Origin: Candidatus Nitrotoga fabula
GTDB lineage: Bacteria; Pseudomonadota; Gammaproteobacteria; Burkholderiales; Gallionellaceae
Reading direction: 5' to 3'
NCBI RefSeq assembly: GCF_905221025.1
Contig: NZ_CAJNBL010000022.1
Span: forward strand, 1 to 38,699
Length of the DNA stretch: 38,699 nt
The translations under genes were made by a program, and so were the position numbers. Shown here one piece after another: positions 1 to 38,699 of the stretch (positions are counted from its first letter, which is position 1; each line of letters starts with the position of its first letter). The notes beneath the pieces were generated by a model. That model worked only from the letters and a program-made list of their open reading frames with translations. It had not been told where the DNA came from and made no database searches.

Positions 1-126
1 CAGAGCGGCGGCAAGATGGCGGAGTCACTGGACTACGTGCCGATGCCGGAGACAGTCCAGCAAAAGGTGCGTGCCGCATGGAAAGCGCAAATCCGGGATG
101 AAAACGGCAGGGAGATCTGGAAGTAA
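1..126 (+). CDS. pstS: Phosphate ABC transporter substrate-binding protein PstS (3' end only)
   Basis: Only the last 41 codons and the TAA stop are present; the reading frame is open from base 1. The tail contains LDYVPMPETVQQKVRAAWK followed by a short Asp/Glu/Lys-rich end, which matches the C-terminus of periplasmic PstS proteins (LDYVPLP...V...W). PstS binds inorganic phosphate in the periplasm and hands it to the PstCAB permease. The rest of the pst operon should lie to the left of the window. No pstC follows; a 720-bp spacer does, so pstS is either last in its operon or monocistronic. The family call rests on a short C-terminal segment. Confidence 0.72.
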   Translation, partial: QSGGKMAESLDYVPMPETVQQKVRAAWKAQIRDENGREIWK

Positions 127-846
127 TCGTTGTAACCTTGTTTTGTCAGGGGCTTGGAAAGTTAACGTATTGTATAAATGCGCTTAACTTTCTATAGCCT
201 TTTGTGATCAGGTTGCTGATTACAATATTTTGGTGCTGGAATCGAAGTTCATTCGGTGGAGAAAATTGTAGCCGGTTTTTGGGTTTCCTGGGTTTGACCC
301 GGGAATGTAAGGTGTGAATTGAAGTGCCGATTTAAATATGAAGTGTAACGCCTGAATTGAAAATATCAGACTTGGAGCGTGGGATTAAAATTTCTAGGGA
401 AGTGCTCCTGTTCAAGTAATCCAATCATTGCCTATAATTTAGGCAGCTTTATAAAATGATTTTAAATGTTAGTAGTTAGCCTGAGTTTCTGCAGATAATC
501 CACAATGTTATTCACAAAAATTGGGCAGAATAAATTATTGTTAATCAAATCAGTATGCATGGATACGAATCGATAAGATGGCTCAATGGTACTGCCTTGA
601 ATTATCATTTGTTTTTAGCAGATTCATCATTGAAAACAGGTCTTTTGCCCACAACACTTCTTGAATTTTTATCGCTTCCGGATAGGTAATATTTTCAACT
701 ATGTTAGGAAACGCACAGACCATGAGAGCTTTGTTTCATAGTATTTGAGTTGAAATTTGTCTGGTCATAAAATTTCAGCATAAATTCTTAGAGGTGGGCA
801 GGATTTCGTTTTAGGACTATTGGTTAATTTCATAATGGAGATAAAA
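127..846. other. Long intergenic spacer, no gene recognised
   Basis: About 720 bp of AT-rich sequence without a convincing reading frame. Besides the hairpin after pstS, it holds a 7-bp stem with a 5-nt loop at 286-304 (TCCTGGG/CCCGGGA, one G-T pair) without a T-run. No tRNA or known ncRNA was recognised. The promoter of the His-repeat gene should lie in the right-hand part. Confidence 0.5.
157..192 (+). terminator. Possible weak terminator after pstS
   Basis: A 9-bp perfect stem (GAAAGTTAA / TTAACTTTC) with an 18-nt loop lies 31 bp after the pstS stop. It is followed by TATAGCCTTTTG, a weak T-rich tail. The stem is AT-rich, so termination would be inefficient if it occurs. Confidence 0.3.
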
Positions 847-1440
847 ATGAAAAAAACGATTCATTATCTTGCAATTTTGCCTTGTTTTATATTGGGCTCC
901 ACATTTGCATACGCTGACTGTCATCAAGGGTACCATGGGCATCATGGGCATCATGGGCATCATGGGCATCATGGGCATCATGGGCATCATGGGCATCATG
1001 GGCATCATGGGCATCATGGGCATCATGGGCATCATGGGCATCATGGGCATCATGGGTATCATGAATGCCATGGACAGCATGATCCGCATTTAAAATCAGG
1101 TGGAGAAACTGATGGAAATAGGTGTATGCCTATGCATGGAAAAATGTTTTCGGTCATGGATAGGAATGGTGACGGTGCTATCAGTAATGACGAGTTTCAT
1201 ACTACCCATGAAAATAGATTTAGGGTTCTGGATGTAAATGGTGATGGAAAAATTACCCCGGATGAAATGAGGACGGTGCACAGGGGAATGAAAGGGGGGG
1301 ATACTTCATTAAGGAAGATGGATGAAGAACCAGGAACAATGAGAACGGACGATGCTCCTCCGGATATGAACGATGCTATCGATATTCCTCCGGATGCAGA
1401 AGAAAACGTCAATGACTATTACAAAACCAAGCCATTATAA
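847..1440 (+). CDS. Secreted His/Gly-repeat protein with two EF-hands
   Basis: Product of 197 aa. The start at 847 is preferred because GGAG (836-839) sits 7 nt before it and the protein then opens with a typical signal peptide (MKKTIHYLAIL...AYA, cut near residue 23). Residues about 31-69 are 13 copies of Gly-His-His. Two canonical EF-hand loops follow, D105-E116 (DRNGDGAISNDE) and D129-E140 (DVNGDGKITPDE), with calcium ligands at positions 1, 3, 5 and 12 all acidic or Asn. The tail is acidic and Pro-rich and ends in YYKTKPL. Likely a periplasmic or exported protein that binds calcium at the EF-hands and transition metals (Zn, Ni, Cu) at the His tract; metal binding is inferred. Its last residues resemble those of the PepSY-like protein at 36,916. 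Cysteines occur at 25, 74 and 93 of the precursor. Confidence 0.8.
   Translation: MKKTIHYLAILPCFILGSTFAYADCHQGYHGHHGHHGHHGHHGHHGHHGHHGHHGHHGHHGHHGHHGHHGYHECHGQHDPHLKSGGETDGNRCMPMHGKMFSVMDRNGDGAISNDEFHTTHENRFRVLDVNGDGKITPDEMRTVHRGMKGGDTSLRKMDEEPGTMRTDDAPPDMNDAIDIPPDAEENVNDYYKTKPL
937..1062 (+). repeat. In-frame 9-bp tandem repeat GGGCATCAT, 13 perfect copies
   Basis: Thirteen perfect GGGCATCAT units run from 937 to 1053, then one variant unit (GGGTATCAT, 1054-1062). Each unit encodes Gly-His-His. Because the unit is a multiple of three, slippage would change the length of the histidine tract without breaking the frame. The perfect identity of the units implies recent expansion or homogenisation. 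Confidence 0.95.
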
Positions 1441-2033
1441 AAAGCCAGAGAGAATCCTGGCATCCGTAATTTGATCGTGTGTCGTACGTGCAAAAGTGAG
1501 GGTTGCCGGTTTTGTTGGTTGTGAACCCAATACAAAACAGAAGCAAGGCAATTCTCATGTTTCATTTTAACAACTTGATTATTAATGATTATTTTTCATA
1601 GAAGCTGGAAAATCTTTTCGCGCCTGCAAGAAGGTCATGGTTACGTTTAAATATCCCTTTTTACCGCTACTGTAATGCAGTAGAGGAAGGCGGTATGGGT
1701 TCTCCTGAAGAAACCGCAGAAAACCGAATATCTGGAATCAGATGGGAAAGGTAATCGAAGCGGCAGGATCCGTCCTCGACGTTGCTTATGCGTCTTTGCG
1801 CTAATCGCGTGTCAGCAGTGGAGTGTGTGCGCAAAACCGGTTTTGCATCGCCATCCATTGTGCGTTTAATCTGGCTGCGGCTTGGCCTAACATCATTTTT
1901 AATGGTGACTCAACTGGTTGGGACACAGGGCATCCGTTGGCGGAGGCCAAGGTTGATATTTTACAATTTTCGGGAACTTTAGCAATTTATGAAATCAAAT
2001 TGTGGTTTTCATTAACTTGTTGAGGATTCAAAC
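1441..2033. other. Intergenic spacer, possible decayed coding remnants
   Basis: About 590 bp. A weak 5-bp stem (GCCAG/CTGGC) follows the previous gene without a T-run. Between about 1,670 and 2,020 the base composition is higher in GC and short open stretches occur in several frames, none longer than about 66 codons and none with a recognisable domain or ribosome site. This may be a decayed gene; nothing firmer can be said. Confidence 0.35.
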
Positions 2034-2642
2034 ATGAAACGTTTAATGCTATTAATTTCCTTGTCATTAATTTCATTAACCGCTCATTCTGGACCTTTTG
2101 GCCTTGAAATGGGTATGTCATTGGATGAATTAGGAAAAAAAATCGAATTAAAACCCCACGGCAATGAGAAACAAGCATTTGTTTACAATGCTGTTTCGGT
2201 TCCAAACCCCCATCCTGATTTCAATCGGTACATATTATCCGTTTCACCGGAACATGGGTTATGTAGCATCGCTGCAGTTAGCAACCCAATCAAAATAAAT
2301 AATGGAAATGGGATAGACAGTAAATTTTCTGAAATAGAAAAAGAGCTATCTGCTAAATATGGCCCACCGCAAAGCCGTGATAGCCTGGTTAGAAATAGCA
2401 GGAGTTATACTTCACAAGACTGGCCATTCAGCATGCAGGACTGGATATCGGGCGTGCAAAATAAAGAGCAGGCATTCAAATCCCGGTGGTTTGACAAGAA
2501 TCTTGAGAAATTTAATTTGACTTCGATTCAGCTGAATGCGGAACGTCTCTCCGGAGGCAGGTCTTTAATAGAGTTGATTTATTATGCCAAGAACCCGGAT
2601 ACATGCAAAATGCAACCGGTTTCGCAGGAGTCGGTACTGTAA
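2034..2642 (+). CDS. Secreted protein of unknown function
   Basis: Product of 202 aa. It starts with a clear Sec signal peptide (MKRLMLLISLSLISLTAHS, cleavage near residue 19), so the mature protein should be periplasmic. GAGG at 2022-2025 lies 8 nt before the ATG. The mature part opens with GPFGLEMGMSLDEL, the pattern by which many secreted bacterial proteins of unknown function begin (a glycine-rich strand and a 'GMS..EL' helix), and carries two cysteines (in GLCSIAA and DTCKMQ) that could form a disulfide. No catalytic motif is visible. It stands alone: long spacer upstream, convergent gene downstream. I do not recognise a named family. Confidence 0.7.
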   Translation: MKRLMLLISLSLISLTAHSGPFGLEMGMSLDELGKKIELKPHGNEKQAFVYNAVSVPNPHPDFNRYILSVSPEHGLCSIAAVSNPIKINNGNGIDSKFSEIEKELSAKYGPPQSRDSLVRNSRSYTSQDWPFSMQDWISGVQNKEQAFKSRWFDKNLEKFNLTSIQLNAERLSGGRSLIELIYYAKNPDTCKMQPVSQESVL

Positions 2643-2670
2643 ATAGCCACTTTCTTGGGTAATGTTGCTC

Positions 2671-2716
2671 GCATATCAGGTTTATAGCCGCTGCGGAAAC
2701 TATAATCCTGATATGC
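2671..2716. other. Long perfect-arm hairpin between convergent genes
   Basis: Arms GCATATCAGG (2671-2680) and CCTGATATGC (2707-2716) pair perfectly. After one T-T mismatch, TTATAG (2682-2687) pairs with CTATAA (2700-2705), and the tip can pair CCG/CGG. No T-run follows on either strand, so it is not a standard terminator. It may act as a 3' end stabiliser, a binding site or a REP-like element. Confidence 0.6.
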
Positions 2717-2823
2717 AGTCTTTAACGTCGGCAATTAAGTTCATTCACTTTGGGCGGTTGGAAATATGAAATCCGGCATACATAGGGGATAGATTCTCAT
2801 AACATTTTGTAAAACAAAAATAT

Positions 2824-2848
2824 CGGGAAATCAGTATCTTTTTTCCCG
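2824..2848 (-). terminator. Probable terminator of the retropepsin-like gene
   Basis: On the minus strand CGGGAAA pairs with TTTCCCG across an 11-nt loop, followed by ATATTTTTGTTTT. It lies 65 bp beyond the stop of the minus-strand protease gene. The stem is only 7 bp, so the call is moderate. Confidence 0.45.
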
Positions 2849-2912
2849 GTATTGAATTCACTTGAATACAGTATTGCTAATGGACATAAAAAATATCCAT
2901 CAAGTCTGCCAA

Positions 2913-3398
2913 TTATGGAGAATCTACTGGTTTGATGGTCATAGTGCCTTTATACAGACGTACATCCATCCGGTTTAGAAACGACATTCCAAGCAGGGCA
3001 TCTGCCCCTGATAGGTTGGGTGCAATGGTTGCGGCAACATTTGTAACCTTGATTCCTCCCAGTTTTACGCTATCCAGGCGCGTCATATAACCAACACTCT
3101 CGCCATTGGCGGTCTTGGTTCGAATGGCCTGACGGCTTTTTATGCCGATTTTGTTTGCCAGTTTTTGTGAAATGGTTACACTGGTTGCGCCGGTATCAAT
3201 CAGAACAACAGCTTTTACATCATTAATCAAGGCTTCTGCGTGATAATGGCCGGAATAATCGCGGTTTAGAATGACATGCTTCTCCACTCCCAGCTTCTCC
3301 ACAGTATTGGGGCTGAGTTTTCCGGAAAAATATAAATATAGCCCGCCAGCAAGCAATAGCCATAATGCTGAAAACCCTGCTGTCCTCAAGCCGGACAT
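2913..3398 (-). CDS. Clan AA (retropepsin-like) aspartic protease, membrane-anchored
   Basis: Product of 161 aa. A single N-terminal membrane segment (GFSALWLLLAGGLYLYF) anchors it in the inner membrane; the rest should face the periplasm. The active-site motif is LIDTGATSVTIS (Asp-Thr-Gly, about residue 68), preceded by 'A.INDVKAVVL', with the hydrophobic-hydrophobic-Gly partner motif ALLGMSFL near residue 135. This is the layout of the single-lobed TIGR02281-type family, which must dimerise to form the active site. Natural substrates of this family in proteobacteria are not well defined. The start has no strong ribosome site (AATGAATCATG). It lies in tandem with the NnrU-family gene, 150 bp apart on the same strand. 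Confidence 0.85.
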   Translation of the reverse strand: MSGLRTAGFSALWLLLAGGLYLYFSGKLSPNTVEKLGVEKHVILNRDYSGHYHAEALINDVKAVVLIDTGATSVTISQKLANKIGIKSRQAIRTKTANGESVGYMTRLDSVKLGGIKVTNVAATIAPNLSGADALLGMSFLNRMDVRLYKGTMTIKPVDSP

Positions 3399-3548
3399 GA
3401 TTCATTTTTGATTGTTTTCATGGAGGAAAATGACTCATTCTATTCCAATTCTAGTATTGTTGCTTTCATGCTGCCGACCTTTGAGCCAATGTCATGATTG
3501 CAGATTATCTGTTCCATTGTTTCAGTCCTGGTGTTTGAACTGGATTGA

Positions 3549-4118
3549 TTACACAGGGCTCACCCCAAAAAGCATGAGGTGAAGCCATTTTATAAAGACA
3601 AACCAGATAGCTGTTCCAGCCAAAATGGTAAGGGCGGTAAACCTCCAGTTTGGATGGATGATCTCAACAGGTCTGCTGCGAGCGTTTCTGTATATAAGAA
3701 TCGACCAGAGAAGAAAGCTTCCAAACAAAACCAGATCTGCCAATGTTCCATTGGACAGCAAATGGGCAAAAGCCCACACTTTTACCCCAACAGTCATTGG
3801 GTGCCTGAGCTTCAGTTTGATATGGTTATTCGGAATATAGGTGGCAATGAGTAGAATGGTAGAAACCAGCATCAACAGTATGGTCAGGTGACGCATGCCC
3901 ATGGGCGGGTTCCAGAGATATACCGGTTCCAGGTTTGCCTCAATGTAACCCATAATAATCAGCAGCAGGCCGACCAGAGAGGGTACAGAATAAATGGCCC
4001 GATAGGAATTTTTCCCCCAGGAGTCGATCAGCATATTCCTTGTCTCTTCTCCAAATATTCGGATTGAGTGAACACCCAGAAAAAGCACCAGGCCATATAA
4101 AAGTGTCAGTAATTGCAT
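3549..4118 (-). CDS. NnrU-family integral membrane protein
   Basis: Product of 189 aa with about five or six membrane segments and the family signature LRHPMTVGVKVWAFAHLLSN, followed by LADLVLFGSFLLWS. NnrU proteins are linked in some denitrifiers to nitric oxide or nitrite reduction and belong to a group related to isoprenylcysteine methyltransferase-like membrane folds; the biochemical role is unsettled. No nitrite or NO reductase gene is in the window, so here the gene gives only a weak hint of nitrogen-oxide metabolism. AGGG lies 7 nt before the ATG. The next gene on the same strand is the retropepsin-like protease, possibly cotranscribed. Confidence 0.82.
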   Translation of the reverse strand: MQLLTLLYGLVLFLGVHSIRIFGEETRNMLIDSWGKNSYRAIYSVPSLVGLLLIIMGYIEANLEPVYLWNPPMGMRHLTILLMLVSTILLIATYIPNNHIKLKLRHPMTVGVKVWAFAHLLSNGTLADLVLFGSFLLWSILIYRNARSRPVEIIHPNWRFTALTILAGTAIWFVFIKWLHLMLFGVSPV

Positions 4119-4445
4119 GATCAGCCCTGTTGATTGAAAATTTTAATAATAATTATATAGGTGATTGCATGGTGTGAAAATTTTTATAAATGATATCTTT
4201 GCTGCGACTTGAATCATCTTTTCTTGAAGCGTACATAACATATCCTGACAATTGGTTTCGATACGGATGCTTGCTCTGTGTATATATTTGCTGGTTGGCA
4301 TGGAGCTGAATCTGGATGTTTACTTCATTGGTTGTTCCGCGTCTTTCGATTATTTTACGGGTTGACACCTAAAGAGTTAGCCGCCATGATTAGACTGCAC
4401 GCTATTTTATAAAGTTCTCATTTAAGAATTTTAATGGAGGAAAGA
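4119..4445. other. Intergenic region between divergent genes
   Basis: About 330 bp separating the minus-strand NnrU gene from the plus-strand S74-like gene; it must hold both promoters. A 71-codon minus-strand frame (4153-4368) has no ribosome site or recognisable domain and is not called. The best promoter match on the plus strand is given separately. Confidence 0.5.
4362..4390 (+). promoter_or_regulatory. Candidate sigma-70 promoter of the first S74-like gene
   Basis: A perfect -35 TTGACA (4362-4367) is followed after 17 nt by CATGAT (4385-4390, 4 of 6 to TATAAT), about 55 bp before the start codon. Confidence 0.35.
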
Positions 4446-4829
4446 ATGAACAAGATGCAATCTTTGTTGGCTCCCTATGGTTCATTGGGATTTGTGTCGC
4501 TGGCAACTAAAGTCGGTGGTGAGGGCAAGGGGCCACCTATTTCAGATATCCGCTTTAAGAAAGATATTCAATTGCTTACGATGCTGGAAGATGGAATGAA
4601 AATTTATTCATTCCGCTATCATTGGTCGGATGAAGTTTTTGTGGGCATCATGGCGCAGGATTGTCTTGAGCACCCGGAATGGAAGAAAGCTGTATGCATT
4701 AGACCAGATGGTTTCTATGGAGTCGATTATGCGAAGCTGGGTCTTAGAAAGACAACTATCGAAATTTGGAATGAAAGAGGACTGGATTCAATTAAACTCG
4801 TCTCATCGCCGGTTGCATTGGAAGGATAG
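4446..4829 (+). CDS. Stand-alone S74-like (endosialidase-chaperone type) protein, LAPYGS family member 1
   Basis: Product of 127 aa. The ATG at 4446 is chosen because GGAGG (4436-4440) is 5 nt upstream; an in-frame ATG at 4434 overlaps that site. Residues 8-24 carry the shared motif LAPYGSLGFVSLATKVG. From S33 the protein matches the intramolecular chaperone domain found at the C-terminus of phage tail spikes: SDIRFKK, then YSFRYHW, VGIMAQD and YGVDYAKLGL. The domain family autocleaves just before the Ser using a Ser/Lys dyad five residues apart; S33 and K38 are both present. If active it would release an N-terminal peptide of 32 aa. No tail-fibre gene is nearby and there is no signal peptide. 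A paralogue (about 50% identical by eye) is encoded convergently at 5090-5467, and a third N-terminal-only copy lies at 30,917. Function unknown. Confidence 0.75.
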   Translation: MNKMQSLLAPYGSLGFVSLATKVGGEGKGPPISDIRFKKDIQLLTMLEDGMKIYSFRYHWSDEVFVGIMAQDCLEHPEWKKAVCIRPDGFYGVDYAKLGLRKTTIEIWNERGLDSIKLVSSPVALEG

Positions 4830-4860
4830 CCCCTCTATGGAATAAGCAAGGCTAACACTA

Positions 4861-4891
4861 AAACCCCATTATTCAACTAATGGGGTTTTTT
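4861..4891 (+). terminator. Strong rho-independent terminator
   Basis: An 11-bp perfect stem (AAACCCCATTA / TAATGGGGTTT) with a 6-nt loop and six T (4886-4891), 32 bp after the S74-like gene. A textbook terminator for that transcript. Confidence 0.93.
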
Positions 4892-4986
4892 GTGGATCCA
4901 TTTTTCGCCAAAATCAGATAAGAAATTACGACTTCCTGGCCTGTTCTATTTCTGGAGGACTTGGGGATTCAAGGGTAAAAAAAGGG

Positions 4987-5017
4987 AAGCTTCATCCGCT
5001 GGAGGATGAAGCTTTTT
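4987..5017. terminator. Bidirectional terminator between convergent genes
   Basis: An 11-bp perfect stem (AAGCTTCATCC / GGATGAAGCTT) with a 6-nt loop. On the plus strand it ends in TTTTT; on the minus strand the stem is followed by CCC and seven T. It can terminate the minus-strand S74-like gene that stops at 5090 and back up the plus-strand terminator. Confidence 0.88.
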
Positions 5018-5089
5018 GTTAAAACCGGTTTTGATATTTTCGGGTGATGAAGAATCTGAAATTTTATACCATCCTGTTTGTTCTGAATA

Positions 5090-5467
5090 TTACACCAATA
5101 ATGGGATGCCTGAGCCAAGTTTAATAGATTCGGGTCCGGTTTTATTCCAAATATCCAGCGAGGTCATTTTAAGGCCCAGCATGGCATAATCAACCGCATA
5201 CAGCCCGTTCGCCTGGATCTGAACGGCTTTCTGCCATTCAGGGTGGGCAAGCAGGTCTTGCGCCATGATGCCTACGAAGGTTATTTCCGACCAGAGATAC
5301 TTGAATGAGTAAATCTTTATTCCGTTTTCAAGCGTTGACAGCAATCTGATTTCCTTCTTGCACCGGATGTCTGATGGTACTGTTTTACCATCTGTTCCGA
5401 CTTTGGTTGCCAAAGGAATAAATTTGAAAGAGCCATAGGGTGCCAGTGGGGAGGAAATGTTGTTCAT
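5090..5467 (-). CDS. Stand-alone S74-like protein, LAPYGS family member 2
   Basis: Product of 125 aa, paralogue of the convergent gene at 4446. GGAG lies 7 nt before the ATG. Residues 8-24 read LAPYGSFKFIPLATKVG. The S74-like domain begins at S32 (SDIRCKK) with the dyad Lys at 37, and continues with YSFKYLW, VGIMAQDLLAHPEW and YAVDYAMLGL, the positions most conserved in the endosialidase chaperone family. The predicted N-terminal product would be 31 aa. There is no signal peptide, membrane segment or fused fibre domain. It has its own promoter region with an operator-like repeat overlapping the -35 box. Both copies keep the same length and key residues, which argues that they are under selection rather than phage debris. 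Role unknown. Confidence 0.75.
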   Translation of the reverse strand: MNNISSPLAPYGSFKFIPLATKVGTDGKTVPSDIRCKKEIRLLSTLENGIKIYSFKYLWSEITFVGIMAQDLLAHPEWQKAVQIQANGLYAVDYAMLGLKMTSLDIWNKTGPESIKLGSGIPLLV

Positions 5468-5517
5468 TTTTATTCTCCAGATTGTAAGATTTTTGTATGG
5501 GAAAGCAGTTTTTCAAG

Positions 5518-5558
5518 TATATAACATTAGGCCAGAATGGGTAACAATTAACTGTTAC
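5518..5558 (-). promoter_or_regulatory. Promoter with overlapping operator-like inverted repeat
   Basis: On the minus strand a -35 TTGTTA (5547-5542), an 18-nt spacer and an extended -10 (TGT-TATATA, 5526-5518) lie about 50 bp upstream of the S74-like start codon. An 18-bp near-palindrome GTAACA-ATTAAC-TGTTAC (5541-5558) covers the -35 box, a usual place for a repressor to act. Inference from sequence only. Confidence 0.45.
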
Positions 5559-5662
5559 AGGCAACAGGTGGTCAACAAATGGCCATAATTATTGCCATGA
5601 GGGATGGGTGCATCGAATGAACCTATTTTTCTCGGCGTTGTATTAGCGAATCCTTGCAAGAG

Positions 5663-5682
5663 CCGGGCCGGGCCGGGCCGGG
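5663..5682 (+). repeat. CCGGG pentanucleotide repeat, 4 copies
   Basis: Four perfect CCGGG units in an otherwise AT-rich region upstream of sorA. A 5-bp unit in a leader or promoter can vary in length by slippage and change spacing. Confidence 0.85.
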
Positions 5683-5847
5683 ATGCGATGCTAGGCATTT
5701 ATTTTGTCGGGAGATAAATGCATAGCAGGCTTATTGACAAGGTGGCGGATGACGTGGGCTGCCTTTCGTTTCGAAGAGGGATTCAATCGGTTTAACATGG
5801 CAATTCTTTGGCGGATGGTCATGAAACCACACAGGAGACATTGCTCT

Positions 5848-7083
5848 ATGGGCAACAACAGGCAGATTATTCAATACCGCCGGAGGTTTTTGCAATCCGC
5901 GGGACTGGGGCTGTTGGGACTAGCTGGAATGTCCGGCAAGATTCGGGCAGCGGCTATGCAAACCCTTCCTTTCGGTAATGGAGAGAGGGAACTGGTTGTC
6001 TATCCACAAAAGCGCAGTCTTCTGCGGATTACAACCCGCCCACCGCACCTGGAAACGCCATTCGAGGTATTTGATGAGAGTGTGCTGACTCCTAACGATG
6101 GATTTTTTGTTCGATATCATCTTGCTGACCTGCCGTTATCCATTGACCCGGATCGTTATCGGCTTACGGTTTCCGGCCATGTGGATACACCGCTTTCCCT
6201 TTCGCTCAATGCGCTGAAAGCAATGGGGAGAGTTGAAATGGTTGCAGTCAATCAATGCGCTGGGAATAGCCGTGGGTATTCGTCCCCCCGGGTGTTTGGA
6301 GCACAGCTTGGGAATGGCTCCATGGGTAACGCGCGCTGGGCAGGCATCCCACTCAGATCCATTCTGGAAAAAGCCGGCATTAGATCAGGAGCCAGACTGG
6401 TTGCGATGAATGGTCTGGACAGGCCTGTCCTGCCGGTTACGCCGGATTATGTCAAGACGCTGGAAATAGAACATGCGATGAGCGATGAGCCTTTGATTGC
6501 CTGGGAGATGAATGGCCAAGAGATTCCTTTTTTGAATGGTTACCCGGTCAAACTCATTGTGCCAGGGTATTTTGGTACTTACTGGATTAAACATTTATGT
6601 GAAATTCATGTGCTTGACCATCCATTGGATGGGCTTGACAGTTTTGCCATGAACAGAGCTTACCGTGTGCCGGATAACGAGTGCTTTTGCGTTCTGCCTG
6701 GTACTGTTCCGGACAGGACCAGGCCCATCACTCGGTTCAGGGTGCGCTCTTTTATTACCAGTTTGCAAAATGGTAGCCGACTCAAGGCTGGTCAGAAAAT
6801 TCTGCTTAAAGGAATTGCTTTTGACGGGGGGAGCGGGATCAAACAGGTCGAGATTTCAAGCGATGGGGGCCGGAACTGGGAAATGGCCGTTCTTGGCAGG
6901 GATTTTGGACGATTCTCGTTTCGAGAGTGGAGACTGGATTTTGTGCCGGAAAATCAAGGCGAGGTAATGCTCATGGTGCGTGCTACTGCCAACAGCGGAG
7001 AAACGCAGCCCATGACTGCCAGCTGGAATCCAGGTGGCTACCTGCGTAATGTGGTTGAAAGCGTGGCTATTACCGTGGCATAA
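5848..7083 (+). CDS. sorA: Sulfite dehydrogenase, molybdenum subunit (SorA type)
   Basis: Product of 411 aa from the ATG at 5848, chosen because AGGAG (5833-5837) precedes it and the protein then starts with a Tat signal: twin arginines in YRRRFLQSAG followed by GLGLLGLAGM. Longer in-frame starts (5821, 5704) would bury this signal. The sulfite oxidase fold is shown by VRYH (R89, H91 of the sulfite site), VNQCAGNSRG with the molybdenum-ligand Cys137, and YFGTYWIKHL. A Mo-cofactor dimerisation domain with DGGRNW follows from about residue 290. It oxidises sulfite to sulfate in the periplasm and passes electrons to the cytochrome encoded 9 bp downstream. The separate cytochrome gene and lack of a fused heme domain fit SorA. 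SoxC is the main alternative, but no sox genes are in view. Confidence 0.88.
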   Translation: MGNNRQIIQYRRRFLQSAGLGLLGLAGMSGKIRAAAMQTLPFGNGERELVVYPQKRSLLRITTRPPHLETPFEVFDESVLTPNDGFFVRYHLADLPLSIDPDRYRLTVSGHVDTPLSLSLNALKAMGRVEMVAVNQCAGNSRGYSSPRVFGAQLGNGSMGNARWAGIPLRSILEKAGIRSGARLVAMNGLDRPVLPVTPDYVKTLEIEHAMSDEPLIAWEMNGQEIPFLNGYPVKLIVPGYFGTYWIKHLCEIHVLDHPLDGLDSFAMNRAYRVPDNECFCVLPGTVPDRTRPITRFRVRSFITSLQNGSRLKAGQKILLKGIAFDGGSGIKQVEISSDGGRNWEMAVLGRDFGRFSFREWRLDFVPENQGEVMLMVRATANSGETQPMTASWNPGGYLRNVVESVAITVA

Positions 7084-7092
7084 GGGGGAGGC

Positions 7093-7725
7093 ATGTTGCA
7101 ATATTTGATTTGCAGCCTTGCTGCGCTGATTCTCTGTTTTTCCTCCAGTCCGGGCATGGCTGCACCTAAACACATCTCGCTTCCGCCTGAGACGGCGCAG
7201 CTCAAGAAATCCGGGCATCCGGGCTATCAAGTAGCCTTGCAAAAATGTACCATTTGCCATTCGGCGGATTACATCAGTCTGCAGCCCCCGGGAATGTCTC
7301 TCAGGCAGTGGACGGACGAGGTGAGCAAGATGAAGCATGCCTTTGGTGCGCTCATCAGTGATGATGAGGTCAGCCTGATAGGGGAATATCTCGCCCTCAC
7401 ATATGGAAATGAAAAAATAGGGATTCCTGCATTCCCGGCTAATAAGGAGAAGACGGGTGCTCCTGGTACGAGGGTTGTGGACGCCCGTGCTTTGCTGACC
7501 CAGAATGGCTGCCTTGGCTGCCATGCTGTTGACAGAAAAGTGCTGGGTCCCGCTTTTCGCGATGTTGCGGAACGCTATCGTAAAAATCCGCAGGCCATTG
7601 AAACTGTTATGAAAAATATCAAGGCTGGTGGTTCCGGTAAATGGGGTAGCATCCCTATGCCATCATTTGCTGCATTATCTGATTCAGATATAGAAGTTCT
7701 GGCAGCTTTTGTTCTGGAACAATAG
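7093..7725 (+). CDS. sorB: Sulfite dehydrogenase cytochrome c subunit (SorB type, two heme sites)
   Basis: Product of 210 aa with a Sec signal peptide (cut after SPGMAA). A strong GGGGGAGG site lies just before the ATG, and only 9 bp separate it from sorA, so the two are cotranscribed. Two c-type heme motifs are present: CTICH near residue 54 in a SorB-like domain with the usual PPGMSLRQW segment, and CLGCH near residue 140 in a second domain that looks like a cytochrome c551/c552 (LGP.F..VA.RY, IPMPSF with the probable Met ligand). The typical SorB has one heme; here a second cytochrome seems fused, which could relay electrons onward to the terminal oxidase or a cytochrome pool. The electron path is inferred. 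Confidence 0.85.
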   Translation: MLQYLICSLAALILCFSSSPGMAAPKHISLPPETAQLKKSGHPGYQVALQKCTICHSADYISLQPPGMSLRQWTDEVSKMKHAFGALISDDEVSLIGEYLALTYGNEKIGIPAFPANKEKTGAPGTRVVDARALLTQNGCLGCHAVDRKVLGPAFRDVAERYRKNPQAIETVMKNIKAGGSGKWGSIPMPSFAALSDSDIEVLAAFVLEQ

Positions 7726-7838
7726 CCGTGCAGCAGAGTTAGCAATTTTTTGATTTCCAGTTATCTTTAAAATTAGTAGTGAATATCCAGAAAAAGTGTG
7801 CTGTCAACGTGCTGGAAGAACCGTAAGATAGTCGGGTA

Positions 7839-8360
7839 TCAGGATGCGATGATTTTCCATGCACGCGATTTCTCTTCAATGGGGATTGCTGCATTGGCCG
7901 GACTGGTTGAAGGCAGGCGAATGTATTCCCTGTCCGGGGATGCAGGAAGCATGGGCTGGACATGCCGCCGGTACAGGTATTCCGCTCGGGTTCCGTTAAA
8001 GCAGATTCTGCGAATATGCGGATGACAGTTGAAGAACCAGGAAAAATCGTTCAGTACTATCGTGTTGTTGTCTATATCGGAATCAAGACTGCCTGCCCGT
8101 ACGCAGGACTGCAGTACATCCCACAGAGCGATTCCTGCCATGGCCATGGCAGCAGTTCTGGTTTCGTATGGCTCGCCGGACTGGATGCCAAGGATTTCCA
8201 CCATGATTTTCCAGAATGCGTTTCGCGGATGCGCGTAGTATTGTCCTGCCTTGAGGGAAGCCTGGCCGGGCATTGTTCCCAGGATCAGGGTGTGTGAAAG
8301 ATCTGTTGCGATCGGAGGGAAACTTTGTATGTGGATTTTTGAGACAGTTTTTGGGTTCAT
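7839..8360 (-). CDS. Uracil-DNA glycosylase superfamily, hypoxanthine (deoxyinosine)-DNA glycosylase type
   Basis: Product of 173 aa. Motif 1 is LILGTMPGQASLKAGQYYAH with RNAFWKIM following, and motif 2 is LPSTSPANA; both match the family 6 uracil-DNA glycosylase group (hypoxanthine-DNA glycosylase, TIGR04274), where Asn of the RNAFW segment replaces the usual catalytic Asp. It removes deaminated adenine (hypoxanthine) from DNA for base excision repair in the cytoplasm. The length equals the family norm. No strong ribosome site precedes the ATG. It lies on the same strand as amiC, 175 bp downstream of it, and convergent with sorB. Confidence 0.85.
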   Translation of the reverse strand: MNPKTVSKIHIQSFPPIATDLSHTLILGTMPGQASLKAGQYYAHPRNAFWKIMVEILGIQSGEPYETRTAAMAMAGIALWDVLQSCVRAGSLDSDIDNNTIVLNDFSWFFNCHPHIRRICFNGTRAEYLYRRHVQPMLPASPDREYIRLPSTSPANAAIPIEEKSRAWKIIAS

Positions 8361-8535
8361 TCAGGTTTGTAAGAGTCTGTATCCGTCGGGAGCGGATGCA
8401 GCAGGCTATTGGTATTCAAGGGACTTGTACATGGGTATGTGTGGATTCTACTGAGATACAGGTATTTCGGGAGGACCTTCTGAAAGGGGCTGCTGGCCAT
8501 GCAAGAACAGGGCAGGAAGCAGTATTAATATTGCA

Positions 8536-9849
8536 TTAAATTTTCTTTGAAACAGGTGGATTGGTTGCGAAATATCGTTTGATGCCTTTCAGAATGGAAT
8601 GAGCTATTTTCTCTTGGTACTCTTTGTCCTTCAGGCGAATTTCTTCGTCCGGATTGCTGATGAAAGCAGTTTCGACCAGTATGGAAGGAACATCCGGCGA
8701 TTTCAGTACGGCGAAACCCGCCTGCTGAGTTTTGCTATTGTGTAACGTATTGATGCTGCCGAGTTCCCCCAGTACATATTTGGCCAGTTTGATGCTGTCG
8801 TTGTTCGTTGCATGTTGCGAAAGATCAAGTAATACATGTGCGAGGCCCGGTTCCTTTGCAGCTGTTGCGAGGTTTACGCCGCCAATCAGATCCGCTTCAT
8901 TTTCTCTTTTTGCAAGCCAGCGTGCGCTAACGCTGGAAGCTCCGTTTTTGGACAGAGTAAACACCGAAGATCCGCGCGCATCCGGCTTGATGAACGCATC
9001 AGCATGAATCGAGATGAACAAGTCTGACTGCATCTTGCGCGCTTTCTGAACCCGGCTGCCTAGCGGAATGAAATAATCTCCGTCTCGGATCAGCACGCCG
9101 TGCATGCCAGGGGTGCCATCGATCAGTTCTTTCAGTTTGCGCGCGATGGCCAGGGTGACGTGTTTTTCCTGGGTTCCATGGTATCCTTTTGCTCCCGGGT
9201 CTTCGCCGCCATGTCCCGCATCGATCGCAATACGTATGGGGGAGCTTGATTTTTCCGGCTGGTTGTGCAATTTCTGTCTGTTGGATTTCTCCACAGGTTG
9301 CGGAGCGGTCTTTGCTTCAGTTAGTTTGGGCTTTTGTAGTTCTGTTCCCTGTGCGGGCGGCCTGGTTGTAGCGGAAGGCAGATCCTGTTCGGAAGTGACT
9401 CCTGGTTGTTCCTGCAACAGCGCCATTAGGGGGTCCATGGGAATGGCAGGATAGATATCCAGAACCAGTCGGTGGCTGTAATTTGCCACCGGCGTGAGAC
9501 TGAACAACTGGGTTTTTACCTGGGTCTTGAGGTCGAATACCATGCGTGTGATGCCGGGTTTGAAGCGCGCCACGCGCATGCCTTTTATATAGGGATCGTC
9601 ACTATGGATTTTCCCGGCGAGTTCATTCAGGGCTGGGTTTATTTCAACCTCTTCCAGGTCAATGACCAGCCGCTCTGGGTTGTGCATCGAGAATGAGTTG
9701 TAACGGATCGGCTTTGCAGACTCGAGCGTCATCCGGGTATATTCCTGGGCTGGCCAAATGCGAGCGGAAGCGATTTCGATTGCAGCCTGTGCATGAGAGA
9801 ACCCTAGCAAAAGCCACAACGCGATCAGTTTTGCAGTGTGTGTAAACAT
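8536..9849 (-). CDS. amiC: N-acetylmuramoyl-L-alanine amidase AmiC
   Basis: Product of 437 aa from the ATG at 9849 (AGGGA just upstream); this start gives a signal peptide (LIALWLLLGFSHAQA), while a longer frame does not. Residues about 22-125 form an AMIN domain for septal peptidoglycan targeting. A Pro/Gln/Lys-rich linker follows, then the Amidase_3 catalytic domain with zinc ligands in DAGHGGEDPGAKG, the Glu of QEKHVTLAIA, the His of SIHADAF, and the catalytic Glu of ILVETAFISN. It cleaves the bond between MurNAc and the stem peptide during cell separation. Its first 25 bp overlap the end of tsaE, a linkage common in Betaproteobacteria and a sign of translational coupling. The catalytic domain of such enzymes is usually controlled by a NlpD/EnvC partner, not seen here. 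Confidence 0.93.
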   Translation of the reverse strand: MFTHTAKLIALWLLLGFSHAQAAIEIASARIWPAQEYTRMTLESAKPIRYNSFSMHNPERLVIDLEEVEINPALNELAGKIHSDDPYIKGMRVARFKPGITRMVFDLKTQVKTQLFSLTPVANYSHRLVLDIYPAIPMDPLMALLQEQPGVTSEQDLPSATTRPPAQGTELQKPKLTEAKTAPQPVEKSNRQKLHNQPEKSSSPIRIAIDAGHGGEDPGAKGYHGTQEKHVTLAIARKLKELIDGTPGMHGVLIRDGDYFIPLGSRVQKARKMQSDLFISIHADAFIKPDARGSSVFTLSKNGASSVSARWLAKRENEADLIGGVNLATAAKEPGLAHVLLDLSQHATNNDSIKLAKYVLGELGSINTLHNSKTQQAGFAVLKSPDVPSILVETAFISNPDEEIRLKDKEYQEKIAHSILKGIKRYFATNPPVSKKI

Positions 9850-10283
9850 TCCCTGCCCGCCTGTGAAATTGCACGTGCTTCCAAGTTGCGCATAGTACCC
9901 GCGGCTTGGACGGGTACGATGTTCAACGTGATTTCCATGTCTGCCTGTGGTACCAGATTTTGTGCTCTTTCCGGCCATTCCACCAAGCATATGTTGCGTC
10001 CGTCGAATTCATCACGGAATCCGGCTGCCTCCCATTCTTCTGCATTATGGAAGCGGTAGAGGTCAAAGTGGCATAAGTGTAATCCATTTACCTGATATTG
10101 TTCAAGTAAATTATAGGTTGGACTTTTTACCCGTCCGTTAAAGCCCATTGCTCGGAGCAGGGCACGTACCAGTGTGGTTTTCCCGGCCCCCAGGCTGCCA
10201 TGTAGATAGATTACCATCCCCGGCTTGATTCCAGATGCCAGTTGTGCCGCAAAGGCAGCAGTTGCATCTTCATCGGCCAGCAT
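9825..10283 (-). CDS. tsaE: tRNA threonylcarbamoyladenosine biosynthesis ATPase TsaE
   Basis: Product of 152 aa from the ATG at 10283. The Walker A motif is HGSLGAGKTTLVRALL, followed by the switch-like SPTYNLLE, DLYR and the Walker B-like CLVEWPER; all are TsaE hallmarks. TsaE works with TsaB and TsaD to make t6A37 in ANN-decoding tRNAs. The start is uncertain: no good ribosome site precedes 10283. A TTG at 10316 would add 11 residues, nearer to the usual N-terminus of the family; an ATG at 10418 would overlap the divergent queG gene by over 80 bp and is less likely. The 3' end overlaps amiC by 25 bp. Confidence 0.92.
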   Translation of the reverse strand: MLADEDATAAFAAQLASGIKPGMVIYLHGSLGAGKTTLVRALLRAMGFNGRVKSPTYNLLEQYQVNGLHLCHFDLYRFHNAEEWEAAGFRDEFDGRNICLVEWPERAQNLVPQADMEITLNIVPVQAAGTMRNLEARAISQAGRECLHTLQN

Positions 10284-10334
10284 CCGGTTTATTCGGCTAT
10301 GATTCGGATTATGCAAATCGGGAGACCTTAAATT

Positions 10335-11402
10335 GTGGATTATGATGCGCTGGCCGTCAAAATCAAAGAATGGGGCAGAGCGCTTGGTTTTCAGGCGGTC
10401 GGCATCAGTGATGTCCATCTAAATGATGCCGAAGAGCGTCTGCTGCAATGGCTGGCGCAAGGGTTTCACGGTGAGATGGATTATATGGCAAAACATGGTG
10501 TTAAACGCTGCCGCCCTGCGGAATTAATTCCTGGAACTGTGCGCGTGATCTCGGTGCGCATGGATTATTACCCGCCAAATGTGAAGGATAGCTGGGAAGT
10601 AATGGAGGATGGGACACGAGCCTTTATTTCACGTTATGCCTTGGGACGGGATTATCACAAGGTTTTGCGTTACCGCCTGGAAAAGCTTGCCGAAAAAATC
10701 CGAACCGGGGTGAGTGATTTCCGCTATCGCGTTTTTACCGATAGTGCCCCAGTGATGGAAGTCGAGCTGGCTTCGAAGTCGCGGCTTGGCTGGCGTGGAA
10801 AACATACGCTGCTGTTGTCACGCGAACACGGGTCGTGGTTTTTCCTGGGCGAGATTTATACCGACCTGCCTCTTCCACTGGATGAACCGGCAGAACCGGG
10901 ATATTGCGGGAGCTGCATGGCATGTCTTAATGCCTGTCCGACACAGGCAATTGTTGCGCCATACAGACTGGATGCCCGGCGGTGTATTTCCTACCTGACC
11001 ATTGAATTGAGAGGCAGTATCCCGTTGCCATTGCGCCCGCTCATCGGTAATCGCATTTATGGGTGCGATGATTGTCAGCTGGTATGCCCCTGGAACCGTT
11101 TTGCAAAAAAAAGTATTGAACCTGATTTTGTGGCCAGACACGGACTGGATGACGTGGGTTTAACCGAACTCTTTGGCTGGGATGAAAAAACATTCAGGAA
11201 AAAATTTGCAGGCAGCGCGATTTTGCGCATTGGATATGAACAATGGTTGCGCAATATCGCCGTGGCTTTGGGTAATGCTCCTGGGAGCCAGGAAATACAG
11301 ACTGCTCTGGAAGCGCGTGCGCAAGATGTGTCTCCGCTGGTGCGCGAGCATGTGGCATGGGCGTTGGGACGGCAAAGAAACTGGGTAGGTATTGCTGAAT
11401 GA
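10335..11402 (+). CDS. queG: Epoxyqueuosine reductase QueG
   Basis: Product of 355 aa with a GTG start (GGAGA about 9 nt upstream). It catalyses the last step of queuosine synthesis, reducing epoxyqueuosine in tRNA with a cobalamin cofactor and two [4Fe-4S] clusters. The N-terminal cobalamin-binding domain holds the family segments VISVRMDYYP, ISRYALGRDYHK and FTDSAPVMEVELA. The cluster motifs are CGSCMACLNACP and CDDCQLVCPW, with a HEAT-like C-terminal region (VREHVAWALG). It is divergent from tsaE with less than 60 bp between start codons, so the two promoters overlap. Both products modify tRNA, which may explain the conserved pairing. Confidence 0.95.
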   Translation: MDYDALAVKIKEWGRALGFQAVGISDVHLNDAEERLLQWLAQGFHGEMDYMAKHGVKRCRPAELIPGTVRVISVRMDYYPPNVKDSWEVMEDGTRAFISRYALGRDYHKVLRYRLEKLAEKIRTGVSDFRYRVFTDSAPVMEVELASKSRLGWRGKHTLLLSREHGSWFFLGEIYTDLPLPLDEPAEPGYCGSCMACLNACPTQAIVAPYRLDARRCISYLTIELRGSIPLPLRPLIGNRIYGCDDCQLVCPWNRFAKKSIEPDFVARHGLDDVGLTELFGWDEKTFRKKFAGSAILRIGYEQWLRNIAVALGNAPGSQEIQTALEARAQDVSPLVREHVAWALGRQRNWVGIAE

Positions 11403-11593
11403 AAATTTAAAACATATCATTCATTTGGTTCGTTTATATGCTTGTTACATAATTTCCGTTTCTGCCAGGGGAGCATAAAGACCAAAGATCTTAAATGAAG
11501 AGCTGGTCTGTCTGCAGTAGGACAAAAATTCCGTTTGGCATGTCGTCAGGTAACTGAAGAATACACGGAATAATCCGGGATCCAGGAAAATTC

Positions 11594-13231
11594 ATGAGCA
11601 AGACTTCAAGAGAGAAACAGCAGTCATTTGCAAAATCTGAAAGCCAGCTATCCTGTCCATCCGTGATTGATGGAATGCCGCGTTCTGTAGAGGAGTTGTT
11701 GCGCGAAATCAAGTTATATCAGTTTCAACTGGAGATACAAAGCGAGGAGATACGGCAAGCCCGGCTGGAGCTGGAAGCATCCCGCGACCGTTATGCGGAT
11801 TTTTATGATTTCTCTCCTGTGGGTTATATCACTCTTGACGGGGATGCTGTGATCAAGGAAATCAATCGTACTGGAACTATGCAGCTTGGAATGCAGCGGG
11901 ATATGCTGCTGCATCAACGATTTTCTCAATTTATAGCTCCGGAAGACCGTGAACGCTGGCATGGTTATTTTCAATCTGTACTGAAGCATGACAATCAACA
12001 GGCATGTGAATTGCTGTTGCGTCGTACTGACGGAATCTGTTTTTTTGCCCAGTTACATTGCCTGCGTCTGCAAAATCATGGGGGGGATCTTGCGGTACGC
12101 GCGGTGCTGACTGATATCACTGAGCGCAAGCAGGCTGAAATCAATCTTCGTATTGCCTCTGTTGCCTTCGAAACGCAGGAAAGTCTGATGATTACCGATT
12201 CCATGGGGGTGATTTTGCGTGTCAACAAGGCTTTTACCGAAACTACTGGCTATACGGCTCGGGAAGTTATCGGTAAAACCCCGCTTCTTCTTCAGTCCGG
12301 TTGTCATGATGTGGAGTTTTATAATGAGATGTGGGAATCCATCCGGAATACCGGAACTTGGCACGGGGAAATTTGGGGGCGCCGCAAGAATGGTGAACTC
12401 TTTCCCAAGTGGCTAACGATTTCTGCTGTTAAGGGAATAAGCGGCATTGTGACTCATTATGTTGGTTCCTATATCGACATTACGGAATTGATCAATGCGA
12501 AAATTGCAGCAGAAAAATCCAGTCGGGCTAAATCTGAATTTCTTTCCAGCATGAGCCACGAGTTGCGTACGCCGCTCAATGCCATTCTGGGCTATGCCCA
12601 GTTGATGGAGCAGGACATTCCTTCGCTGCCCCCTGATCAGGCAAGGAGGATCAAGGAAATTACTCGGGGCGGATGGTACCTGCTGGATCTGATCAATGAA
12701 ATTCTTGATCTTGCATTGATTGAATCCGGAAAGGTGTCTTTGTCTCCGGAATATATACCGCTGCATGAACTTCTTCTGGAATGCAAGATGATGATGGAAC
12801 CGCAAGCGACGCAGCGAGGCATCCAGCAGAATTTTTGTTTACCAGCCCGTTCCTTGCTGGTTTATGCCGACCGCACCCGCGTAAAGCAGGTGCTGATTAA
12901 TTTATTGTCCAATGCAATCAAATATAACAGTGAACAGGGTACAGTTGAAGTGACCTGCCACGTCAATTCCCTGAACAGGGTGCGGGTTAGCATACAGGAT
13001 AGCGGAGAAGGATTGCCATCTGAGAAACTGGAACAACTGTTTCAGTCATTTAACCGTCTTGGCAGGGAGGCAGGGGCGATAGAAGGAACCGGGATCGGTC
13101 TGGTCGTGGCCAAAAAACTGGTTGAGCAGATGGGCTGCGATATAGGTGTGGAAAGCACGCCAGGGTCAGGGAGCGTATTCTGGTTTGATCTGATTGTTGC
13201 TGACAATCAACCACATGACTTTGTGGCATAA
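11594..13231 (+). CDS. PAS-domain sensor histidine kinase (orphan, cytoplasmic)
   Basis: Product of 545 aa; AGGAAA lies 8 nt before the ATG. After an N-terminal coiled stretch (about 30-65), two PAS domains follow (about 66-180 with YDFSPVGYITLD, and 185-305 with NKAFTETTGYTAREVIG), each ended by a PAC-like DITE segment. The dimerisation/phosphoacceptor domain has H322 in SSMSHELRTPLNAILGYAQL. The ATPase domain shows the N box (NLLSNAIKYN, N440), G1 (DSGEGLP) and G2 (GTGIGLVVAKKL). There is no membrane segment, so it senses a cytoplasmic or diffusible signal. No receiver domain and no response regulator gene lie in the window, so it is an orphan here. The signal is unknown. A dGTPase-bearing mobile unit is inserted about 145 bp downstream. 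Confidence 0.92.
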   Translation: MSKTSREKQQSFAKSESQLSCPSVIDGMPRSVEELLREIKLYQFQLEIQSEEIRQARLELEASRDRYADFYDFSPVGYITLDGDAVIKEINRTGTMQLGMQRDMLLHQRFSQFIAPEDRERWHGYFQSVLKHDNQQACELLLRRTDGICFFAQLHCLRLQNHGGDLAVRAVLTDITERKQAEINLRIASVAFETQESLMITDSMGVILRVNKAFTETTGYTAREVIGKTPLLLQSGCHDVEFYNEMWESIRNTGTWHGEIWGRRKNGELFPKWLTISAVKGISGIVTHYVGSYIDITELINAKIAAEKSSRAKSEFLSSMSHELRTPLNAILGYAQLMEQDIPSLPPDQARRIKEITRGGWYLLDLINEILDLALIESGKVSLSPEYIPLHELLLECKMMMEPQATQRGIQQNFCLPARSLLVYADRTRVKQVLINLLSNAIKYNSEQGTVEVTCHVNSLNRVRVSIQDSGEGLPSEKLEQLFQSFNRLGREAGAIEGTGIGLVVAKKLVEQMGCDIGVESTPGSGSVFWFDLIVADNQPHDFVA

Positions 13232-13242
13232 GAAGTATGAAG

Positions 13243-13269
13243 ATCGATAATATATAGAACATTATCGAT
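13243..13269. other. 9-bp inverted repeat after the histidine kinase gene
   Basis: ATCGATAAT (13243-13251) and ATTATCGAT (13261-13269) pair perfectly across 9 nt. The plus side is followed by A-rich, not T-rich, sequence, so it is not a standard terminator for the kinase gene. It could terminate inefficiently or bind a protein. Confidence 0.5.
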
Positions 13270-13375
13270 AAAAAATATATTCTTTCCCGGAGTGGAAATT
13301 TCGATGCGCCTGCCAAATGGCTTGTATAGGTGATGATGTTTCTGAGGAAGTTCGACTGTAAAATGACGGGTAATG

Positions 13376-13432
13376 TGTAGTAATCCAGACTTCAACTGCC
13401 AGACATTGTCCGTTGTTCGGCCTAAGCGGACG
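13376..13432 (+). repeat. Left terminal inverted repeat of the dGTPase cassette
   Basis: 57 bp starting TGTAGTAATCCAGAC and ending TGTTCGGCCTAAGCGGACG. The middle 23 bases match the right copy at 15 positions. A short CCAGAC motif recurs inside it, like the repeated transposase-binding sites seen at the ends of some transposons. Flanked on the left by GGTAATG. Confidence 0.88.
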
Positions 13433-13563
13433 ATGCCAGGATAAAGGTGCTGGACAGCAAGCTGCTGGAAAGCTACGATCGTGTGCTGTTCCACGAGAAA
13501 TGCGACAACGTGTTTCACCTGATGCTCAATTATGCGAGCCACCATAGGAAATGGACGGTTTAG
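13426..13563 (+). pseudogene. C-terminal coding remnant, possibly of a type I restriction subunit HsdR
   Basis: An open stretch of 45 codons enters from inside the left terminal repeat without a start codon and ends at TAG 13561. It includes LLESYDRVLFHEKC and VFHLMLNYAS, helical and coding-like in composition, and reminiscent of the extreme C-terminus of type I restriction HsdR proteins. That family match is by impression and weak. Its position, truncated by the cassette end just before the dGTPase gene, suggests an older, larger defence-type cargo that has been deleted. Confidence 0.4.
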
Positions 13564-13602
13564 ATTGGCTTAATTGGAGGATGAAAATTGAAGGATGAAA
13601 AA

Positions 13603-14928
13603 ATGGAATGGGGGAAGCTTCTATCTAGAGAGCGACTTGAACGAAAGGGTACGCAACCAAAAGACGTTAGGTCAGAATACCAGAGAGATTATGACCGTAT
13701 CGTTTATTCCAGTGCATTCCGTCGCCTTCAAGATAAAACACAGGTGTTTCCGCTTGCGGAAAACGATTATGTGCGGACACGTTTGACTCATAGTATTGAG
13801 GTATCTAGCGTGGGAAGATCGCTCGGCACCTTGATCGGTGACTTTGTTATTACAAAAGAGGGCATAGAAGATGTGCACCCTCAGGAATTTGGAAATATAG
13901 TAGCCGCAGCATGTTTAGCGCACGATATAGGCAACCCACCGTTTGGGCACTCTGGCGAAGAGGCTATAAGTTCGTGGTTTGCTGGACAAGGAAATGAATA
14001 TTTAAGAGACCTCCAGCAAGAAGAGCAAGATGACTTCCTTAAGTTCGAGGGTAATGCTCAAGGTTTTCGCGTCTTGTCGCGCCTGCAAGGTGCAGTTGAT
14101 CGTGGAGGGTTGCAACTTACTTATGCAGTTTTGGGGGCATACAGTAAATATCCGAGATGTGCATACTGGTCCGAGTTTGACAAAAAAAAGGTGAGTGAAA
14201 AAAAGTTTGGTTTCGTAAAGGCTGATTTTGAGAGGTTTAAGGAGGTTGCGAACAGACTAGGATTAATTAGAAAGAATGATTTTGCATGGGCACGGCACCC
14301 CTTAGCATTTTTAATGGAAGCAGCAGATGATATTTGCTACAGAATAATTGACTTGGAGGATGGTCACCGACTTGGCAGGATTTCATTTGAAAAAACAGAA
14401 GCGCTTTTGCGGCCAGTTGCTTTTGGCAGTGGGCAAAATAATTCAGGCAAATCATATTCACTGATAAATGACGAAAAAAATAAGGTCGAGTATCTGAGGG
14501 CTAAAGCGATCGGCAACTTAATCTCTGATGCAGTTTCAACCTTCCAGGCTAATTACGAGAATATTATGAAAGGTAAATTTGAGGATGATTTGATGTATCA
14601 TTCAAAATATATCAACCATCTTAATGATATAAAAGAGCGATCGAAAGATAAAATATATGCCTCGCCTAACGTGCTTTATATTGAAGCGGCAGGGTTTGAG
14701 GTACTGGGTGGTTTGCTAGAAAAGATAGTTCCAGCTTTGATCGGTGTAGAAGAAAATAGAACAGCCGCAGAAAAGAAAGTACGTCAGCTAATCCCTCAGC
14801 AATTCACCAAGGGGAAAAATAAGTATGAGCAGCTTCTAGGAGCGACGGATTTTGTGTCTGGCATGACCGATTCATATGCTGTGACTTTTTATCGCAGATT
14901 GCGCGGCATAGAATTGCCGAGGGGATAA
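13603..14928 (+). CDS. dgt: Deoxyguanosinetriphosphate triphosphohydrolase (dGTPase)
   Basis: Product of 441 aa from the ATG at 13603 (AAGGA at 13591-13595). A TTG at 13588 with GGAGG 7 nt upstream would add five residues and is equally possible. The HD-domain metal site is seen as RLTHSIEV (H63) and AHDIGNPPFGHSGEEAI (H107, D108), with the N-terminal SSAFRRLQDKTQVFP typical of dGTPases. The enzyme splits dGTP into deoxyguanosine and triphosphate. Housekeeping roles include dNTP balance; some bacterial dGTPases stop phages by draining dGTP (published for dGTPase defence genes). The gene sits inside the inverted-repeat cassette, has lower GC and more AAA/AAT codons than its neighbours, and so is likely acquired. 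A defence role is inferred from that context. Confidence 0.92.
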   Translation: MEWGKLLSRERLERKGTQPKDVRSEYQRDYDRIVYSSAFRRLQDKTQVFPLAENDYVRTRLTHSIEVSSVGRSLGTLIGDFVITKEGIEDVHPQEFGNIVAAACLAHDIGNPPFGHSGEEAISSWFAGQGNEYLRDLQQEEQDDFLKFEGNAQGFRVLSRLQGAVDRGGLQLTYAVLGAYSKYPRCAYWSEFDKKKVSEKKFGFVKADFERFKEVANRLGLIRKNDFAWARHPLAFLMEAADDICYRIIDLEDGHRLGRISFEKTEALLRPVAFGSGQNNSGKSYSLINDEKNKVEYLRAKAIGNLISDAVSTFQANYENIMKGKFEDDLMYHSKYINHLNDIKERSKDKIYASPNVLYIEAAGFEVLGGLLEKIVPALIGVEENRTAAEKKVRQLIPQQFTKGKNKYEQLLGATDFVSGMTDSYAVTFYRRLRGIELPRG

Positions 14929-15012
14929 ATAACGAGTCGCTGATCCCGTTTTTTAGCAACAACATCCCCGATAGCAGGCATTCCATCACCTCTGAATGTG
15001 GTCAGCTGTGTG

Positions 15013-15069
15013 CGTCCGCTTAGGCCGAACATCAGACAGAATCTGTCAGATGAGGTCTGGATTACTACA
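15013..15069 (-). repeat. Right terminal inverted repeat of the dGTPase cassette
   Basis: Reverse-complement partner of the left repeat, 49 of 57 positions identical, followed directly by the GGTAATG copy at 15070-15076. The 84 bp between the dgt stop and this repeat hold no gene. Confidence 0.88.
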
Positions 15070-15216
15070 GGTAATGAATTTTTACTGGTTCCTTTAGTTG
15101 TTGCGTATCGTTGCGAATTCTTTTCTTTCAGTTCATCTGGGTGGTCAGCTGCGTGAATGATAATGTGGATGGTGCTTGTGCTTTTTTGTTTTTCAGATAT
15201 AAAACGCCGAACCGGA

Positions 15217-15666
15217 TCAGCTGCGGATTTTTGCTTCCTTTTGCTGCTCGCGCCTTACCAGATGGGAAAGTGCGAGTAGTTCTTCGGACAGCAGTTCCAG
15301 TATGTCGTCCAGCGTCAGTATTCCTATCAGTCCTCCCTGATTATTGACTACCGGCAGGCGCCTTACCGCTTTCTGACGCATATATTGAATCGCCTCGAAT
15401 ATTCCGGTTCCTTCCTGGATGGTAACCACCTCCTGTTCCATGATTTCTTCCACGGTAAGACATGCACCATCGAGCTCAACTGCCAGAACCTCCATTACCA
15501 GATCGCGGTCGGTTACAATACCTACCGGTATCCGGATACCGGCGCGGTCTTCAACCACCAGGACATCGCCAACATGATGTTTCCGCATCAGTTTGGCCGC
15601 ATCCACCACCGACTCATTCTTCTGTATGACTACTACTTCACGGTTACAAATTTCGCTGACAGGCAT
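15217..15666 (-). CDS. Two-CBS-domain protein
   Basis: Product of 149 aa; GGAG lies 7 nt before the ATG. It is made of two CBS domains in tandem: about 8-62 (VVDAAKLMRKHHVGDVLVVE, PVGIVTDRDLV) and 74-130 (IFEAIQYMRQKAVRRLPVVN, LIGILTLDDIL), plus a charged helical tail. CBS pairs bind adenine nucleotides such as AMP, ATP or NAD(H) and act as energy sensors; free-standing ones may modulate partner proteins or scavenge nucleotides. It is the last gene of a minus-strand run headed by Hsp20 and GroEL, next to a half-length paralogue, and near the right end of the dGTPase cassette. Confidence 0.9.
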   Translation of the reverse strand: MPVSEICNREVVVIQKNESVVDAAKLMRKHHVGDVLVVEDRAGIRIPVGIVTDRDLVMEVLAVELDGACLTVEEIMEQEVVTIQEGTGIFEAIQYMRQKAVRRLPVVNNQGGLIGILTLDDILELLSEELLALSHLVRREQQKEAKIRS

Positions 15667-15755
15667 GATATTTCTCCATTCAAGTTTGAAATTTCAACAG
15701 CCCAGTCAGCCACAATGTCTGTAATAAATGCCGGGCCGGATGACTGGCGCTATGG

Positions 15756-16028
15756 TTAATCATGTATGCCGGGATGCCGCCCTGCTGAACGCAAATCTAT
15801 GATATCCCCTACTGTTATGACCATGTAATCCAGGCCAGGGGCCATGATTTCCACTACGAGATCGTGATCCGTAATGACTCCCACCGGGATAATTTTTCCA
15901 TTGCAGTTATCAATGACCTGTACATTGCTAACCTGGTGCAGGCGCATAAGTTTGGCTGCTTCCAGGACAGTATCATCACGCTGCAAGAAAATGGTTGCGC
16001 TGCTGCGATTATCCCAGGAAGTGGCCAT
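15756..16028 (-). CDS. Single-CBS-domain protein, truncated paralogue
   Basis: Product of 90 aa. It aligns with the first half of the neighbouring two-CBS protein: AAKLMRLHQVSNVQVID and IIPVGVITDHDLVVEIMAP, then VGDII where the second CBS domain would begin, followed by an unrelated tail of about a dozen residues and a stop. The second CBS domain is therefore missing. It could work as a homodimer that forms one CBS pair, but the abrupt loss at the domain border and the weak ribosome site (only AAAGAA upstream) suggest gene decay after tandem duplication. It lies 89 bp upstream of the intact paralogue and 43 bp downstream of the frameshifted BCAM0308-family gene. Confidence 0.7.
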   Translation of the reverse strand: MATSWDNRSSATIFLQRDDTVLEAAKLMRLHQVSNVQVIDNCNGKIIPVGVITDHDLVVEIMAPGLDYMVITVGDIIDLRSAGRHPGIHD

Positions 16029-16071
16029 GATTGTTCTTTGACCAAGTTACAGGCGGGTTGTCATATTCCGG

Positions 16072-16612
16072 CTAACGGGTCCAGTTGATTCGCAACAGAA
16101 TCTGCTCTGGATTGTAATGAAACTCAAGCTCACCCTGATACGCATGATGCAGGGCTTCTCCGATACCTCTAGCCAGATGGATATCGGTGGTGGTAATCAG
16201 TGTTGTGCCATCTTTATCTTCTTCAGACATGATGCGTTTGAGCGGATGTTCTTTTTTTTCGTGCTGTTCATGATTGTGGACCAGGTGCATGATTTCTTCG
16301 CGATGAGCGTGAAAAAAATCGCCTTTCAGGGTAATGAAGCCGGCAGGATAATGATCTTGTACACGGTGGCAGGCAGGACATATTATGCTGTGGGCATTGG
16401 CATTGGCATTGGCATTTGGCATTGGCATTGGCATTGGCAGGGGCTGGTTGCCATTGCCAGCGCCCATTGTGAAATACTGCATTGCATTTCGTGCAGACAG
16501 AGGGTTCCTGCAATTTCCCCTTGGCTTTATAAGCGTCATGTACGTATTCTTTGAAAAGGCCGTCATGCCGGGAAATTTTTTGAAAACCAGCGGTTAAATT
16601 AGGGTGGGTCAT
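16072..16612 (-). pseudogene. BCAM0308-family protein gene, frameshifted in a hexanucleotide repeat
   Basis: Two frames together encode one protein of about 180 aa. The first (start at 16612) gives HDGLFKEYVHDAYKAKGK, the zinc-type pair CTKCNAVFHNGRWQW and an Asn-Ala tract. The second gives the other zinc pair CPACHRVQDHYPAGFITLKG, HPLKRIMSEEDKDG, GIGEALHHAYQGELEF and the family end LLRINWTR. The frames are joined in a GGCATT repeat by one extra T (run 16415-16417). The family, named for Burkholderia BCAM0308, has a four-Cys zinc ribbon and a possible link to RNA or ribosome handling; it often sits with stress genes. As read, translation from the normal start ends early in a wrong frame. The gene may be broken, phase-variable or affected by a sequencing error. 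Confidence 0.82.
16393..16435 (-). repeat. GGCATT hexanucleotide repeat with a one-base slip
   Basis: Four GGCATT units (16393-16416), one extra T (16417), then three more units (16418-16435), coding Asn-Ala on the minus strand. The family normally has a short Ala/His-rich linker here, so the repeat is an expansion inside the zinc-ribbon linker. Confidence 0.9.
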
Positions 16613-16680
16613 GATACAGATCCTTTCGAAATGGCAATAAGAGTTTTGTCGGGTTTGTATATTTGCTGTTCTGGTTATAT

Positions 16681-18327
<1,647 letters not shown>

Positions 18328-18407
18328 TCATGATTATTGCATTGTCAGGCCATGGTATAGCATATGTGGGGTCAGCCTTTATGATCGTCACGGTATGATG
18401 CAGCATT

Positions 18408-18453
18408 TTCTCCGTCCGAACGGTATGGATGCGTTCACACGACGGACGGAGAA
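18408..18453 (-). promoter_or_regulatory. Stable hairpin between hsp20 and groL
   Basis: TTCTCCGTCCG (18408-18418) and CGGACGGAGAA (18443-18453) form an 11-bp perfect stem with a 24-nt loop that can pair further (GAACG/CGTTC). It sits 27 bp past the hsp20 stop and 111 bp before groL. No T-run follows on the minus strand, so it may be a processing or stability element or a thermosensitive attenuator rather than a terminator. Role inferred. Confidence 0.5.
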
Positions 18454-18479
18454 TGCACACCTGACTTAAAGCGCCCGGG

Positions 18480-18929
18480 TTACTTGATTTCAAGGTGCTT
18501 GGATGTTTTTCCAGTCTTTTTCGGCAACTTGAGCTCGAGGATACCGTTTTCATATTTTGCCTCGGCTTTGCTTTCGTCTATCTCACTGGCCAGGGAAAAA
18601 CTCCGGTAGCTTGCACCTTGATAGCATTCACGGCAAATGACTTTTTCGTCCTTCTTTTCCTCCTTTTCTTGCTTAGTTTCGGCGCTGATGGAGACACGGT
18701 TGCCGTCTACCTGTACCTTGACATCTTCCTTTTTTACTCCAGGGATTTCTGCGCGTACGGTATAGGCAGTGTCATTTTCAGATACATCAACCTTGATTAC
18801 CGGGGCGCTCTCCATTTCCGCAGAAAAGGGGCGCAGCCCGAAATCCTTGAACCATTCATCAATATTTGGAAATGGATCGAAGCGAGCGATTTTGCCAAAC
18901 AATGGGGATTTAGGAACAATATTAGCCAT
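18480..18929 (-). CDS. Small heat shock protein, Hsp20 family
   Basis: Product of 149 aa; GGAG lies 7 nt before the ATG. The alpha-crystallin domain spans about 43-149: IKVDVSENDTAYTVRAEIPG, VKKEDVKVQVDGNRVSISAE, then the loop KVICRECYQGASYRSFSL and the family signature AKYENGILELKLPKK. It is an ATP-independent holdase that keeps unfolding proteins soluble for refolding by ATP-driven chaperones; the next gene on the strand is a GroEL. The CREC pair in the loop region (usually ERxxG in this family) adds two cysteines that might be redox- or metal-responsive. No clear heat-shock sigma promoter was found upstream. Confidence 0.93.
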   Translation of the reverse strand: MANIVPKSPLFGKIARFDPFPNIDEWFKDFGLRPFSAEMESAPVIKVDVSENDTAYTVRAEIPGVKKEDVKVQVDGNRVSISAETKQEKEEKKDEKVICRECYQGASYRSFSLASEIDESKAEAKYENGILELKLPKKTGKTSKHLEIK

Positions 18930-19411
18930 GTTTTTCTCCTTTGGTTAGTTTCAGTGATAAAAAATATCCCGGTTACGAATTTCCAAGCATAAACAGCCCG
19001 CCCTTGCAAAGAAAGATACCATCAGGGCGCTTCGGTTTTTGGCTATTTATCATTAACTGTTATGACCGATTAATTCAGGTAAAGTTCGATTGCTGATCAG
19101 CCAATCATCGTGATGACAATGCATCATAAAGAAATTCAAAAATTGATCTGTGCGGTAGCACACATTACAGAATATCCGGAAGCATTTTGTCCATGAAATA
19201 AATTATTTCGGAAAATCTGTATTCATCCACTGCGGAAATTTTTCTGGATAATCAATTTCGTGTAACCAAGGTGGATTGGTGGAAATCGAAAGCTTGTCAG
19301 GGGTACGATAAGGATGACTATAGTTAATGGGGGACGAGGATTACATGGATCCGGTATTTGCAGCAGTATGAACAGACGTATGCCTGGCAGGTTGTTTCCC
19401 GGCGGTATCGT
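18930..19411. other. Intergenic region, no gene recognised
   Basis: About 480 bp between the start of hsp20 (minus) and the 3' end of the ABC1 kinase gene (minus). It holds the hsp20 promoter region and otherwise AT-rich sequence. No ORF, RNA gene or strong hairpin was found. Confidence 0.5.
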
Positions 19412-21163
19412 TTACTCCCGGTTGGTTCTGCTGCTTTTCCAGATAGAAAATACGAGCCATATGCCGCCAATTGCAGCGCCGAGGAAGCCGAGTATACCGA
19501 ATATGGGGAGTCCGAGCAGGCTGGGGCCACCCGGTACAGTCATTACAATAGATGATCCGATGATGAGCGAGGCGATTACGATGCCGACTACCAGACGATT
19601 TGCTGATGTTTCCAGCTGGTTGCCAACGTGTTTTAGATTTGTGATATCTACATGGATTTCCAGACGGCCGCGTCGGGCAGCACGCAATAACTGGGAAAGG
19701 TTATGGGGTAAATCGACGAGCAGCTCCATGGTTTCACCAGCTACGCGCCAGCCGCGTTTGATGAGTGCGGCTGGGGTATAATGACGGTGCATTACTTGCT
19801 TCAACACGGGCATCGCCTCGTCCGCCATGTTGAAGTCCGGATTCAGCTCGCGCCCCATCCCTTCCAGGGTGATGAATGCCTTGACCAGCAGTGCCAGGTC
19901 GGGAGGAAGAGAAAGCTGGTGAAAACGCAGAATGGCCAGGAGATCGGAAAGCATGGTGCCTAGATTAAGCTGTTTCAATGCTACTCCGTGGTACTGATCG
20001 ACGAAGGTTTGTATTTCCAGGGTCAGGTTTTCTTCATCCACGGTTTCCTTGCCTGCCCAGTCCAGCAGGATGTTAACAACACGCCCGGGTTCGTGCTCGA
20101 TCAAACCCAGCAGCAGTCGGGTTAATTGGTTACGACGCTCTTCGGTGAGTCTCCCCACCATGCCGAAGTCAATAAAGGCTATGCGGTTGCCGGGGAGATA
20201 GAATACATTGCCAGGGTGCGGGTCGGCGTGGAAAATGCCATCTTCGAATATCATTTTCAGTACCGCATGTGCACCGCGCCGCGCGAGTAATTTGCGGTCG
20301 AGACCGGCCTGATCCACGGAAGACAGCATGCGGCCTGGGATCCCATCGATCCATTCCTGAACACACACCCGCTCGCCTGTCCATTGCCAATAAACACTGG
20401 GAATGACGATGACAGGCAGTGCAGGAGGAGATTTGTACGAGAGATCAGCTGTTGTATCGCAGTGGTCGTTTTGATCAACATACCCCGCGAAATTTTCCGC
20501 GATACGCTGGGCATTGCGGGATTCGCTGGCGAAATCGAGCTCTCGTCGCAACGACTGGGCAAACTGACGGACCAATTCCTGTGGATGGATACGCCGCAGT
20601 TCAGGGCTCTCCCTTTCGGCAAGTTCCGAGAAGCGCATGAGCCAGCGTAGGTCAGCTTCAATGATCGGGCGGATGTTGGGTCTGCGTACCTTGATCACTA
20701 CCTCGCTGCCATCTTCAAGTCGAGCACGATGCACCTGAGCAATGGATGCAGCTGCAAGAGGCTCGGGGTCGAAGAATGAAAATATTTTTTCCGGGGGAGC
20801 GCCCAGGTCTTCGGTGAGCTGCTGGTGTATTTCCGCAAAGGAAGCTGCTGGTGCGCTGTCCTGAAGCTTGCTGAATTCGGCGATCCAGTCCGGATCGAAA
20901 AGATCGACACGGCTGGATAGTACTTGACCTAGCTTGACAAAAGTTGGCCCCAGTTCTTCCAGCACTCTCCTGGCCCTTGCAGGGGGGGGCAAATTGGCAG
21001 ATTCCCTTGCATTGCTCCAGTGCAATGCATGTCCGGCGCGTTCAAGTGCGCTGGCAAGCCCCATTCTGCGAACCATGTCGCCAAATCCATAACGGATCAG
21101 AATGGAGGCGATATTATGCAGGCGGCCGAGATCGCGAACTGCCGTCAGGGTTTGCCAGATCAT
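19412..21163 (-). CDS. ABC1/AarF/UbiB-family atypical kinase-like membrane protein
   Basis: Product of 583 aa. The family signatures are present in order: FVKLGQ (KxGQ motif, near residue 77), the Ala-rich loop AAASIAQVHRA replacing the Gly-rich loop, the VIKV lysine, EWIDGIPG, the catalytic loop HADPHPGN and the metal-binding DFG in FIDFGMVGRL. Two C-terminal membrane segments (LVVGIVIASLIIGSSIVM and LPIFGILGFLGAAIGGIWLV) anchor it. Family members support ubiquinone synthesis or lipid handling, probably as ATPases rather than protein kinases. No ubi genes are adjacent, so it may be a second paralogue rather than the housekeeping UbiB; I leave the symbol open. The upstream site is purine-rich (GAGAAG) just before the ATG. 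Confidence 0.88.
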   Translation of the reverse strand: MIWQTLTAVRDLGRLHNIASILIRYGFGDMVRRMGLASALERAGHALHWSNARESANLPPPARARRVLEELGPTFVKLGQVLSSRVDLFDPDWIAEFSKLQDSAPAASFAEIHQQLTEDLGAPPEKIFSFFDPEPLAAASIAQVHRARLEDGSEVVIKVRRPNIRPIIEADLRWLMRFSELAERESPELRRIHPQELVRQFAQSLRRELDFASESRNAQRIAENFAGYVDQNDHCDTTADLSYKSPPALPVIVIPSVYWQWTGERVCVQEWIDGIPGRMLSSVDQAGLDRKLLARRGAHAVLKMIFEDGIFHADPHPGNVFYLPGNRIAFIDFGMVGRLTEERRNQLTRLLLGLIEHEPGRVVNILLDWAGKETVDEENLTLEIQTFVDQYHGVALKQLNLGTMLSDLLAILRFHQLSLPPDLALLVKAFITLEGMGRELNPDFNMADEAMPVLKQVMHRHYTPAALIKRGWRVAGETMELLVDLPHNLSQLLRAARRGRLEIHVDITNLKHVGNQLETSANRLVVGIVIASLIIGSSIVMTVPGGPSLLGLPIFGILGFLGAAIGGIWLVFSIWKSSRTNRE

Positions 21164-21880
21164 CCGCTTCTCTTTTCTTGGAAAGGACAGGCCAGAAAAT
21201 AACCGGATAGAGAAAATGGAATTTCAATCCGGATTGGCAGCGCCTGAATGTAGGATTGAACAAGGGGCGACCTGGTTTCGAACCGGAGTGAACCGATCGA
21301 GTTGAGCCGGGTATGAGAGAGACGGGTCTTGTAGCGTGCCAGGCTTGCGACCCGATTGTATGATTTCCTCTCCGCGGTCTGCATGATAGGGGTGGTTGTT
21401 CCTTGCAGAGTTGGCGGGTAGGCTGAATTTGTGGTCAACTGGATAATATGAACTGGGTCGCGACTTTCCCTGGAAAATACCCCAGTCACTTTTCTAAAGA
21501 GATTTCTGACCCATCGTTTGGGAGTGATCGCCTGGTCGATCAAATGGGCAAAGGGGATAGCATTCTTGTTCCACATAGCATTTTAATTGTAACAGACAAC
21601 AAATTATGTTTGCCTGTTACAAGAGAAGTTTGCCTGGACTGTTGTGGTGAGTCCGGTCTTGAGGTATGTTGATTTCAGGTAAGCTGGTATGTTTCAAGCT
21701 GGACCATAGAAATGTTTGCCTGCGCATGTACCCGAAGACGCTTAAGACGCTTGTTGCGATACCGGCGGGTTATCATGGTAATACCCCCCGGATCTAACGA
21801 TCCGGGTTCCTATGCCCATTTAATGATTGCTTTCAGAAATTCAGTTTAATCTCTGGCGGAAACAGGCAGTAGTATCTGGG
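21164..21880. other. Intergenic region of about 715 bp
   Basis: No recognised gene. A 138-codon minus-strand frame (21160-21576) has no ribosome site and no domain and overlaps the start of the ABC1 gene; it is not called. An 8-bp stem with 4-nt loop (CCCGGATC-TAAC-GATCCGGG, 21787-21806) lies 75 bp past the mscL stop but lacks a T-run. Confidence 0.5.
21787..21806 (-). terminator. Hairpin downstream of mscL, possible terminator
   Basis: GATCCGGG and CCCGGATC pair perfectly over 8 bp across a 4-nt loop. On the minus strand it is followed by GGGTATTACC, not a T-run, so intrinsic termination is doubtful. Confidence 0.35.
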
Positions 21881-22285
21881 CTACTTCCGTTCTTTCAGCA
21901 AGTCACGGATTTCCTTGAGTAAAACTTCTTCATTGGATGGTTTTGGGGGTTCTGCTGGTGCTTCTTCTGCTGGTTTTTTCAGTGAGTTGATGCCTTTTAA
22001 TGCCATAAAGATTACAAATGCAATGACCAGAAAATCAATCAACGTCTGGATAAATTTTCCATAGCTGATCAGAACTGCAGGCAAATCTCCGCTTGCTTCC
22101 CGGATGGTAAATGCCAGACTGGAAAAATCTACCCCGCCTATGAATACTCCGATTGGTGGCATGATGACATCCGCGACAAATGAAGAGATGATCTTCCCGA
22201 ACGCAACCCCAATGACAATCCCGACAGCCATGTCAATCACATTACCCTTTACGGCAAATTCTTTAAATTCTTTCATTATGCTCAT
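21881..22285 (-). CDS. mscL: Large-conductance mechanosensitive channel MscL
   Basis: Product of 134 aa, normal length; AGGAGA precedes the ATG. The N-terminal amphipathic helix ([19 protein letters not shown]), pore-lining first membrane helix ([20 protein letters not shown]), periplasmic loop and second membrane helix ([19 protein letters not shown]) are all present, followed by the cytoplasmic helix ([14 protein letters not shown]). It opens under extreme membrane tension and releases solutes during osmotic downshock. An MscS-type channel gene lies 415 bp upstream on the same strand, so both safety valves are encoded together. Confidence 0.97.
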
Positions 22286-22699
22286 AATAGTTCTCCTTGT
22301 TTATGGTATTGGATTGCTACAGCCATCAGCATCGGTGTATCAAGGCAGGCCGAAATAGGGAAAACGGATTGTATGGTAATTCTCTGGCACTGCTGCTGAT
22401 TTAATTATTGTACAGGGTTTGGTTTTTAAAAGAAGCTTCTTTTTCCCAAGTATGGTGTTTGAACCGGTCTATGCATATTTGCTATGCCTGCATGACTTCA
22501 ATATTCCAATGATATCGTGCTGCTCATTTTATATTAAACAGTTTGGCATGGTTCATGGAAATTTTTTGTGTTTCCGGTGCGAATTTATTTTTCTGCGTTC
22601 CCAATTTTTCTGGGCTCCATATTCCATGTTTCCAGCCGTCATGAATGCTGTATTAGATAGCAACAATTATGGTTTTTTTCTGAAAATTGGCGTGTGATA
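22286..22699. other. Intergenic region between the two mechanosensitive channel genes
   Basis: About 415 bp of AT-rich sequence. It should hold the mscL promoter. A plus-strand frame of 92 codons (22419-22697) is Phe/Cys-rich, lacks a ribosome site and is not called. Confidence 0.5.
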
Positions 22700-23971
22700 T
22701 TAGCAGGTGGAGTTTTTGTCTACCATGCGAATTTCCTGTTGCGGATAAGGTATTTCAATGCCTGATTTCTGGAATTCATTCCATATTTCCATATTGATAT
22801 CGGAGCATAGACTGAGCCGTCCCTCTTCAGGATCCTCGATCCAGACACCCATTTCCAGATTGATACCGAAATCACCGAATGATTTTAGGAAGACTTTGGC
22901 CTCTGGATCAGTGAGTACCCTGGGATGCTTAAGCGCCGCCTGCTTCATGATTTCCATTGCACGGTGCAGGTTACTCTGGTAGCTGATCTGTACCGGGATG
23001 CTCAGACGTACTTTACGGTTGGTATAGGTATGGTTGATTACCGGAGAACTGATCAGGGTTTCGTTTGGAATGATGGATTCAGTACCGTCTCCGTTCTGCA
23101 GGACAAGATAGCGGGTAGTAAGCTGCGAAACCTTGCCATAACAGTTGTCGACAGTGAGCATGTCACCCGGGTGGATTGCTCGATCCAGCAAGATGATGAA
23201 CCCGCTGATGTAGTTGCTGGCGATTTTTTGCAAGCCAAAACCTATTCCTACGCCTAAAGCTCCGCTGAAAACTGAAAGCACGGTAATATCAATACCTGCC
23301 AAAGGCAATGCAATCAGAATACCGGAAACGAATAGGCAGGCGCGGATAAGTTTGGACAGGACGACACGCAGATTCATATCCAGTTTTTCCTTGACCATGA
23401 TCCGGTGTTCCAGTGCGTTTGCTATCCACATCGCCAGTAGCATGGTAAACAGGAAGGAGAGAATTCCACTCAGGATAAGTAGCAGTGAGACCCGTTGTTT
23501 GCCGATTTGGAAGCCCAGTGAGTCCATCGTGTTCATGACGGTCGGGAGATATCCCGTAAGATGCAGGGCAAAACCTGTCCAGACCGTTAAAACAATGAAA
23601 TGCTCGGAGCTTTCCAGCCATTGGCTGGATTTAAAGACTTTGCGTAGAACATGGATAATCAAACGAATTAGCGTCAGTGCAAACAGAAGAGGAACCGCGA
23701 TATTCAGGATATTTACGGAATGCCAGTGCTTCAGTGCATCCCTTCCTATCAGAACCAGTAACAAAGCAATCAGAGGAAAGCCGATCCGGTAGATGGCAGA
23801 TATACGGATTTCTGGAATATTCCCGGTTTTTGGCAGACGTGTGCGCAACCAGTAGCTGATTCCCAAGGCCAGCAGGAGGCTGACAATGAGTACCGTGATC
23901 TGCCACAGGGCACTGGAGATTTCCAGGCCAGAAAAAAAATTAACAAACAGGTTGCTGGTAGCGCTAGTCAT
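22700..23971 (-). CDS. MscS-family mechanosensitive ion channel
   Basis: Product of 423 aa. About five or six membrane segments precede the conserved pore helix and MscS core: SGALGVGIGFGLQKIASNYISGFIILLDRAIHPGD spans residues about 240-275, with Gly/Ala packing typical of the TM3 pore. The beta domain carries GDMLTVDNCYGKVSQLTTRY and the LIPNETLISSPVINHT-like segment, then a C-terminal alpha/beta vestibule (VFLKSFGDFGINLEMGVWI, GIEIPYPQQEI). Longer than E. coli MscS (286 aa) because of extra N-terminal membrane helices, as in the YbiO/MscK-like subgroups. It protects against osmotic downshock. Upstream it faces the DegS-like gene divergently. Confidence 0.92.
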   Translation of the reverse strand: MTSATSNLFVNFFSGLEISSALWQITVLIVSLLLALGISYWLRTRLPKTGNIPEIRISAIYRIGFPLIALLLVLIGRDALKHWHSVNILNIAVPLLFALTLIRLIIHVLRKVFKSSQWLESSEHFIVLTVWTGFALHLTGYLPTVMNTMDSLGFQIGKQRVSLLLILSGILSFLFTMLLAMWIANALEHRIMVKEKLDMNLRVVLSKLIRACLFVSGILIALPLAGIDITVLSVFSGALGVGIGFGLQKIASNYISGFIILLDRAIHPGDMLTVDNCYGKVSQLTTRYLVLQNGDGTESIIPNETLISSPVINHTYTNRKVRLSIPVQISYQSNLHRAMEIMKQAALKHPRVLTDPEAKVFLKSFGDFGINLEMGVWIEDPEEGRLSLCSDINMEIWNEFQKSGIEIPYPQQEIRMVDKNSTC

Positions 23972-24359
23972 GAGGAGCGATTAACTTCCGGTATCCGGGA
24001 AATGGGATAAATTCTAGCATGCCCGTGAGATCAGGCTTGCCGATAAAGGGCGATGGGATGGGAATTGAAATTATGCCTGTATTTTTAAAGTAGTCTTTAA
24101 TTTTGGAATCAAAATTGATCTTGGCATGATTTGATGCTATCTAAATATGGACTGGGGACTTTGAGCCGATGTGACCAGGGTATAGGGGTTCTAATAATTT
24201 TGGCCGGAGTCGTATACGGTGCATGAATGTGCAGCAAGAGGAACATGGCTTCGTTTGACTTTTTTTGCAATACCTCCGGCACATTGTCCGGTCTGGTATC
24301 ATGCTGTTAATTATATGATTTTTTAAAATATAAATTTCATTGATCCTTGGATTGCTTTT
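23972..24359. other. Divergent intergenic region
   Basis: About 390 bp between the MscS-type gene and the DegS-like protease gene, which diverge. It must contain both promoters. No ORF, repeat or strong hairpin was found. Confidence 0.5.
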
Positions 24360-25505
24360 ATGAGTATTGAATCTCCCCGAAAACCTTCCGACCCTTTTTT
24401 TCGCCGCTTGTGGTTTACAGGCGCGTTGGTGGCTGTACTGATGGTGTTATGGAAAACGCTGTTGCCGGCGATCGAGTCTTTATGGATGCCTCCCGAGGGG
24501 CAGTCCCGTATTGTTACTGCGCGTGGGGATTTGGCTGCCGATGAAATCAGTACGATTGAACTGTTTGAAAAATCGCGGGATTCGGTGGTGTTTATATCCA
24601 CTGCCACACTGGTACGCGATTTGTGGACCCGCGATGTCTTTTCCGTGCCCAGGGGGACAGGGTCAGGATTTATCTGGGATGACGCTGGTCATGTGGTAAC
24701 CAATTATCATGTGATTGAGAACGCTTCCGGTGCTACAGTAAAACTGGCTGACGGGAGGGACTACAAGGCAGCTCTGGTGGGTGCCAGCCCTGCGCACGAT
24801 ATTGCGGTGCTGCGCATAGGGGTGGGTTTCAAGCGTCCGCCGCCTGTCCCAATCGGGACGAGTCACGATCTGAAAGTGGGGCAGAAGGTTTTTGCCATTG
24901 GCAATCCATTCGGGTTGGACTGGACATTGACCAACGGAATTGTATCAGCGCTGGATCGCTCTCTTGCTGGAAATGGTGGCTCTGCCATCGAGCATCTGAT
25001 CCAGACGGATGCAGCGATCAATCCCGGGAACTCGGGAGGGCCGCTGCTGGATTCAGCGGGTCGGCTTATAGGTATTAATACCGCCATATACAGCCCCAGT
25101 GGTGCTTCCGCCGGTATTGGTTTTGCTGTTCCTGTGGATACCGTTATGCGTGTGGTGCCGCAATTGATCAGAAAAGGCAAATACCTGCGCCCGGCGCTGG
25201 GTATAGACGTCGACCAGCAAATAAACGAGCGTTTGACTGCTATCGCTGGTATCAGGGGCGTGGTTGTGCTGCGGATACACGCTGGGTCGGCTGCAGAAAA
25301 GGCCGGCCTCAAGGGCGTAACTCTGACCCAGCAGGATATGAAACTTGGCGACATTATTGTGGCTGTCGGTAATAAAGGTGTGGATTCTGTGCCGAAGCTG
25401 CTGGCGCGGCTTGATGAGCATCAGGTAGGGGATGTAGTCCAGATTACCGTGGTACGTCAGGGTGAGAAGCGTGAACTATCTGTAATTTTACAGCCCGGGA
25501 ATTAA
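24360..25505 (+). CDS. Membrane-anchored trypsin-like protease with one PDZ domain (DegS/HtrA type)
   Basis: Product of 381 aa. One N-terminal membrane segment (LWFTGALVAVLMVLW, residues 17-31) holds it in the inner membrane with the rest in the periplasm. The S1C protease domain shows the full triad: H117 in TNYHVIEN, D147 in AHDIAVLRI and S225 in NPGNSGGPL. A single PDZ domain follows (about 280-375; GSAAEKAGLKG, GDIIVAVGNKGVDSVPKL). One PDZ plus an N-terminal anchor is the layout of DegS, which starts the sigma-E envelope stress response by cutting RseA; a general DegQ-like role is possible because rseA/rpoE are not in the window. The ribosome site is weak. Confidence 0.92.
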   Translation: MSIESPRKPSDPFFRRLWFTGALVAVLMVLWKTLLPAIESLWMPPEGQSRIVTARGDLAADEISTIELFEKSRDSVVFISTATLVRDLWTRDVFSVPRGTGSGFIWDDAGHVVTNYHVIENASGATVKLADGRDYKAALVGASPAHDIAVLRIGVGFKRPPPVPIGTSHDLKVGQKVFAIGNPFGLDWTLTNGIVSALDRSLAGNGGSAIEHLIQTDAAINPGNSGGPLLDSAGRLIGINTAIYSPSGASAGIGFAVPVDTVMRVVPQLIRKGKYLRPALGIDVDQQINERLTAIAGIRGVVVLRIHAGSAAEKAGLKGVTLTQQDMKLGDIIVAVGNKGVDSVPKLLARLDEHQVGDVVQITVVRQGEKRELSVILQPGN

Positions 25506-25731
25506 GGATTGGAGGAAGTTAGGCGACAGGGTGGCTACGGGCAGGGCAGGCATAGTACATGTATGAAGTATCTTTGCTGTCCACTAATAAAACTGCTTTC
25601 GGAATTCCTGGTTTCTGCCGGCGGTTAATAGAGTATGTGATGCCATTAGCGTATTTGTTTTCCAGTATGCTGTATCCGTGTGGAACAGGCAGGTAAATTT
25701 GCACATGGTTATTTCAGGTTTACCCGGTTGG

Positions 25732-26721
25732 TTAAGCCTGCATGGTCAGCACTGCTGCGCCGTGAATCTTGCCGTTCCGAAGGTGATCGAGAGCCTGGTT
25801 TGCCTGATGCAGGGGAAAAAGCTCTACTGTGGGCCGGATGCCTGCTTTGGGGGCGATTTTGAGGAATTCCTCTCCGTCACGCCTGGTTAGGTTGGCAATG
25901 GAGCGGATCGTGCGCTCCCCCCATAGGATGGAATAGGGAAATCCGGGCACGTCGCTCATGTGGATGCCAGCGCAAACGACAGTTCCGCCCTTTGCAGTGT
26001 GGTGCAGTGCTTGCGGTATCAGTGCTCCGACCGGTGCGAACAGAATGCATGCATCCATTTTGTCGGGTGGCGCTGTGTTCGAGTCTCCGGCCCATGCCGC
26101 ACCAAGTTCCCGGGCAAAATTCTGTCCAGGCTGGTCTCCTGGTTTGGTGAAGGCAAAGATTGTCCGTCCCTGCCAGATGGCCAGCTGGGTAATGATGTGG
26201 GCAGCAGCGCCGAATCCATAAATGCCGATCCGTTTTGCATCTCCCGCTGCAACTAGGGCACGATACCCGATCAGTCCAGCGCAAAGCAGGGGAGCCGCTT
26301 CTGCATCGCTATAGCATTCGGGTACGGGAAAGCAGTAGTGAGAGTCTGCCACGGTGAATTCCGCGTATCCCCCGTTCAGCGTGTAACCGGTAAAACCTGC
26401 CTGGTCGCACAGGTTTTCGCGTCCATCGGTGCAATAATGGCAAAAGCCGCAGGTTCGGCCTAGCCAGGGGATGCCCAGTCGCTGGCCGATGGCAAAATTT
26501 TCCACCAGCTCCCCTTTCATTGCCACGGTGCCAACGATTTCATGCCCCGGAACCAGTGGCAATTTCGGATATGGCAGTTCTCCATCCAGAATATGAAGAT
26601 CCGTGCGGCATACACCGCAGGCACTGACCTTGAGCATAATGTCGTTCGGGCCGCATGCAGGGAGAGGCAAATCGGTCATTTGCAATCGTGACCCCGGAGT
26701 GTTCAGAATCATTGCACGCAT
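25732..26721 (-). CDS. Zinc-dependent alcohol dehydrogenase family protein
   Basis: Product of 329 aa from the ATG at 26721, which has GAGG 7 nt upstream; longer in-frame starts lack this and add a non-conserved tail. The catalytic zinc ligands are C38 (SACGVCRTDLH), H60 (VPGHEIVG) and a later Cys; the structural zinc site is the four-Cys lobe C91, C94, C97, C105 (CGFCHYCTDGRENLC). The Rossmann core has IGIYGFGAAAHIITQLA. It resembles the TIGR02822 subgroup, whose members reduce or oxidise alcohols with NAD(P) and are often found in low-oxygen stress loci; the substrate cannot be read from sequence. It is convergent with the DegS-like gene. Confidence 0.9.
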   Translation of the reverse strand: MRAMILNTPGSRLQMTDLPLPACGPNDIMLKVSACGVCRTDLHILDGELPYPKLPLVPGHEIVGTVAMKGELVENFAIGQRLGIPWLGRTCGFCHYCTDGRENLCDQAGFTGYTLNGGYAEFTVADSHYCFPVPECYSDAEAAPLLCAGLIGYRALVAAGDAKRIGIYGFGAAAHIITQLAIWQGRTIFAFTKPGDQPGQNFARELGAAWAGDSNTAPPDKMDACILFAPVGALIPQALHHTAKGGTVVCAGIHMSDVPGFPYSILWGERTIRSIANLTRRDGEEFLKIAPKAGIRPTVELFPLHQANQALDHLRNGKIHGAAVLTMQA

Positions 26722-27055
26722 ATTGTGCCTCGAATTGTTGTACGATAACGGAAGGCAATTATATGCAATTGCTGAATTACGGACGTGAATTTGCGCATGA
26801 TTGCTGTTTTCATGGGTTTCATGCTCAGGTAAGGGTGTCATAATCAACAGGATTCACAGAATGGAAGAGTCTGGACCTTGCCGGGAAAATCTGCAGATGG
26901 AATTCAACTTTCTGAATTGTATTCAATTTATTATTCCGAACCATAAAAATGGTTGGTATGGAAACAGATTGTTATATATATAATATTTACATTTCTACCT
27001 ATATTTATGGGCTGGATTTAGGGGTTTTTAAAAATTCACCACGGAGATGATACAC
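26722..27055. other. Divergent intergenic region
   Basis: About 330 bp between the alcohol dehydrogenase (minus) and lipocalin (plus) genes, AT-rich near 26,970-27,000. It must hold both promoters. No further gene seen. Confidence 0.5.
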
Positions 27056-27673
27056 ATGCAATGTAAGCGGATCCTCGTGATTTTTTCTTTGTTCACGTTC
27101 ATTGCCAGTGCAATGGCTACGAATGATGGGAAAGCGGCAAGTTTTCCGGCGTCCCGGGAGCCTTTGATTCCCATCCCGTCATTAGATGTTCCCCGTTATA
27201 TGGGAATCTGGTATGAGATTGCAAAATTTCCGAACCTTTTCCAGCAAAAATGCGTGAGCGATACCTATGCGGAATATGCCATCAGGGAAGATCGCAGCAT
27301 CCAGGTCGTGAACCGCTGCAAACTGGAAAGTGGTGAAATGGATGAAGCAATCGGCGTTGCCAAGCAGTTGGGAGAGGGGACGTCTTCCAGGCTCAAGGTT
27401 CGCTTTGCACCCGCTTGGCTTTCTTTCATTCCTGCTGTCTGGGGAGATTATTGGATTATTGATCTGGATGAGCAGTACCAGTTGGCAGCAGTGAGCGAGC
27501 CGGAACGCAAGTATCTATGGGTGTTATCGAGGACCCCTGAGGTCGGACAGCCGGCCTACCAGAGCCTGCTCAGGCGGCTGGAAAAGAAAGGACTGGATGT
27601 CAGTAAACTGGTGATCACCAGACACGGAGATGCATCTCGTATCCCGGAGAGCCGGACAACCGTGACTGAATAG
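27056..27673 (+). CDS. blc: Bacterial lipocalin (Blc family), secreted
   Basis: Product of 205 aa. The ATG at 27056 is chosen because GGAG (27043-27046) lies 9 nt upstream; an ATG at 27047 falls directly on that site. A Sec signal peptide (RILVIFSLFTFIASAMA) is followed by the lipocalin signature YMGIWYEIAKFPNLFQQKC, the second motif LKVRFAP, and WGDYWIIDLDEQYQLAAVSEP, ending with the helix and LRRLEKKGLDVSKL. No lipobox Cys follows the signal, so unlike E. coli Blc it is probably soluble in the periplasm. Blc proteins bind lysophospholipids or fatty acids and act in membrane repair under stress. Confidence 0.9.
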   Translation: MQCKRILVIFSLFTFIASAMATNDGKAASFPASREPLIPIPSLDVPRYMGIWYEIAKFPNLFQQKCVSDTYAEYAIREDRSIQVVNRCKLESGEMDEAIGVAKQLGEGTSSRLKVRFAPAWLSFIPAVWGDYWIIDLDEQYQLAAVSEPERKYLWVLSRTPEVGQPAYQSLLRRLEKKGLDVSKLVITRHGDASRIPESRTTVTE

Positions 27674-27999
27674 GCGTTCAGCTTTTTCCTGCGCGCTTGG
27701 AGTCGAAGGTTTTCGTAGTGCTGCATCAGTATCCGGACAGCGGGGAATGGTCCGAGGTGGTGGGCAATTGTTGCAAGCTTTGCTTCGGAAATTCGCCCGT
27801 CAGCGAGTTGAGCAATGCGACATCTCTGCATGAGCAACCTGCGGCCTGTCTTATCCGAGAGTTTTCTGGAAGCCCGTATTGATCCGTTCTATCCGCTATA
27901 GCCAGGTTCTGCTGTCCAGGGGATGAAAATTTTTTGCCCGGTTATAATATTGTCCGCGTGTACCGCTTATTTCAGGGTATTAGTCAGAGGGAAGGTTCC
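27674..27999. other. Intergenic region, no gene recognised
   Basis: About 325 bp. GC-richer than most spacers here but with no ORF that has a ribosome site. It should carry the promoter of the epimerase gene (AT-rich part 27,925-27,955, with TATAAT at 27,944-27,949). Confidence 0.45.
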
Positions 28000-28911
28000 A
28001 TGAAGATCGGTAAAGCCTGTATCATTGGTGGTAGCGGGTTTGTAGGCAGGTATCTTGCGCACAGACTCAGTGCTATGGGGTGCAGCGTGGTTATCCCCAC
28101 GCGCCGCCTCACGCAAACCCGGCAGAACCTGGTTCTGCCGGGGCTGAAGATGGTGAAAGCGGATGTCCATGATGCTGCCGAGTTGGAACCAATAGTGGCC
28201 GGCATGGACGCAGTTATCAATCTGGCCGGTATTCTGCGTGGAGATTTTACCGCGGTGCACGTTGAATTGCCCAGGAAGATTGTGGCGGCATGCAGGAGAA
28301 ATGGTATCAAACGACTGCTGCATATGAGTGCGCTCAATGCCCGCAGGGACGCGCCCAGCGAGTATTTGCGTTCCAAGGCAGCAGGAGAGCAGGAGGTGAT
28401 GGAAAGCGGCTTGACGACAACGATTTTCAGGCCGTCCGTCATATTTGGAGAGGGAGACGCCTTTCTTGCCCTGTTTGCAAGGCTGACGCGATTTTTTCCG
28501 GTATTTCCGCTGGCTTCGCCTGATGCCCGATTTCAGCCGATTTTCGTCGGAGATGTTGCTCACGCATTTTCAACAAGCCTTGCCGATCCCGCCACCTTTG
28601 GCCAGAGCTATGACCTTTGCGGACCCAAAATCTACACCCTGAAGCAATTGGTGCAATATGTGGTGCAGATTACCGGGCATCATTCCATGGTCATTGGACT
28701 GAATGACCGCCTGTCTTATTTGCAAGCGCTGATGATGGAACACATGCCTGGAAAGCTCATCACGCGCGACAATTACTACTCGATGAAAATTGACAGCGTT
28801 TGCAATTGTGGCGCGACTGAAAAATTTCAGGCCGTTTTTGGCAGTCCATTGGTTGAACTGGAGGAAGCTGCTCCCCAGTACCTTGCGCGTATTCCGTCGG
28901 GCGTCATATAG
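28000..28911 (+). CDS. Complex I NDUFA9-like NAD(P)-binding epimerase/SDR protein
   Basis: Product of 303 aa from the ATG at 28000, preceded by GAGGGAAGG. The N-terminal nucleotide motif is CIIGGSGFVGRYLAHRL (GxxGxxG), followed by VVIPTRR, D of KADVHD, AVINLAGIL and LLHMSALNA, then EYLRSKAAGEQEV (YxxxK active-site remnant) and IFRPSVIFGEGDAFL. This is the atypical SDR subgroup that includes the NDUFA9 subunit of complex I; in Betaproteobacteria a stand-alone copy is common. The usual catalytic Tyr and Lys are present (Y-LRS-K). Substrate unknown; links to quinone or respiratory enzymes are inferred. It may be cotranscribed with the CapA-family gene 132 bp downstream. Confidence 0.88.
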   Translation: MKIGKACIIGGSGFVGRYLAHRLSAMGCSVVIPTRRLTQTRQNLVLPGLKMVKADVHDAAELEPIVAGMDAVINLAGILRGDFTAVHVELPRKIVAACRRNGIKRLLHMSALNARRDAPSEYLRSKAAGEQEVMESGLTTTIFRPSVIFGEGDAFLALFARLTRFFPVFPLASPDARFQPIFVGDVAHAFSTSLADPATFGQSYDLCGPKIYTLKQLVQYVVQITGHHSMVIGLNDRLSYLQALMMEHMPGKLITRDNYYSMKIDSVCNCGATEKFQAVFGSPLVELEEAAPQYLARIPSGVI

Positions 28912-29043
28912 GTTATCCGGTCATTGAACGGGTTATGAGCATTCTTTGCAGTAAGAGAGCTTTCAAATGAGATGCGGAGATTTTTTCTGCTGGTTGCCGG
29001 GGATGCTGCAGACCCGGATGCCGGTTAATGTATCCGTTGAGAA

Positions 29044-30204
29044 ATGGGCGACCCTGTGTCTCCGTTGAGCACACCTATCCGGCTGTTTGTGTGTGGCGAC
29101 GTGATGCCGGGAAGAGGAGTTGATCAGATCTTGCCTTTCCGGTGTGCCCCGCAGCTGCATGAACCTTACGTTCGTGATGCCGGACGGTATGTCGATCTTG
29201 CAGAGAAGGCCAATGGGGCAATTCGCAGGCCAGCCGGTTTTGATTACATATGGGGCGATGCGCTTGCAGTATTGAACCAGAATGCACCCGATGCACGCAT
29301 CATCAATCTGGAAACCAGCATAACAGAAAGTAATGCACATTGGCCGGACAAGGGCATACACTATCGTATGCATCCCGGAAATGTCGCATGTCTTTCAGCC
29401 GCAGGAATTGATTGCTGCGTTCTTGCGAATAATCATGTCATGGACTGGGGGTACGCCGGGCTTGCAGAAACATTGAATACGCTGGAAAAGGTCCACATCC
29501 GGACCGTAGGGGCAGGAGCAAACCTGAAGCAGGCCCAGGCTCCGGCTATTCTGGATGTGACTTCCAGGGGCAGGATCATTGTGTTTGCTTATGGTGCTGT
29601 ATCCAGCGGGATTCCGGAAGAATGGTCTGCCCGGTCCGGTCTGGCAGGGGTGAATTTATTGGCGGATTTGTCCCGCAGGACGGTAGATCAAATCGCAGCA
29701 AGGGTACGTCAGGTGAAATGTCCGGGTGATGTGGTGGTGTTTTCCATACACTGGGGGAGAAACTGGGGGTATCAGATTTCTCAGGAATGCATCGATTTTG
29801 CGCATATGCTTATCGATTTTGCCGGTGTGGACCTGCTGCATGGCCATTCTTCCCATCATCCCATCGGGCTGGAAGTGTACAAGCGAAAACTTATTCTGTA
29901 TGGTTGTGGGGATTTTCTGAATGACTATGAAGGAATCAGGGGTCATGAAAACTATCGCGGCGACTTGACTCTGATGTATTTTATTGATATTGATCCCGGT
30001 ACTGGAATGCTGGTTGAACTGAAAATGGTCCCAATGCAGATCAAACAGTTTCGATTGAATCGCGTGCAGCAACCGGATGCAGCCTGGCTGCAACGTGCTT
30101 TGCAGGATCATAGTTGCAAATTCAACAGCCGGATTGAATGTACTCCTGGACAGACGCTAAGAACGGTTCTGCAGGAAAAAAACTGGCAGGCGTATGTGTG
30201 TTAA
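29044..30204 (+). CDS. CapA-family (PgsA-like) metallophosphatase-fold protein
   Basis: Product of 386 aa. Family motifs are clear: FVCGDVMPGRGVDQ at the N-terminus, IINLETSIT, LANNHVMDWGYAGLAETL, VFSIHWGRNWGY and LLHGHSSHHPIG, the metal-binding blocks of the calcineurin-like CapA fold. CapA proteins were named for poly-gamma-glutamate capsule synthesis in Bacillus, but most proteobacterial copies lie outside capsule loci and their role is open. No capB/capC gene is nearby. It has no signal peptide or membrane segment, so it should be cytoplasmic. The ribosome site is weak (GAG 3 nt before the ATG). Confidence 0.88.
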   Translation: MGDPVSPLSTPIRLFVCGDVMPGRGVDQILPFRCAPQLHEPYVRDAGRYVDLAEKANGAIRRPAGFDYIWGDALAVLNQNAPDARIINLETSITESNAHWPDKGIHYRMHPGNVACLSAAGIDCCVLANNHVMDWGYAGLAETLNTLEKVHIRTVGAGANLKQAQAPAILDVTSRGRIIVFAYGAVSSGIPEEWSARSGLAGVNLLADLSRRTVDQIAARVRQVKCPGDVVVFSIHWGRNWGYQISQECIDFAHMLIDFAGVDLLHGHSSHHPIGLEVYKRKLILYGCGDFLNDYEGIRGHENYRGDLTLMYFIDIDPGTGMLVELKMVPMQIKQFRLNRVQQPDAAWLQRALQDHSCKFNSRIECTPGQTLRTVLQEKNWQAYVC

Positions 30205-30349
30205 TTTGACTGAATGCGGTAAAAAATATTTTAACAGGCTGACTGGCTCCGGGCTTCAGTTCCGACGGGAATCTGTGCATGGAGGTTCTTTTGCCGTACA
30301 AGATTCTTCAAAGAGCCAGCCTGATTGACTTCAGGAAATATACTGACCC

Positions 30350-30691
30350 ATGATTTTAAATTCAATGAAAAAACTTCCGTATCCTTCTTCAAATTCTCAC
30401 GGTTTGCTGCGCAAGATCACAGGTGTGGTTGCAACGACTACCCTGGTTGCCCTGTCTCTGATGTTTTCAATCCTGTTGCTGGTTATGATACTGGTTGCCG
30501 GGTTAGGGGCATGGGGATATTGGTGGTGGAGAACACGGGATATGAGGAAGCATGATTCATCGGGTAATGAGGTGGGCGAGGGGGATGCAATCGCAGGGGA
30601 AGTGATTGGGGAAGAGGTCATGAGCGGTAAGTTCATCAGAGGCAAGATCATCGAGGGCGAGGTGATACGCAGGACAGATTGCCATTCCTGA
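30350..30691 (+). CDS. Small single-pass membrane protein, unknown function
   Basis: Product of 113 aa. After a basic N-terminus comes one long membrane segment (VVATTTLVALSLMFSILLLVMILVAGLGAWGYWWW spans residues about 26-60), then a charged soluble tail rich in Gly, Glu and Val with the repeating pattern GEVIGEEVMSG, GKFIRGKIIEGEVIRR. Such 'IxGEVI' tails look like a short beta-rich segment. AGGAAA lies 12 nt before the ATG; an internal ATG at 30365 is an alternative. I do not recognise a family. It lies between CapA and the peptide gene on the same strand. Confidence 0.65.
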   Translation: MILNSMKKLPYPSSNSHGLLRKITGVVATTTLVALSLMFSILLLVMILVAGLGAWGYWWWRTRDMRKHDSSGNEVGEGDAIAGEVIGEEVMSGKFIRGKIIEGEVIRRTDCHS

Positions 30692-30854
30692 ATGGAACAC
30701 TGGATGCCATGACACAATTCAGATTGCCGCGGAAGGATGGGAACCAGCCTGGCTGGTTTGCCCGTTTTTGCCGAAGTTTGATCTTCTGCCGGGGAAGCAG
30801 TACCTGTCGCGGTCAAAGGAAGAATGCACACGTGAACACAGAACTTTATCCGGA

Positions 30855-30883
30855 TTGAATTTTTTTGTGGAAATTGTGATACA
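30855..30883 (+). promoter_or_regulatory. Candidate promoter of the 32-aa peptide gene
   Basis: TTGAAT (30855-30860), a 17-nt spacer and GATACA (30878-30883) preceded by TGT lie about 30 bp before the peptide ATG. The match to sigma-70 boxes is modest. Confidence 0.3.
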
Positions 30884-30916
30884 GTTTGTCATGCACTGAT
30901 CATGGGGGAAAATATT

Positions 30917-31015
30917 ATGAACAATACTAAAAATATTCCTTTGCTGGCGCCTTACGGCTCCATGAAATTCCTCGCTCTATCCACAAAAATTGCAGGCAAA
31001 GTTCCTTCCGGATAG
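30917..31015 (+). CDS. 32-residue peptide, N-terminal-only member of the LAPYGS family
   Basis: A short gene with its own strong ribosome site (GGGGGA, 30904-30909, 7 nt before the ATG). The peptide reads LLAPYGSMKFLALSTKI in the middle and ends KVPSG. It aligns with residues 1-32 of the two S74-like proteins at 4446 and 5090 (LAPYGS, then hydrophobic/Lys pattern, then Lys-x-Pro-Ser). The stop codon falls one residue after the Ser that in those proteins is the predicted autocleavage Ser. No S74-like sequence follows in any frame. So it is either a free form of the peptide that the paralogues would release, or the remnant of a third copy. It has no signal peptide. Function unknown. Confidence 0.6.
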   Translation: MNNTKNIPLLAPYGSMKFLALSTKIAGKVPSG

Positions 31016-31102
31016 GCAAGGCGGGTTGGTTTCATTCCAGCTTCTCCGGCCTGCCTTCATGCTTGCACCGGTATTGTCGAGTTCATCGTCAGCTTCACAT
31101 TA

Positions 31103-31118
31103 GGATCACAAGTGATCC
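31103..31118. promoter_or_regulatory. 7-2-7 inverted repeat upstream of the M15 peptidase
   Basis: GGATCAC-AA-GTGATCC lies 96 bp before the GTG start of the next gene. The spacing is too tight for an RNA hairpin, so a protein-binding site is more likely. Inference only. Confidence 0.4.
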
Positions 31119-31213
31119 ACCTGGCGCGGGAAATGGCTGGATGGCTTGGCATGGCCCACCGATACGGATTGCATGGGCTATCATCAGAAACACATGGATA
31201 GAGGGAGCGAATC

Positions 31214-31975
31214 GTGAGCGTAAATGATCTTACCGATGTACCGGCCGATATGAATACGGGGGTGAGAAGTGCCAGGCAGCAAACTATGTTGGCCCTTCTT
31301 GGGAATCCCCGTTCTTCTTATGATGTTGATTGCCAGGCCATCACCAATGCAACACTGAAGATGCAGATCGTCCTGGAAGATGTGGGGCCATTCAGGGTAA
31401 CCGGTCTAAAACCCGCTGTCGAGGATCTGCGCAGGATATTCAATCAGGTCAAGAAAATTCATCCAGGGCTATACGCATCCCTGGGTACGGCGGGAATGCT
31501 TTGCTGCCGGTTGGTTCGAGGCACGCAGATAGGAGCGATCAGCAATCATTCGTGGGGAACTGCGATCGATATAAAAATCAACGACCAGCTTGACAGGAGG
31601 GGCGATGGCAAGGTGCTGCAGGGACTGGTGGATCTTGCCCCATTTTTCAATGAGCAGGGATGGTTCTGGGGCGCCGGATTTGGAACCGAGGATGGCATGC
31701 ATTTCGAGGTTGGAGAGGATCGGATACGGGAATTCCATCAAGCAGGCTTTCTGGGGCATGGCATGGAGGCTCCTGAACCTGCACTGAGCATCGGAGACCG
31801 CGGTCCGGAGGTGCGCCGCCTGCAGGAAAGACTAAATTTCTTTGGGGCGGAACTGATCCCGGATGGGATATTCGGCCCGACCACACATGCTGCGGTTATG
31901 GCATTCCAGTCTGGGAAGGGGTTGGCTCCGGACGGACTGGTGGGTCCTAAAACCGCTGAAAAATTGGGCTTGTAG
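31214..31975 (+). CDS. M15-family peptidase with C-terminal peptidoglycan-binding domain
   Basis: Product of 253 aa with a GTG start and GAGGGAG 7 nt upstream. The central domain is a VanY/D-Ala-D-Ala peptidase of family M15: the zinc motif SNHSWGTAIDI (His and Asp ligands) and the second His in GMHFEV. Residues about 188-253 form a PG_binding_1 domain (LSIGDRGPEVRRLQERLNF, DGIFGPTTHAAVMAFQ, DGLVGPKTAEKLGL). It should cleave peptide stems of peptidoglycan. No signal peptide or membrane segment is visible, which is more like a phage or tailocin endolysin that needs a holin, or a protein exported by another route, than a housekeeping carboxypeptidase. Confidence 0.87.
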   Translation: MSVNDLTDVPADMNTGVRSARQQTMLALLGNPRSSYDVDCQAITNATLKMQIVLEDVGPFRVTGLKPAVEDLRRIFNQVKKIHPGLYASLGTAGMLCCRLVRGTQIGAISNHSWGTAIDIKINDQLDRRGDGKVLQGLVDLAPFFNEQGWFWGAGFGTEDGMHFEVGEDRIREFHQAGFLGHGMEAPEPALSIGDRGPEVRRLQERLNFFGAELIPDGIFGPTTHAAVMAFQSGKGLAPDGLVGPKTAEKLGL

Positions 31976-32007
31976 CATTTCTATCGCGTCTTCAGGATTG
32001 CACAATC

Positions 32008-32589
32008 ATGAGATTCGCCCATTTTTTACTTTTGGCATGGTTCATGTTTGCGGCCTGTTCTGTTCATGCTAAAGAAAGTAGCGTATATGTTTCGTTGAGT
32101 GCACCTTTCTGCATGACACCGCCGCATCCGGTTGCCTCCTTCTATCATGCCCGCAGTCTGGAAGTGGGGGAGTGCCGTTTCAGAGCAAGATTCCGCTCAT
32201 TGCCGCTTCACCTGTATGTGGTTTCCAGTGACGAGCGTTCCTGGATCGACCTTCGGGCCGGGAAAACAATATGGTCCAGCGAAGATGAAGTGGTATATGA
32301 AAAAGAAAACCAGTTCGGTCATTTCCCCAATGTAGGGAAAGCGCCTGCAGAAATCTGGATTAATCCGCATGGCGTTGCTTCCGGAATGATTTTTCGCGTT
32401 ACAGCTCAGTCACCTGATGCAACCCTGTCCGCAGGTGGAGTTTCCAATATTTCAAGGTTATTCGTGCTGGGTTTCAGGGAATCCGGGATATGCTTTCTGG
32501 GGCTTGCCCGCAGCAACCAGGCGGCCCGTGGATTGCTGGCTAAGCGAACATCCTGTAAAAGAATGCTCAAGGAAGAATTGCTGCAATAA
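32008..32589 (+). CDS. Secreted protein of unknown function
   Basis: Product of 193 aa, starting 32 bp after the peptidase gene, so probably in one operon. A Sec signal peptide (MRFAHFLLLAWFMFAACSVHA, cleavage after HA) sends it to the periplasm. The mature part has several aromatic/beta-rich stretches (LHLYVVSSDERSWIDLRAG, WINPHGVASGMIFRVTA) and ends in a basic helix (RTSCKRMLKEELLQ). Cys residues in CMTPP, GECRF, ICFLG and TSCKR could make disulfides. No catalytic motif or known family is recognised. Cotranscription with the peptidoglycan peptidase hints at an envelope role. Confidence 0.65.
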   Translation: MRFAHFLLLAWFMFAACSVHAKESSVYVSLSAPFCMTPPHPVASFYHARSLEVGECRFRARFRSLPLHLYVVSSDERSWIDLRAGKTIWSSEDEVVYEKENQFGHFPNVGKAPAEIWINPHGVASGMIFRVTAQSPDATLSAGGVSNISRLFVLGFRESGICFLGLARSNQAARGLLAKRTSCKRMLKEELLQ

Positions 32590-32658
32590 TCTGGTTCGGT
32601 CTTGGGAAAATTTTTCCCGACCGGGTTCACCGTTTGCTGGTTTTCCGGTATTTTAAGT

Positions 32659-32682
32659 GTTATGTGCGATACCGTACAGACT
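32659..32682 (+). repeat. Duplicated upstream sequence, copy 1
   Basis: 24 bp beginning GTTATGTGCGATA, 22 of 24 identical to copy 2 at 33793. It lies 215 bp before the first lipoprotein gene. Together with the gene pair this marks a tandem duplication that included upstream DNA. Confidence 0.8.
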
Positions 32683-32784
32683 AAATGGACAGAGAACATT
32701 CAGTCTGTATTCAATACGTGTAAGAGTGCTTTTTTGAATATCCTTATGCAATCGGTAAAAGAATTTCAGCAGGATGCAGCTTGA
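32662..32784 (+). CDS. Possible 40-aa small protein upstream of the lipoprotein
   Basis: An ATG inside the duplicated segment opens a 40-codon frame (MCDTVQTKWTENIQSVFN..., helical and mildly amphipathic, two Cys). The second copy of the segment (33796-33843) starts the same way (MCDIVQ) but stops after 15 codons. Neither has a clear ribosome site. The shared start could be conservation of a small protein or merely of a regulatory sequence. Confidence 0.25.
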   Translation: MCDTVQTKWTENIQSVFNTCKSAFLNILMQSVKEFQQDAA

Positions 32785-32873
32785 TCCGTTAATGTAATCA
32801 TTGGGTCATTTATGGTGTTGAATAAGGATAAACGAGCAAAACCCAGTTTTCTCTATCTGAAAAAGGATAAGAC

Positions 32874-33698
32874 ATGAAAAATAAGGTGATTGGAATCATT
32901 TTTGCAACTCTGCTGGCAGCCTGTGCCAGTGATGAGCCGCCGCCCGGAGATTTTGAACAGGAACCGGCAAAAACCGGGAAATCGCTTTCACCTGCTGATC
33001 AATCTGCGGTAAAAGCTGCAGCGGATGAAGCCGCGAAAAATGTGGCGGCAGAAGCGGCCCGTTTGCAGGCGCAGCAGGCTGCCGAACTGGAAAAATCCCG
33101 GCTGGCCGAAATTCGCGTGGCTGAAGAAAAGGCCGAGGCTGAGGCGAAACGGGAGGAGGCACAGGCGGCCGCCGATGAGCTTGCCGCAGAAAATGATGCT
33201 CGTGCTCGGGAACAGGCTTCCGCAAGGGAAGCAACGGCGAAACAGGCGGAAGAAGAAGCTGCATTGCTGAAATCCCGTGCAAATGCACAGGAAAAGTCCC
33301 GGATGCAAGCCGCAAGAGAAAAGGCTGCAAGGGAAGAAGCGGATGCGGCCGCCCGGCGTGAAGCAGAAAATGCAGCCCGCGCTACCAGGGAACAGCGGGC
33401 CGAGGCCGCTCTGGAGACAGAAGTGGCGAATGCCGCCCCGGTGGATGCGGCAGTCAATTCTGCAGGGATGCCTGCACAGGAAAAATCTTCGGGAGATGCG
33501 CAGGCTGAAAGTGCGGTTGCGAATATCGAAGATGCTCTCGACAAGGCCTCGGATGTTGCTCCTATTCCGGAACAGAAAGCAGCACGGAAGTTCAATTGGC
33601 AGTGGCTATGGGTAGTGCTTCTGGTTGTGGCTGTCGGCTGGCTCTGGAAGAAGCGAAAATCGAATCAGAAAAATGATAACAGCACAGCGGATGTGTAG
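32874..33698 (+). CDS. Ala/Glu-rich coiled-coil lipoprotein with C-terminal membrane anchor, copy 1
   Basis: Product of 274 aa. The N-terminus is a lipoprotein signal with lipobox LAAC and Cys17; the next residue is Ala, so Lol sorting would favour the outer membrane. Residues about 40-215 are an uninterrupted Ala/Glu/Lys/Arg helix (AEAKREEAQAAADELAAEN and similar), of the kind seen in TolA or coiled-coil spacers. At residue 240 comes FNWQWLW, a membrane segment (VVLLVVAVGWLW) and a basic stop (KKRK). A helix of this length is about 26 nm, close to the width of the periplasm, so it could bridge outer and inner membranes; this is an inference. A longer paralogue follows. AAGGAT precedes the ATG. 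Confidence 0.78.
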   Translation: MKNKVIGIIFATLLAACASDEPPPGDFEQEPAKTGKSLSPADQSAVKAAADEAAKNVAAEAARLQAQQAAELEKSRLAEIRVAEEKAEAEAKREEAQAAADELAAENDARAREQASAREATAKQAEEEAALLKSRANAQEKSRMQAAREKAAREEADAAARREAENAARATREQRAEAALETEVANAAPVDAAVNSAGMPAQEKSSGDAQAESAVANIEDALDKASDVAPIPEQKAARKFNWQWLWVVLLVVAVGWLWKKRKSNQKNDNSTADV

Positions 33699-33792
33699 GC
33701 GGGTTCACCGCGTATGACAGGTTGTCTGGTGAAACTGGCAGTTTTATTTTCCGGCCATTAATTTTTTATGGGTGTGTTCATTATTTTGAACC

Positions 33793-33816
33793 GTTATGTG
33801 CGATATCGTACAGATT
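33793..33816 (+). repeat. Duplicated upstream sequence, copy 2
   Basis: Same 24-bp segment as at 32659 with two C-to-T differences, 174 bp before the second lipoprotein gene. The frame that opens here stops after 15 codons (33796-33843). Confidence 0.8.
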
Positions 33817-33989
33817 GAATTTCAGGAATCCAACAGACTGTAGCTGCTTATGCATTTTCAAGCGAAAAAGAATGTCCGGTTTTCAAGATGTAATGAAATA
33901 AACCAGGGTCGTTATTTTTTGAAAAGCGCTTTCCTATATAAAGTTGTTCATAACACTGGAAAGCATTGCTGTTTGATACAGGAGGAATC

Positions 33990-35288
33990 ATGAAAAACTC
34001 GATGAGCGGGGTAGTTTTGGCAGCCTTGCTGGCTGCGTGTGCCAGCGATGAACCGTCGGAAGTCGACATCAAGAAGATGGATCGTACTTCTGCTGGCGCG
34101 GATGCTCCTATTGCTGCAGCAGAAGAGGTTCTATCGGGGCCAGATCGGACTTCCGAGCTGGATCAGTCGAGACTTAATGCAGCCAGAGAGGCGGCACTCC
34201 GGGCGGAAGCCGATGCGGTGGCCGACAGGCAAGCAGCCAGAGCCACTGTGGTAATGGATAAGGGGAATGCCGGAATGCTGGCAGAGCTGGAAGCAGCCAG
34301 AGCGGCAGCGGCCCGGGCAGAGGCAGAAAACATGGCGGCAAGAACGGCTGAAATCCGCGAAGCGGAGAAATTAGCGAGACTGGCCGCTGAGCGGGAAGCG
34401 GCCAGGGCGGCTTTAGCGAAATCAGGAGCAGAAGAGGCATTGTTGCAGGCGGCGCGTGCGGCAGAACTTCATGCCGCCGAACTCGAAGCTGCCCGGATTG
34501 CGCGGGAAAAAGCAGAGGCGGAAGCAGCCGCGGTCAGGGAATCGGCCCGCGCGGCAGCCAGTCATGAAGCAGAGAAAGCGGCCAGACTGGCCGCCGAACT
34601 CGAAGCTGCCCGGATGGCACGGGAAAAAGCAGAGGCGGAAGCAGCTGCGGCAAGAGAAGCGGCCAGACTGGCATCCTCTGGTGATGCGGAAAAGTCAGCC
34701 AGGCTGGCTGCGGAGCTAAAAGCCGCTCAGGCGGCCGCTGCCCAAGCCGGGGCGGAAACGCTTGCAGTCAGGGAGGCAGCCGCACGTGATGCGGACAAGG
34801 CGGCCAGGCTGGCTGCAGAGCTGGCTGCGGTCAAGGCGGAAACCGATGCGCTGAAGGCGCGGAAAGCGGCCAGGCTGGCTGTGGCCAGTGATGCAGGCAG
34901 TGCTGCCAGGTTTGCAACCGGGCAGAAAATGGCAAGGAAGGATCAGCATAAAGCTTTATCCGGTGCGGCAGGGTCGAAGCGTGTACAGACTGCGGGAACC
35001 CAGGGGGAAGTTGCCAGGAAAGCTGCGGGGCAGAGCATGATTAAAGAGGCAGAAGCGGGTACATTGGCTGCCCAGCCTTCCGAAACGGTTTCTGCGCCTG
35101 GAAAGGGAATGGAGGAATCCAAAGTCGAGGCTGCTGCCCCCGGGTCAGCTGGTATGTCCGAATCTACAGCGTTGTCTCCAGACGTAGAGGAAAAGCAGGG
35201 TTTTAATTGGCAATGGCTGTGGGCATTGCTCCTGGTTCCGCTGCTTGGCCTGATCTGGAAACGCAGCTCATCTGAGAAATCTGCGTGA
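33990..35288 (+). CDS. Ala/Glu-rich coiled-coil lipoprotein with C-terminal membrane anchor, copy 2
   Basis: Product of 432 aa; the ATG at 33990 has AGGAGG 5-6 nt upstream and gives the same lipoprotein start as copy 1 (LAACASDEP, Cys17). The helical region is longer (about 50-345) and built from near-repeats such as KAARLAAELEAAR and AREKAEAEAAA; at DNA level a 61-bp block at 34473-34533 recurs at 34590-34650 with a 117-bp (39-residue) period. A low-complexity Gly/Ser/Pro part follows. The C-terminus repeats FNWQWLW (from residue 405), a membrane segment and a basic WKR. The two proteins share both ends and differ mainly in spacer length. Function unknown; a tether or an envelope-spanning strut is inferred. 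Confidence 0.78.
   Translation: MKNSMSGVVLAALLAACASDEPSEVDIKKMDRTSAGADAPIAAAEEVLSGPDRTSELDQSRLNAAREAALRAEADAVADRQAARATVVMDKGNAGMLAELEAARAAAARAEAENMAARTAEIREAEKLARLAAEREAARAALAKSGAEEALLQAARAAELHAAELEAARIAREKAEAEAAAVRESARAAASHEAEKAARLAAELEAARMAREKAEAEAAAAREAARLASSGDAEKSARLAAELKAAQAAAAQAGAETLAVREAAARDADKAARLAAELAAVKAETDALKARKAARLAVASDAGSAARFATGQKMARKDQHKALSGAAGSKRVQTAGTQGEVARKAAGQSMIKEAEAGTLAAQPSETVSAPGKGMEESKVEAAAPGSAGMSESTALSPDVEEKQGFNWQWLWALLLVPLLGLIWKRSSSEKSA
34473..34650 (+). repeat. Direct repeat inside the second lipoprotein gene
   Basis: A 61-bp block starting GCCGCCGAACTCGAAGCTG occurs at 34473-34533 and 34590-34650 with only a few differences, offset 117 bp (39 codons, in frame). It points to growth of the coiled coil by internal duplication. 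Confidence 0.8.
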
Positions 35289-35324
35289 AATGTCTTTGTG
35301 CCTGCAGTCGGTCGATTCAGGCCG

Positions 35325-35363
35325 ATCTGGCAGCTCCCCTACCTAAACTGGGGGCTGCCAGAT
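35325..35363. terminator. Strong GC-rich hairpin between convergent genes
   Basis: ATCTGGCAGC pairs with GCTGCCAGAT, extended by CCCC/GGGG past a one-base bulge; loop of about 10 nt. It lies 36 bp after the lipoprotein stop and 30 bp beyond the stop of the minus-strand YegP-like gene. No T-run on either side, so it may rather block exonucleases or act with Rho. Confidence 0.5.
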
Positions 35364-35392
35364 ACTATTGCGATTGCAGTCAATAGTGAACT

Positions 35393-35728
35393 TCAAGTGG
35401 TCATGTCCATTACATCGGCATCGGGTGCTCCGTTTTGGATCCATTTTATTGCTTTGTCACGGTCAGCGGCAGATTCATGAGATTCGCTGGTGCCGATAAC
35501 CTGGCCATTGGTTGCTTTGAGGTTGAACATGAATTTCCCGCTCTGCGTTTGCTTGCACTCATAGCGGGCATCCTCTGGTGCGTTCTTTTTTACCGACTCC
35601 ACTCCGTTGGTGCATCCGGATTTTGCGGTATAGCCTTCGCTTACCAGTACAATTTTTCCGTCGCTTGTCTTTAACCTGAACCTGAATTCCTCAGCTTTGT
35701 CCTTGTATATTTCAAATTTTCCAGCCAT
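35393..35728 (-). CDS. YegP-family (DUF1508) protein
   Basis: Product of 111 aa from the ATG at 35728, which has AGGAG upstream; this matches the family start (MAGKFEIYKD). It consists of two DUF1508 repeats: residues about 3-53 (FEIYKDKAEEFRFRLKTSDG, ILVSEGYTAKSG-like strand, GVESVKKNAPEDA) and 54-106 (FMFNLKATNGQVIGTSESH, DKAIKWIQNGAPDA). Family structures show a compact alpha/beta fold of unknown function, often stress-inducible. It is cytoplasmic and single-gene. Convergent with the second lipoprotein gene. Confidence 0.92.
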   Translation of the reverse strand: MAGKFEIYKDKAEEFRFRLKTSDGKIVLVSEGYTAKSGCTNGVESVKKNAPEDARYECKQTQSGKFMFNLKATNGQVIGTSESHESAADRDKAIKWIQNGAPDADVMDMTT

Positions 35729-36014
35729 GGCAAGTCTCCTTTCGTTTATAAGAGGTCGGATGCTGCATTCTGGTGACCCGGTCAGCAAATCCGCTGACAA
35801 CAGGATTCTACTTGAATTTTAATAATGGAATGCAGTTCATATAATATGAATTCTTAATCCTGCCTTTTTTCCCGGAATGAAAAATCCATGCAGTATGCGG
35901 AACGGCTGCATGAACGCAGCCACAGTTGCAACTGGCAGGAATGGATCGCAAATCGAATTTCAATTCTGAAGCAGGGTTAAGCTGGTATATTGCCGTCGTT
36001 TTAGGAGAGAATCC

Positions 36015-36044
36015 ATGAAAAGGATCGGGTTGCGCGTCAGATAA
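36015..36044 (+). other. Orphan ribosome site and 9-codon frame
   Basis: AGGAGAG (36003-36009) is followed after 5 nt by an ATG and nine codons (MKRIGLRVR) before TAA. It may be the broken 5' end of a lost gene or a leader peptide, but no downstream plus-strand gene follows closely. Confidence 0.3.
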
Positions 36045-36108
36045 ATGTTTGCTGTGGATCGGTACCGGTAACTGGGTGAATGGGTCATGCAGATAGCCTG
36101 GATGTGGC

Positions 36109-36429
36109 TTATTTCGTCAGCCCTGCAATGAATTTTGCCAGTGACTGGATTTCCGCATCGCTTGCGCCCATGCCTTTTGCCGGCATTTCTCCGTAATCCC
36201 AGCCAAACGAACCACCGGAGGTAATGCTGGCGGCAATTTTTTTCACCGCGTCCTTGTCTCCTTTATATTTTTCGGAAATTTCCATGAAAGAAGGGCTCAT
36301 GCTGCTACTGTCTATGGCATGACATTTGCCGCATCTGGCCGTTCCTTCCATTGGCATGTCGACAGCAGGCACGGAGCCTGAAATGAGCAGTCCTGCGGTT
36401 GCAAGTATGGCTGTAGAAATAGGGTTCAT
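36109..36429 (-). CDS. Class I cytochrome c (c551/c552 type)
   Basis: Product of 106 aa; GGAGAAG precedes the ATG. Signal peptide (LATAGLLISGSVPA), then the heme motif CGKCH near residue 33, the helix MEISEKYKGDKDAVKKIA and the axial Met in YGEMPAKG near residue 83. The spacing fits the small soluble cytochromes c551/c552 that carry electrons in the periplasm between dehydrogenases or cytochrome bc1 and terminal oxidases or reductases. It resembles the second heme domain of the SorB protein in this window, so it could be one of its electron acceptors (inference). It stands alone. Confidence 0.93.
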   Translation of the reverse strand: MNPISTAILATAGLLISGSVPAVDMPMEGTARCGKCHAIDSSSMSPSFMEISEKYKGDKDAVKKIAASITSGGSFGWDYGEMPAKGMGASDAEIQSLAKFIAGLTK

Positions 36430-36915
36430 TTTCTTCTCCAGTAAATCAATCCAGTTCGGGTTGGACAGGCAAGCCTCATGATGTGGGTAAATCTTGCTTA
36501 CTATAATTTACCGGTAAGATTTTTTCCACCAGGGATTTTCATGGGGTATTGATCTTGAGACATGATGATCCAGTGACGATCGGATGCAACGTGTGAATGT
36601 CTGTGTATGGACATATATCCCTGTCTTAAGAAATGTTATGTACAGAAGAATTTCTGGTTCTTCATTTTTGGATTATCCTGGGTTGGAATGCATGCCACTT
36701 AAGCAGTCCGTTCTGCAATTTCAGGAACTGGACGGATGTTCTGTATTCCTATACAGTTATCATCCGAAAGCCGGAATGCAGTTTTGTGGGATTTTTAATG
36801 AAACGGATACATTATATATAATGTATCCTGTTATCCATTCTGGAAAAAATGTGTTGCGTGGTTTTCAGCGTATTGGAACTATAATTTTTCTGTGATCAAT
36901 CAAAAGGAGACTGAA
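36430..36915. other. Divergent intergenic region with palindrome
   Basis: About 485 bp between the cytochrome (minus) and the PepSY-like gene (plus). A plus-strand frame of 103 codons (36584-36895) has no ribosome site and no domain and is not called. The 24-bp palindrome at 36805 is listed separately. Confidence 0.5.
36805..36828. promoter_or_regulatory. 24-bp perfect palindrome, probable operator
   Basis: The half-site GGATACATTATA is followed directly by its exact reverse complement. It lies 87 bp before the PepSY-like start codon and contains TATAAT on both strands, so a bound repressor would cover a -10 box. The regulator is unknown; TetR- or MarR-type sites have this shape. Confidence 0.6.
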
Positions 36916-37293
36916 ATGAAAAAAACAATCGGTGTAATCCTGATAGCCAGTGCATTTGGATTCGGCATGGTATCGGCGTATGCGGATGGAGGATCCAAGG
37001 ACAAATCAGGCATGAAGATTTGTAACTACGATGAGCATAACCAGAAAATGCATCAGTGTATTCAATCCGCGCTGAAAAAGCATCCGGGCGGGATCGTAGA
37101 AGTGGAATTTGAAAAGGAAGACGGGAAATCGAAATTTGAAGTCGAGATCGAGGGAGCGGACGGAAAAAAATGGGAGGTGGAATGTGATCTCACCACCGGA
37201 GAAGTAATCGAAGACGAGGAAAAGAAGGATGCTAAAGACAAGCAGAATGCCGGTGTAAGCGCCAGCGAATACTACAAAACCAGTCCGCTATAA
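36916..37293 (+). CDS. Secreted PepSY-like protein ending in a YYKT-PL motif
   Basis: Product of 125 aa from the ATG at 36916 (AGGAGA 7 nt upstream). Signal peptide (MKKTIGVILIASAFGFGMVSAYA), then a PepSY-type domain: an N-terminal helix (HQCIQSALKKHPGG) and a beta sheet (IVEVEFEKEDGKSKFEVEIE, WEVECDLTTGEVIE). PepSY domains often inhibit or guide peptidases or bind cofactors in the periplasm. The tail is charged and ends SEYYKTSPL, similar to the EF-hand protein at 847 (NDYYKTKPL); both also start MKKTI. A 24-bp palindrome upstream suggests tight regulation. Confidence 0.85.
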   Translation: MKKTIGVILIASAFGFGMVSAYADGGSKDKSGMKICNYDEHNQKMHQCIQSALKKHPGGIVEVEFEKEDGKSKFEVEIEGADGKKWEVECDLTTGEVIEDEEKKDAKDKQNAGVSASEYYKTSPL

Positions 37294-38140
37294 GCGCCAG
37301 AAGGCAGGAACCGGCTCAGGATCTGAAGTTATCGCAACCGGGTTGCAGCACTGTTTGCAAAACAAGGTTTGCCGGTTTTTGAAGGGGGTGCGATCCGGGT
37401 TCTAACAGCGAAAAGTCGCCCTCACGGGTTCCCCTGTTCCGCGTATCATGGGAATGGATTGCTGACGAAGGATTTTCGCAGAGGGAATCTCCGCTACAGG
37501 CTCTGGATTCGGAGTCGAGGTCAAACCAGTCTATGCCGACTGATTTGACCTGTATCCTTAATATCAGGCTCAATTTAAGTTTGAATGTTGCCAGATGCAA
37601 CCAGTTTGACCGGATATCTGGCTGATCAGATCGTTGCATGGGAAGTGTATGCCAGCTGGATGCTATCCGGGTGGCCTGTGTGTGTCCAACCGGAGTGGTT
37701 CCGCCTTGCTTCCTGGCTTTTCAGAGGAAATTCAGGGAAAAAAATGGCAGATTGCAAAAATCTGCCGGGAGAGAGAAGCTAAGGAGATAGTTATTCTTAT
37801 GCCAAGATAATAATGTAAGTGCGATTAATTATCAATCATTATTGTGCTGGGAATGTTTCGACGGGGCTGACATTCAGGCTGGGCAGGTGCAGTGCATCGC
37901 GCAACCTATATTTCTGATTCGGGCTTGTGGATTCCATTTAAAGACTGCAATTCATTGAAACTTTAGCATGATGGAATTTTATCCGGGGAAAATCCCAGTT
38001 CATGGAATTAAAACAGGAAGAGTTCTGTTGCTATTGTTCGATAACGCACAGAAATTGCTGTCAGAATCGAACATAATGTAAAAAAATTATAAGCCTGCCA
38101 GCAGAGTCTGCATGTCGGTACAGTCATCTGGAGTGATGCA
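37294..38140. other. Long intergenic region with an orphan minus-strand terminator
   Basis: About 850 bp. A minus-strand frame of 107 codons (37316-37639) lacks a ribosome site and known domain. A minus-strand terminator sits at 37738-37766, and an inverted repeat GTTCGAT/ATCGAAC (38036-38042, 38066-38072) encloses an ACAG/CTGT stem. A small RNA may be encoded, but none was recognised. Confidence 0.45.
37738..37766 (-). terminator. Minus-strand rho-independent terminator without a known gene
   Basis: On the minus strand GGCAGATT and AATCTGCC form an 8-bp perfect stem with a 5-nt loop, followed by one A and seven T. No minus-strand gene lies to its right up to the window end, so it may end an unannotated small RNA. 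Confidence 0.7.
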
Positions 38141-38320
38141 ATGAATAATGACGAAACAAAAAAAATTTTATTGGCTGATATTGAATATTTTCGGGTGAAA
38201 GCCGGATATTATCATTCGCTTCGTCTATTTGAAGCGGAAAAATATGCGAACAGCCTTGCCTCTAATATTGAACTGGCGTTGACAACCATGTCTTTTGATG
38301 GCGGTATGGAAACTGCTTGA
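38141..38320 (+). CDS. Small hypothetical protein (59 aa)
   Basis: GGAG (38130-38133) lies 7 nt before the ATG, a good site. The product is 59 aa: a Lys/Asp-rich start (MNNDETKKILLADIEYF), then a helical stretch (YYHSLRLFEAEKYANSLAS) and a short end (FDGGMETA). No signal, no membrane segment, no recognised family. It lies 82 bp before the DUF2892 gene on the same strand and may be cotranscribed. Confidence 0.5.
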   Translation: MNNDETKKILLADIEYFRVKAGYYHSLRLFEAEKYANSLASNIELALTTMSFDGGMETA

Positions 38321-38402
38321 GATAGTCCAGCAGCCATTCGAGCTTGAATTGGGCAGGTGCTGCAAGACCTTGCGGTAATCTGGTTGATAGGGAGAGAATA
38401 CC

Positions 38403-38699
38403 ATGACAAAAAACGTGGGTGGCGTGGATCGCGTAGTCCGGATCGTGGCGGGTCTGGTTTTGATTGTTTTGGCGGCTAGTGGCCAAATTGGGCCATGGGG
38501 ATGGCTGGGTATCCTGATTCTGGGCACAGGAATTCTTGGTTTTTGCGGTGTTTACAGGCTGCTTGGTATCAGTACATGTCAGGTGAGGGAAAAGAAGGCT
38601 TTACCATGGTTTAAGCTGTTCAGGGCTTTACCAGAGAAAGATGGTTGCCATGTTTTTATGCCGAAACCAGACTGTTCCGGATCGTTCAGAAGTGATAAG
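38403..38699 (+). CDS. DUF2892 (YgaP-like) small inner-membrane protein, 3' end beyond the window
   Basis: At least 99 codons, open to the last base. GGGAGAG lies 7 nt before the ATG. The first 65 residues are the DUF2892 domain: NVGGVDRVVRIVAGLVLIVL, then GQIGPWGWLGILILGTGI and the conserved FCGVYRLLGISTCQV end, giving two membrane segments. The domain is found alone or fused to rhodanese domains in sulfur metabolism; its role is unknown. The protein continues with a Cys-containing tail of at least 30 residues, longer than the minimal family form. Confidence 0.88.
   Translation, partial: MTKNVGGVDRVVRIVAGLVLIVLAASGQIGPWGWLGILILGTGILGFCGVYRLLGISTCQVREKKALPWFKLFRALPEKDGCHVFMPKPDCSGSFRSDK

Follow-up and report, generated by a model that had tools for sequence, protein, structure and literature searches.

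A transposase-less mobile cassette with IS481-like ends carries a dGTPase gene in Candidatus Nitrotoga fabula

The window, by which we mean the whole analysed stretch of 38,699 nt from Candidatus Nitrotoga fabula, contains a mobile, transposase-less cassette of 1,694 bp (13376-15069) with an intact dGTPase gene inside. It belongs to a family of elements whose ends are IS481-like and whose cargo varies. Observed directly were its ends and duplications, sister cassettes, the empty site of one sister, and an hsdR-dGTPase arrangement in another genus. The element is probably a non-autonomous mobile insertion cassette (MIC) that an IS481-like mobiliser would move in trans and whose dGTPase, taken from a restriction locus, would be phage-defence cargo. 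We infer that the dGTPase cassette is still mobile.

The terminal arms of the cassette are 57 nt long and 86% complementary (49/57), with identical outer 15 nt, and the 7-bp sequence GGTAATG is duplicated exactly just outside both arms (Table 1), as the earlier note on this DNA had described. This was the sole perfect 15-nt inverted repeat in the window (arms up to 10 kb apart) with an exact 7-bp flanking repeat, and the same pattern was absent from 20 first-order Markov resamplings of the window. A PAS histidine-kinase gene lies on one side of the cassette and a CBS-domain gene on the other. The note had also claimed that the dGTPase gene is intact and that a transposase is lacking, and this held: no transposase was found in 13376-15069, where dGTPase is the only one of the overlapping ORFs of at least 100 aa that lies wholly inside, without a second long gene. 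One minus-strand ORF of 112 aa extends across the left end of the cassette. The view that a single gene is carried stood for the one dGTPase gene, but the cargo is not purely one gene because an hsdR 3' remnant of 39 codons lies beside it. The dGTPase gene was read from a long ORF at 13588-14928 with a TTG start; its start was set at the ATG at 13603 by comparison with the relative in genome G124, and the protein queries began at codon 3 (13609). Other repeats in the window were a run of 9-bp units CATCATGGG at 922-1063, encoding a histidine/glycine-rich stretch within an ORF, an imperfect tandem pair of 117-nt repeats (80%) at 34473-34706 in ORF 33966-35288, and a 152-nt inverted repeat (4542-4693 and 5223-5374), 72% complementary with the arms 529 nt apart.

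Table 1. Features of the dGTPase cassette (window positions) and further elements bounded by ends of the same family
Feature	Position or locus	Strand	Length	Flanking duplication	Basis or content
Left target-site duplication copy GGTAATG	13369..13375	.			Read directly; identical to 15070-15076
Left terminal inverted repeat	13376..13432	+			47-nt L-type end is 13376-13422
hsdR 3' remnant (type I restriction; last 39 codons and stop)	13444..13563	+			Nucleotide alignment to L191 (G124)
dGTPase gene, HD superfamily	13603..14928	+	441 aa		HD motifs present; equivalog and PADLOC matches
Captured downstream segment	14929..15028	+			Homology to G124 chromosome up to 15028
Right terminal inverted repeat	15013..15069	-			47-nt R-type end is 15069-15023
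Right target-site duplication copy GGTAATG	15070..15076	.			Read directly
C9/C16 element, taken as one	G000:C9:52883-53879 (L010 5884-6880); G000:C16:9552-11171 (L011 4553-6172)				attC-like sites and short genes
G164 element	L071		1,692 bp	GATAATT, exact	Uncharacterised 389-aa protein
G174 element	L074		2,909 bp	1 mismatch	ParE toxin and AAA_21/PtuA-like ATPase
G097 element	L106		3,915 bp	1 mismatch	IetA (E 3e-77), IetS (E 2e-43)
G008 element	L107 1011-5589		4,579 bp	CTTTAAT, exact	Chlorite dismutase, ECF sigma factor, NrsF, thioredoxin domain
G064 element	L128			CATAAAC, offset by one base	P-type ATPase
G141 element	L101			No clean duplication, 2 mismatches	
G123 element	L138			No clean duplication, 3 mismatches	HigB, DUF3800, weak nSTAND
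G170 element	L105			No clean duplication, 5 mismatches	Mut7-C

The genome of the window (G000; 2.30 Mb, 44 contigs) contains six full 47-nt ends, which form three L/R pairs including the pair of the window. The lack of any further copy of the repeat, which the earlier note had named as an argument against its reading, is not what was found, because the check for other copies in the same genome gave four more full-length ends, and these carry other cargo. Left ends were 46-47/47 identical to each other and right ends 45-47/47, and left versus right ends 36-39/47. The left end of the window cassette was 46/47 identical to those on contigs C28 and C9, and its right end was 47/47 identical to that on C28 and 45/47 to that on C16. 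On C28, the sister cassette (34682-36910) is 2,229 bp long and is flanked by exact copies of TGTAATA; its cargo is a DndB-like gene (PF14072, 29.9 against a cut-off of 29.1) and a DUF4145-like gene, whose 22.1 bits fall slightly short of the cut-off of 23.1. The ends at C9:52883 and C16:9552 face contig ends and are taken as the two sides of one element, the third of the family in the genome, because TATCAGG adjoins one of them on the outside and the exact complement of this 7-mer adjoins the other, as in an exact duplication. Both parts contain attC-like sites (motif read by eye; fold z-scores -2.9, -2.5, and -1.6), and no integrase was recognised by eye in the ~2.6 kb of the element covered by the assembly. 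An identical 80-nt IS-like sequence occurs near both contig ends. Three different cargos enclosed by near-identical end pairs speak for the ends as the mobile unit.

The empty site of the C28 cassette was found in a congener (G018) by searching with this cassette and its flanks. A single 7-mer TGCAATA, one substitution away from TGTAATA, lies between both flanks at the tail of xdhC, and the sequence directly after it is like that 3' of the second TGTAATA in the genome of the window. The 48-nt right flank in G018 aligned better than its shuffles (0/2000 equal or better); the homology at that side is short because G018 is rearranged farther out. In this congener (L222 1460-3173), the orientation of xdhC to the adjacent nucleotidyltransferase gene is the opposite of that in the genome of the window, and the breakpoint is near the empty site. 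For the dGTPase cassette, no genome with the two flanks adjacent was found among the matches listed for 60 relatives, with at most four candidates scored per genome; the flanking genes were seen apart from each other in relatives, and in G009, both flanks lie on one contig, about 16 kb apart. The claim of a mobile cassette is well supported: the genome has further copies of the ends around different cargo, the duplications are exact, and a congener has the empty site of the sister.

The dGTPase of the cassette scored above the cut-off of the equivalog NF002205/PRK01096 (474.2 bits against 439) and matched the PADLOC dGTPase model (4.9e-77), and it remained below the cut-off of the NCBI antiphage-dGTPase model NF041026 (218.7 bits against 400). 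The gene is patchily distributed: it was present in 3/158 genomes of the bacterial family at E<=1e-40, with only the G124 relative close (81%), and in 76/399 genomes of the order at 1e-60. Over the pair with G124 it is under purifying selection (dN/dS 0.17). In G124, which belongs to another genus, the gene order is HsdM-HsdS-two ORFs-HsdR-dGTPase (L191), and PADLOC annotated MTase_I, Specificity_I, REase_I, and dGTPase in the locus. The 3' end of hsdR, the dGTPase, and the downstream sequence (window 13445-15028) align to this locus at 80% nucleotide identity. The dGTPase was apparently cut out of an anti-virus (restriction) gene cluster. The alignment reaches 16 nt into the right repeat of the cassette, which blurs the capture boundary; either the cargo brought part of the right repeat along or a decayed end survives in G124.

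When a single HsdR query was used, HsdR was found beside dGTPase in 1 of the 21 fetched dGTPase loci, namely in G124. Five dGTPase neighbourhoods were read. Among these, the restriction locus is L191, nothing unusual was seen in L171 and L174, and in L172 the homologue adjoins a DrmMI-like methyltransferase. In L173 (G191; 9178-16000), by our reading, a Cas9-like ORF of 1,022 aa, a Cas1-like ORF, and a repeat array follow directly downstream of the homologue. The genome of the window has a second gene of the dGTPase family, by our reading of a 374-aa ORF (G000:C28, L012 3429-4553), beside an aroB-like ORF, and this is probably the housekeeping copy.

Antiphage dGTPases were reportedly described by Tal et al. 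in 2022. Such enzymes are also treated in PMC12265719. An antiphage function of the cassette dGTPase is plausible. The designation as a defence gene in the earlier note agrees with the hsdR-dGTPase arrangement in G124 and the PADLOC match and is at odds with the failed NF041026 cut-off. The latter result is also what would be expected of a metabolic or mutation-avoidance dGTPase mobilised by accident. This explanation is rather unlikely. The closest structures, 3bg2 and 7tu0 rather than antiphage SpdGTPase 9p8w, agree with it, as do the metabolic cargo of other cassettes and the ordinary appearance of two of the five neighbourhoods; against it stand the second dGTPase-family gene beside aroB, the match of the cassette gene to one in a type I restriction locus, and the homologues beside the Cas9-like ORF with repeats and beside the DrmMI-like methyltransferase. 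The preferred reading of the cargo is that the dGTPase most likely serves as a standalone, dGTP-depleting effector of phage defence, which would have been taken from a locus of the hsdM-hsdS-hsdR-dGTPase type together with the last 39 hsdR codons.

Compared with both ends of an insertion sequence in G023 (contig C94), the outer 28 nt of the cassette ends agree at 22-24/28 positions with whichever IS end fits better, and the best agreement elsewhere in the window was 19. The transposase of this IS has HTH_29 and rve domains (Pfam). The IS is flanked by GTTCATC/ATTCATC (6/7) and is the only IS copy with both ends recognised. We assigned it to the IS481 family from HTH_29 and rve and from its TGT...ACA ends. 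The termini of the IS481 family are TGT...ACA, and those of the cassette read likewise. One paper (PMC10045372) prints TGT...ACA termini for eukaryotic relatives of IS481 and gives IS481 duplications of 2-15 bp, mostly 6, a range that includes the 7 bp of the cassette. The assembly of the window contains 12 matches to transposases of the G023 type, all partial or broken and several at contig starts; the longest open frame near such a match is 298 aa and broken, and the best match spans 238/346 residues. At E<=1e-110, the transposase was matched in 4/158 genomes of the bacterial family, the decayed copy of the window's genome included. The cassette has no IS481 transposase gene of its own in 13376-15069, and is therefore not itself an IS481 element.

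Mobilisation in trans by an IS481-like transposase is the best mechanism we can propose, and it is favoured by the likeness of the outermost 28 nt to the ends of an IS481-like IS. We infer it rather than observe it, since the transposase copies in the genome of the window are decayed or partial. Of the transposase in trans proposed earlier, a candidate IS of IS481-like type was thus found, but not an intact copy in the window's own assembly. The L and R ends would share the outer ~28 nt with the IS, so that its DDE transposase could act on them in trans; the cassette would then have inserted between the PAS histidine-kinase and CBS-domain genes, duplicating 7 bp of the target.

The decayed or partial state of the transposase copies would also suit an autonomous transposon that had its own IS481-type transposase replaced or deleted and is now a fixed fossil, and its L and R ends differ from each other as those of a full element do. 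This is quite improbable: there is no transposase remnant inside, the homology to hsdR-dGTPase of G124 fills 13445-15028, and the dGTPase has been under purifying selection since the split from G124. Moreover, near-identical ends enclose different cargo in three elements, and the movement of these ends therefore most likely needed no internal transposase. It is very improbable that two independent MITEs flank a resident dGTPase gene and may now move as a unit in the style of TIME-COMP, which would fit the existence of a cargo-free abutted end pair of the family (58 bp, G179) and the resemblance of the dGTPase stretch to a chromosomal locus (G124), but the exact 7-bp repeat is found on the outer side of each end, which is what a single insertion of the whole unit would leave, the empty site of the C28 sister fits arrival as a whole unit, and each side is a single 47-57-nt repeat with no complete two-ended MITE.

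A sequence model built from 16 ends matched 74/158 genomes of the bacterial family at E<=0.05 and 24/158 (hand-counted) at E<=1e-6; at the latter threshold, it matched 6 genomes in a draw of 399 genomes of the order, 3 inside the family and 3 outside. When 40 ends were tested for partners, 6 gained one in the same locus, the C9 and C16 ends paired together, and 32 had none, some of them at contig edges. Two possible long pairs, L108 (14.4 kb) and L140 (10.9 kb), were not accepted. The complete elements are listed in Table 1; the element of L107 is at the same locus in congeners G006 and G015 (L193 1387-5965, L194 1298-5876). The cargo of L107 and L128 is our own assignment, since Pfam families were reported for the cargo set as a whole. 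No transposase Pfam family was detected at 1e-4 in the 23 cargo ORFs (at least 150 aa) of ten elements other than C9/C16. Targets can be called AT-rich at most, because the preference NNTAATN, which we considered, fits only 4/8 duplications. We also rejected GTCCGC..GGCCGA as a common dispersed host repeat seeding capture; it had only 9 occurrences (one duplicate) in 1.09 Mb of fetched loci, namely 6 at cassette ends, 1 at the G124 site, and 2 elsewhere. The pattern TGTAGTARTCCAGACNNCANCTG had one match in the genome_contigs collection, in which records close to the genome of the window may be missing; it was inside a coding ORF of a Heimdallarchaeota MAG and was judged to be chance. The pattern scan gave 0 matches in viral contigs and no match in plasmids.

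At 1e-10, PADLOC models matched 4/23 cargo ORFs in 3/10 elements (the window dGTPase, IetA, IetS, and the PtuA-like ATPase) and 2 or 3 of 52 flanking ORFs; the cargo ORFs were inspected individually, and for the flanking ORFs the counts are per family, so that 3 is the upper bound. The difference was not significant (Fisher p 0.12 or 0.07), and we therefore claim no enrichment: defence-related genes are frequent in the cargo, though not significantly more so than in the flanks, and genes of other kinds also occur in the cassette family.

Several loci bear on movement and on the exchange of cargo. L118 (G158) and L123 (G156:C78) are 95% identical over 1,402 bp from the first base of the end and have unrelated 400-nt left flanks; the decay of their right ends has left no recognisable duplication. 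An inversion may be the alternative to movement in this case, because the two loci have a further common stretch of 1.1 kb, 8-11 kb away, in opposite orientation. Another contig, G156:C138, matches G158 through the flank and the end to 11 nt past the end, where the match stops; matches of 77-78% resume ~14.6 kb on and correspond to the right-border region of G158. In G174 and G165 (L074, L075), the match reaches the last base of the 47-nt end with none beyond, over the only 142 nt of the G165 interior that its sequence covers. One locus with flanks 87-92% alike is loaded in G170 (1,682 bp between the ends) and cargo-free in G179 (58 bp of abutted ends). L077/L078 (also L119 and L118), like L074/L075, have an insertion site and an end in common between two species, with unrelated sequence behind, and in G156 (L119 1180-2136) a TIR-domain-like ORF, by our reading, lies just inside the end. 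We put forward as tentative, and consider unlikely, a wider reading in which the ends would be a general capture-and-swap vehicle, with cargo exchanged behind a fixed end at one chromosomal site, through recombination near the inner TTCGGCC border, and the unit moved by an IS481-like transposase in trans. The pairs G156/G158, G174/G165, and G170/G179 and the three cargos between near-identical ends in the genome of the window are cited for it; the short covered stretch of the G165 interior and the possible inversion at G156/G158 lower its probability.

MICs are described in PMC5444012 as non-autonomous IS derivatives with a passenger gene. The cassette presents the testable core of this definition, that is, IS-like ends, a passenger with no transposase, and a target duplication. 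As with MICs, it combines IS-type inverted repeats, a passenger coding sequence, and a target duplication with the lack of a transposase, and action in trans is assumed; it differs in having IS481-like ends and in one end family with many unrelated cargos (restriction-locus, toxin-antitoxin, attC-like array). No IS481-type MICs with defence cargo were found among the titles and abstract starts listed from an open-access library. TIMEs and TIME-COMPs (PMC4133298, PMC13367494) are likewise transposase-less, bounded by inverted repeats, able to mobilise arbitrary DNA, and inserted in AT-rich targets, whereas they have 38-bp ends of the Tn3 family and 5- or 6-bp duplications in place of IS481-like ends and 7 bp; in contrast to a TIME-COMP, the cassette has a single repeat per side and not a complete MITE. 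The MITE-bounded class 1 integrons of Acinetobacter, reviewed in PMC10969869, have short inverted-repeat elements around integron cassettes and are in this comparable to C9/C16, but the ends of the cassette family differ and also carry non-integron cargo, and C9/C16 has no recognised integrase in its covered part. Tn7-like transposons are also a vehicle for diverse defence systems, but they encode the genes for their own transposition and are longer, with medians of 14-29 kb (PMC8649781), against 1.7 kb and no such genes in the cassette.

The nearest solved structures of the cassette dGTPase are 3bg2 (E 1e-101) and 7tu0, and it is distant from SpdGTPase (9p8w, E 1.5e-37) and from 9p8s-v (2e-53), which we take to be CloA. 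With SpdGTPase and Clover CloA (PMC12265719), it has in common that it is an HD-superfamily dGTP triphosphohydrolase with the HD motifs present. The cassette differs from Clover in having no CloB-like nucleotidyltransferase partner; its neighbours encode the histidine kinase and the CBS-domain protein.

Phages, satellites, plasmids, and large transposons are known carriers of defence genes. In comparison, a unit of 1.7 kb that lacks a transposase and holds a restriction-locus dGTPase would be a very small vehicle of a defence gene. Such cassettes would escape searches that rely on transposase or integrase genes, and the end model is a direct route to more of them and to the genes that they carry. 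If capture and swapping by the ends were true, defence and other accessory genes would circulate through the bacterial family without a mobility gene of their own.
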